From the NCBI GenBank assembly GCA_021824175.1, contig JAKALP010000010.1, positions 62,001 to 126,000 of the forward strand: DNA of 64,000 nucleotides, read 5' to 3'. Shown here in pieces: positions 1 to 64,000 of the stretch. A program made the translations under genes and the position numbers. Below the pieces are notes generated by a model, which saw only the letters and a program-made list of their open reading frames with translations, did no database searches and was not told where the DNA came from. The DNA is from Deltaproteobacteria bacterium (GTDB lineage Bacteria > Desulfobacterota > Desulfobacteria > Desulfobacterales > Desulfosarcinaceae). The first letter of the stretch is position 1. Every line of letters begins with the position of its first letter.

Positions 1-615
1 CCCCATCTGGATCACATTCTCATCACCCACGGCCATTATGACCATTTGAATAAAACCGCCCTGGCCGCCTTGGACCCCCGCACCCATGTGATCACGCCCT
101 TGGGCTACGACGATATCTTCGCTGAATTGAAGATGAACCACCGCACCCAGCTCGACTGGTATGACCAATACACCGACGGCCATTGGGAGATCACCCTGCT
201 GCCCTGCAACCACTGGACCATGCGCAACCCCATCACCGGCCCCAATCACTCTCTGTGGGGCTCGTATATGGTCAAAACCCCATCGGGCAAAACCATTTAC
301 CTCTCGGGTGACACGGCCTACTTCGACGGCTTCAACGAGATCGGTTCCCAGTTCGACATCGACCTGGCCATCCTCAATCTGGGCGCCTACGAGCCGCGCT
401 GGTTCATGGCCCCCAGCCACATGAACCCCGCCGAAACAGTCGAAGCCTTCAAACAGCTCAATGCCAAACAGTTAATGGTAGTCCACTGGGGCAGCTTCCG
501 CCTCGGCGATGAACCGGTCCATTTTCCGCCCCAAGATTTACGGGTAGTACTTGAAGAAGAAAAATTGTTGGAGCGGTGGGTGGATATCCGGCATGGGCAG
601 ACGCACTACTTATAG
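1..615 (+). CDS. MBL-fold metal-dependent hydrolase (NAPE-PLD/UlaG-like), 5' partial
   Basis: The open frame runs from base 1 without a start, so the N-terminus lies outside the window; 204 residues remain. The first visible residues carry the metallo-beta-lactamase metal motif THGHYDHL (H10, H12, D14, H15 of the visible part). Further expected ligands follow: the His in PCNHWT, the Asp in SGDTAYF and the His in VVHWGSF. This order, with the GDTAYFDGF block, fits the N-acyl-phosphatidylethanolamine phospholipase D/UlaG-like branch of zinc hydrolases rather than beta-lactamases or glyoxalase II. The substrate cannot be told. It ends at TAG and faces the convergent minus-strand gene that ends at 816, with a GC-rich hairpin between them. 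Fold assignment is firm; function is generic. Confidence 0.85.
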   Translation, partial: PHLDHILITHGHYDHLNKTALAALDPRTHVITPLGYDDIFAELKMNHRTQLDWYDQYTDGHWEITLLPCNHWTMRNPITGPNHSLWGSYMVKTPSGKTIYLSGDTAYFDGFNEIGSQFDIDLAILNLGAYEPRWFMAPSHMNPAETVEAFKQLNAKQLMVVHWGSFRLGDEPVHFPPQDLRVVLEEEKLLERWVDIRHGQTHYL

Positions 616-755
616 CAGGCTTATTGCTGCGGCGACCTCAAGGTACTCATCATAGGACTCCCTATAATAGTGCCGGGCATCTATGATTGAGAAATAGATT
701 CCAATCGTATTGAATTCATCTCCATTGGGATCATATCAACGAAGTAAAGCTTAAG

Positions 756-788
756 GCCCTCTCCCCCAACTCATTCGGGGGAGAGGGC
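756..788. terminator. GC-rich 12-bp hairpin between convergent genes
   Basis: Bases 756-767 (GCCCTCTCCCCC) pair perfectly with 777-788 (GGGGGAGAGGGC) around a 9-nt loop. It lies in the 200-bp gap between the MBL gene (ends 615) and the duplicated-protein gene (ends 816), where a bidirectional terminator would be expected. No T-tract follows on either strand, so it may instead be a copy of a dispersed palindromic repeat. The rest of the gap shows nothing recognisable. Confidence 0.5.
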
Positions 789-815
789 GGGGCAGGGGGG
801 CTTTCCCTGGGTGAT

Positions 816-2675
816 TCAGACATTGTGCAGATCGTATCCGATGGTCAGGCGGATTTGCTGCCACTCTTTATCCATGAGAAGAAAATAGCCGAAGAGTTCG
901 TATTTGTAGTCGGCCGGATCATTGGCCGGGTCATAGGGTAGGGTGAAGTGGGTGGCGTACATCAATCTTCCGAGAAACAGCCCTTGAGCAATTTGAACAA
1001 TCTCATCAATGCAGTAGCGATCGGGAATGACGGTCTTCAGCTTGGGCCAGCGGTAGTTAAATTGATAGACCTGCTTACCGGCGCTTTGCTTGCAGATGGA
1101 AACGCCAGGCCGGGCGATGAAGAAGAAATTCTTCACATCATAGCCCAATTGCTGCTTTTCTTCGATGGTGGCTTCTTCGCTCCAGATATCGGCGACGTTC
1201 ATCAGGCGGCCCACGAAACGCTCCTTAAGGGTGCGCAGCGATTGGGTGTTGGCGCCCCACATGGTGGGGGCCAGTCCGGTCTCATGGCCGTCGGTGATCT
1301 CCAGCAGTCTTTCTTTGCTGATGGGATCAAAACGCTTGCCGGTCCAGGTGGAAAAGGGCGCGCCCAGCCGGGTGTAGACCAAATTGAGGGTGTTGAGACC
1401 GAAGAGATCGAAGAATCCGGCCGAACGCCAACTGATCAAAGCACCATTGTAAAAACCCTCCATGGTCTGGGGCGCCGTCCCACGGTTGAAGAGTTCGGCC
1501 AACTGATCAAAATAGGGCGACTCATTGCGCAGATTGTCCTGCAGGGTATGGGCGCACGCCTTGAAGTAATGCAGCAGGGTGGGATGCTGTCCAATGGCGC
1601 GCCGTACCTGAATAAATGCTTTTTCATCGCAAATGGGCGACGCCGGTGTTTGCAGGGTCAAGGTGGAGAATTTGGGCTGGCTGACGATCGGCGATACCTG
1701 TGGTGCCTGCAGGCCGGGCGCATTGGGCGGGATCTCCAGGAAAGCAAAGAGCCGCCGCGCCTCGGCATGCCAGGCCGCATCCAGCAAAAGAAAATAACCG
1801 AAGTTACGGTAGTCATATTCCGCGGGCGGCCGCCGCGGGTCAAAATCGCCGATCAGCTTGCGAGTGGCGTAGCAAAGCTGACCCAGCAGCAATCCGGGCG
1901 ATATCTCCACCAGTTCATCGATAAGCCAGCAGTTAGGCACACGATTGCCCAGGGCCTTGTGGCGGTAATTGAGCTGGAATACGGGCCGGGGCGTCTCGGC
2001 GCAAACCGACGCCGCGGCCGAGGCAATAAAATTAGCGCCGTTGCGCTCCCAACTATAGGTCCGTTGTTCTTCTTCGGGCGCCGGCTGCAACTCCATCCAG
2101 AAGTTGAGCACCTGGAAGGCCAAGGGGTTGAGCAGGCGGGTGTGAATGCGGTTGAAATGATTGATGCCCAGAAATGCTTCTTTACTATCGCTGGCCGGTT
2201 GGCCCGAGAGCTCCGTGAGTTTGGCGGGTGCCAGGGGCGAGAAGCTTTTGCCCACCCAGGGGCATTCATCCGCCAGGGTGGCGCCCCAGATCATGCCCAA
2301 GACATTGCCGTATTCGGCCATGGCGGGCGGCAGGGTGCCGGTGCGCAGGCAGAGCGTCACGCCATAAAAATGGCCTTGAACCGTTTCCAATGTCTTTCCG
2401 GCGTTGAACAAGGCGCACAACTTGGCATTGATTGGATCGTTGTTGTCGGCGCTGCGATCCAGGCGCTCTTTGTATAGCTGAAGCAACTCCAGAATTGAGT
2501 CGCAGTTCTCCAAATCATCAAATACTGCTTTGAGCTGGGGATGGTTCAAATCCACATCAGCGCGCAATGTCCAGGTCTTCAGAAAGAGATCGGCATCATA
2601 GGCTTCCACGGTCAATCCGCTAAGCCCCTGATGACCCGCCTTTGTTCGAATGGTGCCGCGCAGGGTAATGGTCAT
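816..2675 (-). CDS. Internally duplicated protein of glycyl radical enzyme operon, function unknown
   Basis: This 619-residue protein belongs to no family I recognise with certainty. The first ~45 residues (LRGTIRTKAGHQGLSGLTV...) resemble the start of a transthyretin-like/carboxypeptidase-regulatory beta-sandwich. After that there are two homologous halves, about residues 75-320 and 370-615. Matching blocks include LCALFNAG/LAELFNRG, PWVGKSFSPL/TWTGKRFDPI, VFQLNYRHKALGN/VYQFNYRWPKLKT, LLLGQLCYAT/LFLGRLMYAT and FGYFLLLDAAWH/FGYFLLMDKEWQ. No signal peptide or membrane segment is visible. The ATG follows an excellent RBS (AAAGGAGGT) that overlaps the end of the activase gene, so it is the last gene of the operon. 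It may be a substrate-handling or accessory protein of the glycyl radical enzyme; that is inference from position only. Confidence 0.8.
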   Translation of the reverse strand: MTITLRGTIRTKAGHQGLSGLTVEAYDADLFLKTWTLRADVDLNHPQLKAVFDDLENCDSILELLQLYKERLDRSADNNDPINAKLCALFNAGKTLETVQGHFYGVTLCLRTGTLPPAMAEYGNVLGMIWGATLADECPWVGKSFSPLAPAKLTELSGQPASDSKEAFLGINHFNRIHTRLLNPLAFQVLNFWMELQPAPEEEQRTYSWERNGANFIASAAASVCAETPRPVFQLNYRHKALGNRVPNCWLIDELVEISPGLLLGQLCYATRKLIGDFDPRRPPAEYDYRNFGYFLLLDAAWHAEARRLFAFLEIPPNAPGLQAPQVSPIVSQPKFSTLTLQTPASPICDEKAFIQVRRAIGQHPTLLHYFKACAHTLQDNLRNESPYFDQLAELFNRGTAPQTMEGFYNGALISWRSAGFFDLFGLNTLNLVYTRLGAPFSTWTGKRFDPISKERLLEITDGHETGLAPTMWGANTQSLRTLKERFVGRLMNVADIWSEEATIEEKQQLGYDVKNFFFIARPGVSICKQSAGKQVYQFNYRWPKLKTVIPDRYCIDEIVQIAQGLFLGRLMYATHFTLPYDPANDPADYKYELFGYFLLMDKEWQQIRLTIGYDLHNV

Positions 2676-2678
2676 GGA

Positions 2679-3599
2679 TTACCTCCTTTGGCGTTGGCGC
2701 TTGACCAAGCCGTCAAACGTTTGGGCCAGATAATGGTATTGATCTGGCGCCATGGCGTGCAGGGGCACACCTGGCGTGAAGCTTTTGCCCAAAGCAGTGG
2801 CTTTGAAATGGCCGCCGGGGTGATAGGGGCGCAGCTGGTAAGCATTTACCGGCCCGGCGCCGAGATATCGGGCAATGGCGCTCAAATTCTCCTCGATCGC
2901 CGTCAATTGGTTTATCAAAGGGATGGAGCAGATGACTTTTCCGGGTGAGACCGAGTTGAGTTTGGCGAAGTTGGCCAGGATGCGCTGATTGGTCCGGCCG
3001 GTCCATTGGCGGTGCCATTCAGCATCCATGCTTTTAAGATCAAAATAGATCAAATCGACGAATGGCAGCAGCTCGCTTTCAAAACTCTGCCAGTCAAACT
3101 CGCCGCAGGTTTGCAGGGCCACGTGCACACCGCGCCCTTTCAGCTCCACCAGGATGGAATTGAGATAGTCGGGATAAAGGGTTGGCTCGCCGCCGGAAAA
3201 AGTGATCCCGCCGCCGGAGTGGAGAAAGAAGCGTTGGTCTTTGAGCAGTACTTCCAGCAGCTCGGCATGGGAGTAGTACCGGCCTTTGATGGTCAGCGCG
3301 GTGGCCGAACATTGGTCCGCGCATTGCCCGCAGGCATCACACCGCTGCCGGTCGATCACCGGGCCGGCCACCATGGCAATGGCCTGGCGCGGGCAGATGG
3401 TGGCGCATTGCCCACATCCCAGACAGCGTTGCGCCAGGTAGTAAAGCTGGGGACCGGGATGGATACCCTCGGGATTGTGGCACCAGCGGCAGGCCAGCGG
3501 GCAGCCCTTGAAAAACACCGTGGTGCGAATGCCGGGCCCGTCATCCAAGGCATAGCGATGGATATCGAAAATCAGTGGCCGGCGGGATTCGGGTGCCAT
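2679..3599 (-). CDS. Glycyl radical enzyme activase (radical SAM, two ferredoxin clusters)
   Basis: 306 residues. It is a PflA-family radical SAM activase: near the N-terminus, DDGPGIRTTVFFKGC leads into the cluster motif C-x3-C-x2-C (CPLACRWC). This is followed by two ferredoxin-type 4Fe-4S motifs (CLGCGQCATIC, CDACGQCADQC), as in activases of HPAD, glycerol dehydratase, CutC and related enzymes; PFL activase itself lacks this insert. SGGEPTLY is the SAM-binding GGE-type motif. It would use SAM and reduced clusters to put the glycyl radical on the enzyme encoded at 4203-6683. ATG start with an AGAGGC ribosome site. The gene sits two genes downstream of its target and immediately upstream of the duplicated protein. 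Function is secure; the precise subtype is not. Confidence 0.93.
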   Translation of the reverse strand: MAPESRRPLIFDIHRYALDDGPGIRTTVFFKGCPLACRWCHNPEGIHPGPQLYYLAQRCLGCGQCATICPRQAIAMVAGPVIDRQRCDACGQCADQCSATALTIKGRYYSHAELLEVLLKDQRFFLHSGGGITFSGGEPTLYPDYLNSILVELKGRGVHVALQTCGEFDWQSFESELLPFVDLIYFDLKSMDAEWHRQWTGRTNQRILANFAKLNSVSPGKVICSIPLINQLTAIEENLSAIARYLGAGPVNAYQLRPYHPGGHFKATALGKSFTPGVPLHAMAPDQYHYLAQTFDGLVKRQRQRR

Positions 3600-3635
3600 A
3601 AATGCCTCTGTGCTGTTACGGCGAAATTGCTTATC

Positions 3636-3710
3636 GGCTTGAAGTTGTTTCTCTCGATCACGTTCATCCGTGTAATTCGTGTCATCCGTGGTAAAATTTT
3701 GACCACGGAT
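3636..3710. repeat. Dispersed 'CGTGTAATTCGTGTCATCCGTGG'-type repeat with hairpin
   Basis: The 120-bp gap between the activase start and the SCP2-like gene holds a quasi-repetitive stretch in which TCATCCGTG, ATTCGTG and TCATCCGTGG recur. It ends in a perfect 9-bp hairpin, ATCCGTGGT (3684-3692) with ACCACGGAT (3702-3710) and a 9-nt loop. I recognise this wording as an intergenic repeat seen in many environmental bacterial genomes. It interrupts an otherwise tightly spaced operon and may attenuate or process the transcript there. Confidence 0.55.
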
Positions 3711-3722
3711 AGCACTATCTTT

Positions 3723-4184
3723 TCAACTCCGTGGCATGAATTTGAGCTGCAAATGCTTGGCCATGTAAGCAAACTTGTAGAGGTAATTCAAGTTGCCGTC
3801 GATGGAGAGGTCCTGACGCAGCAAAGAGCCGAGAATATCCGGTTTGGGACTGAGCAGAAAATTCATCAGGGCCTTGCCATTACGGAAGATCACCGTGACG
3901 TTGGTGTCCTTGATTTCCTCCTGGCTGACCTTAAGGCGGCTGTCCTGAAACACCGCGGCCACCGTGATGCCGCGGTCCTGGCTGCGGAAGAGATAGCGCC
4001 CCTGAAAATTTTCGATATTGCGCCGGAAGCCTGGATCGATATAGAAAACCAGGCTCATCAGTTTGAGCAGTAATTCTAGAAACCCCTCGGCCGCCTCAGA
4101 CTTGAGGGACTCCAAAAACTGCTTGGCCGCGCTCTCGGCGCGCTGACCGCGCAGTAAAATTTTATTGAGCAGTGTTTGCCACAT
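3723..4184 (-). CDS. SCP2 sterol-carrier-like domain protein
   Basis: 153 residues, with a helical N-terminus (about 1-50). It is followed by a domain whose pattern, VTVIFRNGKALMNFLLSP then ILGSLLRQDLSIDGNLNYLYKF, resembles SCP2/ubiquinone-biosynthesis-UbiJ-like lipid-binding domains. In those families the strand-rich half is followed by a G-x-L helix that closes a hydrophobic tunnel. No signal peptide or membrane segment is seen. The start is ATG with a strong RBS (AAGGAAGGAGTGGCAT), 18 nt after the stop of the glycyl radical enzyme. Its place between enzyme and activase suggests that it binds a hydrophobic substrate, product or cofactor for this pathway; that is inference. The family call is by pattern only. 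Confidence 0.6.
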   Translation of the reverse strand: MWQTLLNKILLRGQRAESAAKQFLESLKSEAAEGFLELLLKLMSLVFYIDPGFRRNIENFQGRYLFRSQDRGITVAAVFQDSRLKVSQEEIKDTNVTVIFRNGKALMNFLLSPKPDILGSLLRQDLSIDGNLNYLYKFAYMAKHLQLKFMPRS

Positions 4185-4202
4185 ATGCCACTCCTTCCTT
4201 TT

Positions 4203-6683
4203 TTACTTCGTCCCCAACATCCCTGAGTTCTTCTCCGGAAACGCCACGGCCTGCCCCGATCCCAAATCATAGGCCGTGCGGGTGATAATCTCTTCTTTCA
4301 TGGCATCATTGAGATCCTTGAAATAGGCGGAGTAGCCCGAAACCCGCACCAGCAGCTCGGGATACTTTTCGGGATTTTCTTTGGCCTCCAGCAACATGTC
4401 GTAAGACATGATATTGCATTGAATATGCAAGCCGCCGCATTCAAAATAGGTTTCAATGCCCGCGCCGAACCTCTCAATATCTTCGGCACCACTGAGGGCC
4501 GGATACTTCAGGTTAAATGCTTCGCCACCGGGAATGCACAAGGGGTCGAGCCCTCCCACGGCTTGCAGGCAACCGGCCAGACTGACGGCCGCCTGGGAGA
4601 CCGGCGTGATGCCGCTGGCAAATACTTTGTTGGCCTTGCGTCCGTTGGGCAGGGCGCCGCAAAGTTTGCCCTGGCCAGCATGGTTGGTCATGGTCCAAAA
4701 GCCGGGCCGGTATTTGCCGCCGCGATAATTGGTGTGGGCCTGGTAGAAATCGAAGAGCAACCGGACCACCCGCTGGGCATTGCGCTGGGCCGCCGGATCA
4801 TCGCCGCCGTATTTGGGCGTCCGGTTCACCAGATAGGCGTGCAGGGTCTCATAGCCTTCGAAGTTCTTCCGCAACGCATCCAGCAGCTCCTCAAAGGTGC
4901 ATTTCCTGTCCAGAAAGACCGCTCTTTCTATGGCGCTGAGGGAGTCCACGGTATCGGCAAAACCGATATGGGTGGCGCCCGAGGAGTTATACAGGGCGCC
5001 GCCGAAGATCAGATCCTGACCCTTGTCCAGCGGCCCCTGGAAAAAGGCTGACAGCAGCGGCGATGGCAAGATCTCCTGGTACATGCGGCCGAACAGCTCG
5101 TTGAGTTCAATGGCCTGGCTGGCCAGCCACTGGAACTGCTTGGCAAAGGCGTTCCAGAACTCTTCAAAGCCTGTGAAGGCGGCCGCCTCGCCCGTAGCCG
5201 GGCCGATCTGATCATCGCCGGTCACCGGGCGCTTGCCGTTATAAAGGGCCAACTCCAGCACCGAGGCCAGGTTCAACATGATGGAGCTGGAGGCATCATA
5301 GCTGCGGCCGGCCGAAGCCAGCTCCACGCAACCGATCACGGCATAGTCCCTGGCATGCTCGGTGGCCAGGCCCTGGCGCTCCAGGGTCTTGATATCCACC
5401 CGGTCGTTGTGAATGGCCGGCACGGATTGAGTGGTAGAAATTACTTCCGCCACCCGGTTGCGGTAGGCTTTGGTGTTGATCTCCTGGTGATAACGGGCGT
5501 TGAGGCTGGGGTCCCGGGTCTTGAGCAGCTCGGTGACGCGCAGCATGAGATAGGTCAGATCATTGACCGCGTCTTCGCCCTTAGCCGTCACGCCGCCCAG
5601 GGTCACGGCCGGCACGGTGCCCGCGCCGCCAAAGAGTTCTTCGGCGGTCTCCGGCACCAGGTTGGTGTTGTCATTGAGTTTGAGCCACAGGCAGCCGATC
5701 AACTCCAGGGCCTGGGGAATGGTCAGGCCACCGCTGGCCATGTCAGCGCGGTAGTAGGGATAAAGAATTTGATCCAGACGGCCGGGGCTCATGGCCATGT
5801 TGATATTCTCGGCATGGATGGCCACCTGAATAATCCACAGGGCATTGATGGCTTCGCGGAAGGTGCGCGCCGGCTGGGCCGGCACGCGGGCGCACACGGC
5901 GGCCATTTGCTCGAAATTGGCTTTGCGCAGGGGGTGGCGCTCCTGTTGGGCCAGCTCGGCGGCCCGCTCGCTCAATCGGCGGGCATAGGCCAGCACGCCT
6001 TCCAGAGCGGTTTGCACGGCCTGGTAGAATTGCAGGCTGCGGGACTGCTCATCATTTAATGGACCTTGGGCTTTGAGGGATGCTTCTTTTAAAGCGGCCT
6101 GGGCGATAATGTAGGCCACGCCCTTTTCCAGGGCCAGCTCGTAGTAGGGCACGGTGTGGGAAATGGTACCGGCCTTGGAACCAATGAAGAAGACAATGCG
6201 CTCGAACAGCCGCATGCAGGGCGGGTTGTGGTGGCGCTTGCGGGTCACCTCCAGCACATTGCGATCCATCCAATATGGGTAGATCTCGAAGTTAAGCTCA
6301 TCGGCTTCGGCGGCCGTCAGCTGCTGGGGGTTTTTCTCCCGGGTGTTGATCACTTCCAGCTCGGGCCAAATGGTCATGCCGGTCCATTCGGGATAGACCG
6401 GCGCGCCAAAGGGTTTGGCGCAAGTGGTTCCGGCCAGCAGATTGTCATCGAAGAAGAAGGCCTGCTTTTCCTTGAGAAAGTGAGCCACGGCCCCGGCATA
6501 GCGGGTCATCATGGGCTCATCTTCTCTGGACATGTCGCGCAAATACTTCGTAACATGGCGGGCGCGCTCAATGCACACCGCCGGCCGGGTATGCAGCAGC
6601 CCTTTGCGCAGCCGGGCCAGCAGCGGCAAGTTGTCCAGGGTATACTCCTGAAGCCGGATATCTTTCAATGGGTCGGCGCTCAT
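4203..6683 (-). CDS. Glycyl radical enzyme of the pyruvate formate-lyase family, substrate unknown
   Basis: 826 residues, the usual length for this family. The catalytic thiyl site is visible as AVIGCVELA (Cys about 452, Glu about 454). The radical loop is RVSGYSAYF near the C-terminus (Gly about 783). A Cys-x-Glu pair is shared with the dehydratase/decarboxylase/C-N lyase branch (glycerol dehydratase, CutC, HPAD) and many unassigned PFL2-type enzymes. True PFL has a Cys-Cys pair, so it is unlikely to be pyruvate formate-lyase. I could not assign a substrate. ATG start with AGGAGA ribosome site, 10 nt downstream of the DUF6765 gene and upstream of an SCP2-like protein and the activase. The oxygen-labile radical implies anaerobic use, which agrees with the CRP/FNR-type site upstream of the operon. 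Confidence 0.92.
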   Translation of the reverse strand: MSADPLKDIRLQEYTLDNLPLLARLRKGLLHTRPAVCIERARHVTKYLRDMSREDEPMMTRYAGAVAHFLKEKQAFFFDDNLLAGTTCAKPFGAPVYPEWTGMTIWPELEVINTREKNPQQLTAAEADELNFEIYPYWMDRNVLEVTRKRHHNPPCMRLFERIVFFIGSKAGTISHTVPYYELALEKGVAYIIAQAALKEASLKAQGPLNDEQSRSLQFYQAVQTALEGVLAYARRLSERAAELAQQERHPLRKANFEQMAAVCARVPAQPARTFREAINALWIIQVAIHAENINMAMSPGRLDQILYPYYRADMASGGLTIPQALELIGCLWLKLNDNTNLVPETAEELFGGAGTVPAVTLGGVTAKGEDAVNDLTYLMLRVTELLKTRDPSLNARYHQEINTKAYRNRVAEVISTTQSVPAIHNDRVDIKTLERQGLATEHARDYAVIGCVELASAGRSYDASSSIMLNLASVLELALYNGKRPVTGDDQIGPATGEAAAFTGFEEFWNAFAKQFQWLASQAIELNELFGRMYQEILPSPLLSAFFQGPLDKGQDLIFGGALYNSSGATHIGFADTVDSLSAIERAVFLDRKCTFEELLDALRKNFEGYETLHAYLVNRTPKYGGDDPAAQRNAQRVVRLLFDFYQAHTNYRGGKYRPGFWTMTNHAGQGKLCGALPNGRKANKVFASGITPVSQAAVSLAGCLQAVGGLDPLCIPGGEAFNLKYPALSGAEDIERFGAGIETYFECGGLHIQCNIMSYDMLLEAKENPEKYPELLVRVSGYSAYFKDLNDAMKEEIITRTAYDLGSGQAVAFPEKNSGMLGTK

Positions 6684-6693
6684 AAATTCTCTC

Positions 6694-7794
6694 CTACTGT
6701 GAGGCCGCGCAGATGCCGAAGCGCGGCAGGATTTTATGAATCACGATGAAGCGATGGGCAATCAAGGCATCGTGAAACAGCTTCCAGTCACTGGTCAGAA
6801 AAGCAGGAGTGTAAGTGAAAACCTCATCCTTGAGATCGACATCACGCTCGGTGCCCAAGGCACGATATTTCCAGGAGCCGGGGCCCTTGTCACGATATTG
6901 AAGCTTGACGGCCGGAAAACCGAACTCCCCCCGGCCGATCAGATCCAACCATTTTTGATGGCGATCCGGTCCTTCACAATCCTGGACGTCGGCCATCCAG
7001 CGCCCGATTTTATCCCGGTCGGCCGCCCGCAGCCCCGGCACATCGGCGCTGGCCGACCCGGCCCTGAAGCGCTGCATGGCCTTGCACAACTCATGGGCCG
7101 CTGCGGCGAAGATATCGGTGTTGCTGCGGCGAATCGTGTTGCCGTCGTTATCTTTATACTGCCAAGCGAGAAAAGGCTTGTCCGGGTGGCTCAGGGCCGC
7201 GCCGTGGCCCAGGGGGAAGACATCACTGATGAAGTGGTTGGCGGTCCTGTCAAAAGCATCGCCGAAGTATTTCTTTATCCGATCGAGGAAGGAAGCGTTC
7301 GGTTTATTGTTTTCATCGAGCATGGTAATGCTGTTGGCCTTGTGACAAACCCCGGCAAAGCGCTGGTGGGACCAGGTGTCGGCAAACACATGCATGGTCA
7401 CCCCCAGCCGGTGCAGGCCGTAACGTTCATTGCGGTCGGCGATACACGCTTCGAGCATTTGCCGGGCCACCGGGCTGGCCGGCCGGCAAATGATTTTTTG
7501 GATGAACGAGCCATCTGGATTCTGCTCTTCGGGCTGGCCGCCATTACCGGGCAGGAAGTGAAAGGGCAGCCAGACGTGCTGATTTTCCAGTTCTGAAAAA
7601 TTTCGGTAATCCAGGGCTTTGTGGGCCGAGCTGATGCGAGAGTACATGGCGCCGTTATCGAATTTGATGGTGCCGGAGTTGACGGCGTCATCCACGTACT
7701 GGGAACAGTAGGCGATCACCTCGGCCTGGGCATGGCTGAAATCCGCCAGCCGCGCGATCACATACACCACGCCATGATGAAAATCGATTTGCAT
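6694..7794 (-). CDS. DUF6765-family protein, first gene of glycyl radical operon
   Basis: 366 residues. The opening MQIDFHHGVVYVIARLA, then CSQYVDDAVNSG and FDNGAMYSRISSAHK, match what I recall of DUF6765. The motif MHVFADTWSHQ in the middle (about residues 130-140), with early Asp/His residues (DFHH) and YVDDA, could form a metal centre like that of the helical S1/P1 nuclease/phospholipase C fold; that is speculation. No signal peptide is seen. The start is ATG preceded by AAGGAGG. It is the promoter-proximal gene of the operon, and the glycyl radical enzyme starts 10 nt after its end. Function unknown. Confidence 0.75.
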   Translation of the reverse strand: MQIDFHHGVVYVIARLADFSHAQAEVIAYCSQYVDDAVNSGTIKFDNGAMYSRISSAHKALDYRNFSELENQHVWLPFHFLPGNGGQPEEQNPDGSFIQKIICRPASPVARQMLEACIADRNERYGLHRLGVTMHVFADTWSHQRFAGVCHKANSITMLDENNKPNASFLDRIKKYFGDAFDRTANHFISDVFPLGHGAALSHPDKPFLAWQYKDNDGNTIRRSNTDIFAAAAHELCKAMQRFRAGSASADVPGLRAADRDKIGRWMADVQDCEGPDRHQKWLDLIGRGEFGFPAVKLQYRDKGPGSWKYRALGTERDVDLKDEVFTYTPAFLTSDWKLFHDALIAHRFIVIHKILPRFGICAASQ

Positions 7795-7850
7795 ATATCC
7801 TCCTTTTTATTTGGAACGAAGCATTGCCGCAAAATGCGCCGGCATGGTTT

Positions 7851-7893
7851 CCTATAACCTCGTTATTGTGATCTGTCTGTGATGGACATCACA
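7851..7893 (-). promoter_or_regulatory. CRP/FNR-family operator and promoter of glycyl radical operon
   Basis: Bases 7878-7893 read TGTGA-TGGACA-TCACA, a perfect match to the CRP-type palindrome TGTGA-N6-TCACA. On the minus strand a TATA-like hexamer (GTTATA or TATAGG, 7851-7858) follows, and the DUF6765 ATG is at 7794 behind AAGGAGG. With a start near 7845, the palindrome centre lies about 40 bp upstream, the spacing of class II CRP/FNR activation. Which family member binds (FNR-, HcpR- or CRP-like) cannot be told, but oxygen or redox control would suit a glycyl radical enzyme. Confidence 0.7.
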
Positions 7894-7906
7894 CCACTTC
7901 ACCGAC

Positions 7907-8962
7907 CTATTGTTTTCCTTGATTCGGAACAGCCGTGCTGCTCCCGGCCAGGCCGCGAATGCCCATGGTATTGATCAACTGGTTGATGTCCGTGGTTTTC
8001 AGGTTCATGCCCCCTTCGGAGATCGGCAGCAGCATGATGCGCTTATCCTGCAGCGCCTCGGCAATGCGCAGCTTGACAAAAGCTTCGCCGCCCGAGCCGG
8101 CCAGGGCGTTGTTCATCTCCTGAATGCCTTTGGCTTCGGCCACGCCTTCGGCCTTGATGGCTTCGGCCAGCAGCTTTTGCTTCTCATAGTAGGCATCGGC
8201 ATCGATTTTGGCCTTGAGGTAGACACCGTCGGCATCAGCCACCATTTTATTCACTTCGCCTTTGGCTTCCTCCAGCTTGCGCTTGTATTCTTCCAGAGCC
8301 GCATGCTGTGCCGAACGGTTCTTCTGCACTTGTTGATCCGCCACCTTCTTATCTTCGATGGCCTTTTGATACTCCGCGTTAAAGCGATAGTCTTTGGTCA
8401 ATACCTTTTCCACCACAATGCCCATGGGCCCCAGCATCTCCTGGAGGATTTCCTTGGCGCGCTGGGCCTGGATTTCACGCTTTTCAGCAACGTAAAACTC
8501 TTCGGTGGTCAGCTCGCCAAATATGTCGCGCGGCTTGCTGCGGGCCACCGTGCGCACAACCTTGTCACGCAAGGTGCGATCATCCGGGGCCACGTCCTGC
8601 AGAATGTGGGGCGCTTGTTGAATGTCAATGCGGTAGGCAATGATCACATCCAGGCTGATATCGTTGCCGTCAATGGTTTTAAAGAGCAGATCGTCGCGGG
8701 TACGGCGGTCTCCCCGTCCGGCTTCATGAACCATCTCCAGGTTCTGCAGCTTGGTATCAAAGGTGTTCCAGTCGTTAATGAACGGCAAAAAGATATAAGT
8801 GGAGCCGGGCGGGTAGACCTTATCTTCTACGCCCGTTGGCCCCCAGAGCGTAAATTTTCGGGTGCGCACGCCCACCTCGGTTTCCCCGGTGGAGTAAAAA
8901 AAGCAGCCGGAAAGGACCGACAGCCACGCCAAAATCGTGAACATATAGATCATCCGTTTCAT
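7907..8962 (-). CDS. SPFH/band 7 protein, HflC-like, with lipobox-like N-terminus
   Basis: 351 residues. The N-terminal hydrophobic stretch ends in LSVLSGCFF, a plausible lipobox (Cys about 20) or simple membrane anchor. It is followed by a band 7 domain (about 25-210; VGVRTRKF, PGSTYIFLPFIN, DGNDISLDVIIAYRID, TTEEFYVAEKREIQ). A long charged coiled coil (about 195-270) and a C-terminal alanine-rich oligomerisation segment come last. SPFH proteins form large ring- or cage-like membrane assemblies; HflC with HflK encloses the FtsH protease. Its ATG overlaps the stop of the preceding SPFH gene (ATGA), so the two are probably translationally coupled and form a hetero-complex. Last gene of the operon headed by the Ycf48-KAP protein. 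Confidence 0.85.
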   Translation of the reverse strand: MKRMIYMFTILAWLSVLSGCFFYSTGETEVGVRTRKFTLWGPTGVEDKVYPPGSTYIFLPFINDWNTFDTKLQNLEMVHEAGRGDRRTRDDLLFKTIDGNDISLDVIIAYRIDIQQAPHILQDVAPDDRTLRDKVVRTVARSKPRDIFGELTTEEFYVAEKREIQAQRAKEILQEMLGPMGIVVEKVLTKDYRFNAEYQKAIEDKKVADQQVQKNRSAQHAALEEYKRKLEEAKGEVNKMVADADGVYLKAKIDADAYYEKQKLLAEAIKAEGVAEAKGIQEMNNALAGSGGEAFVKLRIAEALQDKRIMLLPISEGGMNLKTTDINQLINTMGIRGLAGSSTAVPNQGKQ

Positions 8963-10053
8963 TGGGCACCTCCCCGGCGCACGTCGAAAAGCTTCAAGGT
9001 GTTATTCAGATCCAGGGGATTGACGCCGCCGCGGCCGTCGCTGGGCAGCACGATCAGATCCAGGCCTTTATAAACATCCGCCATTTTCAAGCCCACCATG
9101 CGCTCGGAACCCACGCCTTTAAGGGCATCGTTTTTCAAGCGGACTTTTTCAGCATCGGCCAGCTTGACCAGCAGGTCAGCCTCGGCGTTCTTGGCGCGCA
9201 CGTAAAGATCCTTTTCCGCGGTCTTGCGAGTCACATAGGCACGGCCCTGTTCCAGCTCCACTTCCACCGTAACCTGACCTTCCTGCACAATCTTCTTCAG
9301 CTCGGCCTCCTCCTTGGCGGCGCGGGCCGCGGCCTGATTGGTGAACACCAATTGATCCTTGAGCTTTTTCTCCTCGATGTTCTTCTGGATCTCCTGGCTG
9401 TATTTGAAATAGCGCACCAGCACCAGCTCGACTTTGATGCCCTTGGGATTGAGCTCCTTGTTGAGCAGATCCCCGGCTTCGGCTGCTTTCTTAACGCGCA
9501 GCGGGCTATTGTAGAAATCCTCGGTGGTCAGCTTGCCCAAGGTTTCCTTGAGCGCTGGCTCGGCTTTGGGAATAATACCGTTTTCTTCGAAAAGCTTGCC
9601 GGGACCAATTTGGGTAAAAACCAGATAGGGATCATTGATGCGATAGATAATGGAGGCATCCACATCCACAAAAAAGCCGTCGGAGGTTTGGATGTGGGCG
9701 GCGCGATCCTTGCGGGCCAAATCGGCCGCGGTCTGGGGATTTCCGGTCAACTCCAGCACCTGCACATCCCTTGGCAGGCGATGCATCTCCCAGAAAAAGG
9801 GCATTACAAAATGCAGCCCCGCGGCGTAGATATCTTTTTGAACCCCGCGGTCCATGCCCAGGCGCTTGACCATGATGCCGAATTCATTGGGATGCACATA
9901 GGTCAACAGCGTGTTGTAGATCACCACAATCAAGATGAAGCCGACCACGATGATCTGAAGGCCGCGTGAGAATTTCAAGTTGAGCTTGGGCACATTCATC
10001 TGCGGTTTTGCTTTTTTTAACATTGCCCCAAAATCAATGGGCTCTTGGGCCAT
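8959..10053 (-). CDS. SPFH/band 7 protein, HflK-like
   Basis: 364 residues from the ATG at 10053, chosen over an upstream GTG because GAGGTG lies 4-5 nt before it. One membrane segment (about residues 32-54) is followed by a band 7 domain (HPNEFGIMVKRLGM, AGLHFVMPFF, TSDGFFVDVDASIIYRI), a long coiled coil with repeated E/K/A heptads (about 205-290), and a C-terminal tail. The arrangement matches HflK-type SPFH proteins, but there is no Gly-rich HflK N-terminus and no ftsH nearby. It starts 21 nt after the Ycf48-KAP gene and overlaps the second SPFH gene. I infer a membrane scaffold working with the KAP NTPase. Confidence 0.85.
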   Translation of the reverse strand: MAQEPIDFGAMLKKAKPQMNVPKLNLKFSRGLQIIVVGFILIVVIYNTLLTYVHPNEFGIMVKRLGMDRGVQKDIYAAGLHFVMPFFWEMHRLPRDVQVLELTGNPQTAADLARKDRAAHIQTSDGFFVDVDASIIYRINDPYLVFTQIGPGKLFEENGIIPKAEPALKETLGKLTTEDFYNSPLRVKKAAEAGDLLNKELNPKGIKVELVLVRYFKYSQEIQKNIEEKKLKDQLVFTNQAAARAAKEEAELKKIVQEGQVTVEVELEQGRAYVTRKTAEKDLYVRAKNAEADLLVKLADAEKVRLKNDALKGVGSERMVGLKMADVYKGLDLIVLPSDGRGGVNPLDLNNTLKLFDVRRGGAQ

Positions 10054-10074
10054 GGGACACCTCACGTTAAGGGT

Positions 10075-13000
10075 TTATCTTCCAGTCTCGGCCAATACTT
10101 CTAGAAAACGCTCCCGCTGCTGCATCAGATCCATGGCATCCTTATGGAAAGTCTGCTTGAAGCTGGCAATGGCGGCCACCAGCGCGGCGGCCGCCTCTGA
10201 GCGTTCCATGATGGCCGGAAACTCTTTTTCCAACAGAGCGGCCATGGCCAGGGCGTCGGTGGTAAAAAGCTGGCTGATGGAGGCCGCATCTTTAAGCCAG
10301 GCCGGGTGCACATGAAAGATAGCGCCCAGGGCCACCCAAATCGGTTCTAGACCTTGGCCGGGGATCGGCTCGGCTTGTTGCTCCTGATCTTGGCCCTTGA
10401 GGCGATTCTTGAATTTCTGCCAAACCGGGTGCGGCGGAGCCATGGGTTGCAGGCGCATGGCCACATAACGCAGGCGGTTTAAGAAGCGTTTGATGGTGCG
10501 CGGTGTGCGGCTGATGAAGATGATCCAGGGGTGCCAGATGACCAGGGCATCGCGGAAGGTTTGGGAGTCGGAAGTAAACCGCTGGGGGCGTTGCAGCAAA
10601 TAAAATACACCGATGACCGCCAAGCACAGGCCGGCAAGCAAAGACCACCCCAGGCCGGCCCAACCGGATTGTCCGGGACTGGCCTGGAAAAACGCCGTTT
10701 CGGCGCTTTTCTTCTCTTCGGCCGGCGTCGGCTCCGGCTTCTGATCACTCTCCGCGGTTTGGGAAGCGGATGGCGCTGTGCTCTGCGGACGGTACCGCAA
10801 CACCAGTTCGGCGCCTTGCTCACCGCTGCCCAAAGTGCCGATGGCGATACCCTTTTCAAGACTCTGGGCCGGGCTCTTTAGAATGACTTCCAGCGCTCGC
10901 CCGGCCTTGGGATCTATGTCGGTATTGAGCGGCAGCCGGATTTTGCCGTCTTGCAAAAGCAATTCGCCTTGGTTCGAGGGGCCGGGCAGCACACGCACCT
11001 CCTGGGGCGCGGGCTGAGGGGCCGCTGGCGTGGGCATGAACCAATCCTTTAAACCCCAGGCGGCCAGTGCCAAAAGCGCCACGCACAGAAAGGGTAGATA
11101 TTTGATGATCTCTTTGCTCAGCGTTGATTTTATCCACTGCAACCGAGTGGCAGGCGGCGGCAGATTCGGCGCCAGCAAAGCCAGAGTTTTATCTGACGCC
11201 GGTACGGGGATCGGCACTTCAATATTGATCAATTTTTCCAAATATTGCTGGGCGAATCGGCGGCGGTGGACGTGCCCGTTTTTGTCATCATCATCCGTGT
11301 CGCTCTCCTCGGCCAGCTCTTTGAACTGCAACGCCACGCAGGTCTCCACCCACTGCCGGGCCATGCCCAGAATAATGAAACAGCGCCCGGAAACCGTCAG
11401 GAAGTTGATGGTCTCCAGGATCTCCACCACATTTTCTTTGCTGCAGCGATCCAGGTCGTCGATGAAAAGCACCATAGCGCCCAAATCCAGGCTGGCGGCC
11501 ACATCGTTGAACTCCTGGGCAAAGCGCGCCCGGGCGCCAGGGTCCATGTCGCTCTTCTTGGGGCTGTCCGCGGCGCCAAAGGCGATCAGGCTCTGGGGCG
11601 ACAGACCAAAGGAACGAATGGCCCGCAACACCGCGGCCACGGCCGGCGAAGCCAAGATGGCCGCCATCAGCTTGTCCAAATGGTTGGGAATGGCCTTGAA
11701 CAAGGCCGATAGATCCAGGGCATTGCGCACATTCTGTTTGCTGCCCGACAGAAACGCTTTGGCCAGATCCGCCACAGCGCCGGCCAACGCAAAGAGAGTA
11801 CCTTCGAGATAGGGATAGACCGCCAATCCCAGCGCGACCACGGCCAGGAACGCCAGCCAGTTGCGGCGGCTGCGGCGCAGCAGCAGTCGCAGGCGGAAAA
11901 GAATGCCGGCCGGATGGAATAGGGGCGGCACAGCCTGGCGCTGGATGTGCGCGTAGAGCGAGGCCAGCAGTTGTTCTCCCTTCTGGTGGTGCCAGGCATT
12001 GAACCACACCGGTTGAAAACGGCGTTTTTTCAGATCGTGGTAAAGCAGGTTCATCAGGGAAGATTTGCCCGTGCCCCATTCGCCGGTCACGGCGATGGTC
12101 AGGGGTGGATCGGTGTTGCGGTTGGCGATAAAGCGCGCCAAGCCCGCGCTGATGCTGTGCAAATCCAGAGGATCGGGATCATTGGCGGTCAGGGGACGGT
12201 CCGAGGCCAGCATATCGGCCACGGTTTCGGTGAACATCTCCGGCCGGCCCCGGCGCTGCATTACGAAGAAAGAAAGCCCGGCCAGCAGCAGGCACACCAG
12301 CCAGTACCAGAGCGCCGGTCGGCGGGAATAGGCCGGAGTATTCCAGGACTGGCCGCCGTCGGTAGTAAATAGCAGCGTGCCGCCATCGCCGCTCGCCCAG
12401 CCGTGCTGGGGATCTGAGAAGAAAACCGAACTCAGTGAGGCTTTTGTTCCGCTTGGCTGCTGGGTCCAAGTGGCACCGCTATTTGCAGTAGAAAGAATTA
12501 TCCCGGATTCTCCGGTAACCCAACCGAGATTTTGATTTAAGAAATAAATGGAACGAAGTCCAGCATCTGTCTCGCTTGCCTGCTTGTTCCATGTCTTGCT
12601 ACCATCGGTAGTAAAAAGGATGGTGCCCGACGCGCCTACGACCCAGCCAACGTCGCGATCAATAAAGAATATAGATTCAAGCCTTTTACTACCGGTATTG
12701 TTTGGTGTCCAAGTACCACCCCCATCCTTTGTGCCAAAAATACGACCGCCATACTCTACGCCCCCAGTCACTGCCCACCCAAAATTGCGGTCCACGAAAA
12801 AGATCGAAGAGAACAACGACTGTGCTCCAGTCCATTGTGGTTTCCAGGTTTCTCCGCCATCAATGGTGGTATAAATCCTTGTGCCGCGGCCTGCCCAACC
12901 ATAATCCAAATCAATAAAATAGGCCGCGCTGAAACTTAATTTTTCGCCGCTCTGGTGCTGATTCCAGATTTTGCCGCCATTGATTGTCTTCAAAATTGTA

Positions 13001-14442
13001 CCATTTTCTCCAACGGCCAAACCTCTCATATGATCGACAAACTTGACAGTTCTCAGAACTTCTTTTGTTCCGCTTTCAATGGGCAGCCAGCTCCGGCCGC
13101 CGTCAGTGCTCTTCATGATCCGGCCGTTTTGGCCCGCGGCCCAGCCAAAGGAGTCATCCGTAAAAAAGACCGAGGAGAGATAATCTCCCCGGCTTTGACG
13201 CCGCCAGGTTGCGCCACCGTCAGCGGTACGCAACAGGGCGCCGTTGGCTCCCACGATCCAGCCGTGGGCGCGATCAGAAAAATAGACCGAATGAAGCGTT
13301 TCCTGGGTCCCGCTGTAGAGGGGAGTCCAGGTTTTGGCGCCATCCTGGGTAGCGAAAATCATGCCGTCCAGCCCAACGGCCCAGCCCATCTCATCGGTAG
13401 TAAAATGGATCGCATTGAGGGGTGCCTTGGGCTGGCTGCCCCGTCGGTTCCAGTGCTCGCCGCCGTCATTGCTGTAGAAAAGGGAGCGGTCCTTGGCCAG
13501 GGCCCAGCCGCGCCGGGCTTCGAAGAAATGAACGAAGTACAACTCAGGCACCGGCTGGTCGTAACGCACACGCCGGCTCCAGGTGGCGCCGCCATCCGCG
13601 GTTACCAGCACGGTAGTGTTGGCGCCCCAGATCTGGCCATGTCCTGGGTCTGTAAACGCGATGCAGTAAAGATCGGCCTGGCTGCCGCTGGCAATCAATG
13701 CCCACGTGGCGCCGCCGTCCGTGGTTTTGTACAGCGCACCCGCCTGGCCTACGATCCAACCATTTCGGGAATCATTAAAATAGATCGATTGCAAATGGGG
13801 TTGAATCTCTTTTTCTGCTGGAGTAGGCGAGGGCTTTTGTATTTCTACAGGCTCTTGGCGTTGGCTCGGCGCGTGGATGGCCGGAAGATTTTTCACATCC
13901 TTTTCTACTGCGCTGGGCGCATTGGGCAATTGCTGTCGCACATTGGGTGGCGCATTGCCGGCATCGTAGCTTTGTCCGGCAGGCCGCGCGGCTAGGGCAT
14001 CGGGAACCAGCCAGGTCAGGGGGCTCAAACCCGACTTCAGTTTGAAAATCGACGGCGCGCTTGGAGGCGTGAGTTGGGGTTGAGGCGGCTTTACTTTGGC
14101 CACGGTGCGTTGTTGCCATGTGGCGCCTTTATCCTCGCTCACGAGCAGCAACCCGCTATTGCCCGCCACCCAAATATGGCCGCTGCCCGGCACCACGAAA
14201 ACACTGTTCAGCTGGCCGCTGACCACCGGCAGACGCAGAAAGGCGTTGCGCTCCTGAGGGCTGAAAATCTTCTCGCCAAGGGTCAGTGGAGAAAAAGGAT
14301 CAGACCGCGGCGCTTGCCGCAATGCCAAAACGGTCGCCAGGGCAAATGCCACCAGGCACAACACGATGATACCGCCACCGAGAGCAATTTTGCGGCGGGG
14401 CGATTCCGAGGAACGCTCGGAGGATGAAGCCTCGGATTGCAT
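10075..14442 (-). CDS. Ycf48-like beta-propeller fused to membrane KAP P-loop NTPase
   Basis: 1455 residues from the ATG at 14442, which has AGGTGG six bases upstream; a TTG 13 codons earlier is the only longer option. Order: cytoplasmic tail, membrane helix (about 20-42), Pro-rich linker, then about 13 Ycf48/BNR-type units of the form GWxVGxxGxxxxTxDGGxTW up to about 690. A second membrane helix (about 704-722) returns the chain to the cytosol. A KAP NTPase follows, with Walker A GEWGTGKSS (about 784), two hydrophobic helices (about 857-897) and Walker B LFIDDLDRC (about 990). Two further membrane helices lie near 1115-1135 and 1260-1285. The propeller should therefore sit outside the membrane and the NTPase inside. 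First gene of an operon with two SPFH proteins. Function unknown; probably membrane-complex assembly or signalling. Confidence 0.85.
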   Translation of the reverse strand: MQSEASSSERSSESPRRKIALGGGIIVLCLVAFALATVLALRQAPRSDPFSPLTLGEKIFSPQERNAFLRLPVVSGQLNSVFVVPGSGHIWVAGNSGLLLVSEDKGATWQQRTVAKVKPPQPQLTPPSAPSIFKLKSGLSPLTWLVPDALAARPAGQSYDAGNAPPNVRQQLPNAPSAVEKDVKNLPAIHAPSQRQEPVEIQKPSPTPAEKEIQPHLQSIYFNDSRNGWIVGQAGALYKTTDGGATWALIASGSQADLYCIAFTDPGHGQIWGANTTVLVTADGGATWSRRVRYDQPVPELYFVHFFEARRGWALAKDRSLFYSNDGGEHWNRRGSQPKAPLNAIHFTTDEMGWAVGLDGMIFATQDGAKTWTPLYSGTQETLHSVYFSDRAHGWIVGANGALLRTADGGATWRRQSRGDYLSSVFFTDDSFGWAAGQNGRIMKSTDGGRSWLPIESGTKEVLRTVKFVDHMRGLAVGENGTILKTINGGKIWNQHQSGEKLSFSAAYFIDLDYGWAGRGTRIYTTIDGGETWKPQWTGAQSLFSSIFFVDRNFGWAVTGGVEYGGRIFGTKDGGGTWTPNNTGSKRLESIFFIDRDVGWVVGASGTILFTTDGSKTWNKQASETDAGLRSIYFLNQNLGWVTGESGIILSTANSGATWTQQPSGTKASLSSVFFSDPQHGWASGDGGTLLFTTDGGQSWNTPAYSRRPALWYWLVCLLLAGLSFFVMQRRGRPEMFTETVADMLASDRPLTANDPDPLDLHSISAGLARFIANRNTDPPLTIAVTGEWGTGKSSLMNLLYHDLKKRRFQPVWFNAWHHQKGEQLLASLYAHIQRQAVPPLFHPAGILFRLRLLLRRSRRNWLAFLAVVALGLAVYPYLEGTLFALAGAVADLAKAFLSGSKQNVRNALDLSALFKAIPNHLDKLMAAILASPAVAAVLRAIRSFGLSPQSLIAFGAADSPKKSDMDPGARARFAQEFNDVAASLDLGAMVLFIDDLDRCSKENVVEILETINFLTVSGRCFIILGMARQWVETCVALQFKELAEESDTDDDDKNGHVHRRRFAQQYLEKLINIEVPIPVPASDKTLALLAPNLPPPATRLQWIKSTLSKEIIKYLPFLCVALLALAAWGLKDWFMPTPAAPQPAPQEVRVLPGPSNQGELLLQDGKIRLPLNTDIDPKAGRALEVILKSPAQSLEKGIAIGTLGSGEQGAELVLRYRPQSTAPSASQTAESDQKPEPTPAEEKKSAETAFFQASPGQSGWAGLGWSLLAGLCLAVIGVFYLLQRPQRFTSDSQTFRDALVIWHPWIIFISRTPRTIKRFLNRLRYVAMRLQPMAPPHPVWQKFKNRLKGQDQEQQAEPIPGQGLEPIWVALGAIFHVHPAWLKDAASISQLFTTDALAMAALLEKEFPAIMERSEAAAALVAAIASFKQTFHKDAMDLMQQRERFLEVLAETGR

Positions 14443-14513
14443 CATAGGCCACCTGCGGGGTTGATGGTTGGAGGGATGCAAACGGCTTTGCGCAGAATGA
14501 AAAAGTATTGTTT

Positions 14514-14542
14514 TTATTAGCTTAAAAAAGGGTGTCTGTCAA
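14514..14542 (-). promoter_or_regulatory. Candidate sigma-70 promoter of Ycf48-KAP/SPFH operon
   Basis: On the minus strand a perfect TTGACA (14537-14542) is followed after 17 nt by TAATAA (14514-14519), about 70 bp before the ATG at 14442. The -35 lies in a 14-nt string (TCTGTCAATATGAT on the plus strand, 14535-14548) that recurs at 27484-27497 in the tungstate promoter. The -10 match is only moderate. Nothing else is recognisable in the divergent gap to the PilZ gene. Confidence 0.45.
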
Positions 14543-14744
14543 TATGATCGATGGCCGGCGCGGTGTGCATAAGTAGGCTATTCATTCCGCTCTGTGGTTG
14601 TAGTCCATTCAGGCGGGCTACTTGACCATTGACCTTAACTACTGAATAAGGTTATCAATTAAGTATCCCCCCGTTCCGCGGTTAGGCTTCGGTTCCCCCC
14701 AGAACCACCGAGCACCAGCGCATTGAAATTGAATGGAGGCTCAC

Positions 14745-15023
14745 ATGGGCTACGACACACTGTTCGGCGAAAGGCGGCTGCACGAGAGAAAAAGCTGTGC
14801 CCTTTCCATCACCATTGATGATTATGATCGGCACTATAGCGGCTACCTGCTCAATCTAAGCCGGGGGGGTGCCTTGATCGAACCCTCCTCTTATTTTAAG
14901 GCCACGATCGGCCAGGAGCTGACCCTGACCATTCCCTTTGCCACTAAAAAAGGGGTCACCATGATCAAGGGCAAAGTCACCCGCAAACGCGGTGATGGCG
15001 TGGTAATCGCCTTTTTGAAATAA
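14745..15023 (+). CDS. PilZ-domain c-di-GMP receptor-like protein
   Basis: 92 residues from the ATG at 14745, which has GGAGG five bases upstream; an in-frame ATG at 14733 precedes that ribosome site. The PilZ signature is present: RRLHERKSC (RxxxR-type) near residues 10-18, then LNLSRGGALIE (D/NxSxxG motif), then a beta-barrel ending in VVIAFL. Stand-alone PilZ proteins bind cyclic di-GMP and pass the signal to motility or envelope partners. A GAF-HD-GYP protein at 16610 and a diguanylate cyclase at 31092 lie in the same window. Family call is good; partner unknown. Confidence 0.85.
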   Translation: MGYDTLFGERRLHERKSCALSITIDDYDRHYSGYLLNLSRGGALIEPSSYFKATIGQELTLTIPFATKKGVTMIKGKVTRKRGDGVVIAFLK

Positions 15024-15166
15024 CGTTCCGGCTTTACCCAATCTTTACCTAATCCATATCGCACCTTTTAATTTCGGCCTTATTATCCAGGCACGTCACG
15101 AACACAGCCCAACAGCTCTGATGGAAACGCAATGCACGAGAGCCGTTGGCGAAGAGGAGGTGCTAT

Positions 15167-16315
15167 ATGAGAATTGCAATTATCGGGCTATTTGTATTCA
15201 CAATAGCTTTATTTGGATACCGTACGGCCAAAAGCATGGATGACAAGAGTGCCCAGCCAGACCCCAATGAGACTGGCCAGACCCGCATGGCCGTCTTTGC
15301 CGGCGGCTGTTTTTGGTGCACGGAGTCAGATTTTGAAAAGGTCCCTGGGGTGATCGACGCGATATCCGGCTATACTGGCGGCAAGGTGGCCAATCCTACC
15401 TATGAACAAGTATCGGCCGGCGGCACGGGTCATCTCGAATCGGTCAAAGTCATTTACGATCCGACCAGGGTCACCTATGAGCAGCTGCTAGATTATTTCT
15501 GGCGCCATATCGAGCCCACCGACCCAGGCGGACAATTCGTGGACCGGGGCTCCCAATACCGCAGCGCCATCTTTTATGCCAATGAGCAACAGCGAGCGGC
15601 GGCCGAAGCGTCAAAGCAGCGATTGGCCCAGTCCGGGCAGTTCAGCAAACCCATTGTAACCGAGATCCTGCCGTTGGGACCCTTTTACGAGGCTGAAAAC
15701 TACCACCAGGACTATTACAAGAAGAATCCCATCCGCTATAAATATTATCGGTATGGGTCGGGCCGCGATCGCTTTATCGAACAAGCCTGGAAGGAAGATA
15801 AGTTCACGGCGTCCGCGCCAGCGGCCGCTGTGGCTTCCCAGGCTCTTGCCCAGAACGGCGGGATTCCCTCCGATGAGCAGTTGAAAAAAGAGCTGACGCC
15901 CCTGCAGTACAGCGTCACGCGCAATAACGACACCGAGCCCCCCTTTAAAAACGAGTACTGGGACAACCATGCCGAGGGCATCTATGTGGACATTATTTCA
16001 GGGGACCCGCTGTTCAGCTCCACGGACAAGTTCGATTCGGGCACAGGCTGGCCTAGCTTCACACGCCCCATCGATCCGGACAATATCGTCGAAAAAACCG
16101 ATCGCAGCTTTTTCATGACCCGGACGGAAGTGCGCGGCAAACGGGCCGATTCCCACCTGGGTCATGTCTTTACCGACGGCCCAAAGCCTACGGGCCTGAG
16201 GTACTGCATCAATTCAGCGGCCCTCAGGTTCATCCCCAAAGCGGATCTGCAAAAAGATGGGTATGGCCGCTATATTTCCCTGTTCGAAAAACCCAAGGAA
16301 GGTCAGGGATCTTGA
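15167..16315 (+). CDS. msrAB: MsrA-MsrB fusion methionine sulfoxide reductase, exported
   Basis: 382 residues from the ATG at 15167, preceded by GAGGAGG at a 6-nt distance; a TTG at 15146 would place the RBS inside the gene. A hydrophobic N-terminus (about 3-20) suggests export or membrane anchoring. The MsrA domain (about 40-200) has the catalytic GGCFWC. The MsrB domain (about 235-375) has [20 protein letters not shown] and the catalytic Cys in [11 protein letters not shown]. The two zinc CxxC pairs found in many MsrB proteins are not obvious. MsrA reduces the S and MsrB the R epimer of methionine sulfoxide, so the fusion repairs both, probably in the periplasm. It fits oxidative-stress defence in an anaerobe. 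Confidence 0.95.
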
Positions 16316-16410
16316 GGCCATGGCAACGGCAGCGCGCCAAGGCTCAGGATCTGATCCAGAAGTCAATGATTTCCCCGGTTGGACCGAAACACGCCTTGTG
16401 AAATCCCAAA

Positions 16411-16446
16411 GGCTATCGGCATCAAGAATTCACGATGCCGATAGCC
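16411..16446. repeat. Perfect 13-bp inverted repeat downstream of msrAB
   Basis: GGCTATCGGCATC (16411-16423) pairs exactly with GATGCCGATAGCC (16434-16446) around a 10-nt loop, 95 bp after msrAB and 164 bp before the HD-GYP gene. No T-run follows, so a factor-independent terminator is not fully met; an operator or RNA-processing hairpin is possible. The rest of 16316-16609 shows no gene. Confidence 0.6.
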
Positions 16447-16609
16447 CAACCAGAGCGCATAGTCGTAGCTAAACCACCGAAGCGACTTGAATTCCTGACG
16501 ACTTTATTCTTGACGCAATGACAACAGATTGATATGGTTCGGAATTCACATAAGGCTGGAACCGCCGGAGCTTGGCGCGCGACGCAAACCCTCATAAAGA
16601 GTGCGCCCA

Positions 16610-17845
16610 ATGTTGAGCGAACAGGAAAAGCTGGACAGCTTGACGCGTTTGGGGATCGAGCTGAGTCAAATCAACGACCTCGACATTCTGATGGAGCGGG
16701 TCTTGACCAGGGCGCGCCAATTCGTCAATGCCGACGCTGGCTCCATTTATATTCGCCAAAACGACTGGCTTCACTTCTCCTACACCCAGAACGACACCCT
16801 GGAACGGCAACTGCCCAAGGGTGAAAAGCTCATCTACTCAACCTTTAAGATCCCCATCGACACCAAAAGTATTGCCGGGTACGTAGCGGCCACCGGCCGG
16901 TCACTGAACATTGAGGATGTCTACTCGCTGGAGGCCACGCTGCCTTACAGTTTCACTAAAAAATTCGATGAAACCACGGGATATAAAACCTGTTCGGTGC
17001 TGACCATTCCACTGGAAAACAGCAGCCGCGCCATTTTGGGGATTTTGCAAATCATCAATGCCCGGGACGAAGGGGGCCAGATCTCGGTATTTTCGCGCCA
17101 GGATGAACGCATCATGTATCATTTTGCCGCGGTGGCTGCCGTGGCCCTGGAGCGCGCCCAAATGACCCGCGCCCTGATCCTGCGCATGATCCGCATGGCT
17201 GAAATGCGCGACCCGCGCGAAACCGGCGCCCATGTCAACCGGGTCGCTGGTTTTGCCGTGGAAATTTATGAACATTGGGCCGTGCGGCACCATATCGACA
17301 GCAAGGTGATCGATAAAACCCGCGACGTGTTGCGCATGGCCGCCATGCTGCATGATGTGGGCAAAGTGGCCACATCGGATCTGATTCTTAAAAAGCCGGA
17401 CCGGCTCAATGAGGATGAATATGAGATCATGAAGCAGCACACCATCCAGGGTGCGCGCCTGTTCATGCACCAGCAGTCGGATTTTGACGAAGCCGCCGGC
17501 CTGGTGGCCCTCAACCATCATGAGCGCTGGGATGGGATGGGCTATCCTGGGCATATCGATTTTCGCACTGGTCAGCCCATCAAGGAGTATTTAACCGCCG
17601 AGGGCCGGGTCCGCGGTAAAAAAGGCAGTGAAATTCCATTGTTTGGCCGCATTGTGGCCCTGGCTGATGTCTATGATGCCCTCAGCTCCAAACGCGCCTA
17701 CAAAGAGGCCTGGGATGAACGGCACATTCTTGACCAGATTGAAAAAAACGCCGGTTCCCACTTCGATCCCGAGCTGGTGGAGATTTTTTTCAGCCGCTAC
17801 GAAATATTGCGCTCCATTCAAATGCGGTATGTGGATGAAAAATAA
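16610..17845 (+). CDS. GAF-domain HD-GYP protein (putative c-di-GMP phosphodiesterase)
   Basis: 411 residues from the ATG at 16610 (AAGAG seven bases upstream; the GTG at 16601 has no ribosome site). A GAF sensor domain occupies about 8-190 (NADAGSIYIRQ, IAGYVAATGRSLNI, VLTIPLEN). An HD-GYP domain follows, with AAMLHDVGKVA, LNHHERWDGMGYPG and the later conserved VALADVYDALSSKRAYK. All HD and GYP residues expected for metal binding and c-di-GMP hydrolysis are present, so activity is likely. The GAF ligand is unknown. It is followed 14 nt later by the DUF6485 gene on the same strand, probably co-transcribed. Confidence 0.92.
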   Translation: MLSEQEKLDSLTRLGIELSQINDLDILMERVLTRARQFVNADAGSIYIRQNDWLHFSYTQNDTLERQLPKGEKLIYSTFKIPIDTKSIAGYVAATGRSLNIEDVYSLEATLPYSFTKKFDETTGYKTCSVLTIPLENSSRAILGILQIINARDEGGQISVFSRQDERIMYHFAAVAAVALERAQMTRALILRMIRMAEMRDPRETGAHVNRVAGFAVEIYEHWAVRHHIDSKVIDKTRDVLRMAAMLHDVGKVATSDLILKKPDRLNEDEYEIMKQHTIQGARLFMHQQSDFDEAAGLVALNHHERWDGMGYPGHIDFRTGQPIKEYLTAEGRVRGKKGSEIPLFGRIVALADVYDALSSKRAYKEAWDERHILDQIEKNAGSHFDPELVEIFFSRYEILRSIQMRYVDEK

Positions 17846-17859
17846 CGACAGGGAGATCC

Positions 17860-18069
17860 ATGACGATCGAATGCCACAAGGACAACAACATCAAACGCTG
17901 TAACTGCAGCTACCCCTCCTGCGCGCGCAAGGGGGCATGCTGCGAGTGTCTGCATTACCACTTGCAATCGCGCCAATTGCCGGCCTGCTGCTTTCCCGAT
18001 GAGGCCGAACGCACTTACGATCGCTCATTTGCGCACTTTGCACGGCTGGTCACCCAAGGTAAAATTTAG
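17860..18069 (+). CDS. DUF6485-family Cys-rich small protein
   Basis: 69 residues with eight Cys in the first 48: MTIECHKDN, then CNCSYPSC, KGACCEC and LPACCFP. This pattern matches what I recall as DUF6485, small proteins of anaerobes. The spacing suggests bound zinc or an iron-sulfur cluster, but nothing is proven. ATG at 17860 with GGGAG close upstream; it lies 14 nt after the HD-GYP gene. Function unknown. Confidence 0.8.
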   Translation: MTIECHKDNNIKRCNCSYPSCARKGACCECLHYHLQSRQLPACCFPDEAERTYDRSFAHFARLVTQGKI

Positions 18070-18384
18070 CTCCATCAATAACAAAAAAGGAGGTCTTGCC
18101 AACGGCTCGCTCTCGTTCCAATCCTGATCGGTACGTAACTGGTTTCCACCCAGATCCGGCACCCCCCGTTGAAACAAAAGAACAAACCGTAAACCCGGAG
18201 CTTGTAAAACGATCAATATGTCTTACATTACTGCGCTTTGGTGACGGCGCAAGGTTCGGGGAGAAAGATTTCGAACCAATTACTGGGCGGAGAAATTAGG
18301 GGCTTTAACAGAGGAATCGCGACTCATCTGTGGCCCCATAGCAACCAAGGCTAACACGATCTAACGTACTTGCGAGGATAAGCG
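18070..18384. other. Intergenic stretch without a convincing gene
   Basis: 315 bp between the DUF6485 gene and the winged-helix-like gene. A strong Shine-Dalgarno-like AAAAAAGGAGGT (18083-18094) is followed only two bases later by a TTG that opens a 67-codon frame to 18299. The spacing is wrong and the translation is not protein-like. GGTTCG and CGAACC form a 6-bp inverted repeat near 18252-18276. No tRNA fold or promoter is convincing. Confidence 0.5.
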
Positions 18385-18636
18385 ATGAGCAGAGACATAA
18401 AAGATATTAAAAAGGACATCCTGGACCAGTTCCGGGCCATGGAGGGCGAAGAAAACGATGTGCTGCCCGAAAATTGGCTGGTGGAAGAGTATCTGCCTTT
18501 CCTGAATGCTTATGAAAAGCGCGATTTTGAAAAAGCGATCAAACAGTTAGCCGCCAAGGGTTTTGTCAAATATGAGATGAAGGGGGAGATCCCCAAATTA
18601 AAGTTGACCGAGAAAGGGGCCAACTTGATTCATTGA
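18385..18636 (+). CDS. Small winged-helix-like hypothetical protein
   Basis: 83 residues, charged and helical. The end (FEKAIKQLAAKGFVKYEMKG, then PKLKLTEKGANLI) has the look of the last helix and wing of a small winged-helix domain, where LTEKG is common in MarR/PadR-like proteins. There are no enzyme motifs. ATG with GAGGA seven bases upstream. It may bind DNA, but the recognition helix cannot be defined. It is followed by a short perfect hairpin at 18643-18661. Confidence 0.7.
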   Translation: MSRDIKDIKKDILDQFRAMEGEENDVLPENWLVEEYLPFLNAYEKRDFEKAIKQLAAKGFVKYEMKGEIPKLKLTEKGANLIH

Positions 18637-18642
18637 TTTCAT

Positions 18643-18661
18643 ATTCCCGTCATACGGGAAT
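18643..18661. terminator. 8-bp hairpin after the small winged-helix-like gene
   Basis: ATTCCCGT (18643-18650) and ACGGGAAT (18654-18661) pair perfectly over a 3-nt loop, 7 nt after the stop. No strong U-tract follows, so it may be a weak terminator or an RNA 3'-end stabiliser. The remaining 18662-18916 is AT-rich and carries no clear gene. Confidence 0.4.
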
Positions 18662-18916
18662 CAGGATGTTGGAATGAAACCTAAGGCGCGCATCATGATG
18701 ATCGCGGGACTGGGAAAAATTATTGATGGATGTTTTGGCCTATTTTGCGCCAACTTCTATCATAGACGACTATCGCCGCCCAACAGAGGTGTTTAAGCCC
18801 GTCAAACCTGCCTGAATTTAATTATCAAAATATAATAATAATTGACTATTGTTTAAGTTCCGATGTCCCTTCTGTATGGGAAAAGAAGATCGGCCATGCT
18901 TACCTATGAGCCTGAT

Positions 18917-21067
18917 TTAGCTCATCCGATCCACCTCGATGACACTCTTGATTTTCTTCAACAAAGCCATCACTTGATTCAACTGTTCCGTATCCCCTAC
19001 CTCCAGGGTAAAAAAGCTCGACACCATCTTATCCTCATGGGTCTGGGTGTTGGCGCTAAGGATATTGGCGCCGCTCTTGCTGATGGCGGCCGCCATTTCC
19101 GCCAGCAGCCCCATGCGATCCAGGGCCCGGATTTTGATTTTCACTGGAAAGGTTTCACGTCGGGTGGCGTCCCACTCCACCTCGATGAGCCGCTCTGGAT
19201 TGGTCTTTAGAATGTTGATGCATCCCACGCGGTGCACGGTGACGCCAAAGCCGCGGGTGATATAACCTGTAATGGCGTCGCCGGGTACAGGCTGACAGCA
19301 CTTGCCGAATCGGACCAGGATGTCATCCACCCCTTTGACCGTCACGCCGCTGCCGGTTTTTTTCTTGCGCACCCGGCCGATGAGCCGGTTGATCAGGGTC
19401 TGTTGCTCCTCTTCCGTGGTTTCCTCGGCTTTGGGCATCAGCTTGCGCACCAGGTGCAAGGGGGTGATCTTGCCATAGCCGACCGCGATGATCAGATCTT
19501 CCAACGATTTGAAGCCAAAGCTCTCCACGGCCTTTTCCATATCCGGGGACTTGCTCAACTCGTTGAAATTCATACGCACTTTGCGAAAGGCCTTTTCGCA
19601 CATCTCGCGGCCCAGGGCGATACTGCGCTCCTTTTCCTGGGTCTTGATCCAAGCGCGGATTTTGGAGCGGGCCTTCACCGTTTTAACGAAGTTGAGCCAA
19701 TCTTTGCTGGGCTGATGACCTTTTTGGGTGATCACCGCCACGCTTTCACCCGATTGAAGCTGATATTTTAGCGGCACCATGCGGCCATTGACCCTGGCGC
19801 CCACGCACTGGTCCCCCACCTCCGAGTGGATGGCATAGGCGAAATCCACGGGCGTGGCGCCCCTGGGCAGGGTTTTGATCTCCCCTTTAGGAGTAAAGAC
19901 ATAGACATCTTCGGGGAAGAGATCGATGCGCACATTTTCCAGAAACTCGTCCGGGTCTTTGATATTGGCCTGGTTCTCGATGATGTTTTGGACCCAGGCA
20001 AAGGTGGCCGCGGTTTTGGCATCCGTGGATTTGCCCTCTTTGTAACTCCAGTGGGCCGCGATGCCCGATTTGGCCACCTGATCCATCTGGCGCGTGCGGA
20101 TCTGAATCTCGACCCGCTCTCCCGAAGGCCCGATCACCGTGGTATGCAGCGACTGGTACATATTGGATTTGGGCATGCCGATGTAATCTTTGAATTTCTT
20201 GGCAATGGGCCGCCACAACGCATGTATCAAGCCCAAGGCTTCATAGCACTGGGGAATGGTGTCCAGAATAATGCGGAAGGCGATGATGTCGTAGACCTCT
20301 TCAAAGGAGAGGTTCTGATTCATCATCTTCTGGTAGATGCTGTAATAGTGCTTATAGCGGCCCAACACCTCGCACGGCAGATTGTTTTCGGCCATCTTGT
20401 TCTGAATCAGGGTTTTAACCGATTCGATGTATTTGTCGCGCTCGGATTTGCCTTTGGCCACCAGGCTGTCAATCTTGGCGTACTCTTCGGGCAAGACATA
20501 CTTGAAGGCGATATTCTCCAGCTCATTCTTGATGGTGAACATGCCCAGGCGCGAAGCCAGGGGCGCGTAAATATCCAAGGTCTCCTTGGCGATTTTGCGC
20601 TGCTTGGCCTGGCTGTTGTGATATTGCAGGGTGCGCATGTTGTGCAGCCGATCCGCCAGCTTGATGAGGATCACGCGGATGTCATCGGCCATGGCCAGCA
20701 GCATCTTGCGAATACTCTCCGCTTCGCGGGCCTGGGCGCTGGAAAAGGGCAGGGTGCTCAGCTTGGTGACCCCCGAGACAATGTGGCGCACTTCGGGGCC
20801 GAACATCTCCTCGATTTCTTCGGCAGTGGCATGGGTGTCTTCGATCACATCGTGCAGCAGGCCGGCCGCCACGCTGACCACATCCAGCCGCATGTCGGCC
20901 AGCAGACCCGCCACTTCCAGCGGATGGGAAAGATAGGGCTCGCCCGAGAGCCGCACCTGGCCGTCGTGCACTTTGGCGGAATAAATGTAGGCGCGATCAA
21001 TCAGATCAACATCCGCATCGGGGTTGAAATCGGTGATCTTATCGAGGATGTCGTTGATACGGATCAT
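18917..21067 (-). CDS. spoT: Bifunctional (p)ppGpp synthetase/hydrolase, RelA/SpoT family
   Basis: 716 residues from the ATG at 21067 (AAGGAG seven bases upstream); a TTG eight codons earlier is disfavoured. Domains in order: HD hydrolase with LLHDVIEDT (HDxxED intact) and KLADRLHNMRTL; synthetase with MPKSNMYQSLHTTVIGP and VEIQIRTRQMD; TGS (VYVFTPKGEIKTLPRG); a helical/zinc-finger region with GKCCQPVPGDAITGY; and a C-terminal ACT domain. Intact hydrolase and synthetase motifs indicate a long RSH protein that both makes and degrades the stringent-response alarmone. It follows proS by 80 nt on the same strand. Confidence 0.96.
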   Translation of the reverse strand: MIRINDILDKITDFNPDADVDLIDRAYIYSAKVHDGQVRLSGEPYLSHPLEVAGLLADMRLDVVSVAAGLLHDVIEDTHATAEEIEEMFGPEVRHIVSGVTKLSTLPFSSAQAREAESIRKMLLAMADDIRVILIKLADRLHNMRTLQYHNSQAKQRKIAKETLDIYAPLASRLGMFTIKNELENIAFKYVLPEEYAKIDSLVAKGKSERDKYIESVKTLIQNKMAENNLPCEVLGRYKHYYSIYQKMMNQNLSFEEVYDIIAFRIILDTIPQCYEALGLIHALWRPIAKKFKDYIGMPKSNMYQSLHTTVIGPSGERVEIQIRTRQMDQVAKSGIAAHWSYKEGKSTDAKTAATFAWVQNIIENQANIKDPDEFLENVRIDLFPEDVYVFTPKGEIKTLPRGATPVDFAYAIHSEVGDQCVGARVNGRMVPLKYQLQSGESVAVITQKGHQPSKDWLNFVKTVKARSKIRAWIKTQEKERSIALGREMCEKAFRKVRMNFNELSKSPDMEKAVESFGFKSLEDLIIAVGYGKITPLHLVRKLMPKAEETTEEEQQTLINRLIGRVRKKKTGSGVTVKGVDDILVRFGKCCQPVPGDAITGYITRGFGVTVHRVGCINILKTNPERLIEVEWDATRRETFPVKIKIRALDRMGLLAEMAAAISKSGANILSANTQTHEDKMVSSFFTLEVGDTEQLNQVMALLKKIKSVIEVDRMS

Positions 21068-21147
21068 GCCGCCACTCCTTGCTCCTTTCAATGGGAATCA
21101 CTTCCACTCACGGTCCAAAAACGAATCAACCAATCAACGAATCAACG

Positions 21148-22668
21148 CTAATACGCTTTAGCAAATACCACCCGCTCCTGGCTGGGCGCGCCGCAGCAGA
21201 TGCAGCGGCCCGCTTCTTTGGGGTTGTCAAAGGGGATGCAGCGGATGGTCACGGTGAGATCCTCTTTGATTTTGGCCTCGCAGGCGTCGTTGCCGCACCA
21301 GTGGGCCATGGCAAAACCGCCGTGGATTTCGGGCTTCTCCTGGTTCTTGGGAGTAAAATAGGCATAAAAAGCATTGCGGTCATCGATGGGTTGGCTATGG
21401 GCCGTCCGGAAGGCCGCGGCGCGCTGCAGTAGATTGCCCTGGATTTCGTCGAGTAAGGTGCCGGCTTGCTGAACAAACTGGGCCCTGGGCATGGCGGTTT
21501 TCTCTTTGTGGGCTTTGTCCCGGCGGCCGAAGAAGACCGCGTCATTGGCGATGTCGCGCGGCCCGATCTCGATACGCAGCGGCACGCCCTTCTTGATCCA
21601 GTCCCAACCCCGGGCTCCGCCGATCTCGCGCTTATCTACTTCTACGCGCAGGGGCCGCCCGCTATAAACGACTCGGCCCAATTCTTCGGCCAGGGCGTCC
21701 GTGTAAGCCATGACCTTGGCGCGCTCTTCTTCTTTATGCACAATGGGTAACAGCACCACATGGGCCGGCGCCACCCTGGGCGGCAGGATCAGACCGTCAT
21801 CGTCGCTGTGGGTCATGATCAATCCGCCGATCAAGCGGGTGGAAACACCCCAGGAGGTCGTCCAGGCAAACTCTTCTTTTTCTTCCGCGCTTTGAAAGCG
21901 GATATTGGAACCTTTGGCGAAATTTTGCCCCAGAAAATGAGAAGTGCCGGCCTGCAAGGCTTTGCGGTCCTGCATCATGGCTTCGATACATTGGGTGTCG
22001 ACCGCGCCGGGAAAGCGCTCGGCCGGGCTCTTGCGGCCCTGGAGCACGGGGATGGCCAAATACTGCTCGGCCATGCGGGCGTAAACGGCCAGCATCATGG
22101 AGGTGCGCTCCTGGGCCTCGGCGGCCGTGGCATGGGCCGTGTGGCCCTCCTGCCACAAGAATTCGCTGGTGCGCAGAAAAATGCGGGTGCGCATCTCCCA
22201 GCGCACCACATTGGCCCACTGGTTGATCAACAAAGGCAGATCGCGATAACTGCTGACCCATTTGGAAAATGAGTCACCGATGATGGTTTCCGAGGTGGGG
22301 CGCACCACCAGGGGTTCGGTTAAGGCTCCGCCCGGCACCAGCCCGCCCTTTTCGCCCTTTTCCAGGCGATGATGGGTCACCACGGCGCACTCCTTGGCGA
22401 AGCCCTCCACATGCTCCGCCTCTTTTTCCAGAAAGCTCAGAGGAATAAAAAGCGGGAAGTAGGCATTCTTCACGCCCGAAGCCTTGAACATCTCATCGAG
22501 CTCGCGCTGGATGTTCTCCCAGATGGCATAGCCCCAGGGCTTGATCACCATGCAACCGCGCACCGGCGAGCGGTCGGCCATGTCCGCGGCTTTGACTATT
22601 TGTTGATACCATTCGGGATAATCTTCTTCGCGGGTGGGAGTAATTGCGGTCTTCACTTTTTGAGCCAT
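21148..22668 (-). CDS. proS: Prolyl-tRNA synthetase, archaeal/eukaryotic type
   Basis: 506 residues. It is a class II synthetase of the short (archaeal/eukaryotic-type, ProS3) form, without the editing insertion of the long bacterial enzyme. Motifs include YFPLFIPLSFLEKEAEH, LVVRPTSETIIGDSF, the motif-2 arginine region ANVVRWEMRTRIFLRTSEF and the TSWGVSTRLIGGLIM block. The C-terminal zinc-binding region has Cys pairs (CGNDAC, CICCG) and the typical terminal Tyr (FAKAY). It charges tRNA-Pro. It starts 4 nt after the end of ispG, so the two are co-transcribed. Confidence 0.96.
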   Translation of the reverse strand: MAQKVKTAITPTREEDYPEWYQQIVKAADMADRSPVRGCMVIKPWGYAIWENIQRELDEMFKASGVKNAYFPLFIPLSFLEKEAEHVEGFAKECAVVTHHRLEKGEKGGLVPGGALTEPLVVRPTSETIIGDSFSKWVSSYRDLPLLINQWANVVRWEMRTRIFLRTSEFLWQEGHTAHATAAEAQERTSMMLAVYARMAEQYLAIPVLQGRKSPAERFPGAVDTQCIEAMMQDRKALQAGTSHFLGQNFAKGSNIRFQSAEEKEEFAWTTSWGVSTRLIGGLIMTHSDDDGLILPPRVAPAHVVLLPIVHKEEERAKVMAYTDALAEELGRVVYSGRPLRVEVDKREIGGARGWDWIKKGVPLRIEIGPRDIANDAVFFGRRDKAHKEKTAMPRAQFVQQAGTLLDEIQGNLLQRAAAFRTAHSQPIDDRNAFYAYFTPKNQEKPEIHGGFAMAHWCGNDACEAKIKEDLTVTIRCIPFDNPKEAGRCICCGAPSQERVVFAKAY

Positions 22669-22672
22669 GATC

Positions 22673-23764
22673 TTATTTATCCTTTTTCTTCTGAGATTCT
22701 GCTTCCCACTTATCTACTTCTTTTAATAGCGCCTGGGCCAACTGCGCCTGGGGCACCTTTTTAATCACCTTGCCTTTTTTAAACAAAATGCCCAAACCCT
22801 GACCGCCGGCGATGCCGATGTCAGCCTCCTTGGCCTCGCCGGGTCCGTTAACCACGCAGCCCATGATGGCCAGCTTGACCGGCGTGGCGCGCGTGAGCAG
22901 TGCTTTTTCCACTTCATCGACCACACTCATCAGGTCGATATTGCAGCGGCCGCAGGTGGGACACGAGATAATCTCCGGCCCACGGCGGCGGATCTCCAAG
23001 GCTTTGAGGATTTCAAACCCCACGCGTACTTCTTCTACCGGATCACGTGTGAGCGACACCCGCAAGGTGTCGCCAATCCCTTCGGCCAGCAGCATGCCGA
23101 TGCCCAGGGCCGACTTGACCGTGCCCGCGTAAAGCGAGCCGGCTTCGGTGACCCCCAAATGCAGGGGATAATCTATGCGCCCGGCCAGCAGGCGGTAGGC
23201 GGCCACGGTGCGCCGCACGTCCGAGGCCTTGAGGGAGATTTTGATCTGCTCAAAGCCCTCCTTTTCCAACAAAGCTACGTGGCGCAGAGCGCTCTCCACC
23301 ATGGCCTGGGGTGTAGCCCCCTGGTGGGTTTTGAGCAGATCTTTTTCCAGCGATCCGCTGTTCACACCAATGCGAATGGGCAAGCCCAAATCCTTGGCAC
23401 AATCCACCACCGCGCGCACTTTGACCTGGCCGCCGATGTTGCCGGGATTGATGCGCAAGCCGTCGGCGCCGCCCTTGGCCGCGGCCAGGGCCAGGCGATA
23501 ATCGAAATGGATATCGGCGATCAAGGGAATATGAATGCCGGCCTTGATGGCGCTTACGGCTTCGGCGGCTTGCTCATCTGGCACGGCCACACGCACGATT
23601 TCGCAGCCGGCCGCTTCCAAACGCAGGATCTGGGCAATGGTGGCGGCCACATCCTGGGTGGGCGTGTTGGTCATGGATTGAACCGTGATGGGGGCGTGTC
23701 CGCCCACGGGCACGTTACCCACCCGGATCTGGCGGGAGTTGCGGCGAATGATCTCGGTCGACAT
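22673..23764 (-). CDS. ispG: 4-hydroxy-3-methylbut-2-enyl diphosphate synthase
   Basis: 363 residues, the usual length for bacterial IspG/GcpE. N-terminal TIM-barrel signatures are present (VPVGGHAPITVQSMTNT, LIADIHFDYRLAL, LRINPGNIGG, IRIGVNSGSLE). The C-terminal 4Fe-4S ligands are CPTCGRC and the Cys in GCVVNGPGEA. It converts MEcPP to HMBPP in the methylerythritol-phosphate isoprenoid pathway. First gene of an ispG-proS-spoT run on the minus strand. Confidence 0.97.
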   Translation of the reverse strand: MSTEIIRRNSRQIRVGNVPVGGHAPITVQSMTNTPTQDVAATIAQILRLEAAGCEIVRVAVPDEQAAEAVSAIKAGIHIPLIADIHFDYRLALAAAKGGADGLRINPGNIGGQVKVRAVVDCAKDLGLPIRIGVNSGSLEKDLLKTHQGATPQAMVESALRHVALLEKEGFEQIKISLKASDVRRTVAAYRLLAGRIDYPLHLGVTEAGSLYAGTVKSALGIGMLLAEGIGDTLRVSLTRDPVEEVRVGFEILKALEIRRRGPEIISCPTCGRCNIDLMSVVDEVEKALLTRATPVKLAIMGCVVNGPGEAKEADIGIAGGQGLGILFKKGKVIKKVPQAQLAQALLKEVDKWEAESQKKKDK

Positions 23765-23896
23765 GGCCGCATTTTATACTGGAATATCAAAATAAAGACA
23801 ACGACGGAGCCGGCTTCGAAAATGAGCCATCTGAAAAAGGGATTTTGTCGCCGGCAAAGATATTGGGCTAAAAGATTATTTTGAGATGATTTGCAG

Positions 23897-24919
23897 CTAA
23901 TACCAAACCACATCATCGGGTTGATAGCTGATCCAGACCGCGCTTCCGGGAGTAAATCCGCCCCGATTAAAGATCTCCGGCGGGACCACAACATGGAATA
24001 CTACTGAGCCCATTCCAACCGTGGCATGAATCCGGCCGGTGATTCTTTCCAGACTCATGCTGGTCAGGGTGCCTTGAAGACGACCTGGTGCCGGGACCAT
24101 GACGTTGTCATGGGGGAGGATCGATAGATCGATGGCCGCAATAGCCGCCACTTGGTGGATAGCTTCCGGAGGGGGATGGGGGGCCTCGAAACGCTGCTCG
24201 CCAATCAACAACATATAGACCTTCCGGTCATCCGCCGGCAGCCAGGGACCGAAGAGCAAGGTCCGGTGACCGGAGCCCAAAAGTTTGCCCTGAAACAGAT
24301 ATAAGATTTCGTGGCTGATTTCGTGCAACCATTGATGCTCGTGACTGACGATCACCACGCTGCTGCCCCACTGCTGGTGGGCATACAGGGTCGCGGACTT
24401 AATGTGCTGGGCGCTGGCCGCATCCACGCTGGTGGTGGGCTCATCCAGCAGCAATACTTTGGGACGCAGGGCCAAACGGGCTGCCAGGGCCACCCGGTGT
24501 GCCTCACCGCCCGATAGGGCATACCAAGGGCGATGGGCAAAGTGGTCAAAGTCTAGCCCCACCAGGGACATGGCCTCCCGCACGCGATTATCCGTTAGCC
24601 GGCTTAGGCCGCGCAACCGCAAACCGTACTCAACATTGTGATAAACGCTGCGCTTAAGCAAAAAAGTAGCCTGGGGCAGCAGCGCTACGGTTTCCCGCAC
24701 AACGGCATCAAACGGAACCGTTTTGCGCCCATTGAGAAAGATCTGCCCTGATGTTGGTCGCTCCACAAAGCCCAGCAGCTTGAGCAGGGTGCTCTTGCCG
24801 CTGCCATTGGGGCCGGATAATCCAGTGATGCGGCCGCTTTCCAACACCCAGTGGTCAATGGAGAGCGCAAGGTGGCCGTTATACTGGTGGGCAATATTCT
24901 TTAGCTCGTACAAAGGCAT
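23897..24919 (-). CDS. tupC: Tungstate ABC transporter ATP-binding protein
   Basis: 340 residues from the ATG at 24919; an upstream extension of the frame overlaps tupB and has no family similarity. Walker A (GPNGSGKST), the ABC signature (LSGGEAHRVALAARL) and Walker B (VLLLDEPTTSVD) are intact. After the ABC domain (about 1-220), residues about 265-340 form a TOBE/MOP-like beta domain (GTLTSMSLERITGRIHA), usual in molybdate/tungstate importers, where it can sense the oxyanion. With TupA and TupB encoded upstream it completes a tungstate importer. Confidence 0.93.
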   Translation of the reverse strand: MPLYELKNIAHQYNGHLALSIDHWVLESGRITGLSGPNGSGKSTLLKLLGFVERPTSGQIFLNGRKTVPFDAVVRETVALLPQATFLLKRSVYHNVEYGLRLRGLSRLTDNRVREAMSLVGLDFDHFAHRPWYALSGGEAHRVALAARLALRPKVLLLDEPTTSVDAASAQHIKSATLYAHQQWGSSVVIVSHEHQWLHEISHEILYLFQGKLLGSGHRTLLFGPWLPADDRKVYMLLIGEQRFEAPHPPPEAIHQVAAIAAIDLSILPHDNVMVPAPGRLQGTLTSMSLERITGRIHATVGMGSVVFHVVVPPEIFNRGGFTPGSAVWISYQPDDVVWY

Positions 24920-24941
24920 GATGATTTGGGTCAAATCCGAT

Positions 24942-25628
24942 TTACTTCCGCTTAATGAGGGATGCTGCGCTGGTGGTAAAAAAAGCAATGAGCAGCAACA
25001 CCATTCCCAAGGCAATGCCCATGGCAAACATGCCCTTGCTGGTCTCCAAGGCAATGGCGGTGGTGATGGTGCGCGTGTGCCATTTGATATTGCCGCCCAC
25101 CATCATGGCAATGCCCACCTCGGTCATTACCCGGCCATAGGCCGTCAATCCCGCCTCCACCAGCCCATGGCGTGCTTCCCATAGGATGCCGAGCAGCAAT
25201 TGGCGCCGGCCGGCGCCTAGCGAAATCAACATGGTACGTAAATTGGCATCCATGCTCTCCACGGTCGTTGCTCCCAGGGCGATCACCACGGGCAAGGCCA
25301 GCAGGGTCTGGCCAATGGCGATGCCGGGCAGGGTGAAGAGCAGCCCCATTTGACCCAAAGGGCCTTGGCGGGAAATTAAGGCATAGACCATCAGTCCCAC
25401 AAAGACCGTGGGCAAAGAGAGCATGGTATCCACCACCAGGCGCACGGCCCGGCGGCCGGGAAAGCGAAAGTGGCCCAGGGCAAAACCCAAAGGGATGCCC
25501 ATCAGCAGGCTGACCGCCATGGCATAGCTGGAAACCGTCACCGTGGCGGCCACCGCCGAATAGGTCTCAGGATCTCCAGTCAGCAGCAATTTGAATGCTT
25601 GAAGAAAACCCTGAAAAAGAAAATCCAT
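24942..25628 (-). CDS. tupB: Tungstate ABC transporter permease
   Basis: 228 residues with about five or six hydrophobic membrane segments. The coupling region of ABC permeases is present (TTVESMDANLRTMLISLGAG, then GLVEAGLTAYGRVMTEVGI). The permease has TupB length and lies between the binding protein (stop 25635, 6 nt upstream) and the ATPase. It should form the homodimeric channel for tungstate. Confidence 0.93.
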   Translation of the reverse strand: MDFLFQGFLQAFKLLLTGDPETYSAVAATVTVSSYAMAVSLLMGIPLGFALGHFRFPGRRAVRLVVDTMLSLPTVFVGLMVYALISRQGPLGQMGLLFTLPGIAIGQTLLALPVVIALGATTVESMDANLRTMLISLGAGRRQLLLGILWEARHGLVEAGLTAYGRVMTEVGIAMMVGGNIKWHTRTITTAIALETSKGMFAMGIALGMVLLLIAFFTTSAASLIKRK

Positions 25629-25634
25629 TGCACA

Positions 25635-26474
25635 TCACTTGGCATTGGGGGTGAACAGCTGTTTTCCGTTCTGGGTAAATTCCTTGATGAGCATTTGCCC
25701 CTGGGGGCCGGACATCCAGAAGGCAAACTTCTGGGCCATGCCGCTTTTGGCTTTTTCACAGCGTTTCTGATTCACCACGATGACGCTGTATTGATTGCGC
25801 AGGGTTTCATCGCCTTCCACTAGAATCACCATGGGGGGCTGGCCGCCTTTATCGGCCTCATATTTGATGTAGGTGCCACGATCGGTCAGAGTATAGCCCT
25901 TTTTTTCAAAGGCCATGTTGATGGTGGCCAACATGCCTTGGCCGCTTTGCACATACCAACTCTCTTTTTCGGGCAGCGTCAATTTAGCTGTTTTCCATAA
26001 CTCCAGTTCTTTGTTGTGGGTGCCGGATTTATCGCCCCGACTTACAAACACAGCCTTTTTGGCCATAATGGCGGCCAGACTTTCGGCCACGCTTTTGCCC
26101 TTGATGCCCGCCGGATCAGCGGCCGGGCCGATGATGACAAAATCGTTGTACATGATCGGGGTGCGGTGGATGCCATAGCCCTCTTCCACAAACTTCAGCT
26201 CCGCCTCGGGAGAGTGCACGAGGAGGACATCCACATCACAGTTTTTGCCCAACTCCAGGGCCTTGCCCGTACCGGTGGCGGTCCAGCGCAGCTCCAGGCC
26301 GCTGGCCTTGTTGAAGTGGGGAGCCAGGTAATCCAGCAGGCCGGTATCATTGGTGCTGGTGGTGGTGGCCATCATCAGGACGTTATCGTCCGCGGCCCAA
26401 CCAGATGTGGCCAGCACGGCCGCGCTGATACCCATCAACAGGAATAGCTTAATTATCGTAGATAGTCGTTTCAT
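25635..26474 (-). CDS. tupA: Tungstate-binding periplasmic protein
   Basis: 279 residues with a clear signal peptide (about 1-27, cleavage after TSGWA). The mature start carries MATTTSTNDTGLLDYL, the TupA/WtpA-type TTTS-x-DTGL oxyanion-binding signature. The downstream blocks DVLLVHSPEAE, YNDFVIIGP and FVSRGDKSGTHNKEL fit TupA. Tungstate is preferred over molybdate in this family, and W enzymes are common in anaerobes; the ligand here is inferred. Its ATG overlaps the stop of the regulator gene (ATGA). Confidence 0.94.
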   Translation of the reverse strand: MKRLSTIIKLFLLMGISAAVLATSGWAADDNVLMMATTTSTNDTGLLDYLAPHFNKASGLELRWTATGTGKALELGKNCDVDVLLVHSPEAELKFVEEGYGIHRTPIMYNDFVIIGPAADPAGIKGKSVAESLAAIMAKKAVFVSRGDKSGTHNKELELWKTAKLTLPEKESWYVQSGQGMLATINMAFEKKGYTLTDRGTYIKYEADKGGQPPMVILVEGDETLRNQYSVIVVNQKRCEKAKSGMAQKFAFWMSGPQGQMLIKEFTQNGKQLFTPNAK

Positions 26475-27427
26475 GACTCCTCCTTTGGCTTGGGACTAGG
26501 GTTATTTTCAGTACTAGTTTGGGGTTTGGGGAAGACCATTTTGCCGCTCATGGAAAGGTCATAGCCTTGAAACTCCTCGGCCAGACGCTGAAATCTACTT
26601 TCATGCAATAGCCCCAGCAGCAGTTGCACGGATTGATCGAAAAATCGTTCCCTTTGGATCAACAGATCATAGCGTTCCCAGCGCCAGGCCATGAAATCCA
26701 GGCCCAGCAGCTCGGCCACGGGCTGGATGCCCGGACCCGCATCGGCCTTGCCGCCCAAGACCGCCAGGCCCACATCCATATGGCGCTGGACCTCATGGGT
26801 GTAGCCGCTGATCTGGTCGCCATTAAGCCCGGCGCGGCTGAGTTCGCGGTCCAAAAGCTGGCGTGTGCCAGTGCCCAGTTTACGGTTGACCAGGCGCAGG
26901 CCCGGCTGCCCGAGATCAGACGTGCGGCCGATGCGGCGCGGATTGCCTTTAGCCACGATGAGGCCCTGGCGACGGCGGCAGAAATTCACCACCACGGGCA
27001 CCGGGTTGAGCAACTCACCGACTGCTTCGAAATTGTACTCTTCATCTTTTTCCTGAAGCAGATGGCTGGTGGCGATATGGCACAGGCCTTGTTTTAGACC
27101 GCGGATGCCGCCCACGCTGCCCACATTGCCGAATACCGCCAGCCGTTCCGGATAGAGGCCATTGTAAAGACCGATGGTTTGCTCAAGCAGGGGGTCGTTG
27201 CTGCCCGAGATGATCAGCAGCTCTTCGGCCGACATGAAAGCGCCCGGTTTAGCGGCAAGATTGATGGTATGGGCCTCAACCCACTGGTCCACCAGGTGTT
27301 GGGGAAAGACCCATTTCCCGGTTACCTTGGATGCGGGCAGTCCTTTTTCGGAAATCAAGGAATAGACCATCTTTTCATTGACCCCCAAATGGCGGGCCAC
27401 TTCCTTGGTGCTCAACAATCGGCTCAT
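26471..27427 (-). CDS. HTH/periplasmic-binding-like regulator of the tungstate operon
   Basis: 318 residues from ATG 27427 (AGGGGG 10 nt upstream); an ATG at 27436 is equally in frame, and a TTG at 27463 falls in the predicted -10 box. An excisionase/MerR-type helix-turn-helix opens the protein (STKEVARHLGVNEKMVYSLI, with a wing of KVTGKWVFP). The rest (about 80-300) is a type II periplasmic-binding-like domain (PBP_like) with GSVGGIRGLKQGLCHIATSHL, resembling oxyanion-sensing one-component regulators of molybdate/tungstate genes. It leads the tup operon and overlaps tupA, so control of tungstate uptake, and of itself, is likely. Confidence 0.87.
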   Translation of the reverse strand: MSRLLSTKEVARHLGVNEKMVYSLISEKGLPASKVTGKWVFPQHLVDQWVEAHTINLAAKPGAFMSAEELLIISGSNDPLLEQTIGLYNGLYPERLAVFGNVGSVGGIRGLKQGLCHIATSHLLQEKDEEYNFEAVGELLNPVPVVVNFCRRRQGLIVAKGNPRRIGRTSDLGQPGLRLVNRKLGTGTRQLLDRELSRAGLNGDQISGYTHEVQRHMDVGLAVLGGKADAGPGIQPVAELLGLDFMAWRWERYDLLIQRERFFDQSVQLLLGLLHESRFQRLAEEFQGYDLSMSGKMVFPKPQTSTENNPSPKPKEES

Positions 27428-27461
27428 AGATCGCATGCCCCCTGACCATGGATGGTGCCGC

Positions 27462-27491
27462 AAGATATGAACTTTGGTTACTTTCTGTCAA
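27462..27491 (-). promoter_or_regulatory. Candidate promoter of the tungstate operon
   Basis: On the minus strand a perfect TTGACA (27486-27491) is followed after 18 nt by TATCTT (27462-27467; four of six matches). The expected start near 27455 gives a leader of about 28 nt to ATG 27427. The -35 lies in the 14-nt string that is also present at 14535-14548. Confidence 0.55.
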
Positions 27492-27665
27492 TATGATTAT
27501 GTTTGCCGGGCCAGGCGCTTACACCTAATTCCCAACAACAACGAAAACGGATCATGCTGGTAGCGTACCGCCGGAGCGGGGGTTCACTAATTTGCGACCT
27601 GGGGGCTCTTCTCACCACCAGGTAGCAAAGATGAATGAAAAGAAAAGTTCATGCCGCGCGGTAAC

Positions 27666-27712
27666 GGGGGGTAGAAGAAAAAGGGGGGTGGGGGGAAGGG
27701 GGGAAAAAGGGG
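27666..27712 (+). repeat. G-tract cluster, potential G-quadruplex, at the 3' end of fabH
   Basis: Five plus-strand G runs lie at 27666-27671, 27683-27688, 27690-27695, 27698-27703 and 27709-27712. The last four have loops of 1, 2 and 5 nt, an ideal quadruplex pattern. The cluster abuts the fabH stop codon and is flanked by GGTAAC (27660-27665) and GTTACC (27712-27717). The fabH mRNA is C-rich here, so a quadruplex would form on the non-transcribed DNA strand. The remaining sequence to 27461 shows only the promoter of the tup regulator. Confidence 0.7.
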
Positions 27713-28702
27713 TTACCAGCGGATCATGGCGCCACCCCAGGTGATGCCGCCGCCAAACACCGGCATGCTGATCAGGTGGCCTTTTTGGATGCTGCCGTCG
27801 CGCACCGCTTCATCCAGGGCGATGGCACAAGACGCAGCCGAGATATTGCCGTATTTCGGTATGGTCAGATAGAACTTCTCCATGGGAATATTCATGGTCT
27901 GGGAGATGTTCTGGAACATGCGGATGTTGGCCTGGTGGGGAATGATCCAATCGATATCTTCGACGGCAATGTTGTTATGCCGCGCCGCTTCCACAATGGC
28001 ATCCATGAAGCCGTGCACCGCGGCGCGGAAGACCGTTTTGCCGTCGATCATCTTCAGATGGTGCATGCCTTTGTCCACGCTTTCGTGGGTGACGGGGCTG
28101 GCCATGGAACCAGCGCCGGGCAACAGAAGACTTTTGCCTTGGGAACCGTCGCTGTGAATGTGGGTGGAGAGCAATTGGGCGCCCTCTTCGCCCATGGCCA
28201 GCACGGCCGCGCCGGCGCCGTCGCCCCACAGCACGCAGGAGCCGCGGTCGCTCCAGTCCACCACCCGGGTCATCACCTCGGCCCCCACCACCAGCACGTG
28301 GCGGAAGGTTCTGTTTTTCAGGTATTGCTCGGCAATGTTCATGCCGAAAACAAAACCCGAGCAGGCGGCCGTAATGTCAAAGGTCGCGGCCCGATGGGCG
28401 TCCAGCTTATCTTGCAGCCAATTGGCGGCCGCCGGACAATGGGTGTCGGGAGTGACCGTGGCGAGGATAATCAAGTCGATGTCCCTGGCCTTTAATCCGG
28501 CCATTTCCAGAGCGTTCAAAGATGCCTGGGCTGCCATGTCCGAGGTGACCACTTCGGGGGCCGCGATTCTTCGCTCCCTGATCCCGGTTCGCTTGGTGAT
28601 CCATTCATCCGAGGTATCGAGTCCACCCCTCACCAGATCATCGTTGGTAACGACCCGGGGGGGTAAATACGATCCTGTGCCTATGATTCGCAACGATTCC
28701 AT
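27713..28702 (-). CDS. fabH: 3-oxoacyl-ACP synthase III
   Basis: 329 residues from ATG 28702 (AAGGAAA just upstream), which begins MESLRIIGTGSYLP; an eight-codon upstream extension is unlikely. Catalytic residues are visible: Cys in DITAACSGFVFG, His in IIPHQANIRM and Asn in KYGNISAAS. It condenses acetyl-CoA (or another acyl-CoA) with malonyl-ACP to start fatty acid synthesis. Here it stands alone, without plsX, fabD or acpP next to it, so a role in a special acyl primer pathway cannot be excluded. Confidence 0.95.
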   Translation of the reverse strand: MESLRIIGTGSYLPPRVVTNDDLVRGGLDTSDEWITKRTGIRERRIAAPEVVTSDMAAQASLNALEMAGLKARDIDLIILATVTPDTHCPAAANWLQDKLDAHRAATFDITAACSGFVFGMNIAEQYLKNRTFRHVLVVGAEVMTRVVDWSDRGSCVLWGDGAGAAVLAMGEEGAQLLSTHIHSDGSQGKSLLLPGAGSMASPVTHESVDKGMHHLKMIDGKTVFRAAVHGFMDAIVEAARHNNIAVEDIDWIIPHQANIRMFQNISQTMNIPMEKFYLTIPKYGNISAASCAIALDEAVRDGSIQKGHLISMPVFGGGITWGGAMIRW

Positions 28703-28953
28703 TTTCCTTCTTTCACCTACCTTCAAGTTAAATTATATTTAGATTTGGAGCGCAGCAGTAAATAGTCTATCTTGACCCCGATGTCCATAGGAATGCGCCG
28801 CGACCATTACAAAAATAGTAATTATAACAAATATTAACCGGTGTAAAAGTGGTTAATGCCGTGGATGCAACCTTAATCTTCAAATGAAATTTCGCGCAAA
28901 CTAGAAATCAAAGCGGAAGCTCTTCAAACCGGCACAGGCCCAGGAGGGAACAC

Positions 28954-29481
28954 ATGAAACCGCTGCTATTACGATATCGACCAAGCGTATCCTTGACCGT
29001 GCTTCTTTTGCTGATCTTCGGTTCCGTGGCTTGGGCAGATATTTATAAATGGACCGATGAAAAAGGCGTAATCCATTTTTCAGACCAGCCCCCTGCCCAA
29101 AACCAAGGCACCCAAGAAGTGGAAAGCCAACCCTCGGCCCCGCCCTCCACTTATCAGCCGCCCCCGAAAAAGGAGCCGGCTGAAACCAATGCCAGCGCCA
29201 AAGAAGCCCCGCCCCCAACGCCTAAAGCGACACCCAGAGCCAACCCCACGGTGGAGCTGTATGTGACCAGCTGGTGCAAATACTGCAAAATGGCCAGAAA
29301 TTATCTGAAAACCCGCAGCATCCCATTCAATGAGTATGACATTGAAAAGGACGCTCAGGCCGCTGCTCGTCGCCGCCAACTGGACCCGCGCTCGGGCGTG
29401 CCGCTGGCGGTCATCAATGGACGCACCATCATTGGATTTTCAGAGCAGAGCTACGACTGGGCGCTCAAACAAACCAACTAG
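28954..29481 (+). CDS. Exported DUF4124-glutaredoxin fusion protein
   Basis: 175 residues. A signal peptide (about 1-28, ending SVAWA) leads into a DUF4124 motif (DIYKWTDEKGVIHFSDQPP). A Pro-rich linker (about 55-90) and a C-terminal glutaredoxin-like domain follow (VELYVTSWCKYCKMA with a CxxC active site; SGVPLAVINGRTIIGFS with the cis-Pro loop). The signal peptide and linker place the thioredoxin fold in the periplasm, so it probably handles disulfides there. ATG with CAGGAGGG upstream. Divergent from fabH; no partner next to it. Confidence 0.88.
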   Translation: MKPLLLRYRPSVSLTVLLLLIFGSVAWADIYKWTDEKGVIHFSDQPPAQNQGTQEVESQPSAPPSTYQPPPKKEPAETNASAKEAPPPTPKATPRANPTVELYVTSWCKYCKMARNYLKTRSIPFNEYDIEKDAQAAARRRQLDPRSGVPLAVINGRTIIGFSEQSYDWALKQTN

Positions 29482-29496
29482 AATTTCACGAATGCA

Positions 29497-30996
29497 TCAA
29501 GTGTCGGAACGACGCAAGAAGTCATCGTCGATCGGCGCCGCGGTTTCATTTAGCGGTTTCCGGTTGATGACGTCGAAGGCGCTTTTATACGCCACATAGT
29601 AGCTGTAGATATTGCTCACATACTGCACAGGTTCCAATCCGATGTGCTCCAGAACCGTTGCTTCCACATTGGAAAACCAAACGTTGGGATCAAGGCCCTT
29701 CTCTCTGGCCTTTTGGCGCATGAGCAGAATCCGGGTGGGCCCGGCATTGTAGGCTGCGATGGCAAAATAGATCCGGTTTTCAGGTGCAATGACTGGATCG
29801 CTGAAGTAGTTGTCGCGCAAATAGGCCAAATATCTGATCCCGGCATGAATATTGTTTTCAATGGAGTAGATATCGGCGATGCCAATATCGTCGCCGGCAG
29901 CCGTGCTGGGCATCACCTGCATGATGCCGACCGCGCCCCGCGGACTCTTTGCATTTGGGTCCAGATGCGATTCCTGGTAGGCCAAAGCAGCCACCTTGAG
30001 CCAATCCATATTGTAGATGTCGGCATATTTCTTAACGTACGCTTTAAACGTTTCAATCAACTCTTTTTGATCGGAACTCAGTGGATTTTGCATCCATTGG
30101 GGGTTCTCATAATACCGGTTGAATACCAGGTTGCCGTTGTAAGTGCCCTGGCCGTTGGCCCGGATAAACTCATTAAGACTGGCCATCAACTGCGGATTGT
30201 CTTTGCGCAGGGCCCAGGCCATGGCGCCGCCCCGGTGGATCTCGACATTGGGGTGCACCTGGATGTTGGGCAACACTTTGGCCCATAGCTCGGCCATATG
30301 GGCATCGACGACCGTGTATTCGTATATGCCGGCGTTGACCATCCGCAAAAGGTCTTCTGGTTCAAACTGAGGGGCGACCTCCACCACGCGAATAGGGTCT
30401 AGAAACTGACCCAACAGTTGAGGATTGTAAGCCTGAAGATGGTTCGCGTAACTGCTGCCGGCCGGCACATGGACTCTTTTGCCAGCCAGGGCTTCAATGG
30501 TGTTCACTTCGCATCGGTCCCGGCAAGTCACCAGAACTTCACGAATGTCAGAGAAATAGGGGTGGGTGAAAGCCACAGCCTCGGCCGCCTGGGGGGAGAT
30601 TGTCAGTCCGGCCGCCACGATATCACCCTCGCCCCCCATCAAAGCGGGCAACAAGCGGTCAAAGGGAAGCACTCTAAAAACGATTTTGACTTTGAGGGAA
30701 TTATCGCCACGATCCTGGTTGAGAAACGCTTCATATTGTTTGAGCAGCTCATACTCGATGCCCCGAGGAGCGCCCTGATCAATGAAAAAATGGGTCTGAT
30801 TGTAGGCCACCAGGACCCGGACAAATAGTCTTTTTTCAATGATTTCATCTATGTCGCCGGTCCAGGGCTCATCCACGCGATCTATCAAGGCAGAAACGGC
30901 CGGCGCCGAAGATTTGGGCACTTTGATTTGGAGGGCCATTCCAATGACGACCAACAGCCCCAGGGCCACGCCCGTGACAACTGAAATGCGCTTCAT
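29497..30996 (-). CDS. MltF-like membrane-bound lytic transglycosylase
   Basis: 499 residues: an N-terminal signal/anchor (about 5-23), a solute-binding family 3 domain (about 45-300; GIEYELLKQYEAFLNQ, VAAGLTISPQAAEAVAFTHPY) and a C-terminal lysozyme-like SLT domain (about 325-460; LAYQESHLDPNAKSPRGAVG with catalytic Glu, GIMQVMPSTA, AAYNAGPTRI). This is the MltF architecture: the domain cleaves peptidoglycan to 1,6-anhydro products, and the binding domain regulates it. It is somewhat more divergent than E. coli MltF, so I leave the symbol empty. Confidence 0.9.
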   Translation of the reverse strand: MKRISVVTGVALGLLVVIGMALQIKVPKSSAPAVSALIDRVDEPWTGDIDEIIEKRLFVRVLVAYNQTHFFIDQGAPRGIEYELLKQYEAFLNQDRGDNSLKVKIVFRVLPFDRLLPALMGGEGDIVAAGLTISPQAAEAVAFTHPYFSDIREVLVTCRDRCEVNTIEALAGKRVHVPAGSSYANHLQAYNPQLLGQFLDPIRVVEVAPQFEPEDLLRMVNAGIYEYTVVDAHMAELWAKVLPNIQVHPNVEIHRGGAMAWALRKDNPQLMASLNEFIRANGQGTYNGNLVFNRYYENPQWMQNPLSSDQKELIETFKAYVKKYADIYNMDWLKVAALAYQESHLDPNAKSPRGAVGIMQVMPSTAAGDDIGIADIYSIENNIHAGIRYLAYLRDNYFSDPVIAPENRIYFAIAAYNAGPTRILLMRQKAREKGLDPNVWFSNVEATVLEHIGLEPVQYVSNIYSYYVAYKSAFDVINRKPLNETAAPIDDDFLRRSDT

Positions 30997-31091
30997 CCTG
31001 TGTAAATCCGCTCCAAAGTGACTTTTGAAGCGCAGGTGTAGACGAAAATCAAGACAGATGCAAGCGCAGAGGGATATGGCGGGCGAAATCC

Positions 31092-33011
31092 TTAGCCGTT
31101 GGCCGCCACGGCTCGATTGCGGCCGGCGCGTTTGGCCTGGTAAAGGGCTTTATCCGCGGCGCTGAGCAGTGCTTCGGGGTTTTGATCACGTCCTGGAATG
31201 CAGCCGGCCACACCGATGCTGACCCGCAACAGGATTCGCTGGCCGCGATGAATGAAATGAATCCCCTCCACGGCCGCGCGCACACGATCCGCCACGACCA
31301 TGGCATTTGTTTCAGATGTGGCTGGCAGAATGAGGCCAAACTCCTCCCCACCAAATCGGGCGATGAGATCGCCGCTGCGCCCCATGTGCTGACTCATGGT
31401 TTTGGCCACCAGACGCAGGCACTCGTCCCCGATCAAATGGCCATGGGCATCATTGATCAGCTTGAAATGATCGATATCCACAATGGCTACGGACAAGGGC
31501 TGTTGAATACGAGCAGCGCGACGGATTTCGGTGAACAATATTTCTTCGAAGTAACGTCGATTGTAAAGTTTGGTCAGTGGATCGGTAAAGCTCAGTCGTG
31601 ACAACTCCTTGTTGGCCATCTCCAAATTATTCATGGCGCGTTCGAGCTCTCTGGTGCGCTCAAGCACACGCAATTCAAGCTCTTCGTTGGCGCGGCGTTG
31701 CACCTCCAGGATCTGTTCCTGGACCATCAGCTTTTCTTCGCGGGCCTTGCTGACTTTCTGGCTTAAATCCAAGGCCACCACTTGCGCTTCCTCGCGGGCC
31801 ACGCGTTCGCGGTTGATGCGATCGGCCAATGCCAGGGAAAGCAATACCAGTTCCACCACAAATCCCACCACCTGGCTATAGTCGGTGACCAGTCCGCGGG
31901 TCACGAGGCCGCTATATCCCAACATTAAAATGATGGTTCCCACACTGAGGAAGATATAGGCGATGGTGTAGTATTTGGCCTGGATATTGCCCCTGTACCA
32001 CAGATAAACACCGGTCACGATGCCGGCCACGGGGCTGAGCAAGGCCACCAGCTGCATGAAATCAAAAAAGAGTTTGCTGAAAACAAAGGGAAATAGAAAC
32101 GTGGCGCCAACCCAATATATCAAAAACACATTATTCAATTGCAGGAGCCAGCCACCATAGACGCGCAGGGATAAAAACATACGAATAAAAAGCGTGGCGG
32201 TCAAAAAACTGGCGGCCGCAAACAACACATAGGCATTGGTCCTGAACCAAAGGTTGTGGTCCCAAAGATAACGCCCGCCAAGGCCGGTGGCGGCCAACTC
32301 ATAGAGCACCACGGCGGTGACATAGGCGGAATAGATGAGATAATTGCGGTCCTTGGTGAAGATATGCAGCGATAGGTTGTATAGGATCATCACCACCAGG
32401 ATGCCCAGAAACACCCCTAACAGCAGTGTTCGTTGCTGATCGTGGCGCCAGAAAGCTTCATTTTGCCAGATATCCGCCGTGAAATAGAGGCCCAGAACCG
32501 ATTCTACGCGGACATAAATGGTGCTGCGCTCACCGGGCGGCAGGTCAATGGGAAAAAGAAGACTATGATGCCCCACCGGTCGCTGATGTATGGGGACCAG
32601 ATTGCCGGCCTGCTGGCTGAACGACCAGCGACCGGTGATGTGGTTAAGGACATTAACCTCCACATGATCCAACAAGAGTTGGCCGGCCTCGAACATCCAA
32701 CTGCTCTTGGCATAATCGATGTTGACCACATCAAAGCGGAACCACACCGGAGCATGAAAGCTTCCAAAATTAAATCCCTTGCCCATCATGGCGCGCCACA
32801 GGGAATCAAACTCCGCGCTGGCAGCTTCCAGATGATCCATGGGGCGAGGCTCGACTAAATATTCAACCTGATCGATGACCAGGCGTTGGGTTTCCGAAGT
32901 GAGTACCAGGCAAGCCCGTTGTATTGCTTGGGCAGGTGCGGGAAAAAGAAATAGCAAAAATAGAAGTATTAGTGGCAAGCAACCGCGGTTGGTGGTGGAA
33001 ATGTGCACAGC
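31092..33011 (-). CDS. 7TM-DISM diguanylate cyclase
   Basis: 639 residues from the GTG at 33011, which is preceded by GAAAGG and puts the signal peptide (CLPLILLFLLFLFPAPAQA) at the N-terminus; an in-frame GTG at 33110 would add 33 residues with no clear RBS. Order: extracytoplasmic 7TMR-DISM domain (about 30-160), seven membrane helices (about 170-370), coiled coil (about 385-450) and GGDEF domain (about 460-635). The active site GGEEF is intact, and the I-site RxxD (RSGD) precedes it by five residues, so product inhibition is expected. It makes cyclic di-GMP in response to an external, probably carbohydrate-like, signal. Confidence 0.92.
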   Translation of the reverse strand, partial: AVHISTTNRGCLPLILLFLLFLFPAPAQAIQRACLVLTSETQRLVIDQVEYLVEPRPMDHLEAASAEFDSLWRAMMGKGFNFGSFHAPVWFRFDVVNIDYAKSSWMFEAGQLLLDHVEVNVLNHITGRWSFSQQAGNLVPIHQRPVGHHSLLFPIDLPPGERSTIYVRVESVLGLYFTADIWQNEAFWRHDQQRTLLLGVFLGILVVMILYNLSLHIFTKDRNYLIYSAYVTAVVLYELAATGLGGRYLWDHNLWFRTNAYVLFAAASFLTATLFIRMFLSLRVYGGWLLQLNNVFLIYWVGATFLFPFVFSKLFFDFMQLVALLSPVAGIVTGVYLWYRGNIQAKYYTIAYIFLSVGTIILMLGYSGLVTRGLVTDYSQVVGFVVELVLLSLALADRINRERVAREEAQVVALDLSQKVSKAREEKLMVQEQILEVQRRANEELELRVLERTRELERAMNNLEMANKELSRLSFTDPLTKLYNRRYFEEILFTEIRRAARIQQPLSVAIVDIDHFKLINDAHGHLIGDECLRLVAKTMSQHMGRSGDLIARFGGEEFGLILPATSETNAMVVADRVRAAVEGIHFIHRGQRILLRVSIGVAGCIPGRDQNPEALLSAADKALYQAKRAGRNRAVAANG

Positions 33012-33382
33012 CAACTGCCTTTCACGCCGATTCAGCGGAAGTTGAAAATAGTTTGATGGAGAACAGGCACATTCAAAGTGTAGAGAAAATCGGCGATTTT
33101 CTGATTGCACCCATATTTATTATCCCAAGGCAAATCTGGCTGTCAAAAGATATCTAATGGAATTTGGTTGTAATTCCTTCGCTAACCCACTATATGAACA
33201 CCGGGTTTTAGCTGGTCATTTGGTCTGAAGATATGTGGACCGGGATGATCCGGTTCGAAACACAGTTCGACGTCCCCCCCCTGGATACACTCTGAGACAT
33301 CAGCCCCCGGTATTGCACAAAACTGGTTTTTTTGATCTAATGTCAGTCGGTTGCACCGAATGCGGGAGTTGGATCGCTGCTT
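33012..33382. other. Divergent intergenic region upstream of cyclase and giant kinase
   Basis: 371 bp if the cyclase starts at 33011. It is AT-richer than its surroundings and must hold promoters for both divergent genes, but no convincing -35/-10 pair or palindrome was found. The frame of the cyclase continues through 33110 without a stop, so part of this stretch may be coding. Confidence 0.4.
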
Positions 33383-36300
33383 ATGATTGCCATTGACGGT
33401 TATACGATCACTCATAAAATCCGGCAGGAGCGCCATGCCGCCTTTTATGAGGCCGTGCGCGCCCATGATCCGCAAGAAGTGCTCGTCATTCATCACACCA
33501 CCGATGGTCTCACCTCCGAATCCCTGAGCGAAATCCGAAATGGATTCGAGCGCGTGCGGGCGATAAAATCAGACAACCTGGTGCGCATTCTCGAAATGCA
33601 ATCCGTGCGCGCGGCCAACCGGGAAGAACTTCTCTTTGTCTGTGAAAATCACCATGCCAAGCCGCTCAAGGATTTCATCACCGCCATCCGCAGCGATCCG
33701 CGCTATTTTTTCGAATTTGCCATCGGCTTGGCTGAAGTCACCAATCTGCTGCATCAAAAAGAGTTTCTTTTGAAGGAGATCAACCCCTCGACCCTTCTGG
33801 TCCGAAGCGGCGCGGGCAGCATGCTGATCAATACCCCCTTGATATTGATGGCGCCCGTCAATCCCATTGCCCAGCGGGAAGCAAAAGAGATATATGACGA
33901 GGCCTTCATCGCCGATTGCATGCCCTACATTTCTCCTGAACAAACCGGCCGCATGAACCGGCAGGTAGACTATCGATCCGATTTTTACTCCATCGGCGCC
34001 GTGTTTTATGAGTTGCTGACCGGCCGCGCCCCATTCTCTTCGGAGGACCCGTTGGAGCTGATCCATTCGCACATTGCCCGGCAACCGGTTCCGCCCAATA
34101 AAGTGCGCATGGATATTCCCGAGATGCTGGCCAAAATCACGCTCAAGCTGTTGTCCAAAATGCCCGAAGAGCGCTACCAGAGTGCTTTTGGCCTGCTATC
34201 CGATATCCGGCGCTGCGCCCGCGATTATGCTGACAATGCTTTTATTTCCACTTTTGCTTTGGGCAACCGCGACACGCCCGAAAAACTACAAATATCCAAG
34301 AAAATGTTTGGCCGCGAAGAGCAGTTGGCCACGCTGTTGGCGCTCTTTGAAAAAGTCAAGCAGGGCTCGTCCGAAGCATTTAATATCACCGGGCCGCCGG
34401 GCATCGGCAAAACGCGTCTGGTGGAAGAACTTCAGCGCTATGTGCGGGAAGCCGGCGGATATTTCGGCACCGGCCGCTATGATCCCTTTCATCGCAACAT
34501 CCCGTATAGCGGCATCATTGATGCCACGCGCACGCTGCTGATCCGAATCTTGGGCGAAAGCCCGGAAAGACTGGCCTTCTGGAAAAAACGGTTTCTAGAT
34601 CAATTGGGCCGCAATATCCACATCGTCATTGAAATGGTGCCGGAGTTGGAATGCATTGTCGGCAAACAATCCAAAGCCCATGAGCCGCTGCCCGACAAAG
34701 CCGAACAGATGTTTCTAAGCACCTGCACCGATTTTTTGAGGGTTTTCGCCCAGCAGGAACATCCCCTGGTCATCTTTCTCGATGACATGCAATGGATCGA
34801 TATGGCCAGCCTGGTGCTCATTGAACACATCATGACCGGCCCTCCCATGCCCCATTGTCTCTTCATTGGCGCTTATCGCGACAATGAGGTGACTCTGACG
34901 CATCCCTTATCGATCCTCTTCGAGCGCATCCATACCAAGGGCATCCCCTTTGGGGGCATGAAGCTAAAACCTTTGGCCGTGGAGCATATTCGCCAGACCC
35001 TGATCGATTCGCTTTCAAAAAACATTGTCGATGTCCAGGCCTTGGCGGAACTGATCATGCTCAAGACCGACTGCAATCCTTTCTTTGTGGGCCAGTTCCT
35101 GCAGTCGCTTTACCAGCGCAAACTTCTTTACTTCGATTTTCAGACGGGCGTCTGGCGCTGGAACGAGCAAGGAATCAAGGCCCAGGCCTTCACCGACAAT
35201 GTCATTGAACTAATGAGCGGTGAGCTGCAAAAATTGCCCGAGGAGGTCCAGGGGGTTCTTAAAATCGCGGCCTGCATCGGCAACCGCTTTGATATTACTC
35301 TTCTGGCCGCGGCCAACGATCGCCCACCGCGCGACACAGCCGCGGCCCTGCTATCCGCCATTGATCTCGGCTACATCATTGCCAAGGGAGAAAGCTTTGA
35401 CCTGTTGCAGCGCCTGTTTGGCGATCCCAACACGATCGAACCCGGGTCCCTTGATTTTGGCGAAGAAAACACCTTTGAGTTCTTACACGACCGGGTGCAC
35501 CAGGCCGTATATGATCTTCTGCCCATCCAGTCCAGGCGACCGTTGCATCTAAAGATCGGCCGATTGCTGCTCAAACACAAAGATCAAAAAAAGATTCACG
35601 AGAATATCTTCCATGTGGTCAACCAGCTCAACTACGGGTTGGATCTGGTCATTGGGGTAAAAGAAAAAAGCGAAGTGGCTCGCCTCTATTTGATCGCCGG
35701 CCGCAAAGCCAAAGAGGGCGCGGCCTATCAGCTGGCCACCCAATATTTCAATTCCGGCATCACTTTGCTGCCAGAAAGTGCCTGGGAAAACGATTACGAT
35801 CTGGCCTTTGGACTCTACCGGGAGAAAATGGAATGTGCCTTTTTAAGCCGCAATGACGACGAAGCCAAACGCCTGTTCGATTTCGTGATGGACCGCACCG
35901 ATTCGGCGCTCGATAAGGCCACGCTGCTCAACTTCATGCAGATCATGTATGCCGGCGCCGGGCAGCACCAGCTGGCCGTGCAAATGGGGGTGGAGGCCCT
36001 TAAACTGCTGGGTCATTCTTTTCCTTTAAAGGTCGGCCGCTACGATGTAACGGTCAAATTCCTTTGGCTGCGCTTCAGACTATCCAAACGGCGCGTCCGG
36101 TCCTTGACCGATCTGCCTGAAATCACGGACCCGCGCCAGCGCCTGATCATGAAGCTGTTTTTGGATATGGCCTTTTCCATCTACCTGCTCGATCCCGATC
36201 TGTTCATCATCCTGACCATCAAGATCTTCGATCTCACCTTGAAATACGGCAATTCGCCGGCGGCCTGCCTGGGCTATGCCATTTATGGCGCTTATGTGTG

Positions 36301-38569
36301 CGCCGCGCTCGAAGATTATCTTCTGGGCAACCAGTTGGGTGAGCTGGCCCTGGCGTTAAGCCAAAAGATAGAGCGGCCCCACCCGACCAAAGTGCTTCTC
36401 TGGTACGGCTCCGGCATCAGCTTCTGGCGCCACCACATGCGCGTTGGGCTCGACTACAGCCGCAAAGGGCTCGACTACGCCTTGGAAAGCGGCGACTACC
36501 TCTTTGCCGGCTACCATTTGTTCTCCCTGATCAACTTTATGTTTGGCAGCGGCGCCCGACTGGAGGAAGTATTCGCGGAAACGGAGAAGCATTTTGACTT
36601 CGTTCGGGCGTCCAAGGACAACGGCAATATCAACTCCTTGATCTCCATTCGCCAGATCATCCGCTGCCTGCGCGGTGAGACCAAAAGCCATCTGAGCATT
36701 GATGACGCTGACTTTTCCGAAGCGGATCATATCCAGCAGATCATGGAGCAAAACCCCCAGACCGTCCTGATGCGCCATTATCTGCTCAAATTGCAGTTGC
36801 TCTACCTGATGGGGGATTTCCAGGGCGCCATGGAGATGGGCCAGCGCGCGGCACGGCTGATGCGTTACAGCGCTGGCACCATCTCCATCACGGAGTTCTA
36901 TTTCTACCGTTGCCTGACCTTGCTGGCCCTTTTACCCCAGGCACCATCCCCGAAAAAGCGTAAATACCGCAAATCCATCCGCCGCTATATCCGGCGCTTT
37001 TACCGCATGGCCAAATCGTGTGCCCCTAATTTCAAGCACATGTTTCTCATTCTGATGGGTGAAAAGGCCCAGTTAATCGGCCAATACGACAAGGCCTTCA
37101 GTTGTTTCAAGGATGCCGTCAACCTGGCCGAAGAACAGGGATTTATTCAGATCGCGGCCCTGGCCAACGAATTGTCGGCCAAACTGGCCCTCAAGCAGGG
37201 GTTGCACACGCTGGCCAAAGTTTTTCTGCAAGAGGCCAACGCCGGCTACCTCAAATGGGGGGCCGTGGCCAAAAGCCAATTGCTGGTTCGCAGCCACCCC
37301 AATTTTTTACCCGGCGCCAATGTTGGGCTCATGCCGGCCTCACGGCAAATCGACCACACCACCGTGGTCAATGCCTTGCAGGCCATCTCCACCGAAATCG
37401 TACTGGATCGCTTGCTGAAGAAATTGATGAAGATCGTGGTGGAGAATGCCGGCGCCCAACGCGTCTTATTCATTATGAAACAGGATGAAGAGTTGGTGGT
37501 CAAAGCCAGCAGCAATGTGGGCGGCCCCATCCGGCTGACCAATCAATACATGCCGGTGCACACCCGCGATGATCTGCTGCTGGCTGGTATCCACTATGTC
37601 CATCACACCCATAATCCCCTGATCATCGAAGATGTCCAGGTCCACAGCGACTATCGCAGCGATCCCTACGTGATTCAATATAAACCCAAATCCATCGTCT
37701 GTTTGCCGGTGCTGCGACAATCGGACCTCGTGGCCATTCTGTATCTGGAAAACAACATAGTGGCCGGGGCCTTCACGCCCGACCGTATCGAAATTTTGCA
37801 GCTGATCGCCTCCCAGGCGGCCATCTCCATCGAAAACGCGCGCTTGTATGAAAACGTCATGCAAAAGGAACGCGACCTGATCGAGTTGTCGGAAAAACTG
37901 CGCTCCCTCTCTTCAGAATTGCTGCTCACCGAGGAGCGCGAACGCCGCCGGATCGCTGTGGATCTGCACGACCGCATCGGCCATGCTTTAGCGAATGTTA
38001 AAATGCAGCTGGGAGTATTGAAACAGACCACCGATAACCCCCAGGCCCTTGACCCCATGAACCGCATCGGCCAGCTCATCGATCAATCCATCCAGGATAC
38101 CCAATCGCTGACCTTTGATCTGAGCCCGCCCGTGCTCTACGACCTGGGGTTGGAAGCGGCCATCGAGTGGCTGGTGGATCAGACCCAGGAACAGCATCGG
38201 CTGGCGGTCTCCTTCCAGGATGATCAACAACCCAAACCCATTGATGAAAGCATCCGCGTGCTTGCATTCCAGGCAGCCCGTGAGTTATTGTTTAACATCG
38301 TGAAACACGCCCAGGCCCACCATGTCTGGGTGTCCATGGAACGGGTTGACGATATGGTGCACATAATGATTGAAGACGATGGTATTGGTCTGCAAGCCTC
38401 CTTGCAGCGCCGCAAGACCGCCAAAAAAGGCGGAGGATTTGGCCTCTTCTCCATCCAGGAGCGCCTCAAGCATTTCGGCGGCCGCTTGGATATTACGTCA
38501 GACCCAGGCAAAGGAACGCGCATGGTGTTGATAGTGCCCATGCAAACCACACAAGGGGACCAAGTATGA
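33383..38569 (+). CDS. Giant pseudokinase/AAA/GAF hybrid histidine kinase
   Basis: 1728 residues. Order: Ser/Thr-kinase-like domain (about 1-275), AAA-type predicted ATPase (about 305-640, P-loop GPPGIGKT near 336, Walker B VIFLDDMQW), helical TPR-like region (about 690-1290), GAF domain (about 1325-1480), HisKA_3 dimerisation domain (ERERRRIAVDLHDRIG, phospho-His near 1529) and HATPase (IEDDGIGL, GGGFGLFSI). The kinase domain looks dead: the catalytic HxD loop reads LKEINPST and the DFG position reads INTP. The APE-like segment (SPEQTG) and DFYSIGAVFYELLTG remain. It should phosphorylate the LuxR-type regulator whose start overlaps its stop (ATGA). The signal is unknown. Confidence 0.92.
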   Translation: MIAIDGYTITHKIRQERHAAFYEAVRAHDPQEVLVIHHTTDGLTSESLSEIRNGFERVRAIKSDNLVRILEMQSVRAANREELLFVCENHHAKPLKDFITAIRSDPRYFFEFAIGLAEVTNLLHQKEFLLKEINPSTLLVRSGAGSMLINTPLILMAPVNPIAQREAKEIYDEAFIADCMPYISPEQTGRMNRQVDYRSDFYSIGAVFYELLTGRAPFSSEDPLELIHSHIARQPVPPNKVRMDIPEMLAKITLKLLSKMPEERYQSAFGLLSDIRRCARDYADNAFISTFALGNRDTPEKLQISKKMFGREEQLATLLALFEKVKQGSSEAFNITGPPGIGKTRLVEELQRYVREAGGYFGTGRYDPFHRNIPYSGIIDATRTLLIRILGESPERLAFWKKRFLDQLGRNIHIVIEMVPELECIVGKQSKAHEPLPDKAEQMFLSTCTDFLRVFAQQEHPLVIFLDDMQWIDMASLVLIEHIMTGPPMPHCLFIGAYRDNEVTLTHPLSILFERIHTKGIPFGGMKLKPLAVEHIRQTLIDSLSKNIVDVQALAELIMLKTDCNPFFVGQFLQSLYQRKLLYFDFQTGVWRWNEQGIKAQAFTDNVIELMSGELQKLPEEVQGVLKIAACIGNRFDITLLAAANDRPPRDTAAALLSAIDLGYIIAKGESFDLLQRLFGDPNTIEPGSLDFGEENTFEFLHDRVHQAVYDLLPIQSRRPLHLKIGRLLLKHKDQKKIHENIFHVVNQLNYGLDLVIGVKEKSEVARLYLIAGRKAKEGAAYQLATQYFNSGITLLPESAWENDYDLAFGLYREKMECAFLSRNDDEAKRLFDFVMDRTDSALDKATLLNFMQIMYAGAGQHQLAVQMGVEALKLLGHSFPLKVGRYDVTVKFLWLRFRLSKRRVRSLTDLPEITDPRQRLIMKLFLDMAFSIYLLDPDLFIILTIKIFDLTLKYGNSPAACLGYAIYGAYVCAALEDYLLGNQLGELALALSQKIERPHPTKVLLWYGSGISFWRHHMRVGLDYSRKGLDYALESGDYLFAGYHLFSLINFMFGSGARLEEVFAETEKHFDFVRASKDNGNINSLISIRQIIRCLRGETKSHLSIDDADFSEADHIQQIMEQNPQTVLMRHYLLKLQLLYLMGDFQGAMEMGQRAARLMRYSAGTISITEFYFYRCLTLLALLPQAPSPKKRKYRKSIRRYIRRFYRMAKSCAPNFKHMFLILMGEKAQLIGQYDKAFSCFKDAVNLAEEQGFIQIAALANELSAKLALKQGLHTLAKVFLQEANAGYLKWGAVAKSQLLVRSHPNFLPGANVGLMPASRQIDHTTVVNALQAISTEIVLDRLLKKLMKIVVENAGAQRVLFIMKQDEELVVKASSNVGGPIRLTNQYMPVHTRDDLLLAGIHYVHHTHNPLIIEDVQVHSDYRSDPYVIQYKPKSIVCLPVLRQSDLVAILYLENNIVAGAFTPDRIEILQLIASQAAISIENARLYENVMQKERDLIELSEKLRSLSSELLLTEERERRRIAVDLHDRIGHALANVKMQLGVLKQTTDNPQALDPMNRIGQLIDQSIQDTQSLTFDLSPPVLYDLGLEAAIEWLVDQTQEQHRLAVSFQDDQQPKPIDESIRVLAFQAARELLFNIVKHAQAHHVWVSMERVDDMVHIMIEDDGIGLQASLQRRKTAKKGGGFGLFSIQERLKHFGGRLDITSDPGKGTRMVLIVPMQTTQGDQV

Positions 38570-39219
38570 CGATTCGTATTCTCATCGTGGACGACCACAG
38601 CATCACCCGTGAAGGCTTGAAGGTCTTGCTCAACAAGACCGAAAATTTCGAGGTGGTTGCTGAAGCGGAAAACGGCCGCGCGGCCATTTCGCTGACACGC
38701 AAGCTTCAGCCCGATGTGGTGGTGATGGACATCAACATGCCGGACCTAAACGGGGTGGACGCTTCTCGCCAGATCCTTTCCGAGCTGCCCCAGACGCGCA
38801 TCATCGCCCTGTCCATGTATTCGGATAAAAGCTATGTGCGCGGCATGCTCAAATCGGGTGTCTCCGGTTACCTGTTGAAGAACTGCGCCTTCGAGGAGCT
38901 GTCGGGCGCCATCGATACCGTGATGCGCGGCCAAACCTACCTGAGCCCCAAGATCTCCGAAATCGTGCGCAAAGAATTCGTCAAGATGATGACCACCGAA
39001 GAAATCGGCACCACCGAACTGCTCACGGACAAGGAGCGCGAAGTACTTCAGCTCATCGCCGAAGGTCGCAAGACCAAGGAGATCGCCGAGCGGCTGCATA
39101 TCAGCGTCAAAACCGTGGAGGCGCGCCGCAGCAAAATCATGGAAAAACTCAATATCAACAACGTGGCCGGCCTGACCAAATTCGCCATCCGCGAAGGGTT
39201 GACTTCCATCGAGCCGTAA
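38566..39219 (+). CDS. NarL/LuxR-family response regulator
   Basis: 217 residues. Receiver domain (about 1-120) with the acidic pair VDDH, phospho-Asp in VVVMDINMPD and Lys in SGYLLKNC; C-terminal LuxR HTH (about 145-210; TDKEREVLQLIAEG, TKEIAERLHISVKTVEARRSKIMEKL). The ATG overlaps the stop of the giant HisKA_3 kinase, so it is the cognate regulator. The regulon is unknown. Followed by a long perfect inverted repeat at 39231-39295. Confidence 0.96.
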   Translation: MTIRILIVDDHSITREGLKVLLNKTENFEVVAEAENGRAAISLTRKLQPDVVVMDINMPDLNGVDASRQILSELPQTRIIALSMYSDKSYVRGMLKSGVSGYLLKNCAFEELSGAIDTVMRGQTYLSPKISEIVRKEFVKMMTTEEIGTTELLTDKEREVLQLIAEGRKTKEIAERLHISVKTVEARRSKIMEKLNINNVAGLTKFAIREGLTSIEP

Positions 39220-39230
39220 AAATAAGATTC

Positions 39231-39295
39231 AGGCACAAAGGCGCAAAGGCACAAAGATAATCTAACAAACATTGTGCCTTTGCGCCTTTGTGCCT
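39231..39295. repeat. Perfect 24-bp inverted repeat, 'AGGCACAAAGGCGC' type
   Basis: Arms 39231-39254 and 39272-39295 are exact reverse complements, separated by a 17-nt AT-rich loop. Each arm is itself repetitive (GGCACAAAGGCGCAAAGGCACAA). It lies between the response regulator and the same-strand esterase, 11 nt after the stop and 22 nt before the next ATG. It could terminate transcription or shape the esterase mRNA leader. I recognise the wording as a dispersed intergenic repeat of many environmental genomes. Confidence 0.75.
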
Positions 39296-39316
39296 AAATA
39301 ACACTAAGGTTTAAAC

Positions 39317-40066
39317 ATGCACATCGAAGAACACCGCTGGCACAGCCCGGCCCTGGGACGCGAAATGGCCTTAAAGGTTTACGGCCACTGGGGCGACCCC
39401 TTCATTGTGTTTCCCTGTTCCAGGGGACGTTATTTCGATTATGAAGGCATGGGAATGATCGGCGCCATCGCCGCGTTCATCGATGGCGGCCGCATCAAAC
39501 TCTTCTGCGTGGACAGCATCGATAATGAAACCTGGTATAACTTCGCCATTGCGCCGACCGGGCGCAATGAGCGTTATGAAGCCTACGACCGTTACATCAC
39601 GGCGGAAGTAATTCCATTCATCCGCGACCATTGCCACGCACCCGATGCGCGGCCCATCACCAACGGCTGCAGCATGGGGGCCTACCATGCCCTTAATTTC
39701 TTCTTCAAGCACCCCGATCTCTTCCAGGGCACCATCTCCCTGAGCGGCCTCTACCGGCTCGACCGCCCGGAGTTCGGGTTAAGCGCCGCTGAACTGGGCG
39801 CCGTTTACTTCAACTCGCCCTTGACCTATCTGGCCAACATTTCAGATCCCTGGTTCCTGGAGCAGTATCGGCAACGCGCCATCATTGTCTGCGCCGGGCA
39901 GGGGGCCTGGGATGAGGAGGCCCTGGAGGATACCCGCCACCTGGCTGACATCTGCCAGGCCAAAGCCATCCCCGCCTGGATCGACATCTGGGGCCACGAC
40001 GTCAACCACGACTGGCCCTGGTGGTATAAGCAGATGAATTACTTCTTGGGAAAACTTTATAGTTAA
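39317..40066 (+). CDS. Putative esterase, alpha/beta hydrolase
   Basis: 249 residues of the putative-esterase (esterase D/antigen 85-like, PF00756-type) family. The nucleophile elbow is NGCSMGAYHAL (Ser about 118). A late Asp/His pair lies in IWGHDVNHDW. The protein is cytosolic by its lack of a signal peptide. The substrate is unknown; relatives act on small thioesters such as S-formylglutathione, of some interest since a thiol-pathway-like operon converges on it from the other strand with only 3 nt between the stops. Confidence 0.85.
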   Translation: MHIEEHRWHSPALGREMALKVYGHWGDPFIVFPCSRGRYFDYEGMGMIGAIAAFIDGGRIKLFCVDSIDNETWYNFAIAPTGRNERYEAYDRYITAEVIPFIRDHCHAPDARPITNGCSMGAYHALNFFFKHPDLFQGTISLSGLYRLDRPEFGLSAAELGAVYFNSPLTYLANISDPWFLEQYRQRAIIVCAGQGAWDEEALEDTRHLADICQAKAIPAWIDIWGHDVNHDWPWWYKQMNYFLGKLYS

Positions 40067-40069
40067 GCA

Positions 40070-40765
40070 CTAATACGGAAGTACTACCCGATAAAATCCT
40101 TCGGCCAATTCATATCCGCCCTTTTGGCCGTAGCCTTTAAAGCGCTGGCTCAGCCACTCGCGCAGCTGCTCCATGTTTTGCTCCCGCATCTGGCTGACGT
40201 GGCATTGGAGGGCCTCCAGTTTGAGGCCGTAGGTTTGGGTGATATCGATGTAATAGTTGGTTTCATCCGCGCCGAAGAAGAGCAGCTCCTTGACCTTATG
40301 CGGCTCAAACCCTTGGGCCAACAGATCAGGATAGGCGGCATGATCCCGGGCAAAGGGAAAGACGGCATCCAGAACCACCTGGCCGATGATGCGATGGTCG
40401 CGGTGCCAGACATAGCGGCGATAGGGATCGGTGGTGATCACCGTGTGGGGCCGGAAGGTACGCAGCACCTGAACAATGCACTTGCGCATCTGGGGAGTGT
40501 CTTCCAGGCCCTGATCTGGATAGCGCAGAAATTGAACTTCACGCACCCCCAGCTTGGCGGCCGCCGCCCGTTGCTCCTGCTCGCGCACTTGGGCCAGGGT
40601 TTCGGGGGTGATGGTACGATCGCTGGTGCCTTTCTCGCCGCTGGTACAAACCACATAGGCCACGGATTGGCCTTGGCGCACCCAATGGGCCACGCTGCCA
40701 GCTACACCATATTCCGAATCATCCGGATGAGCAGTGATCAATAGAAAATCCACGGGTTCCGTCAC
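40070..40765 (-). CDS. PIG-L/LmbE-family N-acetylglucosaminyl deacetylase (BshB/MshB-like)
   Basis: 231 residues starting at GTG 40765 (AAAGGAAATG about 10 nt upstream). The zinc motif AHPDDSE (H-P-D-D) lies near the N-terminus, and a second metal His is in YVWHRDHR. CTSGEKGTSD is a block typical of bacillithiol BshB and mycothiol MshB-type deacetylases. It would remove an N-acetyl group from a GlcNAc conjugate. Last gene of a four-gene operon, 15 nt after an MshA-like glycosyltransferase; together the two could make a GlcN-containing precursor. The actual substrate is inferred. Confidence 0.9.
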   Translation of the reverse strand: MTEPVDFLLITAHPDDSEYGVAGSVAHWVRQGQSVAYVVCTSGEKGTSDRTITPETLAQVREQEQRAAAAKLGVREVQFLRYPDQGLEDTPQMRKCIVQVLRTFRPHTVITTDPYRRYVWHRDHRIIGQVVLDAVFPFARDHAAYPDLLAQGFEPHKVKELLFFGADETNYYIDITQTYGLKLEALQCHVSQMREQNMEQLREWLSQRFKGYGQKGGYELAEGFYRVVLPY

Positions 40766-40780
40766 AGTTGCATTTCCTTT

Positions 40781-42073
40781 TCATTCTCGGGCATTATTCG
40801 GCGGGCGCACCTGGCCGGCCGCTACGGTTTTTATGGGATTGCGGGCCGTTAACAACCGGGCATAGAGTTCCTGGATCGCATCAGCCACCCACTGCCAGCT
40901 CAACGATTCCACCGCAGCTCTGATCTGAGCCGCAGTTGGCCGATGTTGCCTTGGGATTTGGAGAATACGCCCGATGGCCTGGGCCACAGCTTGGGATTCG
41001 GCGGCGGCGATTACCGCGCCATTCAGGCCTTCACGCACCAGCGAGGCCGCGGCACCCACGGCCGTGGCCGCCACCGGCGTGCCGCAGGCCAGCGCTTCTA
41101 GAACCACCAACCCAAAACTTTCATAGTGGGAGGGCAGGGCCAGCAGATCCGCCGCGCCGTAATAATCCGGCAAGGCCTCATGCTTCACGCGGCCCGCGAA
41201 ATGGACCTGATCTTGAATCCCAAGTCGGCCGGCCAATGTTTTCAAGGATAAGGTGCTCTGATCGGCGGTATCATCTCCACCCACGATAATTAGCCGCAGG
41301 TTCGGATGGTTGCGCCGAAGCTCGGCCACGGCCGCGATCAATGTGTCCACGGCCTTCAACGGCGCGAAACGCCCAACGTAAAGTATGACCTCCGCTTCCG
41401 CCGAAAGCCCCAACCGTTGACGGGCCGCGCGCCAATCCTGGGGTTGAAAACGCTCCAGATCAACACCGCAGGGAACCACCCCAATCTTTTGACGAGCCGC
41501 CTGGTAGTGTCGGCGGAGATTCTCCAACTCCCCCTGGGAGGGCACCACGATGAAGTCCGCGGTTTCGACCAGCCGCTGTTCATGGCCGATGCGCAGGGTA
41601 GTTTCATTTTCCAAAGGGCTGTGGTGATTCTTGGCCGCGCCCAAGGTATGAAACATGACCATGTGAGGACAATGCCATTGGGCCTGCAACACAGCGCCCA
41701 CCGCGCCGGAGATCCAGTAGTGGCTGTGGATGAGATCATAGGCCCGGTCATGTGCCTGACCGTAACGTTCCACTGAATTCACGAGCTGGGGCAGATGATG
41801 AACGAACTCCTCTTTTGGGATCCGGGTAAAACGCCCTTGGCCCAAGGTAATCAAACGCACATTGGGATAGAGTTCGGCCTCATAGGGTTCGCTGCCAACG
41901 CCGGTGAAGATGTCGATCTGATGACCGTTGCGGCCCAGCCACCTGGACACCTCGCGCACATAGATGCTCATGCCGCCGGTATTCTGGGCGCCAAGGGTTC
42001 CAACCGGGCTGGAATGGAGGCTGAGCATGGCGATTCTTAAGGTGTGGTGCGGGCTTTGTAAGTTTGACTGCAT
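40781..42073 (-). CDS. GT-B glycosyltransferase, MshA-like (GT4)
   Basis: 430 residues. The N-terminus AMLSLHSSPVGTLGAQNTGG-MSIYVREVSRWL is close to the signature of MshA (D-inositol-3-phosphate GlcNAc transferase) and sucrose-phosphate-synthase-like GT4 enzymes. The C-terminal nucleotide-sugar site has YVGRFAPLKAVDTLI, LALPSHYESFGLVVLEALACGTPV (E-x7-E) and GGDD. It probably transfers GlcNAc or a similar sugar to a polar acceptor. It starts 3 nt after the GNAT gene and is followed by the deacetylase. The acceptor (inositol phosphate, malate or another) cannot be read from the sequence. Confidence 0.9.
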   Translation of the reverse strand: MQSNLQSPHHTLRIAMLSLHSSPVGTLGAQNTGGMSIYVREVSRWLGRNGHQIDIFTGVGSEPYEAELYPNVRLITLGQGRFTRIPKEEFVHHLPQLVNSVERYGQAHDRAYDLIHSHYWISGAVGAVLQAQWHCPHMVMFHTLGAAKNHHSPLENETTLRIGHEQRLVETADFIVVPSQGELENLRRHYQAARQKIGVVPCGVDLERFQPQDWRAARQRLGLSAEAEVILYVGRFAPLKAVDTLIAAVAELRRNHPNLRLIIVGGDDTADQSTLSLKTLAGRLGIQDQVHFAGRVKHEALPDYYGAADLLALPSHYESFGLVVLEALACGTPVAATAVGAAASLVREGLNGAVIAAAESQAVAQAIGRILQIPRQHRPTAAQIRAAVESLSWQWVADAIQELYARLLTARNPIKTVAAGQVRPPNNARE

Positions 42074-42076
42074 GGC

Positions 42077-43054
42077 TTAAATGGTCATCCGGCACCGGTA
42101 AAGATCCACTGGCTGCCCACCGATACGCTTCTTATAGATTTCCCGGCCCTTGAGAAAATCATAACGCCGGCATCCCATGCCCACCGCATGTTGAATGCTG
42201 AGCACCTTGCTGAGGATACCGACGCTCAGGGGCTCATACTGCTCATCATAGCCGCTGTTGTAAAGATAGCGCACACCGGCGTAATCAAAACACAATACTG
42301 CGGCTACGGCGTGTTGATCCACATCCAGAAAACAGAGGCGCAACAAGCCATGACTCGCCAGCGCCTCCATCAAATCCTGAAAATAGTCGACCATGGCGCC
42401 GGACATAAACTCCGCCTTGTCGGCACGATTGCGGCGGAACAGATCCACAAAGGCGTGGCTGGCTTTTCCCAAGCCATTGGAACTCTCGATCACGCTATAG
42501 GTCCAGGCCCCATGGGTTTCCAATCGGCGCAATTTGCGGCGCACTTCATGACGCTGCTTGCCGTCGAGCAACTGCAGATAGCCGTCCCAGGTGTCAGGCA
42601 GCGCCATCTCAAAAGTGACCTCGTCAGGGGCGAGGGCTGTCTCCATCTGCTTTGGCGCCAGGCTCTTAAGTGCTTCCACGGTCACGGCATCGGGCCGCAA
42701 GGTACGGAAATCCAACTGGGTGATGCCCCGGTGGCGAAGATGTTCCATGACCGCGGCCAGCACGTGGCGGCCCTTGCCTGGTGCGACCACCAGATCCTGA
42801 TAATCGCACACCTCGTGCGAGCCCAGAAAATGGGCGCATGCTCCCTGCAAAGCCAGGGGCGCCACGCCGATGGGCCGATCCCCTTCAACAACCACCAGCA
42901 GGTGGGGTTCGCCCGGCGCCCCCAAGTGACGGCAGACGGTTTCCAGCCAGAAGGGCAGGACAAATAAACAGCGCCAATCCAGGAGTTTTAAGGATTGGCG
43001 CCAAAGATGCGCATACTCTTCAAAGGAGATGATTTGAACCTTTATGGATTGCAG
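42077..43054 (-). CDS. BioF2-like GNAT acetyltransferase, probable CTG start
   Basis: 325 residues if translation begins at CTG 43052-43054. The frame is open from the preceding stop to 42077 but contains no ATG or GTG before a TTG at 42925. The stretch lost with that TTG (FEEYAHLWRQSL, LPFWLETVCRHLG) is clearly coding and matches the N-terminus of BioF2/FemAB-like GNAT proteins. CTG has AAAGGA eight bases upstream, and the product would begin MQSIKVQIISFEEY. The C-terminal half has RRNRADKAEFMSG and the GNAT core VAAVLCFDYAGVRYLYNSGYD. It probably N-acylates an amino group. Second gene of the thiol-like operon. Confidence 0.82.
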   Translation of the reverse strand: MQSIKVQIISFEEYAHLWRQSLKLLDWRCLFVLPFWLETVCRHLGAPGEPHLLVVVEGDRPIGVAPLALQGACAHFLGSHEVCDYQDLVVAPGKGRHVLAAVMEHLRHRGITQLDFRTLRPDAVTVEALKSLAPKQMETALAPDEVTFEMALPDTWDGYLQLLDGKQRHEVRRKLRRLETHGAWTYSVIESSNGLGKASHAFVDLFRRNRADKAEFMSGAMVDYFQDLMEALASHGLLRLCFLDVDQHAVAAVLCFDYAGVRYLYNSGYDEQYEPLSVGILSKVLSIQHAVGMGCRRYDFLKGREIYKKRIGGQPVDLYRCRMTI

Positions 43055-43072
43055 CGTGTGTTTCCTTTCTTC

Positions 43073-44341
43073 TTATGCTTTTTCGTCCCCTGTCTTCTTG
43101 TCGACCAGCCGCCAATACATCCCATCGGAGCGATCTTCCACCTGCACACCAGCGCGAGCCAGGCAGGCACGAATTTCATCGGCGGCCTGCCACTCTTTTT
43201 TCTCCTTCAAACGCGATCTTAACTCCAGCAGCGCATCCACCAAAGGAGCCAAACAGCTTTGGCGGCTATCCGGCCGTCGCGCCAACTGCGAGCCGAACAA
43301 CACCAGCAGGTTGCGCAACACCTCCCGGGCCGCGCCTTCGGCATCGCGGGCTTGAAGCTGTTCATACACCTCGTGGATGTGGCGTTCAAGTTCGAGCAGA
43401 GCATGGGTGGCAGCTTCAATACGATTATGGGCCAAGGCGGTATGAATTTGTTCGCTCAACCCTTCCACCGGTGCCCAGACCATGTCGTCATCCAGCCCAA
43501 TGGTTTGGGGCCGAACGGTGTGGATAGACAAGATCGACCGGGAAGGAGCCTCCACACAGAGATCGGTCAAGGATATGGCGTCGTTTTTGGAAAATATCCG
43601 CTCGCGGCCATTTTGTCGTAAAGTCACCGAGCCGAGACCTTTGATGCTGACCTGCTGGGTGGCGAAATTGATGACCAAGGCCGTATGCTCATCCAGACCG
43701 ACGAGCGTGGTGGAATCGGGAAGTAACGTTTCAAGCGCTTGCAGACGCGGCGCGCCCATGAAACAGTAGCGAGTGTCATGATTGCCCCCTTCGGCGTTGT
43801 TCCAATGGGGAATTATGGTCCAATCTAGCCCAAAGGCTTTAAAAAGATTCAAGCCCTCCACCCAATGGGGCGTGTGGCCGACTTTATAGATTTCGTAGAC
43901 CGGCAAGGTTAATTGACCCATGGTCAGCGCGGCGGCGCTGGCCGCCACCAGGCAGGCCCCTTGGGCGACCCGTTCTGCCAACAGCTCTGGTATCCTGGTT
44001 TGCTGCCATTGGCGCAGTGCATAGGTGGGACTGCCGGGACCAATGAAAAGGTATTGGGCTTGTTGGATCGTCTGGTAGCATTGTTCTTTCGCGATGGCGC
44101 TTTCCTGGTCAGCCGATTTAAGCGAAGCGATCGTTAGGGGGTGTTGAATGTGCTTTTGAAAATATGTTTTGGCCTTTTGCGCGATCTGATCCGCGTTGAG
44201 CTGAAAGCCAGCCGGGGTGTCAATAAATACCGCGCCGGCCTGGGGACCATAATGCCCCAGTAGCTCCTTGTGCACTTCCACCATGGCGGCGGTCATTTCA
44301 CCGGAACCCATGAGCGTGATGATACCTGGCTGAGTCGTCAT
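43073..44341 (-). CDS. S51/type 1 GATase-like domain fused to CysRS C-terminal-like domain
   Basis: 422 residues. Residues about 1-230 form a cyanophycinase/peptidase E-like (S51, type 1 glutamine-amidotransferase-like) domain: ITLMGSGEMT, FIGPGSPTYALRQW, and the nucleophile position in VAASAAALTMG (Ser about 135). The last ~75 residues (FGSQLARRPD, LLELRSRLKEKKEWQAADEI, GVQVEDRSDGMYWRL) match the C-terminal domain of cysteinyl-tRNA synthetase, where ADxIRxxLxxxGxxxxDxxxGxxW is characteristic. The HIGH/KMSKS catalytic core is absent. First gene of an operon with GNAT, MshA-like and deacetylase genes. It may recognise a cysteine-bearing conjugate or cleave a peptide bond; that is inference. 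Confidence 0.85.
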   Translation of the reverse strand: MTTQPGIITLMGSGEMTAAMVEVHKELLGHYGPQAGAVFIDTPAGFQLNADQIAQKAKTYFQKHIQHPLTIASLKSADQESAIAKEQCYQTIQQAQYLFIGPGSPTYALRQWQQTRIPELLAERVAQGACLVAASAAALTMGQLTLPVYEIYKVGHTPHWVEGLNLFKAFGLDWTIIPHWNNAEGGNHDTRYCFMGAPRLQALETLLPDSTTLVGLDEHTALVINFATQQVSIKGLGSVTLRQNGRERIFSKNDAISLTDLCVEAPSRSILSIHTVRPQTIGLDDDMVWAPVEGLSEQIHTALAHNRIEAATHALLELERHIHEVYEQLQARDAEGAAREVLRNLLVLFGSQLARRPDSRQSCLAPLVDALLELRSRLKEKKEWQAADEIRACLARAGVQVEDRSDGMYWRLVDKKTGDEKA

Positions 44342-44528
44342 GTGGCTTGCCTATAATAAAGTAGAAAATATACCAACCACTAAGCGCATCTGCGAAAATG
44401 TCAAGCCACTAAGACCCGCTGGGACAAATGCGCAGATGCAACAAGCCATATCAAAATAGCTTTTTGGTCCAAACTCTTTGTTACGGTATGAATGGGATTT
44501 TTAACGCACGAATATTGCGGCCCAGATC

Positions 44529-45440
44529 CTATAGGACGGCCGGGCCGTCGTAAATATGATGTAATAAACGAATGGCGGCCTGTCGGATATTGGGAGAGAG
44601 GTCCTTTAACAAGGGGCGCACGCAGGTTTCAACGCCTTTGAGACGCCGACTATCTAAACCGGATAGATAGACCAGGGCTTGTTCCCGGATACGGACATCG
44701 GTGTCTTTCAGGCAGTGCAGATACAAATGAATTGGTTTCTCTTTGTTGCTCACGGCGTCTAATACCACCAATGCATCGTAGCGCAGGTCCGCATCCATAT
44801 TGGAGAGGTAGTGGGCGCAGATTTGGACTACTTCTTTTTGTTTGGAAGTAAAACACCCCAAATGATAGAGGATGCAGCGTTTTTGTTCCTTGGAGCCGCG
44901 CAGCAGACGGTCGGCCAGATATGAAAACAAGCGCTCATCACGAATATTGGAAAGGGCGCTTACCGCCGCCTGTTGTACTTCGATATCCGCATCACACATG
45001 GCTTCTACCAAATGGGGCACGGCCCGCTGATTGCCCTCCCAGCCCAGAGCAAAAGCCGCATTGGCGCGCATCGTGGCGTCTTGGTGCATCAAATCCGCGA
45101 TAAGACTTTCCACCAGGGCTTCGGTATCGCTGGTGGCCACCAAGCCGCCCACCAGGCTTAATTGCACCGCCGCAGCATGCCGCAAGGAGTCATTTTGCCG
45201 GCCGTCGCTCATGATATTGTATAGGGGCCAAACCACCTGGGCGTCCGCCATCGTGCCAAGCATCAAGATGATCTTGAGCTTCAAATCGTTTTCAGCCACA
45301 TCCAGGGCCTTGATCAACAAATTGATGGCCCGCCCGCCATCTTGAAGCAGTTGATCCATGGCATTTAGATAGCCGCGGGCTTTGGATAGCACCCGGCCCT
45401 CGGAATTAAAGGGAATCACCTTTTCAATGGAGCGCTTCAT
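44529..45440 (-). CDS. HEAT-repeat protein
   Basis: 303 residues made of about seven helical HEAT/PBS-lyase-like repeats, for example DATMRANAAFALGWEGNQRAVP, DIEVQQAAVSALSNIRDERLF and DVRIREQALVYLSGLDSRRLK. There is no signal peptide or membrane segment. Such solenoids act as protein scaffolds; no partner is indicated, since both flanks are separated by more than 180 bp. ATG start. Confidence 0.85.
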   Translation of the reverse strand: MKRSIEKVIPFNSEGRVLSKARGYLNAMDQLLQDGGRAINLLIKALDVAENDLKLKIILMLGTMADAQVVWPLYNIMSDGRQNDSLRHAAAVQLSLVGGLVATSDTEALVESLIADLMHQDATMRANAAFALGWEGNQRAVPHLVEAMCDADIEVQQAAVSALSNIRDERLFSYLADRLLRGSKEQKRCILYHLGCFTSKQKEVVQICAHYLSNMDADLRYDALVVLDAVSNKEKPIHLYLHCLKDTDVRIREQALVYLSGLDSRRLKGVETCVRPLLKDLSPNIRQAAIRLLHHIYDGPAVL

Positions 45441-45904
45441 TTGGATCTGTCCTAAAGACTAATCGATCAAAGAAAAAAATTGCCGCATAGTGCCATGGTG
45501 GAACAATGGTTGTCCAGAGATAATTCGCTGAGGGCGGAGCACTCACAATCAGGGATCAGGCCATTCAGCCCCGATCTAAAGTGCGCTTAACCATTAAAGA
45601 TGATTAAATATTTTTGTGAATACAACAACGAGCTGCACAATTCTTAATAGGATTTTAGCATATTCAAATTAGGAGTTGTGCTAATTGTGACCATTCCTCA
45701 CAGTATGATATTTGGTAATCGTTTTATTAAATTAGAAATATTGCGCATTTGTTAAAGCCGCCCACCCCCCAAATGCCCCCCGCCCTGGCGGAACCTTCTG
45801 CGCTAAAAACAAAATATAGAGACCGCTTCAAACATGGAACTTTTTACTTTATGAGGCCAAGGCAATAGTGTTTGATTAACCATTTTGTAAAAGAGGCACA
45901 TCCA
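45441..45904. other. AT-rich intergenic region, no gene
   Basis: 464 bp between divergent genes, clearly more AT-rich than the surrounding coding DNA. It must contain promoters in both directions, but none is convincing. TGTGA (45686-45690) and TCACA (45698-45702) face each other with a 7-nt spacer, one base longer than a canonical CRP site. A C-rich patch lies at 45760-45790. Confidence 0.45.
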
Positions 45905-46720
45905 ATGAAAACGAATTTTCTATCGACATTTATCAATTCCATGCTTTCAAAAATAAAGGGTGCTCTGTGGAAGCTGTGGTATCAACATCTGGCCAAAGTC
46001 TACCGAAGAAAAGACTGGAAGTTCATGAATTATGGATACGCGCCTTTGGATGGCTCTCCCGAGATGATGGCTTTGGAGCCGGTGGACGCGATCAATCGCT
46101 ATTGCATTCAACTATATCACCATGTTGCCAGCGCCATTGACTTGACCGGCTTAGAGGTATTGGAAGTCGGCAGCGGGCGGGGCGGTGGAACGGATTATAT
46201 TAAACGCTATTTAAAACCCAAAAGCCTGATTGGCGTTGACTTTGCCAAAGATGCGGTAGACTTTTGCAATCAGAACTATGCCGTCGAGGGGCTATCATTC
46301 AAGGTTGGCGATGCTACCGCGCTTCCGTTTCCGGACAATAGTTTTGATGCCGTGATCAATGTTGAATCCTCCCATTGTTATCCTTCGATGGAAGCATTTC
46401 TCGGCCAGGTCAAAAGAGTACTTCGGAATGGCGGACATTTTCTTTTCGCTGATCTGAGAAACAAAGAGAACATCGATGATCTTCGCGAGCAATTGAACAA
46501 ATCGGGATTAAAGATAGTCAAAGAAACCGAAATAACCCCCAATGTGGTCCACGCGCTGAAACTGGACAACGAACACCGGACCACCCTGATCAAGGAGATG
46601 ATTCGAAAATCGATGGTGAAAACCTTTCTGAAGTTCGCAGGCACTGAAAATTCAGATATTCATAACAGGTTTAAGAGTGGCAAAACGATTTATATGAGTT
46701 GTATCATGCAAAAAGCTTAA
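45905..46720 (+). CDS. SAM-dependent methyltransferase, phthiotriol-methyltransferase-like
   Basis: 271 residues from ATG 45905 (AGAGG eight bases upstream; the upstream TTG is disfavoured). Class I Rossmann motifs are VLEVGSGRGGGTDYI (motif I), LIGVDFAKDAV, GDATALPFPDNSFDAV and VESSHCYPSMEAFL. The last block and the N-terminal INRYCIQLYHHVA resemble mycobacterial Rv2952-type lipid O-methyltransferases, so a polyketide-like lipid, quinone or sugar hydroxyl could be the target. It stands alone in AT-rich DNA. It converges on the helicase gene with 10 nt between the stops. Confidence 0.85.
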   Translation: MKTNFLSTFINSMLSKIKGALWKLWYQHLAKVYRRKDWKFMNYGYAPLDGSPEMMALEPVDAINRYCIQLYHHVASAIDLTGLEVLEVGSGRGGGTDYIKRYLKPKSLIGVDFAKDAVDFCNQNYAVEGLSFKVGDATALPFPDNSFDAVINVESSHCYPSMEAFLGQVKRVLRNGGHFLFADLRNKENIDDLREQLNKSGLKIVKETEITPNVVHALKLDNEHRTTLIKEMIRKSMVKTFLKFAGTENSDIHNRFKSGKTIYMSCIMQKA

Positions 46721-46730
46721 ACACAGCTTT

Positions 46731-49700
46731 TTAAAACAAAGAAAGCTGTTCCTGCACCGGCCTTTTTTTGGAAACAGAAGAAGTACTGTACTTCTTGAGC
46801 CGCTGTTCGACATCAGCCACAAAAGGAGAAATCCACTGTTCGCTGGTCCGGCCATATAATTGCCGCTTGCGGGCCCATGAGAAGTAAAGCTGGGACTTGG
46901 CCCGGGTCATGGCCACGAAAAAGAGACGCCGCTCTTCTTCCAGGTCACTCGATTGTGAAGCGGGATGTTCAAAGGGAATCAGCCCCGCCTCGCATCCGGC
47001 AATAAACACAATCTTGAATTCCAACCCCTTGGCCGCATGCATGGTCATCAACGCCACTTTCTCCACTTCTGGAAAGTAAAGATCGGTATCGCTTTGCAGC
47101 ACCTGGTCGGATAGAAATGCCGCCAATTCTTTACCAAATGTTTGGCTTTGGTCCAACAAGGGTTGCAACAGCTCACTAGTAAAATCATTGGCCAAGGTGG
47201 TTCGACGGATACAGGTCTCAATCGTTTCTGAAACGGTACCTGGGCGACAATCATTTTTCAAATTATGAACAAAGCGCACCAAAGCGGCCAGCCGCTGTTG
47301 CCGTGCCGTGGAAAGAACGGAAATGGGTATGCGAGGCGCGGTATTCAGAGCCTGAAACAAAGACAAGCGGTTGGCGTAAGCCCAGCGCTTAAACCCGATC
47401 AACGTTTCGCGGCTGATACCGGGCGCGGTTAGATCCGTGAGGAGATTGAGATCCGCATAAGTCCCTTGGTCCGCAACGACCCGTAGTAAAGCCATTAGTT
47501 TTGCTACGGCGCGCTGCTCCAGCAGGTGATGTTTATCAGCGAACTGACACGGGATGCCGGCTTGGCGCAATACTTCGGCGATCAGGGCGCCCTGGGAGGA
47601 GGTGCGAAAGAGAATGGCAAAGTCGGAAAAGCTGTATTCATGGCCGCTATTGGTGACTTTGCCAAAATCGATGGCATGAAAACCGACACCGCCTACCAAC
47701 TGCTCGATAATCCGGCCAATGGCCACGGCTTCAGCCCGCGCTGTGGCCGCTTCAAGGATGGTGATGCTCTTTTCACCTTGAAGAGTGGAATAGGTTCGGG
47801 CCTGGGATGATTGGCCCGCGCGATTCTCGGCGGATCGAATCACTTGAAAGGAGGCCTCCAGGATGGTCTCGGTGGACCGATAGTTGCGCGTCAACTGAAC
47901 GGATTGAAGGTTGGGATAATCCACGGCAAACTGCTTGAAGTAGCGCACATCTGACCCGCGGAAGCCATAGATGGCCTGGTCCGGGTCACCAATCACGCAA
48001 ATATTGGCTTTGGCAGGTGCCAGCAGACGAATCAATTGATATTGGCCATAATTGATGTCCTGAAACTCGTCCACAAATATATGCGCAAAGCGCTGCTGCA
48101 GCTGGTGGCGCCAGGTTGAGTCCTGAGTCAGCTGTTTTACGGTTTCGAGGATCAGATCTTCGAAATCCACCAGATTTTGCCAGTTTAAAATTTGCTGATA
48201 GGCCGTACAAATCGCGGCGATATACTCTTTTTCAATATCCGCAGCTTTTTCCGCATAAGCTGGATGGCTCCACATAATTGATAGATCATCGCCTGGGCCC
48301 AATAGCATTTGTTTGGCTTCGACAATCAATCCAACGGCCGCGGGTACGGAAAGACGCGGCCCGTCTTTGCCGGGTCTCACCTGATCCAAAACATCGGCTA
48401 CCAGCGACCGACGAGCCTCTTCGTCCAGCATAGAAAACGGTCGTTCCGGATTTCTCTCCAGCAATAACTGCCGACAAAGCCCATGAAAGGTGGTGATCAG
48501 TGGCCGGGCGGCAAGCTCTTGGAAGACTCCGGCCAGGCGTTGCCGCATCTCCTGAGCGGCTTTGTTGGTAAAGGTCACGGCCAGAATGGATTCCGGTGCC
48601 ACCCCTCTATCTAAGATCAAGGTCTTCATGCGGCTGGTGATGGTGCGCGTCTTGCCGGTGCCCGGTCCCGCGCTGACAAGCAATGGGCCGTTTATGTGAT
48701 CTACCACGCGTTGCTGGTCGGCATTCAGCTCTAAAGGTGGCTCTGGGGTTTGATGGACAACAGGCTCCAATCTACGCGACGGATTATTGGATTCAGAGGA
48801 TTGCGGATTATCGAAAGATATTTTTTGGAGTTCTGGTTGGGCAGGCCCCGAGTCTGGCACGTCAAAAAGTGTGTGCTGCCCCAAGAGTTCGGCGCGCTCC
48901 TGGGAATCGAAGATACAAACAGTCCCATACTCGCCGTCATAGCCAGGATTGAAGATCACCCGGCCACCGCGCATGCGCGCGATGGCCTCTCCCAGAAGGG
49001 CCACGCCGCTGCCATCCAATATCTCCCGCGGCACATGTCGAAGAATATCAAACTCAGAACCATATTGTTGAATCAACTTGTCGTAGGCCCGCTGAACCCG
49101 TTGGGCACCAGGGCCGGTTTGAAAGACTTCGGCCAAAACCTCAACCAGGGGGATAAGGGATTCATAGGGCTTTGCAGAAGGCAAACGTGTTCCTTCAGGC
49201 CGGTCGGCCAGCTCTTGGACCCGATACAGCACCCCTAAAACCAAAGGTCTGCCGCACACTGGACATTTGTTCTGTAACGATCGGGTTTTGGCCGGTTCAC
49301 ATCGAAAATGACAGTCTCTATGACCATCCACATGATACTTGCCCTCTTCGGGAAAAAATTCGATGGTCCCCTTGAAGGTATTGCTCTGTTTATCTTTCAA
49401 GGCTTCACGGATGGCGCCATAGCTTAACTCAGTATCAAACAAATTGGCTTCGCGCCCCAATTTGGCTGGGCTATGGGCATCGGAATTGGAAATCAATGCA
49501 AAGCGATCCAAGGCCGATACGCGCCAGTTCATGGGAGGGTCCGAAGACAGACCGGTCTCAAGGGCAAAAATGTGGTTGCTTAAATCCTCAAAACACTCCT
49601 CCACGCGATCAAAGCCCGATTTGGATCCAAGCAATGAGAACCAGGGTGTCCAGATATGGGCCGGCACCAAGTAGGCCAGGTCCGAGGCTTCGATTACGAG

Positions 49701-50147
49701 CTCTAACAAATGACGGGCATCCAATCCCAAAATTGGGCGCCCGTCTGAGCGAATATTGCCGATTTTATCTAATTTGGCATTGAACCGGGCCGCCGTTTCC
49801 AGATCCGGCATAAAGACAATGTTATGATTCTTGCGGGTGCGGCCGGCTTTTTTATAAATATTACTGATTTCGGTCACCAACATGAACCGCACGGGCCGCC
49901 GGCAACTGGGCGGCACCTTCTCATCGCAGGCTCGAGCGATGTCCGGTTTTAATGCAAAAAGCCCTTCCTCGGCCGGTATCAATTTTTCACAAATTTCCCG
50001 CCACCACGCTGGATGGGTAAAATCCGAGCTGCCCACCACGGTAATACCTTTGATCTGGGCTGTTATATATAGATTCTCGAAATCGAGGTTCTTGGCCGTG
50101 GCACGGGAATATTTGGAATGGATATGAAAATCGGCAATGAAGTTCAT
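46731..50147 (-). CDS. PHP-domain/UvrD-family helicase fusion
   Basis: 1138 residues. The N-terminal ~400 residues are a PHP phosphoesterase-like domain (FIADFHIHSKYSRATAK, VVGSSDFTHPAWW, ISNSDAHSP), then a zinc-ribbon-like Cys patch (CHFRCEP, CPVCGRPL). The C-terminal ~650 residues are a superfamily 1A helicase with all motifs: LVSAGPGTGKTRT (I), VDEFQDINYGQY (II), GDPDQAIYGFRG (III), LTRNYRST (IV), MTMHAAKGLEFK (V) and FFVAMTRAKSQLY (VI). The helicase is a 3'-5' UvrD/Rep/PcrA type. The PHP part could be an exonuclease, as in DNA polymerases, but may be structural. It flanks the replication gene block. Confidence 0.93.
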   Translation of the reverse strand: MNFIADFHIHSKYSRATAKNLDFENLYITAQIKGITVVGSSDFTHPAWWREICEKLIPAEEGLFALKPDIARACDEKVPPSCRRPVRFMLVTEISNIYKKAGRTRKNHNIVFMPDLETAARFNAKLDKIGNIRSDGRPILGLDARHLLELVIEASDLAYLVPAHIWTPWFSLLGSKSGFDRVEECFEDLSNHIFALETGLSSDPPMNWRVSALDRFALISNSDAHSPAKLGREANLFDTELSYGAIREALKDKQSNTFKGTIEFFPEEGKYHVDGHRDCHFRCEPAKTRSLQNKCPVCGRPLVLGVLYRVQELADRPEGTRLPSAKPYESLIPLVEVLAEVFQTGPGAQRVQRAYDKLIQQYGSEFDILRHVPREILDGSGVALLGEAIARMRGGRVIFNPGYDGEYGTVCIFDSQERAELLGQHTLFDVPDSGPAQPELQKISFDNPQSSESNNPSRRLEPVVHQTPEPPLELNADQQRVVDHINGPLLVSAGPGTGKTRTITSRMKTLILDRGVAPESILAVTFTNKAAQEMRQRLAGVFQELAARPLITTFHGLCRQLLLERNPERPFSMLDEEARRSLVADVLDQVRPGKDGPRLSVPAAVGLIVEAKQMLLGPGDDLSIMWSHPAYAEKAADIEKEYIAAICTAYQQILNWQNLVDFEDLILETVKQLTQDSTWRHQLQQRFAHIFVDEFQDINYGQYQLIRLLAPAKANICVIGDPDQAIYGFRGSDVRYFKQFAVDYPNLQSVQLTRNYRSTETILEASFQVIRSAENRAGQSSQARTYSTLQGEKSITILEAATARAEAVAIGRIIEQLVGGVGFHAIDFGKVTNSGHEYSFSDFAILFRTSSQGALIAEVLRQAGIPCQFADKHHLLEQRAVAKLMALLRVVADQGTYADLNLLTDLTAPGISRETLIGFKRWAYANRLSLFQALNTAPRIPISVLSTARQQRLAALVRFVHNLKNDCRPGTVSETIETCIRRTTLANDFTSELLQPLLDQSQTFGKELAAFLSDQVLQSDTDLYFPEVEKVALMTMHAAKGLEFKIVFIAGCEAGLIPFEHPASQSSDLEEERRLFFVAMTRAKSQLYFSWARKRQLYGRTSEQWISPFVADVEQRLKKYSTSSVSKKRPVQEQLSLF

Positions 50148-50468
50148 TTAAACACCAGAGGAAGGTTTAATGGTTTCGGATGAAACTTCAGCGGTTATAA
50201 ACACCTTGGTGCTTCGCGCGTTGAAAAAGGTATAGACCAATTGATCCAAGAGTTCCAGTGTCAAGCCAATTCGCCTTATGAATTTTATTTATTATGTTAT
50301 AAATTCAGACAAATAGATCATAATTGCCAAAACACTCTGGCTTGCTTTCACCACCTGCCGTAAAGCAGCCATAGCGATTAAATACAACTTGTATTTTAGG
50401 GGAATAATAGCTATATTTAGGCGTTTTAAAATTGAGCAAATACACGATCTTGTATTTTTAGGACAATC
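50148..50468. promoter_or_regulatory. AT-rich divergent region with two AAATACA/TGTATTT palindromes
   Basis: 321 bp between the divergent PHP-UvrD and rdgC-like genes, where gene orientation switches. Palindrome 1 is AAATACAAcTTGTATTT (50380-50396), perfect over 8-bp arms. Palindrome 2 is AAATACA-N6-TGTATTT (50438-50457), ending 11 nt before the rdgC ATG. Both are followed by TTTAGG-like bases. They look like a duplicated operator that would block or recruit a regulator at rdgC. An AT-only stretch lies at 50282-50302. Confidence 0.6.
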
Positions 50469-51074
50469 ATGGGGCTTCTTTCGTCAACCACCGCGGTCAA
50501 TCGTTACCGAGTGGATGGGCAACTGAATAATTCGATTATCGAAACGGTGGGTGCTGCCCTAAAAAAATATGCCATTACCGAGATTGATGGCCAGCCTTCA
50601 GAACAAGCGGTTGGCTGGACCAGTTTTCAAAATCCATTTGAGCCAGATTTTGAAGGTTCGCGGTATTTAATAGGACCCCATTTCATATTTTCCCTGCGTA
50701 TTGATAAAAAAGCCATTCCAGCCAAACTGGTTCAAAAACGATTCACGGAAGAGTCCGCCCGAAGGCTAAAAACCCTGGAACGCGAATTTCTCTCCAAAGA
50801 GGAAAAAAAAGCACTAAAAGAAAAAATCGTTCAAAAACTCAATCAAACCATGCCGGCCACGCCGAGCTCTTACGACGTTGTCTGGCAATATGAAAAAGGT
50901 GTGTTGTGGTTTTTTTCGAGCTTAAAAAGTGCCAACGAACAACTGGAAACCCTATTTTTTAAATCCTTTGGTTTACATCTGATTCGCTTGATTCCCTACA
51001 CCATGGCAACATTTGATCCATCGTTGTCATCAGCCCATCGCGATGTCTTGGAACAATTGACCTTTACCGAATAG
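50469..51074 (+). CDS. rdgC: RdgC-like recombination-associated protein
   Basis: 201 residues of the short RdgC-like form seen in Desulfobacterota ([55 protein letters not shown]). RdgC binds double-stranded DNA as a ring and limits RecA filament formation; here only part of the E. coli length is present. The start is ATG 50469 with AGGA 6 nt upstream, after the palindromic operator. It occupies the place upstream of dnaN where dnaA is common. The symbol is by family and not functional proof. Confidence 0.75.
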
Positions 51075-51094
51075 CTCTCTTGAACGGAACGATC

Positions 51095-51628
51095 ATGCTC
51101 GATATTGCCGTTGCCTATAATCGCTACCGTTTTTTAGGAAACGAATTTTTAACCTGGCTGTGGTTCTGTATTGAAAACCATATGGATATTATTCGCCGGT
51201 GCGATGATCAATTGGTTGATTTATCCATAGGCCATCGTATGGTTCTTGAAAACAAACTGGCCAACGGCACGGAGAATATTACCATTAAAGGCGATGCGGC
51301 CGGATTTGAAGAGGCATTGCTGGCGCTAAACAAAGGCGCATTAATTACGGATTTGCACCTGGTATACAAAAGCAGCTCTCTAACATGGACGTTTGCCATC
51401 AAAGGAGAGAGTCTCAGTTTTGTAAACCTCAAATTACCTGAAACCGGTCCAATGGAATCGGGTGAAGATATGGAAGGGTTGATATTGGAAAAGGTCTTCC
51501 TTTATGAAAAACCCTTTGAGTTGATCGATAAATTATATCAAGCGTTTTTAAAAATACGACTATCCGACGAGTGGAAACGCAAAGCGCTGCCAGCCATGAA
51601 AAAATGGCTGACGCCTAGCCAGGTATAA
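51095..51628 (+). CDS. Hypothetical protein paired with RdgC-like gene
   Basis: 177 residues from ATG 51095 (ACGGAAC just upstream; the TTG at 51080 is the alternative). I recognise no domain. It is rich in beta-like and amphipathic helical stretches (NRYRFLGNEFLTWLWFCIEN, FIKGESLSFVN-like strands, then a basic helix DEWKRKALPAMKKWL). No signal peptide. It lies 20 nt after the RdgC-like gene and is probably co-translated, so it may serve the same DNA-binding complex. Confidence 0.75.
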   Translation: MLDIAVAYNRYRFLGNEFLTWLWFCIENHMDIIRRCDDQLVDLSIGHRMVLENKLANGTENITIKGDAAGFEEALLALNKGALITDLHLVYKSSSLTWTFAIKGESLSFVNLKLPETGPMESGEDMEGLILEKVFLYEKPFELIDKLYQAFLKIRLSDEWKRKALPAMKKWLTPSQV

Positions 51629-51888
51629 TGAGGGTCATATCCATCACGGGTGCTTTAACAGGGGATTTTTAATAACGCTTCAATGGGATGTTGATAACTT
51701 TATAGTTATGAACAAGGTGATGGCGGCAATAGACAACCGTGGCGTTATTAAGAAGTTTATAATTTGTTTATCGACAACTCAAATTTTTATAATTTGCAGT
51801 AAAATCCATTTGATGAATATTGTTTCAACATTTGGACAGCCCCTATTAATATCTTTAAACTTTTAATCTATTAAATAGGGATAAAGAC
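51629..51888. other. oriC: Candidate replication origin segment upstream of dnaN
   Basis: 260 bp, very AT-rich, between the RdgC block and dnaN. DnaA-box-like 9-mers are TTATCAACA (minus, 51689-51697) and TTATCGACA (plus, 51768-51776), each one mismatch from TTATCCACA, and TTATGAACA (51706-51714, two mismatches). TTTATAATTTG occurs twice (51756-51766, 51786-51796), a possible unwinding element. dnaA is not adjacent, so a plain dnaN promoter region is the alternative. Confidence 0.45.
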
Positions 51889-53007
51889 ATGAAATTCACG
51901 ATCAATAAAATCGACATTGTGGATGTGCTCTCAAAAGTTCAAGGGATCACAGGAAGACGAAGCAATCTGGCTATTACAGAGTGTATTCGGATTAAAGCTT
52001 CCGATACCCATGTTCAACTCACCGCCACGGATCTGGAGACCTGTTTTGAAGGCACCTTTCCCGCCATCGTGGAGACTCCCGGAGCAATCGCTCTGAGCGC
52101 CCGCAAACTGTATGAGATTGTGCGTGAATTTCCCAGCACGGACATTTTGATTGATGAGGTGGAGAATCGATGGATCAACATCGGCAATCAAAAAGTGCAT
52201 TACCACTTGATGGGGATGAACGCCGACGATTATCCCGAGACTCCGCTGTTTGAAAGCGTGGAATTTTTTGAAATACCAGCGGCCATTTTGAAAACCATGA
52301 TCGATAAATCCATTGTCATCAGCGGCATCGGAGAAGATAAAAAACCCCATATTAATGGGGCCTTATTTGAACGCCACGCCCTTCAAACACCGGCCTGCAT
52401 TCGCATGGTCTCGACGGACGGCGGCCGGTTATCCACTTTTGAATGGATCACTCCAGCGGATACCAAAATACCAGACGGTCCCAACGTTTTGATTCCTAAA
52501 AAGGGGTTGCATGAGGTCAGCAAGTTTTTAGACAGCAGTGGCAATGTGCAGGTGGGAATATACGCCAATTACTTCATCATCAAACATGCTTCCGAGACGT
52601 TGGCGATGCGGATGATGGAAGGTCAATTTCCTAAATACAACGAGGTGATTTTTCGGGAAGGCGGTCATGATATTCAAATCGAACGAGATCCGCTGAACAA
52701 CATGCTCAAACGGATGTCTATTTTATGCACCGATAGTTACCGGGCCGCCTTTTTTACATTTGACGATGGGCTGTTGACTATTAATGCCACCAATCCAGAC
52801 ATCGGCGAGTCCAAAGAAGATATGGTTATTGATTACAGTGGAGAAAAGATGGTGGCAGCTTTCAATCCGCGCTTTTTTATTGATGCCCTGAATGGTTTGA
52901 ATGATGAAAAAGTAGTACTCAATATTCTCACCAAAGAAAAACCATGCATTGTTTCGGGCAGCGCGGATAAATCTTATTTAAACGCCATCATGCCAATGAA
53001 GGTATAA
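51889..53007 (+). CDS. dnaN: DNA polymerase III beta clamp
   Basis: 372 residues, standard length. Three clamp domains are recognisable (MKFTINKIDIVDVLSKVQGIT; LSARKLYEIVREFP; FNPRFFIDALNGL) and the C-terminus ends with the typical hydrophobic IMPMKV. It forms the sliding clamp for the replicative polymerase. gyrB starts 29 nt after its stop, with no recF between them. ATG start. Confidence 0.97.
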   Translation: MKFTINKIDIVDVLSKVQGITGRRSNLAITECIRIKASDTHVQLTATDLETCFEGTFPAIVETPGAIALSARKLYEIVREFPSTDILIDEVENRWINIGNQKVHYHLMGMNADDYPETPLFESVEFFEIPAAILKTMIDKSIVISGIGEDKKPHINGALFERHALQTPACIRMVSTDGGRLSTFEWITPADTKIPDGPNVLIPKKGLHEVSKFLDSSGNVQVGIYANYFIIKHASETLAMRMMEGQFPKYNEVIFREGGHDIQIERDPLNNMLKRMSILCTDSYRAAFFTFDDGLLTINATNPDIGESKEDMVIDYSGEKMVAAFNPRFFIDALNGLNDEKVVLNILTKEKPCIVSGSADKSYLNAIMPMKV

Positions 53008-53033
53008 AGTAAAAAGTCTGAGGAAATATTTAA

Positions 53034-55433
<2,400 letters not shown>

Positions 55434-55480
55434 TTTGATGCTGATCAGGAGAACGGCATTTTAAAGGGTCATAAAAAAAC

Positions 55481-55516
55481 GAACCCCTAAGGCATGCGGC
55501 AGTGCCTTAGGGGTTC
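55481..55516. terminator. 14-bp perfect hairpin terminator after gyrB
   Basis: GAACCCCTAAGGCA (55481-55494) pairs exactly with TGCCTTAGGGGTTC (55503-55516) over an 8-nt loop, 47 nt after the gyrB stop. A run of seven A precedes the stem (55473-55479), giving a U-tract only to minus-strand transcripts; the plus strand has just TT after it. The rest of 55434-55755 shows no gene. Confidence 0.75.
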
Positions 55517-55755
55517 TTGATAGGGTGCGCTTTTTGCTGAAGTTATAGCAAACCGCTACAAATAGAGATCAACACCATGTATGTCGTTCAATTGAAGCCA
55601 ATGGGAAATCATAGGAATTTTAAGCGCACCGCTCCTCTCGCATAGTCTGAAATGGTTGTCAACAGAAAATTTGTAGGCTGCCAAAAACATCATTATGGTC
55701 AATGGGAGCGTTTGATAATCAAGTCGGTGTTCAACAATTCTTTAGGAATTTCAAT

Positions 55756-56547
55756 ATGAAAACACATTCGATTCAGGCGCGAGATCTGCCCGATCTTTGG
55801 TTTCAAGCGGTTCATGATATTCTGGATTATGGACGTCGCTTTACCATTGATCGCGGCTCTTATGCCGGCCAGACAAGGCTGGAATATGACTATTTCTGCG
55901 GACATGTGAAATTTCCGGGTACAATACCTTTAATTCCAGATATTCCGGCCAGTTGCGGTATCCCTAATCCCGTCGAAGAAGGTTATATCTACGGCGGTCC
56001 AGGCTACGAGCGCTCTTATATTGAATACTTAATGACCGGTCATAAGCAGCCGGGCGAGTCTTATACCTACGGTGAACGGCTAACCCGCGTTCCGTTACGT
56101 GGCGATAAATTGATGTGGTGGCGCCAAGGGCAACATGAAATCATTGATCAGCGGGAAGTTGATGGAAAAATCGTATTTGAAGAAGATGGAGTACTTTACC
56201 TCAATCAAATTGAATGGATTATCGACGCCTATCGAAGGTTTGGTCATCGTAACAATCAAATGGTGTTGCAGGTGGCCCACCCATCGGATCTTACTTTGAT
56301 TGACCCGCCTTGCTTACGATCCATTGATACTCGAATCCAGGACGGCGTGCTGAATTTTTTTGTCTATTTCCGCTCCTGGGATCTTTGGGGAGGGTTGCCC
56401 GCTAATCTGGCAGGTATTCAAAATTTAAAACAGTATATGGCCGACGCCATCGGCGTTAAAGATGGAGAAATGCTGGTGGAAAGCAAGGGTTTGCACTTAT
56501 ACGGCTATGCCGAAGACTTAGCCAAACTAAGATGCCTGCGCACTTAA
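55756..56547 (+). CDS. Thymidylate synthase-like protein (ThyA superfamily)
   Basis: 263 residues from ATG 55756 (AGGA upstream; the ATG at 55702 lacks a ribosome site). The C-terminal half aligns with ThyA: active-site Cys in IDPPCLRSIDTRIQDG, then FFVYFRSWDLWGGLPANLAGI, equivalent to RSxDxxLGLPFNIA. The N-terminal half is poorly conserved (FTIDRGSYAGQTRLEYDYF), as in the archaeal-type ThyA-like proteins. It could make dTMP from dUMP or act as a dCMP/dUMP hydroxymethylase. No thyX or dihydrofolate reductase gene is near. Confidence 0.82.
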   Translation: MKTHSIQARDLPDLWFQAVHDILDYGRRFTIDRGSYAGQTRLEYDYFCGHVKFPGTIPLIPDIPASCGIPNPVEEGYIYGGPGYERSYIEYLMTGHKQPGESYTYGERLTRVPLRGDKLMWWRQGQHEIIDQREVDGKIVFEEDGVLYLNQIEWIIDAYRRFGHRNNQMVLQVAHPSDLTLIDPPCLRSIDTRIQDGVLNFFVYFRSWDLWGGLPANLAGIQNLKQYMADAIGVKDGEMLVESKGLHLYGYAEDLAKLRCLRT

Positions 56548-56622
56548 AGGCTGTTTATACTCACCGGCTGGCATCGATATGCGCTACGGCTATTGGTTGG
56601 CAAAAGTTTGTCAGATCGCTGT

Positions 56623-57984
56623 TTAGAACTCAATGTTTTTGGGTGTTCTGGGAAACGGGATCACATCGCGGATATTATTGATACCCGTCACCAACATGAT
56701 CAGGCGCTCAAAACCCAAACCAAAGCCGCTATGGGGTACGCTGCCGTATTGGCGTGACTCCAGATACCACCAATATTTCTCCTTGGAGAGCCCCATCTGT
56801 TCCATGCGCTTAAGCAAGATATCATAGCGTTCTTCGCGCTGGCTGCCACCAATGATTTCGCCGATGCCGGCCACTAGAACATCCATGCCGGCCACAGTCT
56901 GATCATCATCATTGAGTCGCATGTAAAAAGGTTTGATGGTTTTGGGGTAATCAAACACGATGACTGGTTTTTTAAAATGCGCCTCGGTGAGATAGCGTTC
57001 ATGTTCCGATTGCAGGTCCAAACCATAGCCCACGGCGTATTCAAAGGGGTGGCGGCTTTTTTCCAGGATGGACACGGCTTCTTTATATGGCAGGCGCATA
57101 AACTCGGCTTTTGCCAGAACCTCCAGCCGAGCCATCAACTCTTTATCCACAAATTTGGCAAAAAGGTTTAGATCTTCGGCGCAATGCTCCATGGTGTGAC
57201 GAGCCAGATATTGGATCAGATCTTCGGCTGTCGACATATTCTCCTGAAGATCGCAAAAGGCCATTTCCGGCTCGATCATCCAAAACTCGGCCGCGTGGCG
57301 CCGGGTGTTGGAGTTTTCAGCCCGGAAGGTTGGCCCGAAGGTATAGACGTCGCCCAAGGACAAGGCCAGCATTTCGCCTTCTAATTGGCCTGACACCGTC
57401 AAATTGGCTTCCACGCCAAAGAAATCCTCTTCGATCTTACCGCCCGAGGGGGGTAAGGTCGTTACCCGGAACATCTCACCGGCGCCCTCGCAATCCGAAG
57501 CTGTGAGAATGGGGGTGTGGATATAGCGGAAACCCCGCTCATGAAAAAATTGATGGATGGCAAAGGAGAGCTCGGAGCGGATTCGAAACGCGGCGCTGTA
57601 TTTATTGGTGCGCGGCCGCAGATGGGCAATGGTGCGTAGGAATTCATCGCTGTGGCGCTTTTTCTGCAATGGAAACGATTCCGGCGCCAAGCCTATGATC
57701 TGGATTTCGGTAGCCTGGACTTCCCATTTTTGGCCACTGCCCTGGGAAGCCACCAGCCGGCCGCTAACGGAAACGGATGATCCGGTGGTTAGTTTTCGGA
57801 CCTCATCATAATTGGGCAAATTCTCGTTCGCCAGAACCTGAAGATTGGAGAGGCACGAGCCGTCGTTGAGTTCAATAAAAGAGAAACCCTTGGCATCGCG
57901 TTTTGTGCGTACCCATCCCTTGGCTAGAATCTCATTGGCGGGCGCTGTGGCTTGAAGCAATAGCGCGATTTTGGTTCGCTTCAT
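56623..57984 (-). CDS. asnS: Asparaginyl-tRNA synthetase
   Basis: 453 residues. N-terminal OB-fold anticodon domain (KGWVRTKRDAKGFSFIELND), then class II catalytic core: FHERGFRYIHTPILTASDCEGAGEMF, motif 2 TFRAENSNTRRHAAEFWMIE and motif 3 GFGLGFERLIMLVTG, with the terminal INNIRDVIPFPRTP. The Asn (not Asp) identity follows from SDCEGAGEMF and the NTRRH block. It charges tRNA-Asn directly. It follows the DegP gene on the minus strand. Confidence 0.96.
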   Translation of the reverse strand: MKRTKIALLLQATAPANEILAKGWVRTKRDAKGFSFIELNDGSCLSNLQVLANENLPNYDEVRKLTTGSSVSVSGRLVASQGSGQKWEVQATEIQIIGLAPESFPLQKKRHSDEFLRTIAHLRPRTNKYSAAFRIRSELSFAIHQFFHERGFRYIHTPILTASDCEGAGEMFRVTTLPPSGGKIEEDFFGVEANLTVSGQLEGEMLALSLGDVYTFGPTFRAENSNTRRHAAEFWMIEPEMAFCDLQENMSTAEDLIQYLARHTMEHCAEDLNLFAKFVDKELMARLEVLAKAEFMRLPYKEAVSILEKSRHPFEYAVGYGLDLQSEHERYLTEAHFKKPVIVFDYPKTIKPFYMRLNDDDQTVAGMDVLVAGIGEIIGGSQREERYDILLKRMEQMGLSKEKYWWYLESRQYGSVPHSGFGLGFERLIMLVTGINNIRDVIPFPRTPKNIEF

Positions 57985-58067
57985 TTGATCCTCCCAGACT
58001 TTCCGGAGCTTCTGATTATGTCTCCATTAGATTTACTTTAACGACGCTCCATCGGTGGCGAGCCCAA

Positions 58068-59486
58068 TCAGGGAGCCATTCGTACCGTAAGATGATACAC
58101 CTGGGTTTCGCGCTGGATCAGCAACAGCAGAGAAGATTTCAGACGGCACTTGATCATGGCGGTAGTAAATTCTTTTTCAGTCGTCACGGCCGCACCATCC
58201 ATTTGTAAAAGCACATCCCCAGGCGCCACACCGATGCGGGCCAGATATGAGTCTTGGCGCACACGGGTCAAGACCACTCCCTGGGCCGCATTGATGCGGT
58301 AGCGCTTGCGCAAAGCGGCGGTTATATCCGCAACCTCTACGCCCAGGCGGCGCCACGCCAATTGGGGCACACGTGCTTCCGGAAAAGCTGACGTGCGAAT
58401 TTCGATTTCCTTGACATGGCTGTTGCGCTGGTAAGTGACAAGCAGGGTTTCGCCAGCCGGAATTTCACGCACGACGGAAAAGTAGTCCTTGGAGGTAGTG
58501 ATTTTATTGCGACGCAGGGTAAGAATCACATCTCCGGATTCCATGCCTGCCTTTTGGGCTGGACTGCCTTCTTCCACCAGATTGACCACCACACCCTGGC
58601 CTGGTTTCAGGCCGAGATACTGGGCCATGCGGGCATCCATTTCCTGCACCACCAAACCGATCCAAGCCTGGACCACATGCCCGTATTGAATCAGGTCGGC
58701 AATGATACGTTTGGCCTTATTAATGGGGATGGCAAATCCGATGCCCTGGGCCTTGGCATAAATGGCCGTGTTAATGCCGATAAGTTCACCGTTAATATTC
58801 AGCAGCGGGCCACCGCTGTTGCCTGGATTGATGGAGGCATCGGTTTGGATGAATTCGTGGTATACTCGCTGCTCATCGGTTTTGATGCTGCGGTTAATAG
58901 CGCTGATTACGCCGGTGGTGACTGTATGGGAGAAGCCAAAGGGGTTGCCGATGGCAATGATGGTTTCGCCGATCATGATGTCATCAGAATTGCCCATGGC
59001 CACGGCCGGCAGCGGCTGGTCCGATTGAATTTGCAGGACGGCCAGATCCGAGTCCGGATCCGTACCTACAATGCGAACTTCAAACAACCGCTCATCTTGA
59101 AGGCGCACATTGATGGTGGCTGCCCCCTCAATGACATGGGCATTGGTGAGGATAAAGCCTCGTTGACCATCGATAATGACTCCCGAGCCCAAGCTCACCT
59201 GCTTTTGGGGCCTGGGTTCGAAGAAATCCTGGAAGAAATTATCAAAAATGGGATTACCACCGAAAGGATTGGGCCGGTTGTTAACCACATATTCCGAGCT
59301 TATATTGACCACGGCCGGCCCGACCGCTCGAACAGCTCGGACGACGGGTGTTTCGCGATCAAACCCTATGGCTGGCGTTATTAAGAGCCACATCCACATG
59401 GCAATTGCGCTGGGGAAGACCATTAATAAGCGGCTCCCCGTGGCCAGCCAGGTTTTCGTCTTGCTTTGCGAGGGATTTTTTGACAT
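58068..59486 (-). CDS. DegP/HtrA-family periplasmic serine protease
   Basis: 472 residues from ATG 59486 (AAAAGG six bases upstream); a longer in-frame reading overlaps the divergent gene and is not used. A membrane anchor or signal peptide (about 15-40) is followed by the trypsin-like domain with catalytic His (LTNAHVIEGA), Asp (DSDLAVLQI) and Ser (INPGNSGGPL). Two PDZ domains follow (GLKPGQGVVVNLVEEGSPAQ and GVVLTRVRQDSYLARIGVAPG). It degrades or refolds damaged envelope proteins. It is divergent from the radical SAM gene by 66 bp. Confidence 0.95.
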   Translation of the reverse strand: MSKNPSQSKTKTWLATGSRLLMVFPSAIAMWMWLLITPAIGFDRETPVVRAVRAVGPAVVNISSEYVVNNRPNPFGGNPIFDNFFQDFFEPRPQKQVSLGSGVIIDGQRGFILTNAHVIEGAATINVRLQDERLFEVRIVGTDPDSDLAVLQIQSDQPLPAVAMGNSDDIMIGETIIAIGNPFGFSHTVTTGVISAINRSIKTDEQRVYHEFIQTDASINPGNSGGPLLNINGELIGINTAIYAKAQGIGFAIPINKAKRIIADLIQYGHVVQAWIGLVVQEMDARMAQYLGLKPGQGVVVNLVEEGSPAQKAGMESGDVILTLRRNKITTSKDYFSVVREIPAGETLLVTYQRNSHVKEIEIRTSAFPEARVPQLAWRRLGVEVADITAALRKRYRINAAQGVVLTRVRQDSYLARIGVAPGDVLLQMDGAAVTTEKEFTTAMIKCRLKSSLLLLIQRETQVYHLTVRMAP

Positions 59487-59552
59487 GAAAAGCCTTTTTT
59501 CTAATTTTCTCCAATAATTGAAACCGCTGGAAACTATTACTCTTAACTTAAC

Positions 59553-62078
59553 ATGCCCAAACCCGCCATTCAAGACATCCTGGCCAAAGTTGAACGGCCC
59601 AGCCGCTACTTGGGCACTGAACCCCACCGGGTGCTCAAATCGCCTGACCGGGTTGCCCTGCATATGGCTTTGGCCTTTCCCGATCTGTATGAAATCGGGA
59701 CCTCGCACTTCGGTATCCAGATCCTGTATCACCAACTCAATGAGCGCAGCGATATTTATGTGGAAAGGGTGTTTGCGCCGGCCAAGGACCTTGAAGCCGC
59801 CATGCGCCAGCAAGACCAGCCGCTAACCAGCCTGGAAACCCGGACACCGCTCAACCAGTTTCATATCATCGGTTTTAGTCTGCTCTATGAGTTAAACTAC
59901 ACCAATGTCCTAAATATGCTCAATCTGGCCGGTATTGCGTTATATGCCGATCAGCGCACTGAGGCTGACCCCATAGTGATTGCCGGCGGCCCTTGCGTAG
60001 CCAACCCAGAACCAATGGCGCCTTTTTTTGACGCCATGCTCTTTGGCGATGGCGAGACGGCCCTTCTTCAAATGGCGGAGGCCTGGATCGCTTGGAAAAA
60101 AGAGGGGCAGGGGCGGCGCCGGCGGGAGCTGTTAGATCGCTGGTCCCGAATTCAAGGGGTTTATATCCCAAGCTTTTTCACAGCAACCTATGACGATGGG
60201 GGCTTCCAGCATCTTCATCCACAAAACCCGAAATACAGTGCTGTGTCCCGGGCCATAATTCCAGAATTGGAATCCGCCTTTTTTCCAGAGCGGCCGGTGA
60301 TTGCCTTTGGCAAGCCAGTGCACGATCGATTGCGGCTGGAGATCTCCAGGGGGTGCACCCGCGGCTGCCGATTTTGTCAGGCTGGTATGATCTATCGACC
60401 CACCCGCGAACGCTCGCCCCAACGGTTACTGGAGATGGCATCGTCCGCGCTTTCAGCCACGGGTTATGAGGATGTTTCTCTGCTCTCCCTGAGCACGGGG
60501 GATTACACCTGCCTGGCCGCCCTGATGGAAGCCCTGATGGCTCGGTGCCACAGTCAAAGGGTGGCGGTTTCGTTGCCCTCCATTCGGGCCGGTACCCTGA
60601 CACCCGATCTAATGGCCCTTATTAAAAAGGTACGCAAGACCGGATTTACCATTGCACCGGAGGCCGGCAGTCAGCGGTTGCGGGACGTGATCAATAAAAA
60701 TTTGAGCTATGAGGAGATTGCGGCCACGGTTCAGGATGCTTTTGCCATGGGGTGGCAGGTGATTAAGCTCTATTATATGATCGGACTGCCCACTGAAACT
60801 CAGGCAGATCTGGAAGCCATCGTAGAGATGGTTCAGGCCTTGAAACAAATTAAGGGGCCGGCCCGGCGAAGGGGCCAGATCAATGTCAGCGCCACCACCT
60901 TTATCCCCAAAGCCCATACGCCCTTTCAGTGGGAAAGTCAGCTCTCTCTTGAAGAATCCTGGAGCAAAATCGAATATTTGAAATCCAAATTACGAATCCC
61001 TGGCGTCCAGTTTAAATGGCAAAATCCAAATATGAGCTTATTGGAAGGCGTTCTGGCGCGCGGAGACCGCCGCCTGGCTCAAGTGATTGAAACGGCGTGG
61101 CGTTCGGGCTGCACGTTCGATGGTTGGAGCGACCAGCTACTGTTCCCTCATTGGCAACAGGCATTCGAGGCATGCAGCATATCCATGGATTTCTTCACTA
61201 TCCGACAGCGTTCGGTGGATGAGCCTTTGCCCTGGGAGCATATGGATGCCAGGCTGACCCCAGGGTTTTTAAAATCCCAGCGAGAGGCTGCTATTCAAGT
61301 CCAGACCTTAGAGGATTGTCGCCTGGGAAAATGTCATCAATGCGGGGTATGTGATTTCAAACAGGTTCAGCCGCAACGATTTCCCCAGGGACCGCCCCCA
61401 GGGGCGTCCACCACTGCAACAGAGGAACAAGAAGCGTTCCAATCAATGCAGCTGTATTACACCAAAATGGGAGCGGCACGGTTTTTTGGTCATCTGGAAG
61501 TGGCGACCATCTTTGCCAGGGCTTTGCGGCGCGCCCAAATTCCAGTGCAATATTCCCAGGGCTTTCATCCCATGCCGCGAGTTTCCTTTGATGATCCGAT
61601 CCCATTGGGCATGGAGAGTCAAGGGGAGCGCCTGCAGCTAAAGGTTGCCCCCCATATTTCCTGTCAGGCCTTGACCGAAGCGCTAAACGCCCAGCTTCCC
61701 GAAGGAATTGTGGTCGGGGAGTGCCAACCCGTGTTGCCAGGTAGCAAGCGTCAACGAATCTTTCTCGATCAATATCGTGTCGAGCTGAACACCACGGAAA
61801 TCGATTTGGGTTGCCTGGAGAGATTTCAAGCCGCCGATCAGTGGCCATACATACGACCGAGTCGCAAGGGGCTTTGCCGCGAAGTGGATCTTAAACAATG
61901 CGTGGTGGCATTAGAAGCCCCTGATGCCCATACCTTGCAGTTATCTATCGAGCGCAAAACCCCCTTCACCCTCCGGCCAGGAGAAATTTTGCGCAGCATT
62001 TTTAATATCCCGGAATCGGCGTTACCCACAATTCGGGTTGTGAAGTTATCGCCCCAAGGATATGTTGAGGAAACTTAA
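59553..62078 (+). CDS. TIGR03960-like radical SAM protein with TIGR03936/DUF2344 C-terminus
   Basis: 841 residues. An N-terminal B12-binding-like region (about 30-180; ALAFPDLYEIGTSHFGIQIL, YADQRTEADPIVIAGGPCVAN) leads into a radical SAM core with C-x3-C-x2-C in SRGCTRGCRFCQAG (about 270). A Cys cluster CRLGKCHQCGVCDF lies near 600, and a DUF2344 domain (about 640-835; YYTKMGAARFFGHLEV, YSQGFHPMPRVSFDDPIPLG) ends the protein. The family sits next to RNase G/E in many bacteria and may modify tRNA or rRNA, but its reaction is not established. rng begins 48 nt later on the same strand. Confidence 0.93.
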   Translation: MPKPAIQDILAKVERPSRYLGTEPHRVLKSPDRVALHMALAFPDLYEIGTSHFGIQILYHQLNERSDIYVERVFAPAKDLEAAMRQQDQPLTSLETRTPLNQFHIIGFSLLYELNYTNVLNMLNLAGIALYADQRTEADPIVIAGGPCVANPEPMAPFFDAMLFGDGETALLQMAEAWIAWKKEGQGRRRRELLDRWSRIQGVYIPSFFTATYDDGGFQHLHPQNPKYSAVSRAIIPELESAFFPERPVIAFGKPVHDRLRLEISRGCTRGCRFCQAGMIYRPTRERSPQRLLEMASSALSATGYEDVSLLSLSTGDYTCLAALMEALMARCHSQRVAVSLPSIRAGTLTPDLMALIKKVRKTGFTIAPEAGSQRLRDVINKNLSYEEIAATVQDAFAMGWQVIKLYYMIGLPTETQADLEAIVEMVQALKQIKGPARRRGQINVSATTFIPKAHTPFQWESQLSLEESWSKIEYLKSKLRIPGVQFKWQNPNMSLLEGVLARGDRRLAQVIETAWRSGCTFDGWSDQLLFPHWQQAFEACSISMDFFTIRQRSVDEPLPWEHMDARLTPGFLKSQREAAIQVQTLEDCRLGKCHQCGVCDFKQVQPQRFPQGPPPGASTTATEEQEAFQSMQLYYTKMGAARFFGHLEVATIFARALRRAQIPVQYSQGFHPMPRVSFDDPIPLGMESQGERLQLKVAPHISCQALTEALNAQLPEGIVVGECQPVLPGSKRQRIFLDQYRVELNTTEIDLGCLERFQAADQWPYIRPSRKGLCREVDLKQCVVALEAPDAHTLQLSIERKTPFTLRPGEILRSIFNIPESALPTIRVVKLSPQGYVEET

Positions 62079-62126
62079 TGCCAGCCGCGGTCTGGATAAT
62101 GACCCCAACTAATGAGATTAGAGTTT

Positions 62127-63680
62127 ATGGCCAACAAGAAAATCATCATCAATGACATGCCCCATGAAACCCGCGTGGCTCTCGTGGAAGAGGGCAACAT
62201 CGTCGAGCTTTTCATCGAACGCCAAGGGGCTTCGGACAGCTCGGGCAATATTTATAAGGGCCGGATCCAGCGCGTTCTGCCCGGAATGCAGGCCGCTTTT
62301 GTGGATGTGGGTCTGAGCCAAGCCGCCTTTTTGTATGTGAATGACATTAAAAGCGACAGCTTCGAGGATCTCGAATCGGTTTTTGGCGAGACGGATCGCG
62401 ATGGGTATATGCCCATGGGCCCTGATCCGGACAATGGGTCCGCGCCCCGCGCCAGCGACAAAGGGACGGTGAACATTGTCGATTTGATCAGTGAAGGGCA
62501 GGAAATTTTGGTCCAAGTGGCCAAGGCCCCCATGGGTACCAAGGGGGCCCGCATCACCACCTATATTTCTCTTCCCGGTCGTTTTCTGGTGCTGATGCCG
62601 ACCTCCAACCATATCGGTGTTTCGCGCCGCATCGAAGATGAATCCGAACGTCTGCGTTTGAAGGAAACCGTAACCGGTCTGCGTCAGGACAATCTAGGAT
62701 ACATCGTGCGCACCGCAGCCGAAGGGGTCGAGGCCTCCAAACTGGCCCAGGAGATGGAGTTTCTTAAAAACCTGTGGGCCGGTATCCAGCGCAAATATCA
62801 GCATGCACCAGCGCCCTGTCTAATCCACCAAGAGCTGGATGTCAGCTTGCGAGCTGTCCGGGATTTATTGGTGCACGAAGCTGAGAAACTGATCATCGAC
62901 TCCCGCAGCGGATGCCAGGAGATCTTGAATTTCTTAGAAACCTTTATGCCCAATTTGAAAGACGCCGTTGAGCTCTACGAAGGACACGAGCCTATCTTTG
63001 ACGCCTACAATTTAGAAGGAGATATCTTCCGGGCTTTGCGCCGCAAAGTGTGGCTCAAATCCGGCGGCTACATCATCATCGAGCAAACCGAGGCCTTGGT
63101 CGCCATCGATGTGAATACCGGCCGGTATGTGGGCAAACACAATCTGGAGGAAACTATCCTGAAAACCAATCTGGAGGCGGTCAAGGAAATTGCTTTCCAG
63201 GTCCGGTTAAGGGATTTGGGCGGTATAATCATTATTGATTTCATTGATATGGAGAAAAAGACCAATCAGGAAAAAGTGTTCACTGCTCTCAAGGAGGCTT
63301 TTTCCAAAGATCGCAGCAAAACCCACATTTTGCCCATGTCGGAGATGGGGCTGATCCAGATGACCCGCAAACGCATCCGGCAGCCATTGTCCAGGCAATT
63401 ATGCGAGGCGTGCTTTTACTGTGAGGGGGAAGGCTATCTACTCTCGGCCCGTACTATATGCTACAACATTCATCGAGAAATTCTGCGCAATATGAACGAT
63501 ATGATGGGAGCCGGCATCACCCTGAAGGTCAATCCCCAAATTGCCGAACTACTTTTGGGCGAAGAAAATCATATCATCATATCCCTTGAAAAGAGCATTG
63601 GGCGTCGGGTGACTATTTATCCCGAAGCGCGTTTTCATCTAGAAGAATTTGATGTACTGGAGACCTACAGTACGGACTAG
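62127..63680 (+). CDS. rng: Ribonuclease G/E family endoribonuclease
   Basis: 517 residues from ATG 62127 (MANKKIIINDMP); an ATG five codons upstream is possible but has no RBS. Domains: S1 (about 35-140; NIYKGRIQRVLPGMQAAFVDVG), RNase E/G catalytic core with ALVAIDVNTGRYVG and LRDLGGIIIIDFIDM (metal-binding Asp residues), and the zinc-link Cys pair in CEACFYCEGEGY. The length matches RNase G, without the RNase E scaffold tail. It processes rRNA and mRNA. Confidence 0.96.
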   Translation: MANKKIIINDMPHETRVALVEEGNIVELFIERQGASDSSGNIYKGRIQRVLPGMQAAFVDVGLSQAAFLYVNDIKSDSFEDLESVFGETDRDGYMPMGPDPDNGSAPRASDKGTVNIVDLISEGQEILVQVAKAPMGTKGARITTYISLPGRFLVLMPTSNHIGVSRRIEDESERLRLKETVTGLRQDNLGYIVRTAAEGVEASKLAQEMEFLKNLWAGIQRKYQHAPAPCLIHQELDVSLRAVRDLLVHEAEKLIIDSRSGCQEILNFLETFMPNLKDAVELYEGHEPIFDAYNLEGDIFRALRRKVWLKSGGYIIIEQTEALVAIDVNTGRYVGKHNLEETILKTNLEAVKEIAFQVRLRDLGGIIIIDFIDMEKKTNQEKVFTALKEAFSKDRSKTHILPMSEMGLIQMTRKRIRQPLSRQLCEACFYCEGEGYLLSARTICYNIHREILRNMNDMMGAGITLKVNPQIAELLLGEENHIIISLEKSIGRRVTIYPEARFHLEEFDVLETYSTD

Positions 63681-63697
63681 AGTCTTCGAATACTTGT

Positions 63698-63727
63698 TGA
63701 CATCTTTTCGGGCATGTGATTATTTTC
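63698..63727 (+). promoter_or_regulatory. Candidate rpmH promoter
   Basis: TTGACA (63698-63703) is followed after 18 nt by TATTTT (63722-63727), which keeps four of six TATAAT positions and has TG upstream. The start would lie near 63734, about 90 nt before the rpmH ATG at 63827. A strong promoter is expected for this gene. Confidence 0.55.
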
Positions 63728-63826
63728 ACGGGTTATTCGAGTTAATTAGCTGTTAACAAACCGAATTTTTTCGGAATTGGATAGGATCCGACACCAAAGA
63801 CAATCGCGAAATAAGGGAATGCAATC

Positions 63827-63961
63827 ATGAAAAGAACCTATCAGCCAAGCAAGATCAGACGAGTACGGACACACGGGTTTCGCAAAAGACTCTCCACCAG
63901 GGGAGGGCGCCTCGTTCTAAAGAGAAGACGCGCCAAAGGTCGCAAGCGTTTGGCCCTCTGA
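63827..63961 (+). CDS. rpmH: 50S ribosomal protein L34
   Basis: 44 residues with the complete L34 signature [20 protein letters not shown], then [20 protein letters not shown] at 63827, with AAGGGAA about 8 nt upstream; stop TGA at 63959-63961. The remaining 39 bases of the window show no further gene start; rnpA normally follows rpmH and is expected just outside. Confidence 0.98.
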
Positions 63962-64000
63962 TTTCGAACAGGGCAGAACCCAATTAACTGAGTAATTTTA

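Follow-up and report, generated by a model that had tools for sequence, protein, structure and literature searches.

A four-gene operon shared by many anaerobic sulfate reducers resembles a pathway for a mycothiol-like protective thiol

Mycothiol is made by Ino1, MshA, a phosphatase, MshB, MshC and MshD, and bacillithiol by BshA, BshB and BshC. The low-molecular-weight (LMW) thiols of anaerobic bacteria have been called understudied (PMC9874932, in the part available to us). Aminoacyl-tRNAs are known to serve in making small-molecule and peptide amides by SbzA, cyclodipeptide synthases and PEARL enzymes, though the accessible parts of the two sources do not name a redox thiol made in this way (PMC9437257, PMC12945691). 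The operon described here is predicted to use aminoacyl-tRNA likewise, but the folds of those enzymes differ from that of its GNAT protein. The operon loci share with mycothiol a MshA-like glycosyltransferase (GT), a PIG-L deacetylase, a mycothiol-type Ino1, and phosphatase and mycoredoxin-like neighbours. They differ from it in that they have no MshC over the cut-off, only the anticodon end of a cysteinyl-tRNA synthetase (CysRS) and a FemX-like GNAT, and in that the carriers found are not actinobacteria.

In the window, i.e., the whole stretch of 64,000 nucleotides that was analyzed, which probably comes from a relative of Desulfatitalea, positions 40070-44341 hold four minus-strand genes that open reading frames together with Pfam and NCBIfam searches place in one operon, in the order S51C-GNAT-GT-PIGL, with intergenic gaps of 18 nt (to the CTG start of GNAT), 3 nt and 15 nt. 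The sequence-only reading had grouped a MshA-like GT, a BshB/MshB-like deacetylase, a GNAT and a protein with a CysRS C-terminal domain, and this was confirmed; its proposed search for the four-gene set elsewhere recovered all four families at 52 of the 117 loci examined. Because 50 of these 52 complete loci have the same strand and order, the arrangement exceeds chance. An esterase gene at 39317-40066 was rejected as a part of the operon, as it had no match among 15 loci (L033-L047), and the suspicion that genes of 340 and 550 amino acids, which relatives carry between S51C and GNAT, might be BshC was dropped, since the ones tested were Gfo/Idh/MocA dehydrogenases. For the alignments, open reading frames had to fall within set limits of length and score, leaving 54 rows for GT, 60 for GNAT and 42 for PIG-L, each including the window; for S51C, two of 80 loci were dropped by length (L064 and L085).

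The GT4 glycosyltransferase (40781..42073, minus strand) had MshA as its best NCBIfam model (TIGR03449; 324.7 bits, under the cut-off of 462.5), as did all five GTs tested, and scored 116 on the BshA model. Its predicted phosphate-binding acceptor pocket was delineated by alignment to 3c48 and 3c4q, using the roles that we assume for MshA residues K78, Y110, T134, R154 and N25. Over 54 rows, the phosphate pocket is kept, with Lys in 47 and Arg in 4, Tyr in 54, Thr in 53 and Ser in 1, and Arg in 54, while the equivalent of Asn25 is Ser in 51. The pocket resembles those of MshA and of Tll1590, which we take to be a sucrose-phosphate synthase, and can be read as one for a soluble phosphate. The PIG-L deacetylase (40070..40765, minus strand, GTG start; PF02585, 117.2 bits) is BshB1- and diacetylchitobiose-deacetylase-like and keeps the HPDD and HRDH motifs, to which we ascribe a zinc role. 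Among the models of thiol pathways it scored best on BshB1; on the NCBIfam MshB model it reached 52.7 against a cut-off of 224.35, and in an alignment to known structures and families diacetylchitobiose deacetylase, with 132 bits, was a nearer match than MshB, with 36.8. A second PIG-L protein in the window genome scored 210 on MshB (cut-off, 224.35).

S51C (43073..44341, minus strand) was characterized using Pfam, alignment to CysRS structures, an AF2 model (mean pLDDT 83.5) and Foldseek. It is a fusion of an S51 (PepE/cyanophycinase-like) domain (residues 9-225; PF03575, 44.2 bits) with the CysRS anticodon-binding domain CysS_C (residues 365-411; PF23493, 36.5 bits, cut-off 23), and is a putative tRNACys-binding partner. 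As the sequence-only reading had inferred, this CysRS-related protein has an S51-like domain in place of the catalytic core: the only Pfam matches were S51 and CysS_C, with no class I CysRS catalytic (ATP-using) core, which rules out MshC within the operon. S51C shares with the S51 peptidases PepE and cyanophycinase the fold, the Ser nucleophile and the His (Ser135 and His179, both invariant), but differs from them in its SAGA-type motif, which reads SAAA, in the fusion to the anticodon domain and in the invariant stretches PHWNNAEG and VYE.YK. The CysRS residues that contact G34 of tRNACys are R423, R427, W432 and D436 (PMC12684709, in the part available to us). As judged from the alignment, S51C keeps these residues: Arg at R423 and Asp at D436 in 79 of 79 rows, Arg in 77 and Lys in 2 at R427 (the window protein has Lys), and Trp in 69, Phe in 6 and Tyr in 4 at W432. 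We also take CysRS R439 and D451 to be tRNA contacts. The apparent lack of CysS_C from S51C in two genomes proved to be a profile artefact, since Pfam detects the domain in one and reading by eye shows it in the other. No dedicated tRNACys gene was found near the operon at the 60 loci (of 80) scanned; the tRNA genes there were confined to tRNA-Trp, -Val and -Leu.

The GNAT protein (42077..43054, minus strand; PF13480, 109.3 bits) is a FemAB/MprF-type double-GNAT (Acetyltransf_6) and a candidate Cys-tRNA-dependent aminoacyltransferase. Starting at the TTG at 42925 would make the protein too short, given that alignments with homologues begin at 43045; the CTG at 43054-43052, preceded by a purine-rich stretch (by eye), is the likelier start. 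In a Foldseek search with the AF2 model (mean pLDDT 96.4), the five best matches by E-value (9wqy, 9wqx, 6snr, 9wqw and 7z6a) were all aminoacyl-tRNA-dependent enzymes, at 10-15% identity. Acyl-CoA GNATs matched as well, though at lower TM, with VipF sixth (TM 0.40), GlmA at 0.43-0.48 and a clavulanic-acid tandem GNAT at 0.50-0.53; the highest TM among the matches listed, 0.66, belonged to a protein of unknown function. The FemAB sequence models stayed below their Pfam cut-offs (PF02388, 12.1 vs 24; PF04339, 13.4 vs 27), and a GNAT profile found no relative among PDB chains. MshD was absent from the NCBIfam matches of the operon GNAT, and no classical acetyl-CoA loop was seen in alignment columns 268-290. 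Lys305 of the window protein, Lys in 59 of 60 rows, is, from sequence, a candidate counterpart of the FemABX catalytic Lys305. GNAT shares with the FemABX, MprF and streptothrisamine aminoacyl-tRNA transferases (Sba18, Sbb17; BD-12 Orf11) the double-GNAT fold (by Foldseek), a conserved basic helix and a conserved C-terminal YK-motif Lys, but differs in its low identity and in its predicted acceptor, glucosaminyl-inositol, and predicted amino acid, cysteine; streptothrisamine is, we assume, an amino-sugar compound. The sequence-only reading had taken S51C for the cysteine-joining enzyme and GNAT for MshD. These assignments were not supported: S51C keeps the anticodon end, and since its nearest folds (Foldseek E-value) are aminoacyl-tRNA-dependent transferases, GNAT is a better candidate for the cysteine-joining step than for MshD. 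On this view an MshD-like acetylation would have no gene assigned to it.

The searches for bshC and mshC elsewhere, which had been suggested together with the idea that a complete bacillithiol or glutathione pathway, with the operon linked to polysaccharide genes in relatives, would speak against a new thiol, gave the following picture. BshC was found in none of 40 relatives and in one of 247 phylum genomes, so bacillithiol was set aside: the operon has a GT4 protein and a PIG-L protein in common with it, but its GT is far from BshA and the 40 relatives have no BshC. MshC over the cut-off was found in none of the 40 relatives and in one of 14 control genomes; below the cut-off, its model matched all 40 relatives, with three matches in the window genome, one of which fits the known selenocysteine-linked CysRS* (by eye). 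In genome G001, one CysRS-like protein lacks both KMSKS (by eye) and CysS_C. As to glutathione, glutamate-cysteine ligase of the PF04262 type was absent from all 40 relatives, but a GCS2-family gene (PF04107) occurred in 11 of them, including the window genome, which carries it together with eight genus-mates. The copy of the window genome is YbdK-like (48.5 bits, cut-off 176.4) and adjoins RLAN/RimK, and this locus may leave room for a gamma-glutamyl thiol in the window genus.

The mycothiol-like logic proposed earlier gained support from the GT, from the missing BshC and from the neighbours; scores on the models for MshA, MshB, Mca, INO1, GloB, mycoredoxin, TrxR and MST stayed below the cut-offs. 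Ino1 lies within 6 kb at 14 of 82 S51C loci (nine of one subfamily and five of another) and at 6 of the 20 GNAT loci that have no S51C linked to them. The window genome passes the PF01658 cut-off twice, so that Ino1 supply is present; one of its copies scored 458.9 bits and one neighbour of the first subfamily 408.7 on mycothiol_INO1 (cut-off 638). A GloB-like hydrolase is near 12 and a mycoredoxin/TrxR-like (thioredoxin reductase) fusion adjoins 5 of the 82 S51C loci, phosphatases are further neighbours, and a mycothiol-transferase (MST)-like DinB protein was met once; the PIG-L, His phosphatase, HAD and MBL families are widespread in general, and all neighbour figures are raw counts. Mca-like genes were rejected as a downstream marker, since they occur in 3 of 247 phylum genomes, too few to lean on, although all three carry GNAT (p 0.005).

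Across the 247 phylum genomes, GNAT at 180 bits or more was found in 28 of 31 S51C genomes vs 14 of 216 others (Fisher 3e-23), p-values for co-occurrence being overstated by the relatedness of the sampled genomes. At family level, with about 90 families assumed, 12 of 13 S51C families have GNAT. The genome lists were compiled by hand from the search tables, and GNAT matches below 180 bits (9 of 51 genomes) were excluded from the second Fisher test and the family-level count. In 14 of the 28 genomes having both genes, they lie on different contigs. Three of the 31 S51C genomes lack GNAT and 14 of the 42 GNAT genomes lack S51C; when these 14 were checked below the 1e-50 threshold for a hidden S51C, 12 showed C-terminal matches only, within longer reading frames that we interpret as CysRS-like proteins, and 2 showed none.

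These findings led us to propose, with about even confidence, that the operon makes a mycothiol-like LMW thiol on a glucosaminyl-inositol core, cysteinylated by GNAT from Cys-tRNACys, so that the cysteine would not need activation by ATP as in the MshC step. Ino1, encoded elsewhere in the window genome and beside the operon in others, would supply inositol phosphate, onto which the MshA-like GT would transfer GlcNAc; a phosphatase would remove the phosphate, PIG-L would free the amine, and the FemX-like GNAT would pass cysteine from Cys-tRNACys to it. S51C would bind the tRNACys anticodon and perhaps relay or proofread the cysteinyl group on its serine, and the two Gfo/Idh/MocA dehydrogenases, where present, would modify the inositol or the sugar. 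Substrates, use of Cys-tRNA, amino acid, product and role of the S51 domain are what we infer here. The wider version, in which anaerobes of both Desulfobacterota and Nitrospirota make such a redox thiol, the FemX-like transferase aminoacylating glucosaminyl-inositol and S51C selecting tRNACys and forming or proofreading a cysteinyl intermediate, is put forward more tentatively, as somewhat under an even chance.

What was observed directly (gene families, the conservation of the operon and of residues, predicted folds, neighbours and co-occurrence) can also be read in other ways. Cysteine could be joined to a mycothiol-like thiol by an ATP-dependent CysRS paralogue encoded elsewhere, with GNAT as a MshD-like N-acyltransferase and S51C as a hydrolase (peptidase or amidase) acting on the thiol or on conjugates of it. 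The extra CysRS-like proteins, among them that of G001, and the invariant Ser and His of a family whose members are peptidases fit this; yet none of the MshC-model matches reaches the cut-off, the GNAT fold is nearest to aminoacyl-tRNA enzymes and lacks a visible acetyl-CoA loop, and the kept anticodon contacts would go unexplained, which makes it rather unlikely. We consider it less probable still that the product is a non-thiol, either glucosaminyl-inositol bearing an amino acid other than cysteine or a solute or lipid head group built on inositol: the GNAT fold is silent on the amino acid, the 14 GNAT genomes without S51C are compatible with it, and Ino1 also serves lipids and solutes, but a CysRS-derived domain with its G34 contacts and neighbours of thiol-redox type argue for cysteine.

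Equally doubtful is that S51C acts as a stand-alone tRNACys factor, such as a deacylase or sensor, that some lineages alone have recruited to the vicinity of the operon. In six genomes (G058, G096, G114, G161, G189 and G260) the sequence stretch around S51C holds no other core gene, and on five distinct contigs it sits beside a gene of one cluster, the tested member of which is PNP_UDP_1; the co-occurrence with GNAT in the same genome speaks against it. A surface-glycan or exopolysaccharide modification cluster is the least probable reading. Such clusters often contain GT4, PIG-L and Acetyltransf_6 genes, and GNAT weakly matches the XrtA-associated FemAB protein model (24.7 bits, cut-off 260), but among the identified neighbour families recurring in at least four loci (from a scan of part of the 18 listed clusters) there was no polysaccharide gene, be it flippase, polymerase or further glycosyltransferase, the GT pocket can be read as one for a soluble phosphate, and Ino1 is a neighbour.

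Among the matches listed from open-licence literature, neither this operon nor an LMW thiol made with the help of tRNA was described. If the proposed cysteinylation from Cys-tRNACys is true, the operon would be a candidate source of the thiol, so far unknown, that numerous sulfate reducers contain, and it would bear on the chemistry of mercury, the speciation of which depends in part on thiols according to the part of the source available to us. It would provide an alternative route to the Cys-GlcN bond, the second one, and it would link translation to redox buffering, with the thiol pool drawn from charged tRNACys.

S51C, an S51 protein fused to a CysRS anticodon-binding domain (CysS_C; 43073..44341, minus strand), an Acetyltransf_6 GNAT, a GT4 glycosyltransferase (GT) and a PIG-L protein run head to tail from 44341 to 40070 on the minus strand, as the sequence-only reading had proposed, in a genome of 6.07 Mb in 61 contigs. 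The GNAT frame stays open 5' of the TTG at 42925 and homologues align across that upstream part, the likely start being a CTG, a rare start codon, at 43052-43054. A scan of named genomes with an S51C profile matched 356 stretches, 288 of which encode S51C relatives; the best 80, with titles from Desulfobacterota, Nitrospirota and their neighbours, were examined together with two relatives. In these 82 loci, many of them on contigs that end early, GNAT was found 70 times, GT 65 and PIG-L 49, with all four genes at 46 loci. With 15 more S51C loci added, and 20 loci where GNAT has no linked S51C, the search for the set elsewhere, suggested by the same reading, found it complete in 52 of 117 loci, 50 of these on one strand in the order S51C-GNAT-GT-PIGL. 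Two Gfo/Idh/MocA dehydrogenases lie inside the cluster at 34 of the 82 loci, and a second S51 protein at 25. Near the window operon, positions 33383-39219 encode a large protein resembling sensor kinases and a response regulator that has a LuxR-type domain, relatives of which adjoin the operon in two other genomes (stretches L036/L052 and L039/L054). Separately, a radical-SAM/SPASM-type protein adjoins GNAT-GT-PIGL genes in L155 (7706-8836; Pfam run on this stretch), L156, L166 and L097.

Among the flanking clusters, in counts that include a few duplicate contigs, a histidine phosphatase was commonest, at 18 loci. Next came an MBL hydrolase at 16, nearest to GloB (100.1 bits against a cut-off of 200.8), what by eye is a PAS-domain-like sensor protein at 13, a HAD phosphatase at 11, a mycothiol-type Ino1 and a phosphate-ABC-type ATPase at 10 each, and an acyl-CoA dehydrogenase at 8; the smaller clusters include a second Ino1 type (5). 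A profile recount at the 82 loci, limited to neighbours within 6 kb and with duplicates taken out, gave 18 histidine phosphatases, 12 MBL and 10 HAD proteins, a mycoredoxin-TrxR-like fusion at 5 loci, and Ino1 at 14 loci (9 and 5 of the two types); by our estimate, taking one Ino1 per ~4 Mb genome, well under one such neighbour would be expected by chance. Ino1 also adjoins GNAT-GT in 6 of the 20 loci with GNAT but no linked S51C, every one of the six from a single family, and in two others an inositol-monophosphatase gene lies beside GT (Pfam run on one). In the phylum set of 247 genomes, Ino1 (PF01658) is present in 30 of 31 S51C genomes versus 110 of 216 others (Fisher, 1.4e-7). Elsewhere in the window genome lie an Ino1 of the mycothiol type (458.9 bits against a cut-off of 638) and another PIG-L (MshB 210, cut-off 224.35; Mca 189.6, cut-off 277.15), and a mycothiol-transferase-like DinB protein was found at one locus (108.7 bits, cut-off 170).

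For all five GTs tested, including that of the window, the best NCBIfam model was MshA, below its curated cut-off in each case. Among PDB matches, the window GT scored about equally with Tll1590 (229.8 bits), which we take to be a sucrose-phosphate synthase, and the MshA structures 3c48/3c4q (222.9 and 221.3). The MshA pocket residues scored, presumably those binding the phosphate of inositol-1-phosphate, are preserved in nearly all of the 54 aligned GTs, with Ser at the Asn25 equivalent in 51; their retention points to an acceptor that would be soluble and phosphorylated, and whose identity is suggested by the gene neighbours.

The structure model of the GNAT is confident (mean pLDDT 96.4). 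Its top five Foldseek matches by E-value comprise three entries for two streptothrisamine-type synthases that depend on aminoacyl-tRNA, plus two FemX proteins, with MprF following; these groups gave TM-scores by query of 0.53-0.64. Acyl-CoA enzymes matched as well: VipF was sixth by E-value (TM 0.40), glucosamine N-acetyltransferase reached 0.43-0.48 and a clavulanic-acid tandem GNAT 0.50-0.53, and the top TM among the matches listed (0.66) belonged to a protein of unknown function. In a review, FemX-like GNATs are described as aminoacyl-tRNA users, with Lys305 of FemX a catalytic lysine (PMC12945691). In our alignment the window GNAT shares a YK motif that is almost invariant, together with a conserved basic helix; no classical Q/RxxGxG/A loop was seen in columns 268-290.

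Of CysRS, Pfam finds in S51C only the anticodon end, which bears out the earlier remark that the catalytic core is missing. The C-terminal part of S51C aligns to CysRS structures over their helical and anticodon-binding end (3tqo best, at E 1.5e-9, and 1li5), and Foldseek placed the CysRS-tRNACys complex 1u0b (E 1.1e-3) after the S51 structures. Equivalents of the residues contacting G34 in 1u0b (Arg423, Arg427, Trp432 and Asp436, according to PMC12684709) rank among the best-conserved CysS_C residues, Arg427 being replaced by Lys in two proteins, that of the window among them; the S51 Ser and His are invariant in 79 aligned sequences. MshC is described in PMC2922099 as apparently acting independently of tRNA, whereas S51C has, by Pfam, the anticodon end of CysRS without its catalytic core.

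Among 40 relatives, a set including the window genome, BshC was absent (0/40; 1/247 in the phylum set), PF04262 was likewise absent (0/40), and the MshC model matched all 40, which is to be expected from CysRS, and never above cut-off. GCS2 (PF04107) occurs in 11 of the 40, among them the window genome and 8 genus-mates, and gave no hit in five full-length S51C carriers of this set outside the genus (G011, G015, G024, G026 and G032). The window genome's copy (contig C42, L191 7002-11136) is YbdK-like, with RLAN/RimK ATP-grasp and N-formylglutamate-amidohydrolase family neighbours and a further small gene, C39 peptidase-like by eye; the GCS2/RimK group looks like an unknown peptide pathway. The same genome encodes, directly behind a SelB-like gene, a CysRS without the anticodon-binding end (C22, L129 7425-8984; the missing end and the SelB likeness by eye), the very domain borne by S51C; this CysRS fits the Desulfobacterales CysRS*/SelB* system of PMC9437257. 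The genome also encodes a fusion of a PALP-family (cysteine-synthase-like) domain with a CysRS-like one whose HIGH and KMSKS motifs look degenerate by eye (C1, L131 4395-6680). The MshC model matches a 725-866-aa frame in 35 of 40 relatives including the window genome, the fusion being established in L131 only. Genome G001, which has the S51C operon, also carries a CysRS-like protein of 398 aa that lacks KMSKS (by eye) and CysS_C and stays below the MshC cut-off (L132 7557-8753).

Among 247 phylum genomes, S51C (E<=1e-50) was found in 31, GNAT in 51 at E<=1e-30 or in 42 when 180 bits or more were required, and both together in 28; in 14 of these 28, some of them fragmented assemblies, they lie on separate contigs. 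In G066, G161, G096 and G114, 14-20 kb around S51C held no other core gene, and G065, G147 and G237 have S51C with GNAT absent. Where S51C stands apart from the operon, a gene of one sequence cluster follows it directly downstream in five distinct contigs (L149 9666-10409, L104, L148, L150, L151), the tested member being PNP_UDP_1. In 14 GNAT genomes S51C was not found even at a loose threshold, so it is not indispensable everywhere GNAT exists, and these genomes count against a simple model of GNAT plus S51C.

Judged by curated models, the four-gene set belongs to neither the mycothiol nor the bacillithiol pathway. The mycothiol logic proposed earlier holds up to GlcN-inositol, to which the set parallels the known steps, but the set departs from that pathway thereafter: GlcN-inositol would be cysteinylated in a Cys-tRNA-dependent manner. 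This proposal is weakest on which amino acid is joined, on the GNAT donor and on the task of the S51 domain. A mycothiol-like set with Cys-tRNA-dependent cysteinylation is the most likely reading, and we give that statement as a whole about an even chance.
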